From the NCBI GenBank assembly GCA_025201365.1, contig JAIXMF010000022.1, positions 1 to 64,000 on the forward strand: 64,000 bases of DNA, in the 5' to 3' direction. The first letter of the stretch is position 1, and each line of letters starts with the position of its first letter. The position numbers were made by a program, and so were the translations under genes. Below, in pieces: positions 1-64,000 of the stretch. This stretch comes from Syncephalis plumigaleata. Lineage: Eukaryota > Zoopagomycota > Zoopagomycetes > Zoopagales > Piptocephalidaceae. Under the pieces are notes generated by a model that was given only the letters and a program-made list of their open reading frames with translations, was not told the DNA's origin and searched no databases.

Positions 1-636
1 GGTTATAAGTGTAAACCATATCATTATCAAGACAAGATGGTGATCCTTGGTGATGCCGCACACTCTATGGTGCCATTCTACGGCAAGGAATGAATGCCGC
101 ATGGAGGATGTCATGATACTGCAGGAGATGTTGCTTCGCTATCCAAACTCGCTTGCCGATGCACTTGATGCGTATACCGCATTCCGACACGAAGACGCGG
201 TAGCCATTTGCATTTGGCCATGTATAACTATGAGGAAATGAGGGCACACGTACGAAGTCCGCTCTACTTGTTCCGCAAGACGGTGGAGAGCTACTTGAAC
301 CGACTAGTACCAAGCTACGTCGTGCCACTCTATACCATGGTTAGCTTCACTACCATTCGTTATTCGGAGGCAACACGTCGTTCTAGACGACAAGGTCGTT
401 GGATATGGATAGCAAGTGGTGTGGTACTTGCTATTGCACTTGGTCTACTAACACGAACAGGTATTCGTACATATCAGCATTACTTTATTGCACCACCACC
501 ACCACCACCACCAGCAAAGTCGTATATAGGCAGCATAGGAAACAAGTTGTATTCCGCGGCATTCACTACCACTGATACCACAGTCAGGGTTGCCGGTAAA
601 TTGTGTAGAAAGCTCGCCAATACTATCGTAGGTTAA
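1..636 (+). CDS. Kynurenine 3-monooxygenase, C-terminal part (partial at window edge)
   Basis: FAD-dependent aromatic hydroxylase that converts kynurenine to 3-hydroxykynurenine, normally at the outer mitochondrial membrane. Reading starts in frame at base 1 with the second FAD-binding motif, [12 protein letters not shown], followed after a frame break by the expected GMNAA and ED. Further on, [27 protein letters not shown] matches the family's C-terminal region in content and order. A hydrophobic helix (about bases 400-460) and a polyproline run (about 490-515) follow, consistent with the C-terminal membrane anchor of this enzyme. The frame breaks about three times in the first 215 bases (near 88, 101 and 213). 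Each break is explained by one missing base, so I read this as sequence error or recent damage in an otherwise well-conserved gene. The 5' two thirds lie outside the window. Confidence 0.85.
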
Positions 637-921
637 TCATGATAATAGCAATAATAAATGTTGATTATAGCAGAGGAGTACATGTATAAAATGATAGGTT
701 GTTGTTTATTGGTATTTCGTCATAGCACTAGAGCTATGTTAGAATGAGTGATATAAGCTGCCATAAGTTAGTAAATGTACGTAGTTGCTATTGTAATCAA
801 ATATAAACAATGAAACAAAACATACTACATCGATTGAGTAAAGAAATAGATAAAAATGGTGTAATTGATGAATAAATAGGTGATATGAATATAGTAGAAC
901 ACTATCAGCATCAGCACCGTC

Positions 922-2030
922 TTAAGGCGATATAAGACGAGCTTGATTGATAGACTCCATGGGCACACCTGTCAATAGTGTGGTGTTATCGCTCGTCTAA
1001 TAGAATAAGTCAACGTGTATTAGTAAATAGCAATATAAAAGTATATGAAACCGCTTACCGTTACAGGACAGTCAAAGTTAGCGGTAGCTTTGAACTGCGG
1101 TAATTCCACTTGGATGGCGCCCACTTTCCACAATGCATTGACGGTATACGAGATGACGATAGGACGCGGTGGATGACTACCACGAATACCGCAACGATCT
1201 GCCAGATCCGCTAAAATGAGACTCTTTGGATCATCGGATTGCGAGTAGCGTAGCGTGAATGGGAATCGAATGGTCGTCTCGTTACGAGCACTAATGGAAA
1301 CATCATCCGCGGTACCATTGGCCAACAAAAGATCTGGCATTACGGGCAAGTAAGCCTAATGAAATGTACATACATATATATATATATATGGATAGATAAG
1401 TAACGTGATTCATTGGTTAAAAGCTTGAATTACCTTAGCTTGGATGGAGCTGAATTGTGCACCCAGAAAGTTGGGATTCTTGATTTGCAACAATAAAAAG
1501 AAGCTTAACACAAAGCCGTTGCCTACTTGCTTGAACGGTGATCCCTCTTTAGGCATATCCACGTTAAATGTGCCCAGTTCGGGTAGACGTGCCCATAGGA
1601 AGAATGCCAACAGGAATGCAAATACAAGTAGCAAACCGCAACATACACCATAGGCACATAGACGTGGACAACCATGCTTCGTAAAACCGCAAGCATCGGC
1701 AAATCTACCTGGACGTTTACGTCGATGCATTCGTCCATCGTGAGAGATGGGACTACCCAGTGCAGTGGTGGGATCAACGCCTAGAATGTTGGCTTCATGT
1801 TGATCGAGTGGATACGTGGCAGTATGAAGTAGCGCCGCTTGTTGTTGCTTATTGTCGGCAACCACGGTGCCTATTGTACTAGCATGTTGCAAGGTGCTGG
1901 CAGGTTTTGTCACTTCTGATGTTGCTGGCACTACTACCACTATTTCTTCGGATACGGCGCTATTCGATGCCGTAAGGGTGCTACTAGTCGATGTTGAACC
2001 GACAAATGCTCGTCGCAAGTAGCTATACAT
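922..2030 (-). CDS. LEA-2-like single-pass membrane protein
   Basis: Three exons: 2030-1434, 1355-1059 and 996-922, joined at clean GT-AG introns in frame. The first 120 or so residues are Ser/Thr-rich and hydrophilic. A basic stretch (RRKRPGRF) and a Cys-rich juxtamembrane segment follow, then one strong transmembrane helix (LLLVFAFLLAFFLWARL). The rest reads like the LEA-2 / WHy-type beta-sandwich found in plant NDR1-like and fungal tonoplast proteins: IKNPNFLGAQFSSIQAK, then FPFTLRYSQSD and a Cys pair. The likely topology is N-terminus in the cytosol and LEA-2 domain outside or in the vacuolar lumen. The family assignment comes from the architecture and the ‘xNPNxLGAxFxSIxAxV’ pattern; no biochemical role can be given. 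It is transcribed divergently from the AlkD-like gene. Confidence 0.65.
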
Positions 2031-2658
2031 GGGTCAAATAAAATGGTTTGGATATACAAAAAAGGAGAAAGAAAGCAAGCAAGCAAAAGAGAGCGAGAAA
2101 GAGCGGGAGCAAGAGCGAAGGAAAGTTGAAGGGGGTGGGGTAGTGGAGGAAGAAGAAGAAGAGATAAGCGGATGCAGTAGAGATCGTAACAAAACGGATA
2201 TGGCGATGTAGTGAATAGTATAAACACGGCGGAAAAAGAGAATCGTCACGAATAGAACGGTAGTGGCAACGCAGCTGAATAAACAAAAGCCAAGTTGACG
2301 GAGAGTATAAACAACTTGGAATAGAAAGAGATAGAGATAGAGAGCGTTAGAATAAATGGAAGAGGAGCATCAAATGATCCCACTCATGTGGCCAAATTCA
2401 TCGAATGGCTGATAGTGAATTACTACAACAATTACCACCTATGGTAATACCCGTCCTGCCGTCACGTGTTTGGTGTTCAAGTCAGTAAGGTAGGCACACA
2501 CAAATATACGTATGTGTACGTCATTCGTATTGGCTAGACGCTAAACTCAAAATATCTACTCGCAATCAATTAGTATATGACTCATAATGATTGATACTAG
2601 CACTAATATGAGTAGCCGTTTAACGAAAAAATGTTATTTCATTTACTAACCGATATTC
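2031..2658. other. Divergent intergenic region with a GA-rich tract
   Basis: This 628-base gap separates the start codons of two divergently transcribed genes, so it should hold both promoters. About 2050-2165 is almost pure purine on the + strand (GAAAG, GAGAG and GAAGAA runs). Seen from the minus-strand gene this is a CT-rich leader just upstream of its ATG, a layout repeated at other genes here. Open frames through the tract are low-complexity by-products. I see no RNA gene. Confidence 0.5.
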
Positions 2659-3633
2659 ATGTCTAGTCTGCTATCTACCACCATACGACGAAGCGTACAC
2701 ACCAAGATGCTCAAGCCTGTCGTAAGCCGTAACAAGCCTGATTGGGCAGCGTTGAAAAGGGGCGACCAAGCGATGCTCGCCAACGCTATACTCGAGCATC
2801 TACGTGCCGAGGGAAGTGCCATCTATCTGGAGGGTATGAAACGATTCGGTATAGTGACCACCAATGCCTATGGTATATCATTGCCAGGATTGCGTGCCAT
2901 TGTAAAGGAAGTAGCACCGGTATCAAAGATATGCAGCAATTTGTTATGGGAAAGCGGATATCGCGAGGCAAGACTACTCGCTTGCTGGCTATGGGATGTA
3001 GCGCAGATGTCACGGGATGAGTTGCATCGACTGCCGATCGATATGAACAGCTGGGATGTATGTGATCATGCGTGTACACATTTGCTACGTAATAGCGAGC
3101 ATCGCTGGTCACTCGTCTACGACTGGGTGCACCAAGAGGCAGAGTTCACGCGTAGAAGTGGATTTGCATTGGTGGCTACCATGGCCGCTATACCTGATAC
3201 CGGGCAAGCTAAGGACATAGCACGCAGTGGTACGGATGAACAATTTATCGAATGGCTAAAGGGACCGGCTACGCAATATGCTACGGATGATAGGAACTTT
3301 GTAAAGAAAGCAGTACACTGGTCGATACGTGCTATTGGCAAACGAAACGCATCGCTATGGGATCATGCTGTGGCGTGTGCACGAACACTAAGTCAGCATG
3401 AAAATGCTACTGCATGTTGGGTAGGCAAAGAATCGCTACGTGAGTTGCTAGCTAGAGGAAAGCCGAAAAAGATCAGAAATGTCAAGCGAGTAGTCACGGA
3501 AATATCGATAGAAACACCTACTACTAAGGTTAAACGTAGCAGATCGATAAGCAAACAAGTATCCAATGTCGCTGAAGTGGTTGATGAATCTATTCGTCGT
3601 TCAGCCCGTTTAAAAGGCAAAAAGTCAAGCTGA
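2659..3633 (+). CDS. AlkD-like DNA alkylation repair (HEAT-repeat) protein
   Basis: Intronless 324-residue protein. The core is built of amphipathic helix pairs as in the AlkC/AlkD DNA glycosylase superfamily (DNA alkylation repair enzyme, PF08713). The characteristic stretches are EARLLACWLWDV, HRWSLVYDWV, EFTRRSGFALVATMAA and, most typical, FVKKAVHWSIRAIGKRN. Bacterial and fungal relatives bind or excise alkylated bases, but several eukaryotic members have no proven activity. The N-terminus (MSSLLSTTIRRSVHTKML) is Arg/Ser-rich and free of acidic residues, so it could be a mitochondrial presequence. The Met at residue 17 is an alternative start if the protein is nuclear. The C-terminal 60 residues are Lys/Arg-rich and resemble a nuclear localisation or DNA-binding tail. 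The frame is clean throughout. Confidence 0.75.
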   Translation: MSSLLSTTIRRSVHTKMLKPVVSRNKPDWAALKRGDQAMLANAILEHLRAEGSAIYLEGMKRFGIVTTNAYGISLPGLRAIVKEVAPVSKICSNLLWESGYREARLLACWLWDVAQMSRDELHRLPIDMNSWDVCDHACTHLLRNSEHRWSLVYDWVHQEAEFTRRSGFALVATMAAIPDTGQAKDIARSGTDEQFIEWLKGPATQYATDDRNFVKKAVHWSIRAIGKRNASLWDHAVACARTLSQHENATACWVGKESLRELLARGKPKKIRNVKRVVTEISIETPTTKVKRSRSISKQVSNVAEVVDESIRRSARLKGKKSS

Positions 3634-3801
3634 AGACATGCAATATTAATGGATTTGTCTTCTTCAGATGAATGGTCATCGTTTTATAAACATCATGATT
3701 ACAATTTTACGTAGTCCATATTAATTACTACATCAGAATGATGCAAAACAATGTAAACGACAGCCATGTTATTTATTCAGTTAGAATGTTACTGCTATGA
3801 C

Positions 3802-4516
3802 TTATGGTGCCAATGCAACTGCTTTAATTTCAATGAGCAATCGATTAGGCGGTTTGCATGGTAGTTGTTTTACTGCAACAGTAGTACGCGTTGGACCTGA
3901 TCATCACCATTAATAACAATTAGATACACTACTAGTGCTACTACTAACCTGTTTCTGCGTCGAAATACTGATTGTAAACCTATATTTACTACTATTAGAT
4001 GATGTCAAGTAGTCTATTCGCTTGATTACCTCGTTAAAACCATCATAGTCGGCCATGTCAATTAAGAATACAGTCAGATCCACGAGATGTTCGAGTGATG
4101 CGCCAGCCTCTTGTAAAATCACCTTAATACTAATACACAGATGCTTAATGCTTGCACTAGAATAGCTCAGGCGTATACTATTACTTTTCAAAGATGGCCT
4201 TCGTTTGTGCCCGAATATCAAGCTCCCATACTCCTGGTTCACGCTCTACAGCCTAGTAATCATACAGCAAATAGCTAGTTATCAATCTCGACCAATAGCG
4301 CAACAATAAATATTATCTTACTCCTTCATAACTAAGTGGCAATAGAGTTAGTTCACTGAAATGGTTACTATACTCATTGACTGCTTACGTGTTATCTGGA
4401 CGACGTGACGAAATACCCGACACGTAAATGTAAGGACCAGCACGACGTGCGTGTGGATAATGTGCCAATGAACCGGCACGGTCACCTAGAATATACGCTT
4501 GACCGTTAGAAGACAT
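3802..4516 (-). CDS. RidA/YjgF-family enzyme, 2-aminomuconate deaminase type
   Basis: Small imine/enamine deaminase. I chose [11 protein letters not shown] as the start because the longer upstream frame (from 4627) is only a hydrophobic low-complexity stretch. The spliced protein contains [21 protein letters not shown], the hallmark start of the 2-aminomuconate deaminase branch. It then has [57 protein letters not shown] and [10 protein letters not shown] before a stop at 3802. The Arg of GPTRTTVAV is the conserved active-site residue of RidA proteins. At least four short introns are needed, and the one splitting NE|VYN is unambiguous. The second exon (about 4327-4347) is the least certain. 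In tryptophan catabolism this enzyme acts after ACMSD, whose gene lies 9 kb away, and KMO is 3 kb away on the other side. Confidence 0.8.
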
Positions 4517-4697
4517 TTGGGTTATCGATGTCAAAGTGGTAATAAGGGTTAATGAGAGCAACAATAGGTAAAACGATAGTAGAAAGGAGTCGAGCGAGAG
4601 GAGAGGAAATGATGGCGTCACACACATCCAGTTTCATTTCTGCTGTATTTATTTATTCCGTTTCATTTCTGTGTGTTTGTTTATCCAGTAACCTAGC

Positions 4698-6273
4698 ATG
4701 TCAGAGACTCATCTACGCCAACTTGTACTGCCGGTAGGTAAGCATTTAACAAGCAGTGTTCTCTACACACATATACGTTCGTTTGTTATTACGCTGGCTT
4801 ACTGATTATATCTACGTTTTAGTACTTGCAAACTCAATATGTATGGGCACACAGTACTGCTTTACTGGCACGCTATCCAACTCTAATACCCAACAGTCAT
4901 TCTGATCGTAAGTATACTATAGTATAGTATATAGATACAGCAACTTACTCGGTCGGTTAACATCCTGTAGAAACAGCACCGTTATGCTTTCAAGGCACAT
5001 TGCCTATTACTTTCCAAGGCAATTCCTATCATATTCCACTGGGTATTTGGCTACCCTATGACTATCCGTCTACACCACCCAATGTACGTGTTCTACCAAC
5101 CGAGCAAATGGCTATACGTGCCGGCCCTTATGTCGATGATCATGGTCAGGTGCGTCATCCGTATCTCAACAGTATATGGCTGGAACGAACACAGGTAAGC
5201 ATTGCACCTTTTCTTTTTCAAATGAGTAAGCATCTCATTTTATTATAGGATGCCGATCTAGTTCAGCTGTGCGATATTCTACAAACTTGCTTCTCGCAAG
5301 ACCCTCCGGTATACGCACGTTCACTAGCCAGTACACTCGATCATTCATTACCGCAAAAAGATACTAGTGCTGGTGCAATGGCAGCAGCATTGCCTCCACC
5401 CAAATTAGGTACGATGCCACCGCAGGATCCATTTGCTCAGGCACCACCTCTTCATAGTCCATTGGATTATCGTAGAATATTTGGTGGTGATACCGAATCG
5501 CCAGAGGAACAGGTAAATAATGAGATCATTAGTTGTGATAGCTCTAATGATTATGTAATGATAGAAACAGCCTAGAGAAGACGAGCAAGAAAGACAAGTT
5601 ATGATCGAGTCGATTCGACAAAAACTACGTGAAGATCTAGCGGCATTCCATGAGAAGCATCATGAACAGGTCAATCATGTGTTGGCACAACATACAAAAC
5701 TCGTAGAACATGAACAGACAATTGATGCTGCTCATGCACGATTACTTCAGGTAGAAGTAAGTAATAACTATGACTAGCTAATGCGTAAATAATAACATTT
5801 GTAATAATGTAATCTGTGATTAGGCCGAGTTAGATGAAGAGTTGGCGGAATTACTAAAGAAAGGCAAGGAGATTGCCACGTCGACTGATGAACTAGAAGT
5901 GGCATCTGATTTTACACCTAATGAACTGATTAAAGGTCGATCTGCCTTGGAAGAACAGTAAGTGTATACACAAGCTAATATACCATTATTATGATGTATT
6001 CCTAACATTCATATTAGAATATTTGATTTGACTGCCAAGGAACATGCCATTGACGATGTGATCGATCAGTTATCAGTTGCATTACGACGTGGACGTATTG
6101 ATCTTACTACATTCCTTAAGGTATACACACTTACAAGTATTTAGCATACGATAACTAATACTAATGCGTATTTACGTAATTAGCTTGTACGTAGACATTC
6201 CCGTGATCAATTTGTATGTAAGGCATTGTTACGTAAGGCACGAATTCAAGCCCGATTATCACCCTCCATCTAG
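4698..6273 (+). CDS. VPS23: ESCRT-I subunit Vps23/TSG101
   Basis: Ubiquitin-binding component of ESCRT-I, which sorts membrane cargo into multivesicular bodies. The first exon encodes MSETHLRQLVLP. The UEV domain continues through YLQTQYVWAHSTALLARYPTL, ITFQGNSYHIPLGIWLPYDYPSTPPNVRV and VDDHGQVRHPYL to DPPVYARS, as in TSG101. A short Pro-rich linker follows, then a coiled coil rich in Glu and Gln (about REDEQERQVMIESIRQKL onward). The C-terminal steadiness box is EHAIDDVIDQLSVALRRGRI, then TTFLKLVRRHSRDQFVCKALLRKA. There are about seven short introns, and all junctions I checked keep phase. No frame breaks were seen. It is divergent from the RidA gene and convergent with the Blm10 gene (160 bases apart). 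Confidence 0.92.
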
Positions 6274-6432
6274 TAGAGTGTAATCGAGAGACTACTTATT
6301 GTCTGTTGTCTGTTGTCTGTTAATAAAAGTGTATACATTTATTACGAATTTATATTTATGATGCATGTAATGCCTTGTAAATCATTCTACCTAATGTGTC
6401 TACTCTCATCAATAATGAAAAGATTAGTGTAT

Positions 6433-9400
6433 TTACGCATAGTAGGATGGCGATACAAGTAGATCGGTCAACTCTTCCAATTGCTCTTCACTAAAGTGTC
6501 GACTATCCTCACGCCATGTATCTTGATGTGTACGTTTGAACTCGGCAAATGTATGTCTAACCGTTGACTATTCATAATATACATGTAGATGACTTGTTAG
6601 TTCAATGATATAAAGGCATTGCATTCACAACAGCCTACCTTAATCGGTTCTGGATCTGCTAAACACTTTGATAAATGTATCATTACACTAGGCATCCATG
6701 ATGGTATCTCGTAAGGGAAAGCGAGAATCATACTGGACAATCCTAGTGCACCAGCATGTCGTTGATGCAATACAGTATTGGTAGCTGCTGAGTCAGTGGC
6801 ATCGGTTTTGGCCACTTTTCTTGGTGGTGGTTTTGCTTTTAGCAATGATAAACATTCATTCTAGTCAATGTGATTAGCGTGTATTGCAATGATATCATGA
6901 AATTACTTACCTTCAACTTCTCCAACAATGATCTATCTGAACATTGCATCAAACCTGACAGTACTTTGGCAGCAGTTGTACGCACCTAATTCGTCGTATT
7001 GTTATATAGGTGCGTATAAATGATGATGATGTCACACTTACCTCTAATTGTGGATCTTGAAGTATTGCCGTTACTTGCTCTATAATGCTAGTGCTTAACG
7101 AAGCATCAAGATTGAATAGTTGCTTAAAGTAGAACACTTGCAATAGTAGTAGTATGCGATTGCGAATACGCCAACTCGTACTATGCTTCAATAGATCTAG
7201 TAGTTGATGTGCAATCTTTGGCGTCCATTGTGGCGGATACGGATAATCTGCTATGAGATAGAGCAATCTCGTCGTTTGCATGTACAATTCCTCTTTATCA
7301 CGCAATTCCTGCATCTTCAACAGTTCAGGAAGTAGCACCAATGTATAGGGCAATATAGTGGCATAGCCATAGCGTTTCATGCCCAGTTGCATCCAATGAG
7401 TAATGGTATGACTGGCGTTGATGTAATCAAATGCAGTACCCGATGTATCCAACATGTATTGTTCTCGCCAGCTTGCCAATTGTTCTAGTAGTTCGGTCAT
7501 CCATATTGGCACCGATGTATCTACAGTTGTCATTTGTACTTCAAGTGATGTCGTTTGTTGATCATGTGCTAGCCGTGTAGTCACCGATGCAAATGCCTCG
7601 GGAATGTGCAGCTGCACTAATTCATCCATGATACTACCAATCTCATCGCGTACTTTTTGATACGGGAAGTTAATGTAGCTTAGGAGGCCTTGCAGTTTTG
7701 GCTCTAAGCGAATACGCAACTTCCACGAACCATACTCGATGGCATTACGCCATAGTAATACTAGTTTCACTTGGTCGAATGCCGATAGAGATGCCGGATC
7801 AAGCTGGAGATCATTCTGCTCGAACCACCCGAGTAATGGTAGGATACGACGTGGATCTCGATTTACCTTAACATCAGCTATTGTTAGTATTTACATCGTA
7901 TATGTACTTCTAACATCACTGCACACTTACAATTATGTAGTAAACGCAAAACTCCCAGCATTGTAGTGTCTCGGGTGTTGCATGATCCAACGCTAACTGT
8001 AGTAATGGAAGTGTCTCCTGCCACATGTAATCTCGATCAGCTTGAGGCCAATGCTTACTGCCTCGAATAATACCGCTGAGCATCTCCGCTGCTGCTTGTT
8101 GTTTATGACTTTCATCGTATGCTTCAATGAATACGCGTAATGGTTGTAGTTGTGCTTGCATCGCTTTAACACCAAATATCTCTGCTATCAATTTATAGGC
8201 AGCGCATGCTTGTTCCAATGTTCTGCCGGCACTTCCCGTTTCGTGTTCCTTCGCCGTATAGTCGAGTAATCTTGACCAGAAGGATGACTGACTCAATGGT
8301 ACAGAAAGTGTCATGTAGATCTCTTGAACATCTGATGGCATTGATGTCGGATAAAGTGGTTCCGTGCCAAACTGGTAAGTGATCATCTTATCGGGCCATA
8401 CTCGCGTTCCTATATAGTTTTTATCCAGCAATGGCCTAATAATATCGTGATGATGTTAGTAGATTATACTAAGCAATGCATAATTAATTGACCTACCATT
8501 CAGCAACTGTTTCAACATCCAAAGAATTCTGCACATAAGTGGCAGTAAAGTTGTCTGGCATTGGTCGTGGCAATGTCATTGTGTGCTTTAACGGGTGCGG
8601 ACGCGTCTTCCACGTTTGACGCTTCATTAGTCCAAGCATTCTCATTAGGAGTATACTAAAGCATAAGCGAATAACCGGTGTTTCCGAAAACATGTACTTT
8701 GTGGTCATTTCCGCCAAACGAGTACTGGGCAGTGTACCATTATGCTGTAATGAATAGAGTATACGCAAGGCCAATAGCTGGAAGGTGCCTTGTAAGTTAT
8801 CATTAATGAATAAATCAGTAAATGATGATTCCTACATCATTGTATTAGTTAATGTGAACAACATGAATGATTTTGCAACGTACTATTTCTTTACGATGGA
8901 TGACACTATTTTCGAATCGACGATTTGCTACTTTCTCTGCAATTCTACACCATTCAGGATTACGTAGCACTTCAGAGACTAGCTGTGCTGCTCTCTCCGT
9001 AATGTTGGATTATCCATGAGGAATTGATGATATGCCGGTAAGAATCTGCACATATTGTTGAAGAACTCGCTAGCCAATGCCATGATACTTGGCTAGATTC
9101 AGTATAGGATGACTATTAACTACATGTACTACTTCATTGACATGTGTGTACTCACTTTAGCTTCACGTTGTATTAGCACTAGTGCAGTAGCCAACTTCTT
9201 CATCTGAACCATGTTAGCTATCGCATCGATAACCTTTCCGAGCTTAAGCTGTAATAGGCGCCTTTCAACTTGGTCGATGATGCCTCTAATAATAATGCAG
9301 TACGATGAATCAATTAGTATATATATATATGTAAATCAACCGATATTATACTTGCCTGGATCTGTCAAAATGTTAACAAATTGTAGGATACCATGTCTTT

Positions 9401-12400
9401 TCATACTAGGGAATGCACTCCATACAACATCTAGCACATCCTGAGCTTCTCTGTTATTTGAAATGAGCACATGGATGTCAGAGTAATAATCACACCATTG
9501 ATCTCATTCTACTTACCTACGCACTTCAGCATAGTCACTGACTGCATAATCAAATGTATCATTGATTAATACACGATGTTCCGGCAATAGTTCCATTTGA
9601 CGTAGATTATACCGCAATCGACGTAGATGAGAACACGTAGCTCGTTCCCCTAATAGATACATATCATTCAACGATATTAGTAAATGTATGACAATGATAT
9701 GTACGAATGCATTCGCTTGTAACTTACTTAGCAACGCGTATGGCCATTGTTTCTTATCCAACGGTTTCTCAAATGTCATCTTAAACACGTAGTAGTGCAA
9801 GACTGCATGGCGATAATCAGACATGATGAATCCTCGATCGATTACTACCACTTTTATGTTCTAATGAACTTGTTAGCCATTGGATTACTCAATGACATGT
9901 CAACACTTACTAATAAAACTAGTTTCAAGCAATTTACCGCATTATCACGATGCTGTTGCAATGATTGTCCAATTCGATGCAAGATTGTAAGCAGTTGTCG
10001 ATGTATACGATTATACTCTTGATAGGGTAGACTATCCCGATCCTTGACGGCATAGCCAGCCTCAATGAATCGACGTGGATTCTTGTATTGATTTAGCAAT
10101 TCTGTTTCCTGTAAATCTGCAGATTTATCCGTAGGAATTGCTATATCATCATTGCCATCAATACTGCTAGTTATGGCAATCTCATTCATATTGCTGGAAG
10201 ATACGCTCGATGTCCATTGATGATCGATAACAAGTTCTTTCGTGTTATTTGAACATTCGTGAATCAGCGTTAGTAATCGTTCTGCTTCATCAACTAGCGC
10301 TCTATCTTCATTGACGTTCTGGCCTAATTGACCTGCAATCCATTCTAGTCTAGTAAGCATTGGTGTCATAAATTCCTTTAGAATGTTCATAGCAAATGTT
10401 ATCTCCATTTCATTGGGAATGTGCCATTTCACTTTGATATTAGACAGGTAGACTAAAGCATCTTGTTGCTCTATAATCCATGCAATATTATTAATAAATA
10501 CATCAATAAACAAATCAGTAGATGTCCACTTACCTGCAGTGTTCGTTACGTCATTTGCAATATCACTAATGGCACTGCTAGTATGACAAGTAGTCAAATT
10601 GAACAAGAGTTTACCCAGTACATTGCCGTACAGTTCAATCGATCTCTTGGAATGGCATTGGGCCTGCATTAGATGTAGTATATCCATGATGGTTGCCGTA
10701 TGTTCGAGTATTTGCGCACCTGCATCACCAATCACATATGCCAGTATCAATTGATACCAATGTAATCGCAAATCGGAGTGCTCGCTACGATGTCGCGCAC
10801 CAGCACCGTATTCTAATTCCTCACGAATTTGTTCCACGCATAGATCGATGAGTGGACCAAGACTAATGGTCGACTGTACTGCCGCCGCCACTTGACATAG
10901 TTCAGCCAGGCCATAGGATAGGGTAGGTGAGCTGTAATCGCGTATATACTGAATCAGTCGATTGTGAATGATCGATTTGTACGAGTCTACGGTAAGCTGC
11001 GAGAAGATGGTCCTGGCAGAGTGTAGCATAGCGTGGACAGGCCACTTTTCAGCTGATGTAAACTGTTTGGAACGATATCCACGCGTAGTATGCTCAGTTC
11101 CATCTGAAAGTCCATCGAGTGTTACCAGTAATCGAGTGAAATAGTCGGCCGTCCATTCTTCCACGTCAAATGGAATTATAGGCAAGTAGTTGGATTCGTT
11201 GCCTACTTCGATATCGGTACTCGATTCCTCGAATGATGATCTAGTCGATTTGCTGATCGCATCGAGAGATGTAACACTAAGAACGGTGCTAATAAATGAA
11301 GCTGCATCCGTGCATTTCGTTTCATCGTTCGGATCTAATCCGGGTAAGATTAGGTTGAATAGCGTGCCCAAGTATTTCATTCCTTTCGTGTAATGAGCTG
11401 GATGGAAGAATGTACTAGCGGTTGTACTTAGACATCTAATGACACTGATAGTACGATGCACTTCCGTTAGCGATTCCAATGCAGGAATTGCTCGTTCAAG
11501 GATAGAAGGAACAATAGCGTCTGGATCGATGCCTAATGCACAATTACTAGATCAGTATCGCATAGTATGTGTATATAATAACAATTGTAATAACTACTTA
11601 CATGCCAAGTAACTGGTAGCAGTGGTAATACAGTAAACAGTATGCTCAGTCTTTGAGAACATTGATAACAGCAGAACAGGACGGAAGGCACACACCAAAC
11701 GATGAAGCATCGGCTTAGTTAATCGATTCTCTGGTCGAATGTAGAAACGTCGATCGTCATTCTCTATAACATGATGACAATTGTTACTATTATTCATTAT
11801 TTATATACAGTGTACCACTTACCCATACGCACTCGGGTTAACAATTCTTTGGCTGCTTGTTTGATGTACTTGGCAAAGCTCACTTGTCGTCTTCCCGCAT
11901 TAGACGGATGAAAGAATGACTCGAATGCTTGTAGCCATTTCTCAAATCGTATAATACCCAATGGCATGCCATGTTCATCCGTTTCATCGGTACGAATAGT
12001 CCAAATGACGAATGTAGCAAACCATTTCTCAGTCTAGTAATTGATATCAAACTACAGTTAATATCTATAAACATTACTTGAATAGGAGTGATTACTTACG
12101 AATTGTTTAACTACTAGATCATGAGACGCAGCTGGTTTATACAATGAACGTTTCGCTTGTAAATGACTACCATTCGCTAATGGCACTGAACAATAGTGCA
12201 ACATGAGATCGTAGGCCCATTCGAGAAGATACGTCTCAAATAGCGGTTGTTTCATCGGTGTATCCGATCGATAATTAGCATGTTGTTTCGCCAATCGACC
12301 TAGTATGCTTAATGATGCCTCGCATACTTTGGCTGAACGTGCCACCTCCATCCAGCATTGAAATAGGGTTGGCAACCAGGTTGGAGGACATCCATCGGTG

Positions 12401-13069
12401 GTCGGTTCCACCGGAAGGAAACGTCTAAGCCATGATATGCCGGTGAGCATCGCATTAGGCGAATAGGGCTGTATGGTGGGTAGCCATAGAGCAAGTATCT
12501 CGGAGGTTGCCTCTGACTCGAAGAATCGACTGACAACGAGCGGTAGTCGTTTAATGGAATGTGCATTCTCTCCCATGTCAGGCGTGGCAACACTACTGTA
12601 CTTGGACTGCAGTATTGTTTTCAATTTGTCATAGAGTGGTCGCCATGGTAGAGTCAATGCATCGTTCGGCACATGATACTCGTGTTGCACTAGTTTAATG
12701 CACAGATAGGCGTATCGACTAGCTCGATGATAATCTGTATCGGGATCCGTTAACACCGTGTAGAAGAGGCGACACAACTCGACACGATCATGAACAGTGA
12801 GTGGATATTTCAACTCGATATAACTACGTAATGCTAGAGGGTTAGTGCGGATATTGCATGCATGATAAGGCATACTTTTCTAAACGACTAATGTAACTAA
12901 ATGCACCTATCCAATCGCCAATGCCTAGATGGACAGATATGCCAGATTTGATATCATTTAACAATTGGATAGGTTCCTCGTCTGGTATTGCGTAGGGTAG
13001 CAGACCGGTGAGAGGAATGCAGTAAGGGTCCTGCAATTCCTCAGTCTTCAGTGAAGCAATTAGCGGCAT
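6433..13069 (-). CDS. BLM10: Proteasome activator Blm10/PA200 (PSME4 family)
   Basis: Very large HEAT-repeat protein that caps the 20S proteasome and opens its gate. The start MPLIASLKTEELQDPYCIP begins at 13069. LTLPWRPLYDKLKTIL matches the diagnostic N-terminal ‘LELPWRPLYD’ of the family. LTKPMLHRLVCAFRPVLLLSMFSK and a long series of helical repeats follow. The end is decisive: TFAEFKRTHQDTW, then REDSRHFSEEQLEELTDLL and VSPSYYA-stop, the family's C-terminal gate-opening tail with the YYA variant of the HbYX motif. About 15 introns split the gene, giving roughly 1,700-1,900 residues. The reading frame jumps at least twice without a plausible intron (near 12865 and 9006), each fixed by one base, as elsewhere in this window. 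Confidence 0.93.
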
Positions 13070-13362
13070 AGTTAGAATGAATAAAAGTTAGGAAAAGATA
13101 CAAATGTCAATTGACAAGTTGATAGAGAAAGAGTAGATTAGTACGAATAGCCTGCATGTAAACAAACAATATGCAGATACAACTAATGTATATTTATATG
13201 CACAATTGTATTAGTAAGTGGAAGGTGAAAGAAGGATTTCTTGCAACGTCATAACACACTGAATCTGATGACTCACTCGGATAATAAGTAAATTACAGAC
13301 ATAGTGAATTATCATTATTGGTCATTCGCAACGCTTTATTCAAAGGTGTAGTCAACACTTCG

Positions 13363-14781
13363 TTATGAGCGCTTAAACTGTTCAGGCGATAAATTGAAGA
13401 ATCGTAGACAATTGCCGCCTAGAATGGCATCGGCTGCTTCATCGCCTAACCAACTTCTCGACTGCTCAACAAGTTCGCCGGGATGTTGCTCACCCAATGG
13501 AAATGGATAATCACTGCCTAGCATGATACGCTCATGTCCATCTAGCTTTTTAATAAGGAATCGTAGTGTATCCTCATCGTGTACCAATGAGTCAAACCAT
13601 ATTTGAGATAGAAACTCGCTAGAGAAATAATTAATGCGTAAGTTATTCCATTCAATGATGAGTGTTTATACGTACATTGGATTACGCTTGCATCGTGTGG
13701 CACATAGATCGGGGCGCACTTTCCAGCCGTGTACAATTCGCGCTAGTGTACCCGGAAATGAGCCACCACCATGTGCGAATGCTACACGTAAACGAGGGTG
13801 TCGTTCTAGTACACCGCCGAATATCAATGAACAGATGGCAATGGTAGTCTCGCATGGCTAATCAATGATATGATTATGTGATCAGTTATCAATTGATATA
13901 CACATTCCATTGCTATATCACTTACCATGCCCACTAGCCATGGTAGCCAGTACTTCTCCCATCGTCCTTTTGTTTCCATATCCCATGGATGAATAAAGAT
14001 AGCAGCGCCTAATTCTTCTGCTGCCTATTCATCAGCATAACATTGATTAGACATTAAGCATATATCTACATGTATATCGTTGTATTGAATACATACCGCA
14101 AATATAGGTTCAAGTTCAGGTGCATCAAGATTCCAATCACCTACATGAGTACCGATTTGCACTCCCTTTAATCCAAGTTCCTGAACACATCGACGCAATT
14201 CTTGAACTGCTAAATCTGGTGCTTGCATAGGCAATGTACCCAATCCTAATAACAATAACAATGTTAACATATTAGGTATCATTCATGAGTGTGCCATGCT
14301 ATTTATTGACACACGCTTACCAATAAATCGATCTGGATCTTCTGCCACTGTCTGCGCTATATGATCATTGAGATAGCGTGCCAAATCGAGTGTATCCTCT
14401 GGTTTGGCCCAATAGCTAAACATAACAGGCACAGTGGATAACACTTGGACGTCAACGTTGTCTCGATCGCACTCTCGAATTCTTTGACTGGGCGACCAAC
14501 AATTGCACTCTATCTGCCTGAACATTTTACCATCTTTGTACATTGTTGCTTTATCCTATAATAATTGCATATTTATGATATTAGACCTTTTACGTAGAGT
14601 TGTATCTATGAGTTAACAATACCGGGTCATCAGCAGAATGTTCCAGCTGAACCCAACCACCATAGCCGTATTTCTTTGCTAGGTCGGGCCAGTTACGCGG
14701 TAGAATGTGCGTATGAATATCTATCCGCAGAGGCCGTGGTCCCTCGGAAGTATCGACACTAGTATGGTTGTCCACTTCCAT
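13363..14781 (-). CDS. 2-amino-3-carboxymuconate-6-semialdehyde decarboxylase (ACMSD)
   Basis: Zinc-dependent amidohydrolase-fold decarboxylase that diverts the kynurenine pathway from NAD synthesis towards 2-aminomuconate. The metal-binding start is [16 protein letters not shown]. The substrate region is [20 protein letters not shown], then [22 protein letters not shown]. Later blocks are [33 protein letters not shown], the His of [11 protein letters not shown], and the catalytic Asp in [10 protein letters not shown]. The end, [19 protein letters not shown], is also typical. About five short introns lie on conserved positions with consistent phase, and no frame breaks were found. With KMO and the RidA-type gene it makes a loose kynurenine-catabolic cluster. 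Confidence 0.93.
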
Positions 14782-16184
14782 AGTGAATGAGTCAAGAATA
14801 TATATATAAGCTCAAGTAAAAGAAAAGCAAGTAAGTATATAAAAGGAGAGAGGCGAGGGAAAAAGAAAGAGAATCAGTAATGAAATGGTAAGTCTTTGAT
14901 CCAATATAATTAGAAGTAATAGCGGTCACTTAAATACAGGGTTTTTCAACCGATTAATACAGTTGCTGTTTATTAATAAATAGATTTGCACAATTGTTAG
15001 CGCCATTATCACATTGCTATTATTATTGAGTAGTTGTCATGGCCCTAGCAATTGAGGGAGGTGTTAAATAGATAAAAGTTGTAAAGATAGCATGACGGAA
15101 TAGCTGCTCTTGGGAATGTGTATGTTAAAGTGAAAGAGGAAGCAAGTGGAATGCGAATGACACGAAGAAGACGCGTATTACTGAGAAAGTAAAAGAACTA
15201 GCTAGCATATAGGTAAGAGGATGTAGACGTGTGTTGTTTACTGACAAGTGGAATGTAGTTGGCACAAAGAAGACGGCGTTGGTAAAGAAGTAAAGAAAGA
15301 GAAACAACAATGAAATAGATACTTAAAATGGATTAGTAAATCATTAATGTCATTAGACACTAATAACAAACATGTCAATTAGTACTAGTGCTTACTGATT
15401 GCTAGTAATAAATGAATAAACTAAATATATACTTATTGCTCCGATCTATTAATTAATATAAGCATAATGATCATACAAGTGTCATTCATTATCATGACAT
15501 CTACATGACATGTTCACTTGTATGTCATCTATCATTGCGCAACCCATAGTCGCTTGACGTGATTGATACTGATTGCAGTCTATCACGATATGTCATCAAA
15601 TAATCCCACGACCACATGGATATATCAATGAAGCCTGAGCATGCTTGATGGTACCAATAGCGTGATACGACGCGCATATCCGACCAGTAAGATTTGTTAA
15701 TGCATGTCACAGTCTTTGGTTGGCACCTCATGCGTTGGTTGTTGCATCAGTGCTATTGCCAGTGAGCATAATCATGATTGAATGGACGATATAGCTGACT
15801 GGTTAATTAATTTACCATTCAAAACGGACATACTATGAGTATACTGTAGCAATACAACATGCATTGAATGAACACTGCATTTGATTCTAATGAAGAAGAC
15901 ACGCTGGGGCCATGTCTACAGGTCCCATTTAGCAGTACTATTTTACACGGATGATATCAATATGCATTGCATAAACCAGTTTACCCATATTGCCATTGCT
16001 TTATTATCAAGCTACTATCAAGTCTATCCTTTGACGACGCAGTAATACTACTAGTCTTCATTCTACCGGCAGATTTAATCACATTCCCAAACAGACCGTT
16101 CCCAATTTTATATTCTGTTTCTAAACGCACATGCCACTTTCTATCGCTCTATAGATTATTATAATTGTATATATTTACTTCACA
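14782..16184. other. Intergenic region, no gene recognised
   Basis: About 1.4 kb between ACMSD and the first seven-helix gene. The first 500 bases are A/G-rich with scattered short frames that look random. It contains one copy of a dispersed repeat (15472-15690, listed separately). The last 200 bases are CT/TA-rich and presumably hold the promoter of the gene at 16185. I see no tRNA or other structural RNA. Confidence 0.4.
15472..15690 (+). repeat. Dispersed repeat, copy 1 (inverted relative to copy 2 at about 59.2-59.4 kb)
   Basis: From CATACAAGTGTCATTCATTA onward, through CATGACATCTACATGACATG and GACGTGATTGATACTGATTG to GCGTGATACGAC, this stretch matches the reverse complement of 59180-59405. 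By eye the identity is about three quarters over some 220 bases. The element is rich in ATGACAT/ATGTCAT words and contains CGTGAT...ATCACG, so it can fold. There is no coding capacity. It is probably a small non-autonomous element, but the family is not identifiable. Confidence 0.65.
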
Positions 16185-17165
16185 ATGCCTGTCATCGACT
16201 ACAATAATCCCGATGATATCAAACTAATTAAAGCGCTTGAAGAAAAGTATGGCATGCCGTTTGATGACATGGCCAAACTCAGCATCAACGACTTTTACAT
16301 GAGGGCCTCTGGAGATATTCCTGAACAGCGCAATCGATTATTGGGAACACAATTCGAACTAGTTTTCGTTCTACTCATTCTCAGTTTGTTTAGTCGGAAC
16401 CTCATCAAGTTATCTAAAGCGCTAATATTAAACCCACGCTCACTGCTTTTATGGTGCTCTTTCATATCCTCATTCTCGGGTGCGGTCACCGAAGGCACTA
16501 TTCTAATAGGATTAACAACAGGTGGTTCCAATTGCAACATATGTCTTTGGATACAAACAGTCGGTATGAGTTTGTCGATGTTCCCCAACAGCATAATACT
16601 GCTTCGTAAGGCATACCTAATGTCACTCAAGAAGAATCGAGTATTATATGTGGGCATTCCATTGATCATGACACAACTTGCAAATCCAATAGTTTGGATA
16701 CAATACTGTACAGTTGTTCCAGAAGTCTACTCGGCTGTGTCGCTTACTACTCGCAGGTTATATTGTGGTTTTGGGCCGGTGTTAATATTCCACATAAATA
16801 TTATTCTCTGTTATTTTCTGTCGTAGAGCCTATAATCAATACGTGATATTTGGCTCCGATATCTGGAAACGACTGATGCGTGAAGGCATACAAACAATGT
16901 GCTTTGTCCTATTATGCAACCTTGTCAGTATACTATCATAGTTTTCTCCAGTAATACCGTGAATAAGGACGTGTTCATTGTTGTAGATTGGTAAGCAACG
17001 ATAATAATAATGATAAATGCCACCTAACATATCATGATTAGGGTCGTAGTTACAACAATACTCGCGAATCATTGCTGCAACAAGAAGATTAAATCACCTA
17101 CTGACCGTAAGCCTAAGACGGAACATCTGTTGCACGTATCACAGATCGCACGGCACATAGTCTAG
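16185..17165 (+). CDS. Seven-helix membrane protein, family copy 1
   Basis: Member of a local paralogous family (other copies at 34.0, 35.3, 37.0 and 38.4 kb). The N-terminus is short and hydrophilic with a conserved aromatic word (here DFYMRAS, elsewhere EYW). Several hydrophobic helices follow, and the family motif after the fourth or fifth helix reads ILLRKAYLMSLKKNR (elsewhere LLERAYL...R.R). A later loop has RAYNQYVIFGSDIWKRLMREG, matching YRQYKRYGDQCWKKLAREG in copy 2. The last intron splits the Trp codon of a conserved DW, as in all copies, and a 40-residue basic tail ends at 17165. Two single-base frame breaks lie near 16820 and 16940. The topology suggests a receptor-like protein, but no named receptor family was recognised. 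Confidence 0.6.
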
Positions 17166-18412
17166 ATGAGCATGATTGTTAATATTGTAGGCTGCTCATT
17201 ATTATTATACAATTGTATTTACTATTAGCATTCACATCTTTCTATCTTGCTGACTAAATGATACATTTTATTATACTGCTACTACTACTATTAGTTTGAT
17301 ACATGCATGTAAAATAAAAGTATTCAAGTGATCTTTGTATTGAAAGTAATTTAATGTAGAAGATACGCTTACATTGATGCTTCGCTGAATTCCATATGGA
17401 ACAACAGTCGTAGCAGGACATTGACGGTAGTGTAAGCAGACTGCTTTAACAGATTATAATAATAACTACGATCGACTACTACGATTACTACAACCGATGG
17501 AATAGTGTCGTCATTAGCGACATGACCTTTCGTCTTTAACCTTCCATTCTTGTGAATGTGATCTGTACCTCTTTCGTCAGTCGATTCCAACTTTGTGGTG
17601 CTATTCGATTCTGTCTCATCGCCACATAACTCATCCATTGTTTGATATTGAGTATCACTATTGTTTCCCTTGCAGCATGCTACTTTACATCGTACTATCA
17701 TTACATTCTTCCTACTCTAATCGGGTGATTGCAAATAACTACACCGCATTATCCAAATAGTTGCTCCATAATCATATGCTGTATTCGATGAGCATTTTAA
17801 ATCGTGTATTTATTGAATAAATATGTTGATAATGCTTACGTTAATGCATAGAGAGCAACAAGTAAACAAATAGAATACGTGATAAACAATATAATAAACA
17901 ACAAGCAGTTAGTAGGATGACTGACTTGTCACGAACGAGTAAGGAACGAGCAAGGAAGGGTGCATGAACACGTATACCAGTTTATTTGGAGATTCGAGTA
18001 TCGTGTATGGAATCGGGGTTATGGTTGCTCGTCTGGATTTCATTCAAATCACCAATGCCTTCGTAGTGGAACCGATGTTCCAGCACAATTCATCCAAGCG
18101 TCGTTGCTTCCAATCATTCAAAACAAGGAGGACAACAACAAGCAACTTAACCGTGATGATTATAGCTATCTACACATCTAAGTACGTATCATAGCTATTA
18201 TTTATTTGTAAAAACGAAAGGCTAATTGCGTTAATCAGAAGGGAAATCTGTATTGTGATATTGGCTAGCATTATGAATGCATGCATACAACGCTTGCCCC
18301 TTTCAACTATCCACTGTTCTTCGTGTATATTGAATGACAACATTGTAATAATAAACTTGATATTTACTGAATCTGTGTTATTTGAATATAATATTTAACA
18401 AATATTTGCCTA
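17166..18412. other. Intergenic region with two weak open frames
   Basis: No recognisable gene. A 110-codon minus-strand frame (17369-17701) and a 76-codon plus-strand frame (17964-18194) exist. Neither shows a family signature, a convincing promoter or conserved-looking composition, so I do not call them. The sequence is AT-rich with ATTATT and CTACTA runs. Confidence 0.35.
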
Positions 18413-19623
18413 TTAAATTAAGGAGGTAGAACTAGTAGCAATTGCAGCAGTCGGTGTAGTGTAGTAGACATGGAACATTTCAAAGATAGTCCAGCTTAGT
18501 ACGGCTCCTGGTACCATGGAGAGAACGCGTGCCCATACACCACGCATGAATGCTCGCCATCGACCCTCGTATTGCCATAGATGCGCCGCAACACTAAGCC
18601 AGTTATTGGCGCGTGCCACCGCTCGATCATCTCCATGAGATACTTGCCAGCGAGTTCGCACCACGTCCAATGGATTGGTCAGTATCGCACCTATCATACA
18701 AGCAATGGCCGATCCGAACAGATAGATCCACATGGGATAGTGCGTGTTGTCGTCAATGATAGTCGCGCTAGCCGCACTCGTGAGACTAAAAATGCTGGTT
18801 TGATGCGTTCATAGATCACGAAATAGATGCACGAGTAGGGCGCGTAAATAAATACACCTAGCCAGTAGCCGCGTAGAAATCCCAGTAAGCCGTCATTCCT
18901 CCAGATACCATACGCTAAGCGACAAGCATCGCGCCAGGTTAAACTTCTGCCGATCTGCTGTCTTCCGATGATGCAACGCTAGTAGACGCTCGTTACGGCA
19001 ATACCCGATGTCTGATCTATCTCCCCCTCCTCATGATGATGATGCTGATGCTCGGATGTTCTTGCCGCGTCGGTGGTCAACAGCGTAAAGGGAATGCTGT
19101 CGTCGTTGTCGTAGAATACCTCGCCAGTCTTACGTTTGCCCGCTTGCATCTGGCTTTTGATGAGCTCCATTGGCGTCCACATGAGATTCGATACGACCTC
19201 TGCGGCACAAGCACCGAGGATATGGCAGAGAAATGCATCGTGGGTGAGTAGGCGAAGCGTATCCACCAACAACCACTTGACGCCGTCATACGTGCCTTGA
19301 TATAGCGTGAGGGCAGGTGCTGAAAACACGAGAGCCACGGCAAGTCCGTTATAAAGGCTCGAGACCGATACTCCCTTGAGACTGTGTCGCAGTTGTAGCC
19401 AGCCACTCTCTGGCTTGTAATCCTCGTCTTGCTTGACCCGAGACGATTGTATCTTTACGCGGAGAGTATCCACTGCCACCGTTAACGAGATATGCTTGTC
19501 GTTAACATACTATAGCAATGACAGCTGATTATGTCGTCGTGTCTACTTACAGGGATAAGTTACGAGGCGTGAGATGATGGCCGAACATGTCGAGGCCACC
19601 AGATGTTGCCACCAACCAAACAT
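18413..19623 (-). CDS. Mitochondrial carrier (SLC25) family protein, frame-broken
   Basis: Inner-membrane solute carrier with three repeats. Exon 1 (MFGWWQHLVASTCSAIISRLVTYP) joins exon 2 at the TGGCAG acceptor near 19475. The join makes PLDTLRVKIQSSR, the canonical PxDxxRxK signature of repeat 1. Repeat 2 shows HILGACAAEVVSNLMWTPMELIKSQMQ and, after an acidic His-rich loop, LTWRDACRLAYGIWRNDGLLGFLRGYW. Repeat 3 has AIACMIGAILTNPLDVVRTRWQ and ends with VWARVLSMVPGAVLSWTIFE. The frame must change near 18990-19010 and near 18800, each by one base; an isolated TAG appears only because of the first change. The substrate is unknown. It is divergent from the ARB1 gene. Confidence 0.8.
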
Positions 19624-20350
19624 ACTAGCTAGACTAAATAATGATAACAACAATGGTAGTGATAGCAAGTGCTACATATAATACGTATGATATGCAGCTC
19701 AATTGTCCTGCAATTCTTATCGCCGTCTGTGGCACCACACTATTACTTTTTATTATTCATACAATTATACTGCGGAATCAATGTTTATTCTGTCTACTTG
19801 TATTATCTAGCATTATAGCTAGAATGGCTCATAATCTTATCTGATATCTCCTATAGCTTCTATCATATTGACATAGAGCGGAATATCATCATATCAGCAT
19901 CATATCTCTCTATCAATAAGGATGAAGATAGCGGGAACCAATAAGCATGCGCGGTTTCTTCTTTTTTAATTTCTTTTTTTCCTTGATTGTGCCGCTTCTT
20001 TTTTTTCTTTCCTTGACTCCTATCGCCGTTGTTGTCGTTGTCGTTGTAGTAGTTGAGATTACTCTTGTATTTCCTTATACTTACTTGCCTACGGATCGTT
20101 CTACTTGATCGTAAAACAAAAGAAACAAAAGCACGATCATACGCAAAATACCTTTTATTATCAGGGCAAGCTATTTACTTTATTACAAACGTCGATTGTA
20201 GTCATCTAGATTGTCTTCATCGCTCTCTTTCCTTCCTTCTTTCTCCTTCTCTCTTATTTCTATCGTATTATCAGCGATAACTGCCTTTCCGCTTTGGCTT
20301 AGCATTTATTCTCCCCTATCATTGCATAGCAGTTACATATTAGCAGCAAC
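19624..20350. other. Divergent intergenic region between the carrier and ARB1
   Basis: 727 bases between two start codons. The ARB1-proximal half is T- and CT-rich (TTTTTTCTTTCC, CTTTCCTTCCTTCTTTCTCC), a pattern that precedes other highly expressed genes here. No RNA gene or conserved open frame was seen. Confidence 0.4.
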
Positions 20351-22186
20351 ATGTCTTCTGCCTCTAAACAAAAGCGTAACGCCAAAAAAGCCGCCAAAGC
20401 TGCGGCAAAAAACGAAGATGCCGGCGTATCAAAGATCACGGCAGCCGTCGCACGTACCAAGCTTAATGTCGATCTCACATGTACCGGTGTGTTGACCTCC
20501 GAGCCACGATCGCGCGATATTAAGATCGAGTCGTTCACCATGTCCTACTTCGGTAACGAGCTTATTCAGAACTCGACCATTGAACTCAACTTCAACCGTC
20601 GTTACGGTCTGATCGGTGCCAATGGTTCCGGCAAGAGTACCTTCCTTAAGGCATTGGCCGATCGTGAAGTGCCTATTCCCGAGCACATTGATGTAAGTAG
20701 CGACTATTGCTCGTATGCTTCTGTTGTCAATCATTTATTAATTGCATTCATTGTTGAATATACAGGTGTATCTACTTCGTGAGGAAGCACCACCCACCAA
20801 TATGACACCACTTCGCTATGTGGTTAAATCGGCCGAGGATGAGATTGCACGTCTCGAGCAACAAATTGAACAGCTTATGGCGAGGAGAATGGTGCGGAGA
20901 ACCCGTTACTCGACGACTTGTACGATCGTATCGATGGTATGGACGCTGCCACATTCGAAGTGCGTGCCGCCACACTCCTACACGGTCTCGGTTTCGACAA
21001 GGCATTCATGGCCAAGAACACCGAGGATTTGTCCGGTGGTTGGCGTATGCGTGTTGCATTGGCCAAAGCACTGTTCGTCCGTCCCACTTTGTTGCTATTG
21101 GACGAGCCTACCAACCATTTGGATTTGGAAGCCTGTGTGTGGCTCGAGGAATACCTCAAGACCTACGATCGTATTCTAGTGCTAGTATCGCACTCGCAAG
21201 ATTTCTTGAACGGTGTCTGCACCAACATGATCAATCTTACACATCATCGTACTCTCGCCTACTACGGTGGTAACTACGACACCTATGTCAAGACACGCGC
21301 TGAAAATGAAGTCAACCAGATGAAGGCGTATGAGAAGCAACAAGCGGAAATTGAGCACATCAAGAAGTTCATTGCATCGGCTGGTACCTATGCTAATCTA
21401 GTACGTCAGGCCAAGAGTAAGCAAAAGATCATCGACAAGATGGAGGCGGATGGTCTCATTCAGAAGGTCGAGCCACCACCAGGCTACAAGTTCCGCTTCA
21501 ATGAAACCACCAAATTGCCACCACCAGTCTTGTCATTCGAGAATGTCTTCTTCGCCTATTCCGGTCGTATGGAGGACTGTCTCTACCGTAATATTAACCT
21601 CGGTGTCGACATGGACTCGCGTGTCGCCTTAGTAGGTCCAAATGGTGCTGGCAAGTCCACGCTATTGAAGCTGATGATGGGCGAGATCGACTCTACCGAT
21701 GGTCGTGTACAACGTCATAGTCACTTGAAGTTGGCGAAATACAGTCAGCACAGTAACGACCAGCTTAACATGTCGCAAACACCCATCGAGTACATGCGAT
21801 CGAAATTCCCGCAAATGGCACTCGACACCGATGGCTGGCGTCGTCAGCTTGGTCGATTCGGTGTGTCGGGCTCACGTCAAACCTCGCCCATCGGCCATTT
21901 ATCCGATGGTATTAAGTCGCGTATTGTATTCGCCGAGATTGCTCTCACCAATCCAAGCATTATCCTCTTGGACGAACCTACCAATCACTTGGATATTGAA
22001 TCAATTGACTCGTTGGCCGATGCCATCAACCACTACGATGGTGGTGTTGTACTAGTGTCTCACGACTTCCGACTTATCGGTCAGGTGGCCAAGAACATCT
22101 GGGTATGTGAGAATGGCAAGGTTACCGAGTGGAAGAAGTCGATCGAGGAATACAAGGAGACATTGCGTAAGAATGTCAAGCTCTAA
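20351..22186 (+). CDS. ARB1: ABC-F ATPase Arb1/ABCF2 (ribosome biogenesis)
   Basis: Soluble twin-ATPase of the ABC-F family. Yeast Arb1 works in 40S and 60S subunit maturation. The N-terminus is Lys/Ala-rich (SASKQKRNAKKAAKAAAKNE). Domain 1 has Walker A GANGSGKST, signature LSGGW and Walker B LLLLDEPTNHLDLEA, then SHSQDFLNGVCTNM. The inter-domain linker contains KKFIASAGTYANLVRQAKS. Domain 2 has GPNGAGKST, a slightly altered signature (HLSDGIKSR), IILLDEPTNHLDIES and a SHDFRL switch. Exon 1 ends at 20692 (…HID) and exon 2 starts at 20766 (VYLLREE), in frame. A single-base frame break lies near 20882, in the stretch equivalent to ‘MxxEENGAENP’. An AATAAA-like signal follows the stop. Confidence 0.93.
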
Positions 22187-22428
22187 ACGCCATCAACATA
22201 TATTACACGCCTATATGTGGAAACCTTTAGTTTTAAAATAAATTCACTTAGATGGCATTGTAGAGTAACAATAATTATATAATCTTGATACTTTTTACAT
22301 GTAGTCATTCATCTAACTATAATAGTCAGAACATTACATGTTTATTTCATATTTATGTAATAGACTAAATGATCTTGTATCAGTGGATATCTTGATGATT
22401 GATAGGCATACTAGTTATAGTGGTTGAT

Positions 22429-22602
22429 TTAACGGCCACCACCACCAATACCGCTACCATTAGTGCCGCCCATATTGCCTAAGCCGCCACCCATATTGCC
22501 TAGATGACCATCTTGAGGAGTACGACGAACTAACATAGGCACCGCACTGACTGTAGCTAAACTTGCTACAACAACTATAGCGGCGATAGCGAAAAGCTTC
22601 AT
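22429..22602 (-). CDS. Small glycine-rich secreted peptide precursor
   Basis: A 57-residue intronless frame. It begins with a clear signal peptide (MKLFAIAAIVVVASLATVSA), continues with VPMLVRR, and ends with a mature part rich in Gly and Asn (two LGNMGG repeats, then a Gly run). The Val-Arg-Arg is a likely Kex2-type processing site. The arrangement signal peptide, Pro-x-Leu-Val-Arg-Arg, then mature peptide is the same as in the micro-exon gene at 60723, so both probably belong to one class of secreted pro-peptides in this organism. No homologue is recognised. Confidence 0.7.
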   Translation of the reverse strand: MKLFAIAAIVVVASLATVSAVPMLVRRTPQDGHLGNMGGGLGNMGGTNGSGIGGGGR

Positions 22603-22893
22603 GTTGATGTTAACCTATATATATATATAAAGTAGTAATAAATACTAATAGTATAGTAATTCAAGTAGACGAGATGTGGATACAAAACAGAAGAGATAGC
22701 TAGTAGAACGACATGTACTCGTTGCTTCCCTTTGCATTCTACACAGTCTCAAATGGAATGGTGATGGGTATTGCCACCAATCATTATTCGATGTACACTC
22801 AATGGATGAATTTTCATTTTAAATTTCTTTTTTTTCTTTCTTGACTCCTACAATATTAGCACGTCTATTGTAGATTTATCCCTGTTAACCTTG

Positions 22894-25458
22894 ATGAATT
22901 CGCTACTAATTGCTCGTGCTGTTGCTTTACGTCGAGCAGCCGCGTTAGTGCGGGTGAGTGCACTCGACTGTGTACCGCGTGCATCGCTAGCAGGAGGCAG
23001 CCTATTATCACGACCTGCCACACTTGCTGGTGGCGTTAACGTATTGGGACGAGCTCAACAACAGGAACGTTATTATGCTTCACACCACGATGGTAACTAC
23101 AAGGGTAAGGGCAGTGGTAAGAGGGGATCGCCCGGTCAGTTTAAAAGCAAGAAGAAGCCTGTACAGAGTATGTACCCGACGCCAGAGTCCATTCCACCAT
23201 GGCTTGCTATTCCACATGATGCTGAGGATCCACTGGTAGCTGCATCCAACAAATCTACCACATCTACCGAGGCCGTTAATGATGGCGAGGATGGTGATGG
23301 TGATACTAGTCCAAATACCGTGGAGCCAGTTATGGATGAAGCAACCCTAGAAATCAATAAGCAACTGTTAACGACACCACTTAACGAGGCATGGTTCTAC
23401 TATGTTGATCTACCGCAAGCAACGCAACAACAAATACCGACGTATACAGTCAATCAATTCCTCGCTCGTTTAAAGCGGGAAGGTGATGTAGACGCGCTAC
23501 AACGTATGTATCAAGTAGTGACGGAAGCGGAAGTCAACAAAAATGTCGACATATCCACGTATAACACGCTACTTCATACGGCTATACGTGAGGGCAAATC
23601 GGTGGAGACGCAAAAGATACTGGCACGTATCGATAGTGCTAATATCAAGTGGAATACCGTCACCTATAACGTGCTCATTTACGGATACACTCGTTCTAAT
23701 ATGCATCGTGAGGCAAAGGTTTATTTCGAAAAGTTACGCTCTCAAGAGGATGACATTTACCCGGACGCCTACACTTACACCACGATGATCGCGTCCTATT
23801 GTCGTCGTGGCATGATTGCAGATGCCGAGAATCTAATTACCGAGATGCAAACCGATGGTTTCCCGGTGACCGTCTATCTAGAGGAGATTATGCTACGTGG
23901 TTATGCATTGGCTAATCGGATCAAGACTGCACTGGAGGTGCTTAAAGTACTCGAGAAGCGAGCAAAGAATGACGCTGCTGCTGCTGCTGCCGATGCTACT
24001 GCCGATGCTGAGAATGGCGAATCATCGGAAAGCACTGCCAAGAAGCCGTATCGATTAACGCCAAGTATCTACAATGCCATTCTAGGCGCGCAATGGCGAG
24101 CCAATCCGGATTCTCATCGTATTGTAGAGTTGTATAAACGTATGCGAAGCAATGGCGTACGACCAAACCCGATGACATATGCTATCACGGAATTGTCACC
24201 CGATGAGGGATTCAGCATGATGCGCGGACATGATTGGAATCCCACGACGCAGGAGATGAATGCATTCCTTAATGACGCGTTGAAATCCAACAACTTTACA
24301 GGTGCCTTTAACATTATTCGCGAGCATCAAAGGAGCCAGCCATTCCATTGGATGCAGTCAGTTACGCTATACTGATTGACGCGCAAGTGAAGGCGAATCA
24401 TGTCGACGAAGCATTCGAGCTATTTAAAGAGATGCGCGACAGTGGTATTGCTCCAGATACTGTGGTGTACACTACACTACTAGATGCATGTGCACGATCT
24501 CATGATTATGCGCGTGCTCGCATGCTATTCGACGGTATGCTAGCATCGGATGCTAGTGTACGACCCAACATCTACTCGTATAACGTTATACTGGGCATGC
24601 TGGCACGTAAGGGCGATTTGACGGAGGCACAACAACTTATCGACACCATGCCTACTCATGGTGTACTACCCGATATACGCAGCTATAACACGCTACTTAC
24701 GATTTATGCCACTAAAAGAACATGAAGGGCGCGTGGCAAGTATACGAGAAGATGTGCGAGCAGTCGATTACTCCGGATACACAAACATTCGCTTCACTTA
24801 TGGAATTGGGCGTGGCCTGTAACGATTTGCCTTTGGTGAGCGTGTTCTAACGGGAGCATTCACCAATTTAGCGGGACATCAACGGCAGCATCAATATCAG
24901 AATAGAATTATCGCTCCTATGTCGGCACAGCTAATGCAACTCTACTTGGAGGCGAATCAAGCAGCCAAGGCACAAGCTATCTGGCAACAATTACGCGATC
25001 ATCACATTACACCTAATCAGCATTGTATTGCCGCCGTATTACAAGCGTGTATTCAACAGGGTCATCTCTCCACCGCTCATACGATTTGGAAGCAACTTGG
25101 CGATGAAGAGGTCGAGCTACGTGATCGTGCATTAACCGCCTATGCCAACGTGCTACTAGTGGAGGAACGATGGGATGATATGTTGAATGTATTCAAATTA
25201 ATGGAGAACATACCGTCAGACGATACACTCGTGCCATTCCTGGATAAATTACGCGATGCTGGTCGTGTCGAAGAGGCGAACGAACTACTACGCTCATCAC
25301 GATCTACAACAAGTAGTAATAGCGATAATGATGCAACCGATTATACTAGAGAGATGCATCCACGATCACGTACACAAAAGGATAGGCAGCCATATCGTAG
25401 AAATAATAGCGGCAGCCACAATAGTAATAACAACTATCGACATCATCATGAACGTTAA
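22894..25458 (+). CDS. Pentatricopeptide repeat (PPR) protein, probably mitochondrial
   Basis: The ATG at 22894 starts an Arg/Ala/Leu-rich, acid-free N-terminus (NSLLIARAVALRRAAALVRV), a good mitochondrial presequence. Repeats of about 35 residues follow, with the PPR pattern VxYNxLIxGYxxxGxxxxAxxxFxxM. Examples are VTYNVLIYGYTRSNMHREAKVY, DAYTYTTMIASYCRRGMIADA, VVYTTLLDACARSHDYARAR and NIYSYNVILGMLARKGDLTEA. Proteins of this type bind organellar RNA and act in its processing or translation. The tail is Asn/His/Arg-rich. The frame shifts about three times (near 24347, 24717 and 24838), each a single base. It is convergent with SF3A3, with only 16 bases between the two stops. Confidence 0.85.
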
Positions 25459-25474
25459 ACATATGCATTTATTA

Positions 25475-27368
25475 TTAAAGTAATCCTTGTCTTCGAAGAT
25501 CGTCGTATGTCTTTTTATTGAACACGTTACCGTGTTGATCCTCGTATTCCTCGATGGTGTCATCGTGTTGTCGTTCAGATTTACGTTCTTTCTTTAACTT
25601 CTCCCATACTATGTTATACATTACAAATGGAATAAAATGAAATGAAATGATGAGTATGAATCTGTCAATGAACCTATTACTTACAAGCAAATGCATCCTC
25701 GATCAAGGTAATTTCTTGGAAGTGCTTCGTGTTAGGAATACCTAGACAACGCATACCATGAGCATGTCGCCATTCCTATTCAATAATGATTAGACAATCT
25801 CTATGTATTTTCGTAATGATGTTCGACTTACTTGAAAATGTCGCTCGAATGCTTTACGTCCCATATACACAAAGTTACCGCATATCTCGCATGGATACTC
25901 GACGCCTAGACCGTGCAATTTATACAACCAGTAAGGAATGGGTTTACCATCCCAGCCTAACGGTAGATTAAGCGGGTTATAGATACGCTCCTCGTCTTCT
26001 TCGTCGTCATCCGATGCTTGACCACCATTCGCCACTTCATGTTCGCCCTCTTGCAATTCCATCTAATAACAAACAAGCATACTAATAAATAAATAGCAAT
26101 CAGATGTCATTATTGTCGCTTACTAGTCGTTCATGCTCGGTTAATGCTTGTTTACGCTCGACATTGGCGCGTGTCGCTTCTCGTTGTGCCTCCAATACTT
26201 CGGCGTATTTACGTATAATGGCCTCTTCGAATGCCAACTCCCTATGCTTCTCTTGCTCGGCCTCGCGTGCCTTTTGCCTTGCCTTGATCAACTCCTCATC
26301 TTGCTGTTGTCCTTGCGTTTGTTGTTGCTTCAGTAGTGCGGCAGCTGCCTTGGCATGCTTGGGTGATTTCAAGTGTGCCTCATACACTGTGATTTGGCAT
26401 ACTGTTTCTTACCTAACAAGAGATGACAATCATCAATGATTATGCTTGTCATCATCATCATATAATGCTAGTCATGTTATACTTACATGCTGGACAGAAT
26501 AGTGCATCTTGCTCGCCATCATCCAATTTGTCGCGTTGATTGTCCCAACCGGGGAATGAACCCGTCTTCCATTGCTCGTCGAATTCATCCCGTGCCTCGC
26601 GTTGCAGTTCAGCTAGACTCGTTAATGGTCGCGTACGACGGAAGAAGCCCTCAAGATAGTCGCGTAGATTCTTCAAATAACTAATATCATAAAGCGTGCT
26701 TAATATCCATCTATCTACCTATCCAGTTCTTTATCTTGTATTCTAATTACCTGCGATATTGTGCGTTATTTTTACTATTACGCGGTATAAGATCTAGTCG
26801 ATGCACCTGCTCCAAATAGATTAGATAACTAATACGCTTCACGTCTTTTAGATTAAGATATTGCGTATGTAATTCGTGTAAATCAAGGAATCGACCACCA
26901 CCTTCTTCGCCTGAAAACAATTTATCAAGAGCTAACCATGATCATATACACAAAGTATCTAGTGATTAACAATCATCCAATAGATTATAACAAGCAGCTT
27001 AACTTACCTTCCGCGTCTTTATTCCAGTCTCGCTGTTGGAATTCTAATTCTAATGGCTCTACGGTTTGATTCGGATTACGACGATGATAATCTTTAACCG
27101 TTCGTAAACGTTGATAGAATTCACTAAACTCGTCGGCACCCGACATGGCTGCAATCTCACTCGCTCGCGTGCCATCTCGATCCGTATACCATTGCTGTAG
27201 GACGCGTGCTCGTTGCTGAATACGTTCTAAATACTCGTTAACGCGATGCTCTCGTACTAGTCGTTCCTTTGGTGTTTTCGGCTCTTTCAGATATTCGTCT
27301 ACAATAGCTTGCTCGAGACGCTCCAGTTCTTCGTGGATCAGGCGTTGCTGTTCAATAATCGAATCCAT
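25475..27368 (-). CDS. SF3A3: Splicing factor 3A subunit 3 (SF3A3/SF3a60, Prp9)
   Basis: Component of the U2 snRNP, needed for branch-site recognition. The N-terminus [20 protein letters not shown] and [16 protein letters not shown] match the family, as does [17 protein letters not shown]2H2-type finger lies in the middle (FCPAC…[11 protein letters not shown]). The nearly invariant C-terminal block reads [58 protein letters not shown] and [16 protein letters not shown]. About six short introns. One probable single-base break lies near 26393, inside the first finger. It shares a 270-base divergent promoter with the eIF4A3 gene. Confidence 0.95.
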
Positions 27369-27638
27369 ACTGAACAATACGATCAGTAGTATATGACAAC
27401 AACCAATTAACAAGAGGAGAAGGAAGAGCAACAATTACAAGATTTTACTACGAAAAAGAGACGCCGTAGTAGAGGTAGGATGGGTGTTTGCACAGGTTTT
27501 TTTATAGACTAGTTGCCGCTCACATTTTTTGTTATTTCATTCTCTCTCTCTCGTTTCTCTTTTAATACACTTGATACCAATAACGTTTGTCTTTATTCGT
27601 TTGGATTGCTTAGCTATTTGTTCAATTGTTTCGTTACC
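27369..27638. promoter_or_regulatory. Divergent promoter between SF3A3 and eIF4A3
   Basis: A 270-base gap lies between two start codons read in opposite directions. It includes a GTTTTTTTATAG stretch near 27495 and CTCTCTCTC runs before the plus-strand gene. The two genes serve splicing (U2 snRNP) and the exon-junction complex, so coordinate expression is plausible. This is inferred from position only. Confidence 0.4.
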
Positions 27639-29144
27639 ATGTCGTTTGATCATCGTCAGGACTCGCGTCTAAAGTTTGAAACGAGTGAGGATATCAAGAT
27701 CGCGCCTACATTCGACGCGATCGGTCTTAAGGAAGATCTGTTACGTGGCATCTATGCTTATAGTAAGTAGAAGGAATCTTGCTATTCGTTCGCTTTGTAT
27801 TAATAATCACGTTGCCTTGCCGTCATCCTAATGTAGACTTTGAGAAACCGTCGGCCATTCAGCAGCGAGCTATTGTGCCTATTGTGAAGGGACGCGATGT
27901 TATCGCTCAGGCTCAGTCGGGTACTGGTAAAACCGCCACGTTCAGTATTTCCATGCTACAATGCGTGGATACCACACTACGTGAAACACAAGCACTAGTG
28001 CTGTCACCTACACGCGAACTTGCCACTCAGATTCAATCGGTAGTCCTTGCACTCGGCGACTATATGAACGTACAATGCCACGCATGTATCGGTGGCACTA
28101 GTATCGGTGAGGATATTCGTAAGCTAGATCATGGACAGCATATCGTGTCGGGTACACCGGGTCGTGTTTACGACATGATTCGTCGGCGTAATCTACGTAC
28201 ACGTAACATAAAAATGCTTGTTCTCGATGAAGCGGACGAATTGTTGAATCTCGGCTTTAAGGATCAAATCTATGATGTATACCGTCATTTGCCACCTGCC
28301 ACACAGGTCGTTCTCTTATCCGCCACCTTACCGCATGATGTACTTGAAATGACGACAAAGTTCATGACCGATCCTATTCGTATTCTGGTCAAGCGTGATG
28401 AAATCACCCTAGAAGGCATTAAACAATTCTTCGTGGCGGTAGAGCGTGAGGAGTGGAAGTTCGATACACTCTGCGATCTATACGACACATTAACAATCAC
28501 TCAGGCGGTTATCTTTTGCAATACACGTCGTAAGGTAGATTGGTTAACGGAGAAGATGCGCGAGGCCAACTTTACCGTCAGTTCAATGCATGGCGATATG
28601 TCACAAAAGGATCGTGACTCTATTATGCAAGAGTTCCGACAGGGTAAAAGGTAGAGTATGATGATAACTAGACTAGACTAGTATTAGTATTGTTATTATT
28701 GACTAACTAATCACTCCATTCTCATTTCTCTATTACACATCTAGTCGAGTACTCATTACTACAGACATTTGGGCACGCGGTATTGATGTACAACAAGTAT
28801 CCTTGGTTATTAATTATGATCTCCCACCTAATCGTGAATTGTACATTCATCGGTAAGTATGGCATACTTCATTTCAGGATATGTATGTTATTAACTTTTA
28901 CATTGTACTTACTACGACATTCTAGTATCGGTCGTTCTGGTCGTTTCGGTCGTAAGGGTGTTGCGATTAACTTTGTTAAATCGGATGATATCAAAATTCT
29001 ACGAGATATTGAGCAATATTACAGTACACAAATCGATGAAATGCCCATGAATGGTAAGTAGAATATCATATATGAATATTAATAATCGCCATGTCTAATT
29101 ACTCTTTTCTTGTCTTTTCTTATTCAGTGACTGATCTTATCTAA
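27639..29144 (+). CDS. DEAD-box RNA helicase eIF4A3/FAL1
   Basis: ATP-dependent RNA helicase, core of the exon-junction complex in most eukaryotes and of 18S rRNA maturation in yeast (Fal1). The N-terminus [18 protein letters not shown] is typical of eIF4A3 and differs from eIF4A. Motifs in order: Q motif ([11 protein letters not shown]), [74 protein letters not shown] and [11 protein letters not shown]. The end MPMNVTDLI is the family C-terminus. Four introns, at 27763-27836, about 28655-28749, about 28852-28925 and 29054-29127, join in phase. No frame breaks. Confidence 0.95.
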
Positions 29145-29342
29145 ATAATTGGAAATAACGTAATAAATGATATAAACCTCGTAATACTTTTTACTATACT
29201 ATACTGATGATTGCTACTTCCATTACATTACATTACATTGTATAATCTAGTAAGGATTAATGAATGAATAACAACGATTTAATTCTTATACGTGTGTGCG
29301 TGTGCGAGTGTTCGTTTGCGGATAATAAATGGAGTGTATATA

Positions 29343-32120
29343 TTAATCGCTTAATTGACGGAAACGATCTTCCATCTCCTTGGCGAGTGCCGTGTACCGT
29401 TCACGTAGTGCTGCCTCGCCATTGGCAGGATCCTCGAATTTCATCGACGACAACTTGTAGAGGATATCGCCCATATTGTCGCGAATCTGCGCCCAGGTAA
29501 TCTGACCGGCAGATGACTCGACCGTACGTACGGCATGATCGTAGAAGCCGATCATATTCTTAAGGAGCCATACCGTTTTGTAGAATGGACAGCAGCGATC
29601 GTAGTTCGAGTAACCGTTCTGTTGTAAAAAGTCATCCTTGATCAAGCGAGCCACCTCAAGGGTGATCTTATCAGTCTCGGCTAATCCACTCTAATAATAA
29701 TAATAATAATAAAATATGGAATTGGTTATCATTTGTATGGTGAATGATGCATGCTAGTAGTGTCTTTTCTAGTTACCTTGCCAACAAGTTGCACAATCTC
29801 CGATAGATCCTCTTCATTTTGAAGGATCTCCTTACACTTGACGCGTAGTTGCACGAATTCCGGTTCACTTTGTTCGTAATACGGGTCGAGGGTCTTTTCA
29901 TACTTGGAGAACGAGAGGGACCAGTTCACCGAGGGGAAATGCTTACGCTGAGCGAGTTTCTTGTCCAATCCCCAAAACACTTGCACGATACCTAGGGTGG
30001 ATGAAGTGACAGGATCGGAGAAATCACCACCAGGTGGAGATACACTAGAGTAGAGGTCGAGTAATGGTTAAGGCAATCAATAGATGAATGATCATTAGAA
30101 CAACATTACTGCTGTTGTTGTTTTGTTCATATAAAAGGATACGCGCCAACTACGGTGACACTGCCTTCACGACGTGGATTTCCCAGACATATGGTGCGAC
30201 CGGCTCGCTCGTAGAACGACGCTAGACGTGCACCCAAATAGGCTGGATAACCGCTGTCAGCAGGCATTTCGGCTAGACGACCAGAGATTTCACGTAGAGC
30301 TTCAGCCCAACGAGACGATGAATCCGCCATCATAGCGGCATTCTTGCCTTGATCACGGAAATACTCGGATAGTGTGATACCTATTGGATATAATGACAGC
30401 GAGATTAGTATTTATACACAGATGGATGATATCAAGTGACATACCCGTATAAATGGATGCTTCACGAGCAGCCACAGGCATATTCGAGGTGTTGGCGACC
30501 AGTGTGGTTCGTTTCATGATAGATTCGGATTTGCCGTTGATTTCTGTAGTCAACTATTCATCAAAGAATAGACAATTGAATGAGTATACGTATACTATTA
30601 TTTATGCGCTATCCTGCAGTAGGAAAGTGGTACATACTTGAGGGAAGTCCATGAGTACTTCAGCCATTTCATTACCACGTTCACCGCATCTAATCAACAA
30701 GTAAGTTAACAAGTAATAGCAACAGTAATAGTAATGGTGATGATTCAACTTACCCAACGTAAATAATGACATCAGAATTGGAATACTTGGAGAGTGACTG
30801 TGAAATAACCGTTTTGCCACAGCCAAAAGCGCCTGGAATGGCCGTTGTACCTCCTTGTACACATGGGAATAGAGCGTCAAGCACGCGTTGACCCGTAAGC
30901 AATGGATGGTTGGCCGCTAGTTTCTCGGTAACTGGACGCGGTACACGTACAGGCCACAATTGCTTCATCGTGAACTTGTGTGTTTGTCCTTCGAATTCTG
31001 TTTCAAGAACAACATCCTATAATACGAGCAGTTAGCAAACATGTACACGAGTATAGTTGTTTTCTTTTGTCTTATCTACTTACCTCAATGGTATATTGAC
31101 CCTTCTCGGCAATATGTGTAATGGTGCCCAATGATTTTGGTGGAAGCATGATGGCGTGATTGCTAACAAGCGAGTTCTCGAATACACGGCCATAAATGTC
31201 ACCACCTGTGATATGATCGCCCACCTAGTAATGGAATGTACAGAGGTTAGCAATATACATACATACATGTATGTGTACAGCTTACTTTAAAGTTGACTGG
31301 TTCAAAATCCCAACCAATTTGCGTGTCTAGAGCAGCTGTAGCAATACCGCGTGGAATATAAATACTTTCGGATGCCTCTTGAATTGCCTACCATGCAATG
31401 ATTAGTCATGTATTTCGAGTAGACTTGTCACTGACATCTATCTATACTTACCTTAAGTGGTCGCTGAATACCGTCAAAGATATTCGTCATGATACCAGGA
31501 CCCAATTCGACCGATAATGGCTTGCCTGACTTGAGTACGGGATCGCCTACCGTTAAACCAGCTGTTATTCATTAAGTCTATACTCATATTGATGATAATT
31601 GTATATATATATATATATTATTAGACTGTATAAAGGATACAAGTTTCCTCGTAGACTTGAAGGGTGGCTTTATCGCCATCAATACGAATAACTTCGCCGA
31701 CCAGTTCTTCATGACCAACTCGCACCTATCATCATTGCAATAAGTAGGTGTAAAGTCTGTATTGCTACCAAGTGGTACACTTACCAGTTCGTACATAGCA
31801 GTGCCGTACATTTGCTCGGCCACGACCACTAATAGCAAATAGGTGAGTATAATACTAGCACACGACAACCTACTATAATAGTGGTGTAGTCTACTACGTT
31901 ATTGCTACTTACCAGGACCTGATACCGAGAACACATAGCCAAAGTCGCTTTCTCGTTCGTGATCACGAATCAGCGGTACAGCCGATTCGGCATTTTGCAT
32001 AGCACCAGCCTAGCGAGATAAACATACATCGTGTGTAAGTGAGCAAGTAAGAGTGCGGCGTACTGAGTCTAGCGGACTAGATGTGCATGTGCGTGTATGC
32101 TGTACTGCTCCACTTACCAT
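29343..32120 (-). CDS. VMA1: V-type ATPase catalytic subunit A
   Basis: ATP-hydrolysing subunit of the vacuolar proton pump V1 sector. Conserved blocks: [54 protein letters not shown], the P-loop [49 protein letters not shown] and [12 protein letters not shown]. The C-terminus is [19 protein letters not shown]. No intein is present, unlike yeast VMA1. About ten short introns. The first coding exon is only the start codon: ATG at 32118-32120 is followed directly by GTAAGTGG, and the next exon begins GCTGGTGCTATG. Translation from the second Met would lose only four residues. Confidence 0.95.
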
Positions 32121-32727
32121 TGTAGATATGTAAGGAAACGAAGAAAGTGGATAGACTCACGCTTTAGCGGTTCTTTTGAATAGAAGAAGGGTTTTTTTGG
32201 GGTAAGTAGCTGTTGAGAAGCGTGAATAGAAACAAGCGTAGTTGAAGAGTAGTAAGCAGCGAATGAGGAAAAGGAAAGCAGTGATGAGGAAGTCTGAGGA
32301 AGATAATACGTCGACACACTGAAATATGATATCACACTCGTATACGCATACACACACCGCTCAACACAAAATAGTAAAGGTCTGCCTATGCACACACACA
32401 GACAAATCGACAAATAGACAGACAGATAAGCAGATAGTCAAACACTGGAAGAAAACGAGTAGTAGAATAGGATGGGATAGTCTTACTAGATGGCTATAAT
32501 GAAAAGTTATTGCCCGTTCACCTGACATATCATCCACGTCGTCACCAGATCCTTTACCATTGACGTCATATAATCACGTGAGGATACGATATAGTATTGG
32601 ATAGACGATAGTCCATTGATCAACAACGAATAGTAACGTATAAATAATAACAACAATTAACATGGAAATAGAAGATAGAAGCGATTGCTTATTAGAATGT
32701 ACCTTAACAACGACGTATTTTAGTTTA
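32121..32727. other. Intergenic region upstream of V-ATPase A
   Basis: Holds the V-ATPase A promoter and the 3' end of the small zinc-finger gene, which is transcribed in the same direction. There are A-rich stretches, CACACACA near 32393 and GACAGACAGATA near 32415. No gene or RNA was recognised. Confidence 0.4.
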
Positions 32728-33421
32728 TTAGTTGCCTCCAAAGCATTCTTCATAGGTTTTGCCATGTCTGTTCGTAGCATGTTCCCTTAGACTAGCAGCA
32801 TTAAAGGTTGATCAACGATTAGTTAGTCGTACATGAGATCATCAAAGTGGAGTAAAGTGAGAGAAAGACTACAACAACTTACGCTGGTTCCCGTACAGTG
32901 CACAGAAATGTAGTACGACAAGCGCTACAGATGATCGTTTTGGCTGCCTCGTTCTATGGAGCAATAGCAATGTAACAAGCGAGTAAAGTGGATTAGCGAT
33001 CATTCTATTGATGGAATAAAGAGTGGCATCTCCTTTTCTCTACCTCCTTCACCATTCATAACAATAATAATAATAGATATCGGGAATACTTACTACTTTC
33101 TTCTGACTAGAGTCCGCTGATTTCTTTGCGTTTTTCGCATTGCGATCGCGTTTCATTTGCGCTTTTGATCCCTAAATAATATTAGAATCGTAATAATACA
33201 AGTACATAGTCAGTACAACGAATGAGCAATGTACGATAGTAGAATACTATTAAGGATAGTGGTGATAAACGGGAATATAATACATGTGGAATAGAGCAAT
33301 AGTGCCTATGGCTATATCTCTATCCTATTACTTGTATGTATTCCTAGTTTATTTGTAATCATATCGATTTGCCAAGTGACTAATTATTATAGAAATGAGA
33401 GTATATACTTACATTACCCAT
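32728..33421 (-). CDS. Small C2H2-type zinc-finger protein (DUF1909 / zf-met2 type)
   Basis: Four tiny exons encode about 72 residues. They begin MGN, then GSKAQMKRDRNAKNAKKSAD, NEAAKTIICSACRTTFLCTV, and finally REPAEHATNRHGKTYEECFG. This follows the widespread eukaryotic small-protein pattern MGNGxKAxxKRxRN…, IICxxCrxtF, Hx5HxK…CF, with a zinc finger formed by the Cys pair and two His. The first coding exon is only nine bases. Its function is unknown in any organism I can name, though nuclear localisation is usual. The splice phases close perfectly, which supports the model. Confidence 0.8.
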
Positions 33422-33996
33422 GTTGAATAGATTATCGCGAAGCTCAATCAACAATAGATAGACAAACAAAGAGATAAATAAGCAGGCACACGCACACGCG
33501 CAGTAGGTGTCAGGACAAGAAGTGAGAAAAGATAAAAAAGAGAGGTGGAGAGCGACAGGAATGATTGTCCCCCCCATTTTCCAATTTTATTTTCCATCAC
33601 CCCTCGTTATTGTTCACTCAGTAGTTTACATAGACACGCATGCGCGTACAATGATGCATGTGTGTAGCGTTGTATCTATTCTTTATTCTTATCATGATCA
33701 CAGTATAGAATGAACAATGAAAGCAACAATGCTTTGTTATTCACGCATGACGATATCTTTATCGAATAAAACGTTATTTCGTATCCATATACTGAACATG
33801 ATCGATGACAATGGTGATAATACTGTATTCTTAATCTCACCGCGTTATATTATATATTCAATGTGTATGTTAAATGAGCATTACCAAGGCGTACACGACA
33901 TGAAAACAGGTCTCTATTTTTAGCAGTACTGCTAATATTGAATCGACTGTATCATTTATGTAAGTAAACGAGGGGAGATGAATGAACTAGCAATGC
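33422..33996. other. Intergenic region, no gene recognised
   Basis: Between the divergent zinc-finger gene and the damaged seven-helix copy. It includes a CCCCCCATTTTCC patch near 33570 and otherwise AT-rich sequence with no family signature. Confidence 0.35.
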
Positions 33997-34424
33997 ATAG
34001 TGGATGCTAATCGTGATGTATTCAACTACTGGAAATGGCCTTGTCAAAATAGTCGGTTCAAAGTTGAAGTAATTCATCAGGCGATTGGTTCTCTGCTATA
34101 TTCTATCGTGGCCGCATCTGTTCAAGCCAAGTTAGACGACCATGCGATGATATCATTTATCGACCTGTTCCTAGGCATCCCGGTAATAGAGTTGTTCAGA
34201 AATAGTAAAGAGAACGTGTTCATTGCATGTAACTTGTATTGTACAAACGGTATACTCGAGTATACTTTGTACTCATTCCCTTTTTGATGCCATCTGTAAT
34301 GGAAGAAGTGAGAGCAAGCGAGTGTATTCAACACGAGAAAAGTGTACGTAGCCCGGGCAATGGTTTACGCCCATTGCCATACAAACAAACCAGTACAAGT
34401 GCTACTGCGGTCAAAACCGGATAG
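33997..34424 (+). pseudogene. Seven-helix family copy with a large internal deletion
   Basis: Starts with DANRDVFNYWKW, matching the FEYW/FDYW N-terminus of the other copies, followed by a first hydrophobic segment. The end FVLIPFLMPSVMEEVRASE resembles the WVLISTLLVGSTYRIEILRE start of the last exon in the copy at 35316, followed by a polar tail ending at 34424. The middle four or five helices, including the ERAY motif, are absent. I read it as a decayed or internally deleted family member. It has no obvious promoter. Confidence 0.5.
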
Positions 34425-35315
34425 ACACACCACCTGCTGCATGATATGTACTCGAGACGAGTGACCGGAATGATACATCACGAAAACCAATCAGTAAATG
34501 GCTGTGTTAATTCGTAATAGGAAAATAGACGGATAGTATGAGAGAGAGAGGGGGAGAGGGAGAGAGAGAGAGGTATACACATACATTGACATACATGGAC
34601 ATACACGCATACATATGCAATGCTGTGTTCTTGCACATGCTTCGACTATTGGAATCTATGGAGATCACATCGTAGTGTAGTAGTATCATTACCATTGTTT
34701 ATACATTCGTACTACTGTTAATTGGCATTTAACTCCGTCGATGATATACCCGACTAATCGGATAAATGAATAACTTCATAGGAAATGGTAAATAAATAAA
34801 TTAAGGGTACAACGCTCAATGGTGTATGTGCTAACGTCGTGTAGGACAATCCATTAAAGGAATCGAAAACTGCACGGTCGAGGTTACACCGAGTAAGAAA
34901 CTGACCGCACACCAACCTGCTAGTCGTTTTGCTCCGCGATGCAAAGCCGTGCATACATGTTATTGGTTAAGGTTGCTAATGATAACAACAACAACAACAA
35001 CAGCAATATATATATACATCAAGGCAATCACAATCACGATGACATACCTGGACGTTTCTCAACCTTTTATGTTTGTTTTTGCGATTATCGTTTCTCTACG
35101 TCAAAAAGTTAGTTAGTTAGTTGGTTAGTTTATGTATATTTGTTGCGGTCTATTATTTATTTACTCGCTTATCTACTTTCATTCCTGACTAGAGATATAT
35201 TTGCCAAGCACATACCATCCTTCTTTCTTTCTCTTGTTCTTTCTCTTTTATATTTATATTATATTTATACTGCTAGTTAGTCATACCCATAATATACGTA
35301 GAAAATCAATCAACC
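34425..35315. other. Intergenic region with GA and TTAG microsatellites
   Basis: A run of GAGAGAGAG with GGGAGAGG interruptions lies near 34540-34572. AACAACAAC lies near 34983-35003 and TTAGTTAGTTAG near 35109-35125. The last 100 bases before 35316 are CT-rich (CTTTCTTTCTCTTGTTCTTTCTC), a recurrent leader type here. No gene recognised. Confidence 0.4.
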
Positions 35316-36321
35316 ATGACCAATAGCACACCAGGTTATGGTGAACTCAACGTCATTGACTATCTCGATGCAAATGATGGCTCACTAGTCGATTTGCGAG
35401 ACAGATATCACGGTGTTTGCGTGCAACTTCTGATGGTGATAGTGATGTTCTACATCTTCGTATGCAATTGTATTCAATCAGTTAAAATGGTTATGAAACG
35501 TCCCGGTCAAGTTGCTCCTTGGAGTTGCACTGTTGTGGCGCTGTCCGGTGTAATATACATGGGGTATTCACCATACCACTAAATCTACCGAATGGTCCGA
35601 CTTGCAGTGCGGTCTCTAAAGCCGCTCCCGTTTGCTTAACGATAGCCATCATGGGCACCAACACACTATTGTTGGAGCGGGCGTACCTCGCTCATCAGCG
35701 TAGTCGTCTAGTACTCACACTCGGCGTGGTTATCATCCTAATCTCGCCCGTATTTATCGCAGTGTCCTTAATGACGCTTATTCCGAATTTCAGCCATTCG
35801 GCCGGTTGCTACATCCAGTATCCGTCGTACTATCCGTATGTACGCCTCGCCGTTGACATTCCTGCCAATATCGTCTTTTCCATCTCATTTATTATCGTTA
35901 TTTATCGACAATACAAACGATACGGCGATCAATGCTGGAAGAAATTGGCGCGAGAAGGTGTCATAACAATGATGCTTGTGATTATATCGAGCATCATATG
36001 TGCCATTGGAAATGCAGTCGAAGTATTGGGCTCGGCAAGCGATATTCTTTTTATTATTGATTGGTAAGTACGAAGCAATACAATGGCTAATCATGTCTAA
36101 CGCATACATACATATATATATACTTTAGGGTACTCATATCAACTTTACTAGTGGGTAGCACGTATCGTATTGAGATCCTAAGGGAGAACTCCAATAGTGA
36201 TAGCGCTAATCATCAGAGGAACAAGCGACAAAACACTCCCAAGCGGTACCAACGATATTCCGGCGTATGCCAACCTACAGGCTTCTCCTCGCATACTAAT
36301 TTATGTTCCAAAACCATGTAG
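35316..36321 (+). CDS. Seven-helix membrane protein, family copy 2
   Basis: N-terminus MTNSTPGYGELNVIDYLD with a possible N-glycosylation site (NST), then seven predicted hydrophobic helices. Landmarks are NGPTCSAVSKAAPVC, NTLLLERAYLAHQRSR, a Cys-Tyr loop (SAGCYIQYP), DIPANIVFSISFIIVIYRQYK, CWKKLAREGVITMMLVI and an IDW whose Trp codon is split by the last intron (36064-36128). The tail is polar and Asn/Arg/Ser-rich. One frame break near 35562 is explained by one missing G. The conserved Cys residues in two outer loops, the basic inner loops and the polar tail resemble a G-protein-coupled receptor, but I recognise no described class. Confidence 0.65.
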
Positions 36322-36962
36322 CGCAATCTCAATGACAGGCCTTGATTTACATACGTCTGTCAACGTGAGTCATCCCAATTGTATTTTGTCATTATCATCA
36401 CCATCATCATCACCATCACCATCATCATCATTAGCGTTAGCGTTAATGTCATTAGTGCTTGCGCCATTTCTTGTTATTGTTTTTTTTAATTCTTAGTGTT
36501 TTTTCTTTTGTAACTCAACCATTTCTAATAAAGTCAATAGAAACAATCGTAAAAAGCGAGTGGATAGTGGATGGTGGTGGTGGTGGTGAATGCTATATCG
36601 CAGCATAAGACGACACGTGTACCTATAGGATAGTTGACAATTTCAAGTCTAAACTTGTTTACACGCATCACAAAGGACCCAGTCAAAGCACATGTGATCT
36701 ATTTATGAATGCTGCCCTTCAACTCACCGAAAGCAGCTATGTAAGCTAATGATGATGATGATGATAACGATGATGGTGATTATTGCATCTTATTCATTTC
36801 TTGGCCTTTTTGTTATCATCATCATCATTAATACCATTATTAACACCATTACTTCTATTCTAATTAGTACTGCAACAAGCATTGTTATCCGCCATATCAT
36901 CATCATCATCATCATCATCATTAATATGACAACGATAATTAACGACGAGGCAGCAGGCAGCA
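36322..36962. repeat. ATC/GAT trinucleotide-rich spacer between two receptor-like copies
   Basis: Contains interrupted (ATC)n at about 36396-36435, (GAT)n at about 36750-36775, and (ATC)n at about 36818-36832 and 36895-36926. Long open frames here (runs of Met or Ile) are products of the repeat. The promoter of the copy at 36963 must lie inside this repeat-rich stretch. Confidence 0.6.
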
Positions 36963-37914
36963 TGAATGGATTTGATTACTGGGCGACAACCGAGAATCTG
37001 AGTATTCACGAAATTCAGAAAGATCCATCGGTGTTCACATACAGCTTGTAGTTGCAACTGTTTTCCTAGTTGTTACCTTACGAAATCTATACCATACCAT
37101 ACGATTGCTCATTCGATTCCCGTATAAATTATCCGGCTGGTGTTGCATGTACGCGATGACGACGGGTACATTGGTAACTGGTCTCATAGGAATCCCGCAT
37201 CACTTTCCTTATGGCGCTCCGTGTAAGGCGGTCATTTGGAGTGGATTCTTATTAGTGATAACTACGTCGTTCTCTCTCAATTTGATCCTAATAGAACGAG
37301 CCTATTTAGCATGTCAACGAAATCGAAAAGTGCTCATTCTATGCTTGATACTTAACGTTTTACCATTAGTCGCCCATACTAGTTCGCTATCATCACGCGC
37401 AATTATCATTTCGGTCCAGCGAGCGGTTGCTTCACCTTTAGCCAACCATTCATGTATTATCTTCGAATTATATTTGATACACCTCCAAATTTGTTGCCGT
37501 CATTGATATTTATTAGGGTTATTTACCGCCAATTCAAGAAACGAGGCGTAAAGGCATGGAGGCGACTAGCACGCGAGGGAACCATAGTAATGCTACTGGT
37601 TGCGTTCTCAAATATGATCGCCATAGTCGTGTTTGCTTCCGGTATACTTAAGAACCTGTCTATAATTGCTTACAAGTTAGATTGGTAAGTTGTAATTATA
37701 ATGTTGTCACCCTATAATAATAGTAATAATAATATTCAGGCTATTCACATCTACCGTGTTGGTGGAGAGTACAATCAATCTATCCAATACCGTGCAGCGT
37801 ACTACAACGACCGATCCTTCTAATCGTAGGTCGCCACCCCTCGTTGATTCCACATTCTCGCTGGCCATTCAAACGGAATCACAGACCAATGGCTGGACAG
37901 CTCTTTCGTATTAG
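36963..37914 (+). CDS. Seven-helix membrane protein, family copy 3 (several frame breaks)
   Basis: N-terminus MNGFDYWATTENLSIHEIQ, then GVHIQLVVATVFLVVTLRN, PYGAPCKAVIWS, LNLILIERAYLACQRNRK and DTPPNLLPSLIFIRVIYRQF, with KAWRRLAREGTIVMLLV. The last exon begins after the intron that splits the DW Trp codon (37686-37739) and ends at 37914 with a Thr/Ser-rich tail. Two or three single-base frame breaks (near 37030 and 37425) interrupt it. As these match the window-wide pattern, I would not call it a pseudogene on this evidence. Confidence 0.6.
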
Positions 37915-38424
37915 TATATGACTATGCCCACACATGAAATCTTTGTATTCTTCGCATTCCATTATTTATTTTTAATTTAATGTTCGCTTGATAAAAATAA
38001 TAATCATGTAAACTATTATATCAATCCACTAGCTGGAATAATTCTATTTATAATCAGACATAACTTTACATTAGCTCCTGAAACTACTAGGATGCATTCT
38101 ACATTCGTGGTTATGTATCAGTAATAGGCAATTAGTCTATTTGATAATGGCACCATAATCTATACGTTGATTCGGAAGAAATGCCCTATCCAGTCTCCAG
38201 GTTACACGATTGCACGTTACAGAATGGTTCACTTCCTGTTAAGTATGCGCCACACATGGTGTTATTCGGTTTATATGGCATGGACTGCGGTCGAACTTGA
38301 TTTCTGCATCCCTTGTATCATATGCTTTGACAGTTCAAGCACACTCATCCTCTTTCCGTATCACTCCCCGCCTACACTCATTCCCTTCTTGTACTTTGCA
38401 TTCCTTTTTCCTTTTCCTTCAAAT
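37915..38424. other. Intergenic region upstream of receptor-like copy 4
   Basis: AT-rich, ending in a CT-rich leader (TTCCTTTTTCCTTTTCC) right before the ATG at 38425. An in-frame extension upstream of that ATG exists (from 38167) but has no counterpart in the paralogues, so I excluded it. Confidence 0.4.
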
Positions 38425-39420
38425 ATGGATACGCCGCTGTACGCGCCTAATATCAATGCGTTCGAGTATTGGACGAGCGTGAACGGGCAAGACATTAAAA
38501 CTATACAGGCGTATTCTATCGGCGTGCACATCCAACTTGTGGTGTACATCTTCTTTTCCTTGGTGTTTGTTCGAAATACACTCCGTAGCATAACCATTAT
38601 CCTCGTTGATATCCGTAGAGTGGCATCATGGTGTAGTATGTTCTCGGCATTGTCCGGTGTATTATTATTCGGCGTCATGGTTATTATGCATCAACTCCCG
38701 TATGGACCTTCGTGCAAAACGATTTCACTATGGTCCACCATAGGTATGGCCATATCCAATTTCTCCATCAATACCGCGCTACTCGAACGAGCGTATGTAG
38801 TACGTAGGAAAAATAAGAAACTCCTCGCCTTAGGACTATTCCTTAACTTTATTCAACTTATCGCCTATTTCTTCATTCTATTCGTTGAGCTTCAATACGT
38901 ATACCGTCCATCCGTAGGATGCTACGCTCTTTACCCGAAATACGGACCTTACTCTCGATTTCTGGTGGATACACCGCCAAGTCTAATACCCTCCATCGTA
39001 TTATCACCACCATCTACCGGCAATTTAAGCGATACAAACGCGATTGCTGGAGAAAACTGGCGCGGGATGGTATTATAACCATGATGCTGATCATCCTATC
39101 GAACCTTCTATCCACTATCTTATTGATCCTAGAAGTTGCCGGATCCTTTTCGATGATAATATTCATGGTTGATTGGTAAGTAATACTGCAATTGCTGGAA
39201 TAGTATATTCATCGGTTTTTTATATCCGAATCACAGGGTAACAACCTCGACCATTCTGATTGAGACTACCATTAAAATTAGCAAGACTAGATATCTAATC
39301 TCGAGTCAGGGTCCACTACATAATAATCATAATGGAGGCGACAGGTCAGTATTCCCCATGTCATCCCTTGTTCTTTCTGGGGAAACGACCACACTGAACT
39401 ATACATGTTTATCACGGTAG
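38425..39420 (+). CDS. Seven-helix membrane protein, family copy 4
   Basis: Best preserved copy. MDTPLYAPNINAFEYWTSV is followed by GVHIQLVVYIFFSLVFVRNT, RRVASWCSMFSALSGVLLFG, QLPYGPSCKTISLW, NTALLERAYVVRRKNKK, a long hydrophobic helix, and SVGCYALYPKYGPYSRFLVD. After one frame break near 39000 it continues TIYRQFKRYKRDCWRKLARDG and ends the core with MVDW. The final intron (39176-39237) again splits the DW Trp codon. The cytoplasmic tail is Ser/Thr/His/Asn-rich and ends CLSR. The shared intron position and landmarks prove common descent with the other copies. Confidence 0.7.
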
Positions 39421-39772
39421 CTATGCATTCCCACTTTTATTGTAACCTTGGTAAACACAGCATATAACGATTGCGTGAATACGCTGCTTCTCTCTCTCTC
39501 TCTCTCTCCCATCATTTCTTGTTCTACTGCATTATAATAAATCTACTCTAGAAATATAATGTTATAATGGCATTAACAATGGTAAAAAAAACACTTGAAC
39601 ACATGTTGATCTATCTAGTTTGGTATAAACACTGGGGAATGAACAAAGAATTACAACTATAAAGAATGATAAACATTTAACATCAAGAAATAACATGCTC
39701 AAATGCGTAAATGACAAGAAGAATCGCATCATAATAACGAGCAAGCATACGAACAATCTATATCGCTCGTTG
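39421..39772. other. Convergent intergenic region with a (CT)n run
   Basis: Lies between two convergent genes. (CT)n is at about 39490-39509, then AT-rich sequence with poly-A runs near 39585. It probably holds both polyadenylation regions. No gene recognised. Confidence 0.4.
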
Positions 39773-41227
39773 CTAGCTGATTGCCTCGTTCTTATTGCCA
39801 TTGAAAAGGTCGGTATCGTGATAGAATATTTCGACACGACGTTTAAATGCTTCCAATTCGGATAGACGATCGGCTAGGGCGGCGATATGCAGCAAATGGT
39901 CCGTACGAGTCTCGCGCCAACGGCCTTCTATCCATTCGAGACGATGTACAAGTGCGATATCGCGTGGTGTATCGGGCGTGCCACCCGTCCATGGTGGTGG
40001 CTGGTCGAAATCAGGATCGGACAAGCGATAAGCATGACGTCGTGGATCGACATTCACCACGGGACTACCGAATGACGTGGCTCTTTGACGCTGCGCTACA
40101 CGTACCGCTTGCGGGACAATAGCCGTATGTCGTCTGACATCCGTGCCAACGCCGCTATCGTTACTTCCCGTACGTGCAAGCGTACCCTTCGTGTCGCGCA
40201 TCGGTTTACCGTTGTCTTGATCGTTGCCATTACTACCGTCGACGCCGAACATACTGACTCGGTGACGGGTACCCAAGTGACGCCCGATGGTAAACGGGCC
40301 AACATATGTCCGCGCAATAAATATCGTTGCACCACTCCCCATGGACGTAACCGAGAGAACCCAAATAGAAACGTGTAGAATAGTACCGCGAATGTGATGG
40401 CACTACCCATGAGACTGATCATATCGAGCCAATCATGAGTGGTCTCGGCAATACGAAGCGGAACACTGAAGGCATTACCATCCGATGTGCTTTGATGAGC
40501 TGGTTGCAATGTAACCTGCATCGTAGTTGACGACGTGGTGGCATCCAGCATATCTAATCCAATGTCGTAATCCTTTTGTCGCTCACCATCGACATCAACG
40601 GTGATGTGTTCGCGCAATCGTAAAGCGTAATTGCTGCCGAGTGTAATGCGCTGGATTAGATGCGGTTCAATACCTTTAATCTTGTGATACTAGCCAGTGC
40701 ATCATTAGTTAATGCGTAATCGGCGGACACTAGAGCAAGAGAAAGTGTCGATGATCGTGTGCCATTGTTACTACTCGTTGCACTCGAATTGGATCCTAAT
40801 TGAAATTGCAATTGCACGCTGGTTGCTGCTAAATTATCATTTGCTGTATGTGCCTTGGCCGGATAAAACGATATTGGTGCATTGGTACGAATACGAACAA
40901 CCATGGTATTATTACGGTACTGGCTTGTTCTTTATTTATGGCTAGTTGATCAGTAGCATTGCTGGAACGCGTATCAGACGACCATGTGCGCAAGAGAGTA
41001 ACATGTGCATCGTTAAGAACGGAACGATCCCCGAACAATACGATGGATGGCACCGAGACACCATTTGCTTCCGTGTCGTGTCGATAAGCAATGGACGATG
41101 CGATAATACGACTCAATTCAAAATAGCCCAGTGTAACTAAGCCGCCTGCTAGTAAAAGAAGCACTAAAATACGCGCTACTCCTAAAGTGCGCGGTTCATG
41201 CGCTTGGAACAGTTTACTCCCAACCAT
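39773..41227 (-). CDS. Unknown two-helix membrane protein, frame-broken
   Basis: Begins MVGSKLFQAHEPRTLGVARI and at once has a transmembrane helix (LVLLLLAGGLVTLGYFEL). A luminal or extracellular beta-rich domain of about 270 residues follows (VVRIRTNAPISFYPAKAHTA, then VDVDGERQKDYDIGLDMLDA). The second helix is DWLDMISLMGSAITFAVLFYTF. Next comes RLRPWGVVQRYLLRG and a long cytosolic tail ending with a short amphipathic, coiled-coil-like segment (HIAALADRLSELEAFKRRVE). At least three single-base frame breaks lie between 40930 and 40330. I do not recognise the family. Confidence 0.5.
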
Positions 41228-43589
41228 AGACGGTGGAATAAGCCTTCAACAACAGTCAATATACAACAACAGCAACAACAACAACAACTTGATGCTAGTA
41301 AATAATGCTCGCTCGTCTACAATCGAACCACTAACCAATGTCGAAAAAATAAGAATGAATGCTAGAATGCTTGGAATGCAATAGTATAGTATGCACAATG
41401 CTACAGAATGCTGTTATGCTGAAGAAGAAGAAGAAGAAGAAGTAGAAAAAGGTGTGCGTAGTAGGTGTAGAGCTGGACCGCCACCGTCAATTTGCCTTCT
41501 GGTGGTATTACCGACCTTGCCATGCAGGAACAATCAAAGGCCTAATTACAATGGTTACACTTTAGACTCCATGTTCTTTTGAACAATATGCTATTTTTAT
41601 CCAAATACTGTCATTTAACTACTATTTATAAGTCTGTGTTCTTAGGTACAACATTGTATATACTCGTATGAATCGACTAATCTATCTCTTTATTGACGTG
41701 GTAAGACGGGTACTTCTATATGATTGTTATATTGCTTTCATCGTATTGTACAATAAACGAATGAACGTGAACGATGACTGCACCAATAGTTGTACGTCTA
41801 TTTTCATCCAATAGACAACTATTCATATGCAGTGGACTATTTTCTTTGTTCGTATTTCATATACTGTAGATCTATGTACGATAGGATACAGTGTTGATTC
41901 TTTGTAAAATTGATACTAATCAGCTAGTGCGTATTTACTTGCCACAACCATACCAATGTGATATCAACCAAGTTGTACATACAAGTCATTGCCATTACCA
42001 TTGCTATTGCTGCTGCTGCTGCTGCTGTTGTTGTTGTTGTTTAGACTAGTAAATCTAAGCAAAATAAAAAGAGGACCCTTAGTCATCATTTGTAAATGTA
42101 AACAAAACAGTCGTGCACACCGTAAAATAAAGAAAAGCGATCAACCATTTGTTGTTTACAACTCCGCTTAGTTCCTTGTTGGCTATGCTATGAGCTTACT
42201 CCTAAATTTCGTCACTTTGTTTACTCTCCTTTTTACTCTCCTTTTTGCTCTCCTTTATTTTCATTATGTTCACTACCGCAGCACTATGTTAGCACTTGTA
42301 ACGCAGTAGAATCCTGGATTTGCAGTTCCACTATCCAAATTCCTTCTATTTGGTTCCGGTTAAAGTTTACATTGCATTGTTAGAATCCTGGATACTATCA
42401 TATTAGATTACAAGAACAACAACAACAACAACAACAACAAAGATTAAACATGACCCCCTTTTTAGACATATTTTTAGTAATGCACCTTGATGTACTGACA
42501 ACTATCTATCATGTACTATAGCAATGGTATTGTCCCTAGAATAAGAAAAGCATAGCATAGCTATAGATGATGCTGTTGCTTTATGAGGATATAGATGATG
42601 CTAATGATTAATTTGTGAGCAAATAAATGATAATAAAGCTTGGAATTTTGTGGATTTGCTAATTGCGTCAATAGCTGTCATTGGTACATGAATTGTAAAT
42701 GTGCCTTAACACGGCTGCATCACCGAGTAAGATTGTGCAACTACGCGTATGCACTCGACCATTATTTGCTGCATGTGTACTGTCGTGCTCATGCATCTAT
42801 TGGAATGGCCGTTACTATCACTACTGTTTTTTCCCTTTTGCTATCAATGCGGTCGCTTCATTCATCTAGCAGTTGTAACATTTCATCCGCATTACCGTAC
42901 AAAAATTTCCGATATTCCTGCTGATCTGTATCCATTGTGGCAACATCGCAACCCCCACGCCTGCAAGCACGCCCCAGTCACCGCCGCCATGCCTTACGTT
43001 CCCTATGCGTTCACCTACTCCTTGCTAGGTGTTACTCCCCTTTCCCGCAGTCACGAGTTTCTCTCGCTCTCCTCCTCTCTCTCTATTATTTCCCTCTTAC
43101 GCTTTGTGCATATGTGGATAATGCTATCGCCATTAGCATTAGTGTCCCTAGTTATCGTATGAATCTAGTCGCCATTACCGCCAAGCCATACCCATTGGTC
43201 TCCATGCTTGTCTGCGCAGCCATTATCGTTGCCATCCACCGATATACTGCAGTGCGGTTTAGTACCAACGCGCGCTCCCATCCGATATTCGTATTTATCT
43301 GTTGTCATTAGAGCTACTGCTATGTCGCCACTTTAAATTAGTTGGCACCACTTTCTCTTCCATCGTATCTCTCTCTCTCTCTCGTTTCCTATTCTCTATA
43401 CGCGAGTGTCAACACATAAGCAAACGCGCATTTCTTTTCTTTGCTTTCGTTTTGCTTTATTGATTCCTACTTGTTCCCTATTTTCTACGCTCCTCGGATA
43501 ACTCCTTTTTTCGATTGTTTCTGATCATTACTGGCGCCTCCTCAACTGCTTCCCTGCCTTGTTTCCCCTTTTACTCGCTGGTCAGGTTT
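41228..43589. other. Gene-poor, microsatellite-rich region
   Basis: No gene I can defend. Repeats include CAACAACAG/AAC runs (41262-41290), GAAGAA (41421-41442), GCT/GTT runs (42006-42038) and AACAAC (42416-42440). TTTACTCTCCTTT repeats near 42225-42260, and (CT)n lies at 43369-43383. From about 42750 the + strand becomes strongly pyrimidine-rich. A hydrophobic frame at 43150-43310 might be an exon of the gene suggested next, but has no supporting signature. Confidence 0.35.
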
Positions 43590-45650
43590 AGCGCAGGTCA
43601 ATCTATTATTGCTCAACGACCGTGCGGATTCACAACAAACCGCGCTAATTGGACGCTTCTCTGCATACGTACATCAACAGTTGCAATCCTTCTTGCACCT
43701 TGCCGGTTGCTCCATTGTTTTCCTGGCTACATTGCTACAACCTAAATTCGACATCTGCCACTACCGTCCACTCCGTTATCTGTTCCCTCTCTTCTTCTTC
43801 TTTACCATTTTTCTATACAGTGCCCACCCCTACCCTTCGTTCCACTGTATCCCCGCTGTTATCCGGGGGGCAGTCTAGCTTGTATATCTTGCACACACAT
43901 ACACACGTACACGTTTGTATCTTTTATCGTCGTTGTTTTAGCCATCTATCATCTCGGTATTAGCGAGGTTTATTCCTTTACTCTACACTTTTCTTCTTTT
44001 TTTCTGATTGATTGGCAAACAATCGCCATCATTTGTATACAAATTATCCCGTTGTATTCTGCCCTTATTGTACGTGTCGTCACGTCTTATAGGCATTATT
44101 AATCGGTCTCTCTCTCTCTCTCTCTCTCTTCTCGTATTCTTGACGTGTTGATTTGTGAATACCTTCATCATCATTATCATCGTCACTTTCTTCTTTCCTC
44201 CTAACCATCCCTGTGATTGTTTATAATCATACCTGCCAACTTTTTGTTTGTCCCTATTGTGATAGACAATACTCTTTCCTAACCATCATTTGAATTGCTT
44301 TCTTCGTCTTCGTATCTATAGCTATCGTTATCACTATCATTAGCATTCTTATTTTTACTATTCCTATTATCCTTATCCTTATTTTTACTATTATTATCAG
44401 TCCTATTATTAGTATTATTATTAGTACTACAATTATATATACATATTCTATAGCCTGTGGTGTAAGTACTCCCAATGCAGTAATTGATGCTAATGAGACT
44501 AACCTTTTTTTGCTACTTACTTCATAGGACGTAGCACTCCCTCGACGTTACAACTATAGTCCGCTTACTTTGTCAGCTTCTGTAGCCAGGTTGTGCCAAA
44601 TATTGGCGGTATCCCTTTGTTCCGAAGACTACTACTCCAGCGTCTCGGCAGATTTCGCGCCTACACTCGTCCAAACCTTACCAACCTCTATTGTCTTTCT
44701 ATCGTTTCAAAATAGACACCCTAGTAGTCGACCTCCAACTTGCTTGGCAGTTAGTCATCGTTGTCATCCTTTGCAACTCAAAATGTCCCACCAACATTCT
44801 AAATCTTCCTGTGACTGTTGCCCGTCATCCTTCAATAGAATACAAAATTCACAACAAGGCAACCGATCCACCAGCGTACCACCCTCCGATATAGATCTTG
44901 GCATGTCAACTGGTTCCACCGTACAACCAAATAACACAAAATCTCCCACGCAAATACAAACATGCGTCTTGACAACAGAAATAACAACAACAACATTGGC
45001 AACAGCGGTAATAACACTCATTCAAATGTGACAGAAGTACATCCATCTCAATCGAAAAAGCCCGTCAATAACTCGATGAACTCCAATTTCACGTCGCTTT
45101 CCCTGCCAGCTGCAGTTCATCTGCTAAAACCCAAGCAAGCTGGCAATATATTCTCGACTCAGGTAATTAATAATGCGTATATACATTGTGATAGCTGTAT
45201 AATTTAGTCATTATTATTTATTGTACCAAATTAGAATATCAAAAAAATAGAATTAACCACCTCGGAACTACCCCAGTCAAGTTTACCTAGTGTCTCCACT
45301 GGCTTGACGTCAAATAGCGATGTAAGTAGTAAAGGAAATAAAATAACAACAAATAGCAGCGAAAGTAAGATGTAAATTTGACAATCATTGCTTTCTCTTT
45401 TTCTCGTCTCAAGAAGAACAATTCTATCAACAGGATACCTGTCAGCTATCCTGAACAGTGCAGCGCTCCTGCCATTCAATCTACACCCATGTCATCCGCG
45501 CACAAACCGTCGTCAAGCCTTATTCAACTGCTCCAAGTTTGAATTTGATGCCGACGAATACTACAGCCACCACCACCGCCACCACCACAACAACAAAAGC
45601 TACGAGCACTTGTTCACCTGGTCAAGTTACCAATAGAATGTCGCAATCAA
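43590..45650 (+). CDS. Possible multi-exon membrane protein with a Ser/Thr/Asn-rich tail
   Basis: Tentative. A stretch beginning near 43590 reads QVNLLLLNDRADSQQTALIG and FSAYVHQQLQSFLHLAGCSI, then hydrophobic helices. Another segment near 43930-44100 has LAIYHLGISEVYSF and IAIICIQIIPLYSALIVRVV. After a good acceptor (CTTCATAG at about 44527) comes YNYSPLTLSASVARLCQILA, a further helix (DTLVVDLQLAWQLVIVVILC), and a long polar tail split by introns near 45160-45235 and 45320-45414. The tail (Ser/Thr/Asn/Gln-rich, with poly-Thr) looks genuinely coding rather than random pyrimidine-rich DNA. Several frame changes prevent a clean model. Exon bounds are approximate and the family is unknown. Confidence 0.35.
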
Positions 45651-48600
45651 AGGTTAGTAGTCATATACTATAATGATACATATACATATATACATATGTA
45701 CATTCCCTTTGTCATTATTTCTTCTTTTTCTTCTTCGTAAACGTAAACCTTTCCATGCTTATTGCCATGACTCTATCATTTGCTTTTTCGCTGTATACAT
45801 CATTATTGAGCAACATGAGTATGCTTGTCATATTTATTCCTCTGTATCACATACACATCACCATCATCCTGAGTAATGAGCAATTCAACTCGCAACATGT
45901 CACTGATAAACAAAAAAGAACACATTGGTCCGTAAACCGTTCACACTCCATTCGAGATTGCGCTGCACTTGCATTGAAATTATTTGTTCCCTCATCTGCA
46001 AGGCACAAAATCTGCGTTTCCTTTTTTGGGACCCATATGCGAAGTCTGTCGTGCGCATATTTCAATGGAGGACTGACGTCAATCCTGACGTCAAATCACT
46101 CTGCGTGTTATTGCCATTGAGTGAAAGAATTCCCTACACAGACACGTATACGCACACACATTTGAAAGCGTAGCATTCTATTGTTTGTTTACCATTTGAC
46201 AATGCCATTGATCATGACTCGCATTCTGATCCTTACCACCACCTCCGAGCTGTATTTTGTCACTTAATCTCAAGATGATGGATAGAGCGCTACATATTTA
46301 CGCTAAGCCTCCTATCCACATCTTCCCTATTTAAGGTCTCCGCACTTGCCTATTATATGTGGCTGTGCAAGTATGTATAAACATCGCATGTAAAGTAAAG
46401 ACAAGAAAAGCGGAAAACAAGATGTACTTTTCTTTTGCGCGCTTTCGCTTTATCTATAACCGCCCTTTTCTGGCGAGCAATCAAGGCTCCCTGATGATTT
46501 TGGAAGTGGTCGAGACAATGTACTATTCTTTCTGCATACGACTCGACACCAATCGGGAATCATCCGCGATACAGGTGGACATGCGTTGACCGCGAATGAC
46601 TCCCCCCCCGTTTGTCTATGCTTGCACTCAGACGCTAGTGTACACAAAATGTACCAGCGCAGCGAATTTGTACAATAATGGCACGTCATTAGTTGCCAGT
46701 AGAGATGGGCGCGTGTGTGCGTGAGAGTGTGTGCAAGCCACTAATGGTGTGGCAATGGACGGTGCCACTGGAAGCAACGATGACTGCGCACGCATTTTGT
46801 GTCTACTTCCACTTTCCTTTTTCTACCGCGTCGTCGTACAGCCATAGTCTGGCTGGGTGTGGCGAAGACATTGATTCGTGTTTGTGCGAATTCCATACAA
46901 GCTTGCTAGTGGACATATTAGCTCGGCTTGACATTGTCCACACACTTTAATCCAAATTGGACAGTCATCAAGCCAATCCCACTCGTGTTACTTTGACTAA
47001 ATTAGAGGAGAGAGAGAAGAGAAGGGACGAGAAGAGAAGAGAAAGGATAGACATTGGTATAGCTTTTGGTTTCATTGTATTTTATTTTTAGTAGTTTTCT
47101 TGTTCTATTTGAACATTCTAATGAACGCGCGTTATTTCATTCAATTAACAGCATGGCTCGCCTGTGTTTAAGGGGGAGAGAGAGAGCGCGCGGTTACATT
47201 TATCGCTATCAGCATCATCGTCATTATTAGCATTATCACTATCATTGTTATGTTACTGCAATTATTATTATATTATTACTATTGTTGTTATTGTCATTGT
47301 GATTGTGTTACCACCGTTGGCATGTAAGCACACGAGGACATGCATGCACAAGCATATTCGTATTGGTAGTCACTTGTGGCCATTTGTCGAGTACATTTCT
47401 TGTCGGATTGCTGATACCTTGGTATGACAAACTATTGTTTTATCTATTGAGAGAGAGGGAGAGGAGGAAAAACTGTGGTATGTCAAGTAATATGCACTGG
47501 ATAAAACTAGTACATACGCATCTTGCAATCGAGCCAGCATCACACGTATTCGTTTGCAGGTCCATGCACTTGACGCGTTGCCATAACTGGTGTCGTGTTC
47601 ATGTCGCTTGTTGGCTAGCTTGAATCGTGCTTTAGCCGAATTTTTTAATAGAAAAACTCAGCAGTGACTGGCATTTTTGCATAACGCATCACACGCACTA
47701 GTATGTATGTGTGAGACATTTCCTCCGAGTCAAGTCATTGTATTGTTATTGTTTTTGTTATTGTTTTTCTTTAATGCAAGCATACCGCGTATTCGCTATA
47801 CATTATAATGTACGCTGCGTTGCTTGCCATCGATATGCACTATGGTATTTTTTTCTAAAGGAGTGCTTGCTTGCTTGCTTGTACATACATGCTGCTTCAT
47901 GTTGTCGGTTAGAACGTAGATTGCACATGATCTGTATCTTCCTTTATTTGGTTTATTAATCTTTGAGTACAACGTTCGGAGTCACGCGCCATATATGAGT
48001 CGGTGCCCATATTAATGGATCAGATGACGAGCGAGTGACATTGCTCATTTCTATACTCTACCATCAAATGGTGTAACGGATGATTTTATTCGTGTCCTCC
48101 TCTTACTTTCTTCTTCTTGTACTCATTAAGCGGATATTAGCACGATTCATGTCACGCTTATCTATTCATTTGTACAAGTTTATTCTTTTTCCTACTCGCT
48201 TGCTTTCATACACCACCTTGCTTCCATCCTTTGATTATCTTCCATCCGCTTGCTTTCCGCTTCTGTCCATGCATGCTTTCACTGCAGTCTCATTGCCACA
48301 TGGACCGGTTTCCCCTTCACTTCATCAACTTCTGTGAAATCATTCCTCTAATCTGCAAACGCTTCCTTGGATGGTCTTTTCCTCTGTTATTGCCAGTGGC
48401 GCCGCAGCCATCGAATCGCCGCCATTTTTATTAGTGTAGTCCGGTTTTTCTCTTACCGGCCCGTCCCTTGAAATCATTATGAGTGTTTATTTCCTATTAG
48501 GCTTTCCATGCGGCTAGCCATTCATGGTTGCTCATGAGTGGGAACACGCTCATGCTCACACTTTTGCACTCACACTCTCGCACACATCCTTCCTTGTGCT

Positions 48601-51600
48601 AGAGATTGAATGACTGAATGAATGAATGATTGTGGATGTCATTTGCCTTACTCACGCGTGAATATATGTCTGCGTGCGCGTACAATTGATTTTTCTTATT
48701 GCACTGCAAAATATGGAAATAATTGCGGAGAATTGGCCAACTTGCGTTGTAATCAATGTAGGGAGAAAATGAATGAATGAATGGATGTAAGGAAGGAAGG
48801 AAGAATGGATGTAAGGAAAGGAAAGGAAAGAGAGGAGAGGAGACTATGAAAGTGGTAAACAAGTGGATACGACGATGTGAACCTACTTTCACGATGACTC
48901 TACATATATGTAGTACCAATAATAACGATATGTAGATGAGTGTGTTCGATATCGTACACGCACGTATCGTTCCAGGTACATAGTCCGCTTTCAAAGTACT
49001 TTTTCTTACCTTTCTTTAACATCTCTCTTCATTCCAATATTTGTATCCATTATTGGATGACACGTTCCATTTTCATGGCCTATGCTCGTGATTTTTCTAT
49101 CCAAGGTTCCCTGAACACAGCATCACTCACTCGTTCACTCTCATACACACGTACACGTATATTCACTCGCGCACTCATCGATACACCATTTGCGTGTGTC
49201 CCATTGGCTTTGCACTTTCAAGAGCTTGCAGAAGGCAGGTTTATACGCGAAACGTACGCACGCGCATCCCGCAGCCGTGGTTGAAATATCCAGGGCCTTT
49301 TGCCGGCCTACCCATTGGCCTGCGTGTCCCATCATACGCATCGTTCATTGTTATATTTTCCATTCAAACGCATATCACTATCGCTAGTGTCACTATCAGT
49401 ATTACTAGTACTATTAGTGCTGCTGCTATTGTTGTTATTATTAGTAATATTGGGATCATTAGTCCCTTTTTTTAATTGGTAGTAATAGCACTACAACCAT
49501 AATAGTGTTACGGTTGGTGTGGTTACGCCTTTTTAGCGATAGTGACGGCGGTGCTCATAATTATCTATGCCTGTGGACTACGTATTGTTTTAACGTCTGC
49601 AATCGTTTGCGTATCACTTTCCTCTCTTTTTTGCTCACTCCCTTTTCACTTTGTCGCTAGTTCGCTCACTCACTCACTCCTCGCTCGCTCGCTTTCTTCT
49701 TTCCTTCTTTAGCCTTTGTTCTCTTCCTCCTCTCCTTTCTTTGCGCGCGCGCGTGCTATCTATCGCTTGTTTCTAATATCCTCGATTCTTCCTCTCGATC
49801 TCTATTTATCTACCTACCTGCCTACCTACCTATCTCATTCTTCCTCTCGCTCTTCTTCCCTCCAATACGTAAGCTAAGCTCCCTGGCTATACGTGACTTG
49901 ACCATTCTTTGGTTACACCACTTATTAACGCGTACGGTGTTCCAATATTCATCAACTTTTTGGATCACATCCGTGGAAGTTTATTTTTCCAAAGAATCAC
50001 GCTCCATTCGGCCATTTCATCCTTCCTCATATTTTCTACAGACTGGCAAAGCAACCTCCTTGACTTGCCCCTCTTTCTCCCTCTCTCTCCCTGTCCTGCT
50101 AAGCACCAGTGTCTTTTTTTATCGGTTGATACATCCATTGATGCATCCATTGATTCATCCATTCATTGATTGATTACTTGTTGTACGCACGGGTGAATGG
50201 TTGCACGCCGTGCTTAGCATTTGGCTAGAACGGGAAATAACGCATTAACTTTTTTATTTAATACTGTCATCATTCATTCATTCATTCATACGTTAAGTTA
50301 TTGCGTTTCTTATTTCTTATTCCTTTTTCGTGCACGCTCCATCGTTTGTCTTTGTCGCCTTGTTAGCATCCCCTCGATTTGTCCATCTAAGTGGTTTGTA
50401 TCGTTTAATGAGCAAGTAGTTATTTACTATTATTATTAATATTACTACTGCTGCTGCTGTTGTGCCTACCACTATCGATACGACACGATACACCCACTTG
50501 AACATCGTGTGTTTTTTCACGTGGACAGTCCAGTAAATCGAGGTTTTTCATCTCCGTGCGGTGGTCACGTTGACATACTTGCCCTATTCCTCGAATAAGC
50601 TGTAAGCAGTGTGCTGTCTAACTTTTGGCCAGGTTGCCTTGTAAAACCATTTGTTTCAAGGTTTTTACGCACTTTGGCAGAAAACACATATCGAATCACG
50701 CGGTAGTCTCTCTCTCCTCTCTCTCTTTCTCTCTCTTCTAGTTTGCATTCTAACGCCACAGAGAGTAACAGGCATTGAGAGAGACACAGAAAGACAGAAA
50801 GGAAAAAAGGGTAGAACCATACTTCTTCTTAGCGCGTGTTTCTACCATCATTACCTACCACATTTTCTTATACTTGATTGCTTGCTTGTTCCCTCTCCCT
50901 CTCTTCCTCTCTCTTCCTCTCTCTATTCGCGCTTGGTGTATATATTGTTGGAGTGACCCGTGTGCTGCCGAGCTGTTAACAACGAATTCGTTCATACCCA
51001 CACTTCACTTCTTTAACCTTTCTTTTTTCCATCAATCTTTTCCCGTATTGGTTTACCCATTTTTATATCCACTTTCCTTACCCAATCTACCACTATTGAT
51101 CCCTACCTTGTTGTTTATTTGAACACCAGCCCTTCTTCTGCTAATACTGCGAATATATACTCATTTGCGGATACTACTACCCGGTTTCTCCAACTTGGCA
51201 GTGCCTGACTTACGCGTATTCAAACTCCGACCCCCTTGATTGAGCCACGCGCACCGACCAACTTTGTTCTGCCATTTACACACACACACACAACTATTCT
51301 ACCTACCTACCTATCTATCTGTTTGTCAGTCTTCCTCTCCTATCCGCACACAAACGCAAACACAGACATACGCACACCACATCCATCCACGCACTAACTT
51401 ATCCACCTAACACAATACAACATAACACACGACCACGTTCATTCTATTGTTGTGCTAGTCTTTTTTCTTCCCCTTATTCAGATCTATCCTATTGATTATC
51501 CGATTAATTGGATTCTTGGTTATCATTTACACACTCGTTATCTCGCTTATTCTTGACGGGTAGTCGTGTTTTGTTCCGCTTCAGTAACTTTTTTGTTTGT

Positions 51601-51664
51601 CTTTTTGTTCGTTCGTTAGTTTTGTTAGTTTTGTTTATTAACTTACGCTAACCAAAACCACATT
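45651..51664. other. Six-kilobase gene-poor region, pyrimidine-rich on the + strand
   Basis: No gene recognised on either strand. The + strand has a persistent C/T bias with tetranucleotide runs (CATT at 50270-50290, TACC at about 49811-49835, CTCA/CTCG at 49665-49695), GCGCGCGCG near 49744, and GAATGAATG/GGAAGGAAG patches near 48605-48830. Open frames are Ser/Leu/Phe-rich or His/Thr-rich, as expected from composition. The last kilobase could be a long leader or promoter of the zinc-finger gene, since such CT-rich leaders precede other genes here. Confidence 0.4.
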
Positions 51665-53763
51665 ATGTTATCCATGGCATCGCGTTCGGTGCTGGCACCG
51701 CAGGTGAAACGCTACCAATGCGACCAATGCAACATGATGTTCAGCCGGCTGCACAACTTGAAAACACATCGACTCATCACTTTGACATACGTCCCTACGA
51801 GTGTGGCAGTGTACCCATCGATTCCGTCGCAAGCACGATCTGGAACGCCATCTAGTGGCTCATGCCGGCCTGAAACCCTACGTGTGCGTGGCGTGCAGTA
51901 AAGGATTCACGCGTATGGACGCGCTCAACAAGCATTACCGCGCTGAGCCATTGTGCAAACAAGAGATGGAACTGCAGCGCGGTCAGGGTGTATTACGTAC
52001 AACCGCCATGGCTCGTCAGGTTAAAACGCATCTCGGTCGTTTGCACGGTCTCGTCAATGGTGAACCGGTTAATGGACGATGCGCTCGTGGTACATTAACT
52101 GCGGCAGCTGTGGCCAATAACAATACTGCTAACACCGCAGTAGGATCAGCGCTGTCTTCCGCTTCCTCCTATAGTACCGCGAGTCCTGCAGTAAGGGAAT
52201 TCTCCATGCCTCCTGCATTTGCATCCACTCTCCGTCCTCAAGATACCGTCGATCATTGGTCACGATCCAATCCGGTGACCGGTTCCGATGCAAGCTCGTC
52301 CGTGTCCACATCTTCCCGTTCATCGACCACTTCGAGCGGGGTTCGAGTGGCAAACTACCAACGGCATGAACCGGATTCGCTACCAGGTATCCCCCGACTT
52401 TCTCCTTATCCTGGTGTAGAGGCATCCCATGGATCAGGTGCATCGTATCAGCAATACTCGCCGGCGTCATCGCAGCATTCCTCGTCGGTGTCGCCATCGA
52501 TGGGAGTCGAAGATGGCAGTGGTAATAGGGCAATGGTAGATACTACACTGAATCACCAGTATCGCCTATTAGTCTACCTCCTATTAGTACATTTGATTTC
52601 CCACCTTCTACACCAAGTGGTAATAGTAATGATAATTTTAATTACACTACTCCTACACATGAACGTAATGGCAGCCGTACTAGTAATAGTAATAGTCTCA
52701 GCCTTGATAGTCACGCGACAACAACAACAGCATCCTCCTATTCCACTTCTGCAAAGGCAATGGAATCATCGATGCATACGACTATGGAGCGTAATAAAGC
52801 ATGCTCACCGCCCATGTTACCGATGATGAACGAGCTCATTAATCCGATTGCTGAACCTTCTTCAGCATCATCCGCCTCGTCGATATCTTCATCGCCTCCA
52901 TTGTCATTAGAGGATGCCGCCGCCGCCGCTGCTACTGCATCGTCTCGCTACACGAGCTATTACTACTCTCCACCACAACGGGAGAGTCATGGATTGCCAC
53001 CACTTCATACCGCTTGGCAGAATGACGGATATAATCATCGTGCCACTACTACCACGATATCGACACGCTCACATACACGTCAACCAGGCTCACCCATCTC
53101 TCCGTTACGCAGTCCGGCAGATCCATCCTCGTACAACACTTCTCCCTTGTTGTACGCTACATCTGTCAATAACAAATCGACATACACATCACCAAGTGAT
53201 AGTTTCCGTCAGTCGATAGATGATGGTCTTCCACATGACACGATGCCTTGCACACCAAGTGTATCCCCACGTAGTCTTCGTCCATCACATACTGCCTCAC
53301 CGGGTACACGAATCTTCCACTCTGGAACTGATACGACATTTGACCATCATCATCATCATCATCATCATCAACAACATTATGATATGAGTCGTAAATTGGA
53401 TCATTTCCAATTGCCTGTATCGGTAGCATCACCACCCTACCATCATGGTAAACATACTGATCCGTGGATGCCACATCAAGTAGCCCTACACCAGCTACTA
53501 CACCAGCTGCAACAGCAGTATCACGTCATCAGTATCATCCTGGTCAGAGTCACGAGTTACATTCACCTCGTACTTTTGCTCATCATCAGTACCAACATCA
53601 GTATCATCATCATCCTCATCATGGTCGTACTTCCTCTCGTCATTATAACGATACATTAGGCAGCCATATGGATATTGACGAGCCCACTGAAGGTCTACCC
53701 ATGTCGCCGGTAGATGCTGCTCATGTTATGCTCGACTGGACTCGCCATCAGCGTCATCTATAA
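51665..53763 (+). CDS. C2H2 zinc-finger transcription factor, Crz1-like finger arrangement
   Basis: Three fingers lie at the N-terminus. Finger 1 is YQCDQCNMMFSRLHNLKTH. Finger 2, after a frame break, is YEC…QCTHRFRRKHDLERHLVAH. Finger 3 is YVCVACSKGFTRMDALNKHY, ending in Cys (RAEPLC) instead of a second His. The third-finger form and linkers recall fungal Crz1/Prz1 calcineurin-responsive factors (‘FARSDALGRHFKTESGRRC’). The remaining 550 or so residues are low-complexity (Ser, Thr, Pro, His), with poly-Ala near 52918, poly-His at about 53344-53372 and ‘SPISPL’-type sites. The end is MSPVDAAHVMLDWTRHQRHL. About four frame breaks (near 51772, 51823, 52562 and 53475), each one base. No calcineurin-docking PxIxIT motif was identified with confidence. 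Confidence 0.75.
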
Positions 53764-55248
53764 CCATTATAATCTATTTCATATCTTCTATTCTTTCCCT
53801 TCACTTGACCTTGATTCCTTGCTTCCTTTTTGTTTTCCTATTCTCTAAGCATTATCCGCTTTCTACAACTTATTCTTTTTTCTTTTGTTCCATAAGTGCT
53901 TTTTCTTTGTTAGTAATTTTCTTAACGCATTACGATGATCTATCCAACATGACACTTTTCATGTTGAGATCATTTGTTTTACCTTGCGTAGTTCCTTGTT
54001 TTCTCTCTCTCTTTTTTGTTTCTTTCTCTCGTTCATTGGTTGTTAATCATTTCGAGTTTTTATCATCACATTGCCATTATTATCTTCTCTCTCTCTCTCT
54101 CTCTCTCTCTATCACTCACTTTACCATCCTTACTATATCACTCGTTATACAAGCAAGTTTACCTAATGATAACATCATCAATAAGACGATGATCATTAGT
54201 GAATGTTTATATACCTGTTGATATAAAGTTTCATGGAACTTGCTTGTTCCTAGCTTACATGAAGCCAAAACATGTACACGGCTACTACCGTGTTTACATT
54301 CAATGTTTAGTATATGACTAAGCGGTGATTATTCTCCTATTGTCCTAGCTAAATATTATTGGCACATGAGCTACCATGAAGATATCATTGGCCCGATTCT
54401 GTTTCTGTTATAGTTAGTTTTATTCAAACAAACACACATACACCATCATCATCATCATCATCGCCATCATCGCCATCATCATCATCAATAGCAGTAATAC
54501 CTAGTTCATCTTGTTCGGATCTCGATACATAGCTCTATTCGGTTAGTACTGCTTTTTAGTCATTGGCTACTCCCATTTCTGGATCATCACCATCACCACC
54601 ACCATCATCATCATCATTAGTATCGGTATATAGGTATATATATATATTCATGACGATATACATTTGCCATTTATCGACCGTGAATCTATCGATCTTGCAC
54701 GCATCTTCGCCCCTTTACGGGCACTTGTTAGCTATTTAAGCGTGCTTTATTCCATTGTAGTGTACTGTCTTCACTCTAGCATCATCGCCATCATCGCCAT
54801 TATCGCCATTCCTATCATGTAGCACACCAGCGTTATATCATCATTCATGTCATTATCTTTTGCATAGCCAGTTAAAAAAATGCCATTTTCCAGCTCATTT
54901 CCCTTCTTCGTATACAGCTTTCATATTGTTTAACTTTATACACTGGTCTCAAAGCACCAATTCACTCTTCATCTCTCTCTTCCTTCCTTTCTATCTCTCT
55001 CCATTATTATTATTTACTAATGTTGCTTTCATTTCATACTAGCAACATCATCATCACTATCATCGTACTATTTCACTGATGCGCTTCAGTTCATCAGAAG
55101 CACACCATGCCAGGTCACTTGTTGTTGTTTTTTATAACAAGAAAAACAACTAATATTGATTATATAAATATATAAATATTATATATATATATGTGCTTGT
55201 TTGTTCATAATAGAAATGTAATGCAATGGATTGTAATAAGTGTTCATT
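53764..55248. other. Intergenic region with CT and CAT repeats
   Basis: Downstream of two convergent genes. (CT)n lies at 54088-54111, (CAT)n at 54444-54488 and 54587-54617, CATCGC repeats at about 54779-54800, and TATATATATA near 55179. The + strand is strongly pyrimidine-rich from 53780 to 54130, directly after the zinc-finger gene, and probably includes its 3' UTR. No gene or RNA recognised. Confidence 0.4.
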
Positions 55249-57335
55249 TTATGGTGGAGTTGGTTTTACACGACACCGATAACATCGACACCCGATACGT
55301 TGTTGTACACCATTGGGTAATGTTATCATATGAGGATAGATCGACGAACTATTCTGTTGCTGTTGCTGTTGCTGCTGTTGATAATTACTGTTATCCACGA
55401 TTGCTGTAATAGAATTAGTGGCGGCTATTGAAGATGAAGATGATACTATGTTGTTATATCGCATTCGTTTCGATGGTGAAGACGATGGCGATGAAGATCT
55501 AGAGTCTACACTACTGCCACTACCCCATAGACCTCCTGCTGTAGCACTCGCAGATCCACTACTATGTCGACTGTCATTATCGCTTTGTTGTTGATCACTG
55601 TAGCAACTACTACTATTGCTGCTACTGTCATTGTCGCTACTGTCATCGCTACTTGGCGGTAGACGTGGAATGGTTTGCAATCGTGCAATACGTAAACGAA
55701 GTCCTGCATACCAAATGGATGTACCATCCGTGCCGTGCATGGCCATTCTATTCAATTCACGTACAAATCGTTGCGCCATACGTGGTCGGCTGTGACGTGC
55801 ACGTAAATACACGTATTCAACGTTGGTGGAGGAACAAAAGTTCTGCGTAATAGCAATGGTCAAATCTATTTCCACATTCCCATTTCACCGAGGAATAATA
55901 ATAATAATAATAATAATGATCATCATCATTCAAATGATTAATCTACACTATAGAAATGCAAACTATGACGAATGTATTGATGCACTCACCAAGATTCATT
56001 ACTACGTGGGCCCAACCACCAGGTACGAATACAGTTTCTTTCGGATGTTGCAACATCTCTACCATACCGTAATACTCTGCGGCACTCTTACCGCCATATT
56101 CTTCCGATGGTTTAATTAATCGTGGATAGACATGTGTAAACCAGGCGACTCCTTCATGATCGTACGGTTTCATAGGAGGATCGTATACACTCTCGGGTGT
56201 ACCAGGCGGGAACATTGCCCATCTACGTGATATATATATTTAATAACAAAAACTATGATTACAATGATTATCTTACCGTTTATGTCCTACTAATAGTGTA
56301 TTCCATGCACTGGTACCTTATATTCATCAAATGTTAACTATTAAGTGATAACAGCTTAGTCTTTATAGTAGGAAATTACCTAATGGATCAATATGAATAC
56401 TAATAAACAATACGTTTAGTCAATATTGATGTTGTTGTTATTCTCAAGGTACTTACCCAGTACCACTACGTGCACCACCCATAACGAACCAGCGATATGG
56501 TGGACGACGACTACCTGTCAGCTTGAATAAATCCTCGGAGAAATAGGAAGGTGACGTATAATCACCGAGTAACGAACGCTTTGTAGGACGCGTGATTGAT
56601 GTAGATGTAGATGTAGATTCTATTTCCGTTGTCTTGTGATACTTCGTCGATGGCTCACGGAATGAACTCTCGAATATGTAGAGGGGCGAGTCATCTATTT
56701 GACCGGCTTCAGAGTTTAAGTAACGCATAAAATATTTGAACTTTACACGCACGGGATCACCCTCATCATCCTCGCCTATTTTGAATGGACTTTCCGCGTA
56801 ATCCTCGAGTAAACGCTAAACCATTCATATTGTGATAATATAAGATATATAAATAATATGGTGAGCTCATCATTCAATACTACTAGTTGATGACGATACC
56901 ACTTGCTATAGTGCTTACCTCTGGAGTCCAATTGGTCTCGGCCGACCAGTGACGAGTACAACCAAGGATAACCACGGGCTTTCTCGGTTGCTCGTATAGT
57001 GAGACAAAATCTAATTTAGATACAAGAGCGCAGTCAATACGCGGTACGCGGTCACTATCCTTTGCCGGCCAATAATTGTTGTAGCGATAGCCCCAACGAT
57101 GCCAGTCATTAATATCAAGCTCTAATAACGGTAGGATGATAGACAGATATTATTCGTATTATATATACACTGCTACTGGTCAATACATGCTGTTATGCTT
57201 ACCAGGTCGGCATTTGACTTTAGCTCGTAGTATACGACGCTCATACCGATGAGGATCGTAGCGCTTTCGTTTCCCACTATCACTAGTCATTTTTACGTGT
57301 GATCCTTCTAATGAAGCAGTAGAAGTGTCAGCCAT
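55249..57335 (-). CDS. JMJD6-type JmjC Fe(II)/2-oxoglutarate oxygenase
   Basis: Nuclear dioxygenase. Animal JMJD6 hydroxylates lysines of splicing factors such as U2AF65 and has been proposed as an arginine demethylase. The start is MADTSTASLEGSHVK and the family N-terminal block SGKRKRYDPHRYERRILRAK. YRWFVMGGARSGTG leads into the iron ligands IHIDPLGTSAWNTLLVGHKR. ETVFVPGGWAHVVMNLGE carries the distal His, and TIAITQNFCSSTN follows. The HxD ligands lie on a 20-base exon (56380-56399) with clean introns on both sides. After the catalytic core comes a Ser/Asp/Asn-rich tail with a poly-Gln run and a final Cys-x-Cys-x2-Cys-like end. No frame break was seen. It is divergent from the gene at 57598. 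Confidence 0.92.
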
Positions 57336-57597
57336 AGCTAAGATAGTTGTCTAGGTTGTTAAAAAATGAATTGGAATATAAAGGATAAAATGCATATGTA
57401 TGTGTATTCCTTTTTATCTTAAGGAAGGAAAAAAGTGGCATCTTGTCTATAGGATGATGTGATGGAGTTTTTTTTGTTTTCATTTCATTATGCTCATTAA
57501 TCCGACAGTTAACTCTTATTAGCTTTTGTTTACCATTGTGATTCCTTTCCTCATATTGCCAACTTGACCTCGTTATATTCCATTTTAACACGTTACA

Positions 57598-57918
57598 ATG
57601 ACTGCTACAATACCACAACCGCAACCGCAACATTTGCAATCTGAAGAACAGGTAAATAGAGATATATGGCATTTATTAATAGGTTCAAGTATATACTGAT
57701 GGAAATGACAGACGATTGTAGCCTTCAGTGATGCGCACGTAGCGGAGATTGAGGCAGCAGACTGGGTCGGTATTGACATATCCGCGGCTCAACTGGATGA
57801 ATTGCGTACCGCTTTAAATGAAGTACGTGATAATGCACAAGCACTACAAGCTAGCGAGGCTATCACTACCCATCTTGCCGGTATGGAAAGCGCGCTATGT
57901 CAAGCGGATAATGAATAG
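57598..57918 (+). CDS. Small unknown alpha-helical protein
   Basis: Two exons (57598-57651 and 57712-57918) joined by a 60-base intron encode 86 residues. The N-terminus is Gln/Pro-rich (IPQPQPQHLQSEEQ). The rest is helical and acidic: AFSDAHVAEIEAADWVGIDI, then SAAQLDELRTALNEVRDNAQ, with heptad-like spacing of hydrophobic residues. This suits a small subunit of a coiled-coil complex. I do not recognise a family. The splice is in frame, composition is coding-like, and its start lies 262 bases from the divergent JMJD6 start. Confidence 0.6.
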
Positions 57919-58613
57919 GTAGCATTGTTAGCATGAAGCATGTTTCTGGAATTCTTCCTTCATGTCTGCTCCTAGATGGACATCCAATGTTGCTGAAATA
58001 GATATGGCTCATGTGGTTAGCTGTATGTTGTTATTACATGCTAGCACTTGTTCATATCATGAATTAATGATTTGATTGTTAATATCGGAGAAGCTAAGCA
58101 ATAAAGCTGAACTGCTGTAACATCAAACGCTCATTAATGATAGTGTGAATAAAATCGTCCTTCAACATAATGCACTTATTCAAAGAATAGCCAAGTTTAT
58201 TAGGAGATTATTACAGCTATTCTCGACTATTACTAGAATAAACAGTTTGCTTTTGTGTTTGATCTAATGGTTTCATACTAGTTATACACACGTCGTATCG
58301 TTCTTGTTTCCCAGATGATTATTATTATTGTGCTATCAACGTAAACTCACTTCAATATTACTTACGTTTATTGAATATATTCATGATGCTTTAGCTATGA
58401 ATGTAAGCAAGCAACTACTCGATAATAATCACTAAGCAGGAGACATGAGTACAGATAACATCATCTATGGCATTGCTCAAACATTCCTGAAAGACAGACA
58501 CATTTTTATTTTATCAACAATGATACAGATATATCCTTACTAATTAGCATCAACCGGATAACACGTGTATCCATTAGTAGTCTCTGCTTCAAACAAACGA
58601 TGCTAATTACCAG
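57919..58613. other. Intergenic region, no gene recognised
   Basis: AT-rich with scattered stops in all frames. No homology to the oligopeptidase fragment that follows and no structural RNA seen. Confidence 0.35.
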
Positions 58614-59022
58614 ATAGGAGACAACATGCTAAATGATTATAAAGCCATTAGATCATACTCACCCTACGAGAACATCCAGCCTAATGTCGTATATCCCAAC
58701 ATACTAATGACCAGTTATTCCGACGATACATTTGCACCATACTGGGGTGAGTGTGATCAATCAGCCTACTGATTAATTCGTACTAACTAATGCCACTTAC
58801 GATAGATGGTGCTCGAAATGCAAAGAGCAGCACTGATCCACGTACGATTGTTATGGAAGTGCGTGATGCTAGCGATCAAAGTAAGCAATTGCAACGTAGC
58901 ATATGTATGCTGTATACTAACAAGTCATTCTAGATGATTCATACCTTGATCAAAATGCCGCTACATTAGCATACGCTATTGGCAAGCTAGGAAAGGCGGT
59001 CAAACCGTTGAATTCTGCTTAA
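58614..59022 (+). pseudogene. C-terminal remnant of an oligopeptidase B (S9A peptidase) gene
   Basis: Three exons (58614-58746, 58806-58880 and 58934-59022) splice in phase. They give IGDNMLNDYKAIRSYSPYEN, IQPNVVYPNILMTSY, SDDTFAPYWDGARNAKSS and a helical end, TLAYAIGKLGKAVKPLNSA. The block ‘SYSPYEN…YPxxLxTxxxxDxxxxYWxxA’ is the C-terminal signature of oligopeptidase B, and the Asp of the catalytic triad can be aligned. The beta-propeller and the nucleophile Ser are absent upstream. The region that should hold the catalytic GHGG-type His reads ASDQNDSYLDQ. It therefore looks like a truncated, catalytically dead relic that still keeps splice signals. Confidence 0.6.
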
Positions 59023-60579
59023 TACATGAATTATTTGTTGATCAATAGGAGTAAAGCTTACTTTTCTATTCTGTTCTTACATTGTTGAACATGCATACAT
59101 TAGAATGATAATGTCAAAATTATCTCATTTGATTTACATGTAGCGAACGTGTATGTGTGTGAGGGAATGATACTTGAACGATGGTCATATTAACTGGATG
59201 AATGTCGTATCGCATTATAGATACCATCGAGTATGCTCATGTTCCATTGACACGCCCATATGATTGTGGGATCATTCAATGACATGTCGTGATGTATTGC
59301 AATCAGTATCAATCACGTCAGTTGACAATGGAATGAGCAATGATAGATGACATACAAATGAACATGTCATGTAGATGTCATGATAATGAATGACATTTGT
59401 ATGGATGTGACAATCAAGTCAGAATAATAATTACATGCACGCTCTATCATTGGAAGCTATCGTGTATTGTTCGTAATTCGCACGTATTTCTATGCTACAT
59501 GAGCACAATATCGGCTACTCATCCTAATTTGCCATCACTGTCCAACTAGGCAGATATGCTTCCTATTATTACCTAGTCACTTCTTAATCGACTTCATCGA
59601 GCAGCCGACTATCCTCATCACACATGCATGTAATACGCATAACAATCCGAGCATAGCATAATGTCTAGTGTTAGTTATATGTGCGGCTAAGGAGTTAAAA
59701 CAAGTGATGATGGGAATGAGTACTTTTATTGACCGGGAAGAATGATGTCGAACAAATAGGTGGATGTAAACGAGCTACGTCAGTTCCTAGACTAATGATA
59801 GTTGCACTCGATAATTACAAGCAAATAAACACTCCCTCCTTCGGCAAATACTCATATTCCCCACCTTGCTTACATTGGACTAACCAATCCGATCACTTTG
59901 AAAGCAACGGACATCATGAAACACTCGTGCATTGTTGTATGCTTGCATTTGTGCCATTGTATTGCAGCTGACGGCTACTTCACTCCTCATTAAATGGTTA
60001 GCTATTCTAATGATTTAGCCCAGACTTCTATTCGAAAATGAAATGGCTGTAATACGCTCTGTTGAACAGGTATGTTTTACTCGAACTGAGGTTAGCTGTA
60101 TAACCCTTGACCAGCAAATGGTCATACAGTTCCCTCATATGTGGTTGGCAAAACGTATGAACAAAGCCCATGGTGATGGACATTCCGGTTTTCTTCTTAC
60201 AAAAACCGGTTTATTTGAATACGTCCTGCTATTTTTGGACAATGGTGACTTCTATCACACCACCACCAAAGTAATCCCAATACGAATGTTTCTCCGTGGA
60301 ACTAGCAGGGAAAGGAGAAGTGGAAGTGACGAGTATGGAGGAAATAGTGGATAGCAGCATAGGATTGGTTACAAGATCCTGTGAAAAAGAATCCCAGGTG
60401 AAGGAAATGAGGAGAGAAGGCCTTCTTGGTGCTAAAACAATGTAGTAAAATGCGCGATGCGGCGTTACAACATATCGGCATATGGAGTAGATGCTTAGGG
60501 GAATTACTCGCGTGTATCATGAATGGCACCACGATAGCCATCATCATGCTTTCCACCTAAATATTTAGCATCATCTCGG
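59023..60579. other. Intergenic region with two unassigned frames and a dispersed repeat
   Basis: Contains repeat copy 2 (59180-59405). Two plus-strand frames, 59729-59971 (80 codons) and 60043-60354 (103 codons, e.g. VIQFPHMWLAKRMNKAHGDG), have a fairly protein-like composition but no recognised family, and may be gene relics. The last 200 bases form the upstream region of the micro-exon gene. Confidence 0.35.
59180..59405 (-). repeat. Dispersed repeat, copy 2 (reverse orientation)
   Basis: Reverse complement of 15472-15690 at about three quarters identity. Shared words are CATGTCATGTAGATGTCATG, ACATACAAATGAACATG, CAATCAGTATCAATCACGTC and GTCGTATCGCATTATAGATA. The element is non-coding and partly self-complementary. 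With two copies in 64 kb it is probably present throughout the genome. Confidence 0.65.
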
Positions 60580-60586
60580 CTATAAA
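60580..60586 (+). promoter_or_regulatory. TATA box of the micro-exon gene
   Basis: TATAAAT lies 137 bases before the ATG at 60723. It is followed by a CT-rich stretch (TTCTACTCTACACTCTTCTAC and similar, about 60630-60690) of the kind that precedes other genes in this window. Position and context fit a core promoter with transcription starting near 60610-60640. Start sites were not observed. Confidence 0.55.
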
Positions 60587-60722
60587 TCAAGCACTTTTTG
60601 ACACACTCGACTTGTCGCCTTCATATTCACGCTTCTACTCTACACTCTTCTACTCTGCTCTCACTACTTTCTACTTTCGTTCTAGTCAGCTGAGCTATCG
60701 ATTCCACTAGGCCAACATCAAC

Positions 60723-63700
60723 ATGAAGTTCTCTGCCGTTACCGCTATTGCCGTCGCCGTTGTCGCTCTCACCAGTCTGGTCGCCGTTGAAGCTAGTCCC
60801 GCCTTGGTCCGTCGTGGTACGTCTGACCGTGATCCTACCCATTGATGTACTAATCGTAGTCTATTGTTTCATTGTTCACCGATGATTAGCGAAAGATCGT
60901 AAGTTCATGTATATTAAATGGTTGTTTTAACATGCTAATCACACTATAATGTTTATTCTGCCTATTAATTGGTTAATAATAGCTCGTAAGCTATTCTATT
61001 GATCATAACAAGCACTATGCTAATCATAGTATAATGCTTATTCTGCCTATTGATTTATTAGCTCCAGGCAGTAAGCTATTCTATTAACCATAACAAGTAC
61101 TATGCTAACTGTAATATAAATCAAAATCATTTGTGATGTCATTTACAAGAATCCGTAAGTTATCATTCTGATCGTAATAAATGAAATACTCACTATAATC
61201 TGTCACACAATTCATATGCCTATCTATTACAGTGCGTAGGTTACCATTATGATTGTAATCTATGAATGTACTAATCACGCTATGGCGCATGATCCACATA
61301 CGCTCCTGTATGATAGCATGTAAGTAATCATCCTGACCGTAATGAGTAGATGTGCTAATCATAGTATGGCACACGATTAACATATGACTGTGTACGATAG
61401 ACGGTGAGTAATCATTCTGACTGTAATATATGAATGAGTACTAATCACGCTATGGCACATGCTCCACAAACCTTTGTATACAATAGGACGTAAGTTATCA
61501 TTCTAGCTGTAGTGAATAAATGTACTAATTGTAACGTGGCACATGATTCGCATGCGTTCCCGTATGATAGCAAGTAAGTTATCATTCTGATGGCAATAAA
61601 TGGCGTACTAATCCTAATATCGCACGCGATCCACACCTGTTCCCGTATAACAGGCTGTAAGTTACCATTTTGGCTGTAATCTATGAGGTACTAATTATAC
61701 TATGGCACGCGATTTCCTTACGTTCCCGTATATCAGCCTGTAAGTTATCATTCTGACCGTAATGAATGAGGTACTAACTACCTTGTGGCACACGATTTGC
61801 ATGTATTTCTATCTAATAGCATGTAAGTTACCATAATGATCGCAACGAATGGATGTACTAATCACGCTATGGCATACGATTTGCATACGTTCTTGTATGA
61901 TAGTATGTAAGTAATCATTCTGACTGGGATGTATGAATGAGTACTAATCACGCTATGACGCATAATCCGCACATATTCTTGTATGACAGCAAGTAAGTCA
62001 TCATTCTGATCGTAATAAATGAGGTACTAATTATGGTATGGCACACGATTAACACATGGCTGCGTATGCTAGTGGGCAAGTAAACATTTCGGTTACAACC
62101 TATAGTATGCTAACCTTAGTATGACATACGATCCATGTATATTCCTAAATGGTAGTATGTAAGTAATCATTCTGACTGTAACGTATGCGATACTAATGAT
62201 AATGTGACACACGATCCACGTATGTTTCTGTATGACAGTCTGTAAGTCATTATTATGACCGTAACGAACGAGATACTAATTGCATATGACACATGATCCA
62301 CGGATGTTTCTGTATGATAGTGGGTAAGTTATCATTTTGATCATAATATATGGATGAGTACTAACTACAGTATGTCTTACAATCCTCGTATGCTCCTATA
62401 TAATAGAGAGTAAGTCATTATTCCGATCGTAATGAACGAGATACTAATTGCAATACGATCCATAATCAATACGTGTTTTCGTATGATAGGATGTGAGTAA
62501 TAATTCTGATCGTAATCTATGAATGTACTAATCATGTTATGACACACGATCCTCATACGTTCTTGTATGATAGGAAGTAAGTTATAAATCTAATTCAATG
62601 TACAAGGTACTAATAATTACGATATGACACATGATCCATACGTATGTCCCGGTATGACAGTGTGTAAGTTATCATTCCATTTATAATCTATGGTGTACTA
62701 ATTATGATTGCCACTCTATCCATACGTATATCTACCTATCACAGTGCGTAGGTTACCGTTATGATCGTAATGAATGGATGTACTAACTATGATATCGCAC
62801 ATGATCCACATATGTTCCCGTATAATAGATCGTAAGTCATCATTCTGATCATAATATCAGGTGTACTAATCACATATACCATATAATTCACGTCTGCTTG
62901 TGTATGATAGAGCGTAAGTAACCATTTTGACTGCAATGAATGAATGAGTACTAACTACAATGACACCAATCCACGTATGTTCGTGTATGATAGAACGTAA
63001 GTAATCACTCTAACTGCAATGAATGAGGCGCTAATTATAGTATACCACATGATTCACGTATGCCTGTGTATGATAGGGCGTAAGTAATCATTTTGATTGC
63101 AATAAATAAGGTACTAATCAAGCTATGACATATGATCCACGTATGTTTCTGTATGATAGAAAGTAAGTTACCACTCTGATTGCAATGAATGAGGTACTAA
63201 CTACGATATGACACATGATCCACGTCTGCTTGTGTACGATAGTGGGTAAGTTATCATTCTGATTGTAATGAATGAACGAGGTATTAATCACTCTATGACA
63301 CACGATCCACATATGTTATCGTATGGCAGTGGGTAAGTTACCATTCTGATTATAATGAATGAACGAGGTACTAATTATGCTACGGCACATGATTCACGTA
63401 TGTTTTTGTATACCAGCCTGTAAGTTATCATTCTAACTGTAATATATGAATGTACTAATCACGCTATGGTACATAATCCACGTGTATTCCTGTATGATAG
63501 GACGTAAGTCATTATTCTGACTACAATGAATGAATGTACTAATTGTAGCGTGGCTCATTACCACATACGTTTGTGTATGATAGAACGTAAGTAATCATTC
63601 TGACTGCAATGAATGAGGTGCTAACTACAATGTGACACATGATCCACGTATGTTCCCGTATGATAGAAAGTAAGTTATCATTCTGGCAGCAACCTATGAG

Positions 63701-64000
63701 ATACTAATGATAAAATGCCACATGATCCATATATGTTTCTGTATGATAGGTGGTAAGTTACCATTCCAATCGTAATGTATGGCGTACTAACCACAGTATC
63801 GGCGCATGGCCAACATACATTTGTGTATAATAGGAAGTAAGTTATTATTTTGGTTATAATATACGATGTACTAATGATAGTATGACACATAATCTCCATA
63901 CATTTATGGATAACAGTGCGTAAGTTACTATTCCCAATGATAACGTATAAGTGTATTGATACTAATACGGCACATGATCCATGCATATTCTCGTACGATA
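60723..64000 (+). CDS. Secreted Cys/Trp-rich peptide gene built of single-codon exons (incomplete at right edge)
   Basis: Exon 1 (60723-60816) encodes a signal peptide, MKFSAVTAIAVAVVALTSLV then AVEASPALVRR, with a dibasic Kex2-type site; it ends in phase 1. Exons 2-5 are 60890-60898 (9 nt), 60983-60985 (3), 61062-61070 (9) and 61150-61154 (5). They give AKDPPPGKS, and the 5-nt exon restores phase 0. From 61233 on, 33 exons of exactly 3 nt follow every 82-87 bases, the last at 63917-63919, so each is one codon. None is a stop. The first 17 read CHTDQAPHYQWYSWRDE; Cys falls at exons 6, 23, 24 and 38, Trp at 16, 19, 30 and 31. Every intron has GTAAGT or a near variant (one GC-AG), a CTAAY-type branch site (weak in intron 5) and a terminal AG. 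Splicing is deduced from sequence only; the function could be an effector or defence-type peptide. Confidence 0.75.
61155..64000 (+). repeat. Tandem array of about 34 related introns (unit 82-87 bp)
   Basis: Each unit runs GTAAGT, then a variant of TATCATTCTGA, then TAATGAATGAGG, a branch-like TACTAAT or TACTAAC about 40 bases before the 3' end, then GACACATGATCCACGTATG and TGTATGATAG. It is followed by three variable bases before the next GTAAGT. Units differ at perhaps a quarter to a third of positions, so the array is not recent. The splice motifs are almost invariant and the three bases between AG and GT are freely variable. Introns 2-4 of the same gene share the branch region (GCTAATCACACTATAATG type) but belong to an older or diverged subgroup. 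The array continues beyond the window. Confidence 0.85.

Follow-up and report, generated by a model that had tools for sequence, protein, structure and literature searches.

The genome of Syncephalis plumigaleata (Zoopagales, Piptocephalidaceae), which belongs to a genus described as mycoparasitic (PMC6784888), appears to contain coding genes in which most exons consist of a single codon. We assign a probability of about 0.86 to this reading, in which the genes would have one codon per exon, be spliced by intron definition, encode secreted peptides and grow by cassette duplication. One of these genes stands at the end of the window (the whole stretch of 64,000 nucleotides that was analysed), and the array found there is part of a gene family, not a single gene. 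The sequence-only reading had treated each triplet of the array as a single-codon exon, and this is supported by the absence of stop codons, a fixed 3-nt spacer, the closure of phase and the reproduction of one deposited protein.

A series of predicted one-codon exons in the window

The features of the window gene and its continuation on contig C135 are as follows.

60723..60816, + strand: exon 1 (94 nt), encoding the predicted signal peptide MKFSAVTAIAVAVVALTSLVAVEA followed by SPALVRR with its dibasic RR
60896..60898, + strand: 3-nt exon ATC, phase 1, from the best-scoring splice chain
60983..60985, + strand: 3-nt exon CTC, phase 1, from the splice chain
61062..61070, + strand: 9-nt exon CTCCAGGCA, from the splice chain
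61150..61154, + strand: 5-nt phase-restoring exon AATCC, from the splice chain; later 3-nt exons are whole codons
61233..63919, + strand: 33 one-codon exons with introns of 79-84 nt between them (from flanks, shuffles, splice chain and Tandem Repeats Finder)
Starts of one-codon exons 1-11, + strand: 61233, 61317, 61401, 61487, 61571, 61654, 61737, 61820, 61904, 61990, 62073
Starts of one-codon exons 12-22, + strand: 62156, 62239, 62321, 62407, 62490, 62574, 62661, 62745, 62829, 62911, 62994
Starts of one-codon exons 23-33, + strand: 63077, 63160, 63243, 63330, 63417, 63501, 63584, 63667, 63750, 63834, 63917
63920..64000, + strand: intron crossing the window end; the gene carries on along contig C135
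Contig C135, starts 64002, 64088, 70295 and 70378, + strand: further one-codon exons past the window
Contig C135, 64151-70265: LTR retrotransposon of 6,115 bp in the intron after codon 64088, beyond the window end
Contig C135, 70451-70459, + strand: 9-nt exon holding the stop, from the splice chain
Contig C135, from 70549: last exon, from the splice chain

Direct reading of positions 58500-64000 showed AG directly 5' of all 33 triplets. The sequence-only reading had described 33 consecutive 3-nt exons at a spacing of 82-87, none of them a stop, and these claims are borne out: each of the 33 lies between an AG and a donor, the spacing holds over the 33 positions and no triplet is a stop codon (0/33). 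Its count of at least 33 is extended by the sequence past the window, with which the splice chain contains 37 one-codon exons in phase 0. The recurrence of AG-NNN-GTAAGT that it gave is literal in 28 of the 33 units, and the remaining five donors are GTGAGT (two), GTAGGT (two) and GCAAGT (one). It was also right that the array is read in whole codons, although the exons before the array, which it had summed to 120 nt, total 114 nt (94+3+3+9+5) in the best chain. The two sums, both multiples of 3, differ because acceptor 60890 was taken instead of 60896, which makes the ATC exon 9 nt instead of 3 and keeps the frame either way. Another acceptor for the 9-nt exon at 61062..61070 would leave only GCA (61068-61070).

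The pattern AGNNNGTRAGT matched 35 times on the two strands of the window, and 30 of these matches belong to the 33 listed triplets; shuffled sequence gave an expectation of 3.7 and a maximum of 8. Tandem Repeats Finder reported the array as a repeat of period 83 with about 33 copies at 67% match.

The window also holds a 438-residue ABC-F frame that is 100% identical over its full length to a deposited S. plumigaleata protein. Several open frames with hydrophobic stretches and a shared ERAYL-/RKAYL-like motif (35486-39078 and 16155-16826) perhaps represent a local receptor-like family. Searches of the window with Rfam, at gathering cut-offs, and for tRNAs found nothing.

A gene family across the genome

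Paired AG-NNN-GTAAGT proved abundant in the 32.6-Mb genome, with 1,798 occurrences (976+822) vs. 16 for the reversed control pattern (14+2). The first triplet of a pair was never TAA or TAG (0+0, compared with 12+1 in the reversed-pattern control) and never TGA (0+0), and TAC or TAT occurred there 41 times (34+7). About 48 stops would be expected among the 1,798 pairs by extrapolating the rate of 13.7 per 516 obtained from triplet composition. Pairs with a 4-nt spacer stayed at the control level throughout the genome (2+2 vs. 2+1).

A genome search for the signal-peptide exon gave 150 scored matches out of 166 candidates, a family count in which some small contigs may duplicate one and the same place. 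Splice chains of at least three introns were found at 26 of the 30 loci of the signal-exon search; no chain was found at the other four (L034, L035, L041, and L043). Chains were sought by trained weight matrices for splice signals, without a frame rule. Forty-seven models were built, of which 33 were kept for the counts and 14 were dropped: L023, L029, and L045 as repeats of places already counted, L031 and L016 as too short, L037, L047, and L059 for odd long exons, and six (L021, L034, L035, L041, L043, and L061) that had no chain. L031 would have complied with the phase rule, and L029 and L016 represent a single place. Exon 1 of L047 is 110 nt, and L037 and L059 each have a long exon containing a stop. 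Four loci (L012, L013, L015, and L019) lie outside the 47 because their signal exon was missed by the search pattern.

Nearly all of the kept models share one layout: a 94-nt signal exon, some exons of 3-24 nt, one exon of 5 or 2 nt and finally a row of as many as 41 one-codon exons. Exon 1 was 94 nt in all 33 models, which leaves one base over, and in 32 of them the next exon with a length not divisible by 3 had 5 or 2 nt and restored the frame. In 30 models no other exon after exon 1 had such a length. The exception was L039, whose phase was closed in an earlier model but not in the final one. Three-nucleotide exons made up 601 of the 695 internal exons, and about 55 more measured 6, 9, 12, 15, 24, or 57 nt (9, 33, 6, 4, 3, and 1 exons, respectively). 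The reading frame of 17 of the 33 models closes within an exon of 9-16 nt, and 15 of these finish with TAAGCR (L039 excluded); in most of the remaining models, the modelled DNA stops before the gene end.

The 516 phase-0 triplets of these models represent all 20 amino acids and include no stop, where about 13.7 would be expected from column composition. Column shuffling of the 516 triplets (5,000 shuffles) gave a mean of 13.6 stops and a minimum of 3, and no shuffle reached zero. Pyrimidines (C or T) occupied the third position of 187 of 200 fourfold-degenerate triplets, as they did at 643 of 695 such positions of the signal exons, a bias to which the avoidance of a new AG before GTAAGT could contribute; third-base purines were found in 70 of 192 triplets with a middle A and in 4 of 94 with a middle C. 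Synonymous usage of the triplets correlated weakly with that of the window's long open reading frames (r 0.37); the correlation with intron trinucleotides was about the same (r 0.35), and the measure therefore argues neither way.

Arrays were also found beyond the main family. Four 3-nt exons follow a signal-like stretch in L019 (about 4066-4490), where the introns are unlike the 83-bp repeat. L013, on the minus strand, carries a longer and more diverged array of 3-nt exons with some larger ones, and L012 and L015 each have a short array of the common type, preceded by an altered signal exon. The one-codon architecture therefore probably does not depend on a single repeat. One frame of L013 ends in QHLDLFG...FEK.QKD, much like part of the deposited protein P0130.

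Splice signals and a proposed mode of splicing

Among 516 introns, the donor was GTAAGT in 434, the branch site matched CTAAY in 456 and the acceptor was TAG or CAG in 512; the donor and branch-site scores are partly circular because the chains were found using those motifs. The branch A lies at a median of 42 from the acceptor, and intron length varies, with a 5-95% range of 76-83. An ordinary 73-nt intron of the ABC-F gene in the window likewise runs from GTAAGT to CAG. By these signals the splicing chemistry looks ordinary, and it is the gene architecture that looks new.

On general grounds, exon definition is impossible when an acceptor and the next donor stand 3 nt apart. In the proposed mechanism, single codons would be separated by spliceosomal introns of an ordinary, short kind (about 80 nt), and splicing would be intron-defined and probably proceed 5' to 3'. 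Each step would add one codon onto an upstream exon that is already long, so that a 3-nt exon would never need to be recognized alone. Recursive (ratchet) splicing removes a long region stepwise via joined acceptor-donor sites, and its ratchet points leave no exon behind. Removal would be stepwise in the S. plumigaleata arrays as well, but here one codon would remain per step. If the one-codon exons are joined in the cell as predicted, the array probes how far intron-defined splicing reaches without exon definition.

Predicted peptides and deposited proteins

Translation of the spliced message would give a signal peptide, then a short propeptide, in most cases with RR at its end, and then a small peptide for secretion. 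The signal peptide of exon 1 was judged from the look of the sequence across the family, and RR closes this exon in 32 of the 33 models, RH in L011. Cleavage at RR would be Kex2-like, and the peptides, if secreted and processed in this way, may act at the interface with the host fungus.

A C-x(n)-CC-x(n)-C pattern was found in five of the 33 models, many of which end early with the available sequence. The window gene has C-x(16)-CC-x(13)-C, L025 has C-x(12)-CC-x(9)-C and L052 has C-x(6)-CC-x(11)-C; the two spacings are x7 and x9 in L033 and x4 and x8 in L030. Only the first part of the pattern is present in L049 and in L042, which is closely related to L030. Peptides free of cysteine include that of L048, with a His/Gly run, and that of L017, with an Ala/Lys run. 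A Pfam scan of seven sequences gave one sub-threshold match (CBM_14, E 0.0087, for the L025 peptide), and the one peptide tried against PDB had no match.

Kex2-processed repeat peptides of fungi combine a signal peptide with dibasic sites, at which small peptides are released. In L021, on the minus strand, a signal peptide similar to that of the family and, after it, repeats of RRDHVPPAAFRSLE lie in one open frame, which looks like a Kex2-type repeat peptide precursor.

Two protein searches with family peptides (7 matches with the peptide of the window gene as query and 9 in the other search) recovered 13 deposited family proteins, all from S. plumigaleata. Among the 13, P0121 (BDF22DRAFT_685685, 92 residues) was reproduced in full and P0125 partly. 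A six-frame genome search matched only residues 1-33 and 69-92 of P0121 at its locus, about 3.9 kb apart. The missing residues are present as single codons in the chain from C362:262196 to 258233 on the minus strand, and the protein is given exactly by 39 three-nucleotide exons and a 5-nt exon when six exons are skipped, the sole solution found when up to nine skips were permitted. The chain has six internal exons with a non-GTAAGT donor, and four of these belong to the skipped set of six (hypergeometric P about 0.001). The P0121 model may be an ab initio prediction. Its skips fit both skipping in the cell and a predictor that favours strong sites, and P0121 is therefore not counted as RNA evidence. 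P0125 includes 14 residues, NPINGSMDYVYWKP, that are given by the L062 chain. P0128, from a contig of 23,224 bases, is repetitive and SV/SA-rich with the family signal peptide, and is possibly another one-codon array.

Evolution of the codon units

The codon is the variable part of an otherwise conserved unit. Exon columns carried 0.03, 0.09, and 0.24 bits, whereas splice-site columns reached 2.0 and the flanking intron columns were conserved. In 86 pairs of exons with similar flanks, drawn from different genes or units, the proportion of differing sites was 7.5% in flanks and 36% in exons, and 31 of the 86 codons differed at two or three bases vs. 0/86 and 3/86 for control triplets inside the flanks; the low divergence of flanks and controls partly comes from choosing pairs by flank similarity, and the pairs are not independent. 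Eight matched units of L025 and L065 differed at 20 of 553 intron sites and at 9 of 24 exon sites.

Close paralogs gave another pattern. Fourteen 3-nt exons of the window gene are identical to those of L040 (42/42 bases), whereas the introns are 92.5% identical. In ten pairs with intron identity of at least 0.92 (L025/L065 excluded), three of which stem from one trio of near-identical loci, five of eight single-base codon differences were synonymous, where a fraction of 0.196 was expected (P about 0.01). With L025/L065 added, synonymous changes were five of nine single-base differences, plus three larger ones. The synonymous excess suggests purifying selection on the codons of close paralogs, but a comparison of units of the same index with similar flanks counts against it, since exon differences there were no rarer than flank differences (0.033 vs. 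0.012 per site).

Arrays would grow and shrink via tandem duplication of intron-plus-codon cassettes, each cassette gained or lost changing the peptide by one residue without shifting the frame, and after such growth the codons would diversify. Two complete codon units separate L050 from L051, and units 7 and 11 of L048, which have identical flanks and the same codon, are an apparent trace of cassette duplication. A more far-reaching and tentative reading, to which we give slightly less than an even chance, is a codon-cassette system in which each residue would be a movable intron-plus-codon unit. Secreted peptides would then gain, lose or exchange single residues with no frameshift, and diversification would concentrate on the codon within a conserved unit, driven either by very strong selection or by some targeted process. 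Exon skipping may add further variants.

Alternative explanations

The 83-bp repeat reported by Tandem Repeats Finder, and introns that are interrelated along the columns examined, would be expected of a non-coding tandem satellite in which splice-like motifs stand by chance and no codon-by-codon splicing takes place. We regard this as highly improbable, as a satellite does not account for the lack of stops in either the genome-wide pairs or the modelled triplets, for 4-nt spacers at control level, for a triplet that is the least conserved portion of the unit, for a single special exon that restores phase in nearly every model, or for the L019 exons, which are flanked by introns unlike the repeat. 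The stop-codon and spacer-length tests led us to reject plain satellite DNA and point to a reading-frame constraint. A different possibility accepts the exons as real but has them included in varying subsets, with in-frame skipping yielding a mixture of peptides from each gene. One-codon exons are symmetric, and P0121 can be matched only by skipping six exons, of which four have non-GTAAGT donors. That model may, however, be an ab initio prediction, and the splice signals are mostly strong (within chains sought with these motifs); we consider the use of varying subsets improbable.

The alternative that concerns the window gene itself is that this copy is decaying although its family is live. 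The LTR element in one of its introns has a target duplication of CATGA and is read as gypsy-like from its gene order, and its 184-bp LTRs are identical, so that the insertion is probably recent. The intron that holds it is now longer than 6 kb, and the gene may either remain spliced, with that one long intron, or be silent. The complete exon chain is nevertheless still present, and its exons agree with those of L040 at every base compared while the introns have diverged; decay of this copy seems rather unlikely to us. For the family as a whole, one-codon exons joined by intron-defined splicing remain the preferred reading.

Comparison with known systems

The micro-exon genes (MEGs) of schistosomes, as described in PMC10526429, have 10-20 very short exons, mostly of 15 bp, with introns of 0.1-5 kb; the range of exon sizes is given as 6-81 bp in the text and 3-81 in the abstract, and the genes give splice variants. 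In these descriptions they share with the S. plumigaleata genes secretion, a signal peptide and many short, mostly symmetric exons (PMC10526429), and the S. plumigaleata genes likewise have, by the look of the sequence, a signal peptide on the first coding exon. They differ in that the S. plumigaleata exons are nearly all 3 nt after the first, with up to 41 in phase 0, and in that the introns are about 80 nt and mutually similar and the genes are those of a fungus; exons mainly of 15 bp and introns of 0.1-5 kb were not found. MEG proteins were not among the matches of the two protein searches with family peptides, all of which were from S. plumigaleata. Aphid bicycle genes are described as fast-evolving putative effectors with many microexons, more than 100 in a "megacycle" gene (PMC9168663). 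They are genes of insects and belong to another protein family, and their description there does not include one-codon cassettes. Neither MEGs nor bicycle genes, as described, combine a one-codon unit with uniform short introns and tandem cassettes.

Isolated 3-nt exons have been reported elsewhere. The fungus Dactylellina haptotyla has two in a duplicated lipS gene (PMC5639578), and two studies, one on a plant and one on the mouse, use the term "3-nt microexons" (PMC8831610, PMC7821500). As reported, these are few per gene, neither dozens in series nor in tandem cassettes. According to a paper of 2024, functional microexons were previously undescribed in filamentous fungi (PMC11121469). We found no description of serial single-codon exons in the open-licence PMC papers searched, in agreement with the sequence-only reading, which had known of no gene with one amino acid per exon in series, and we rate the gene architecture as new. 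Such genes are easily overlooked by annotation and by short-read alignment, so that more may exist in related fungi. If the reading is true, these genes would be the first family described, to judge from the open-licence papers searched, in which an amino acid equals an exon over dozens of exons, and they would suggest a route by which secreted peptides of a parasite could evolve through the gain and loss of single codons.
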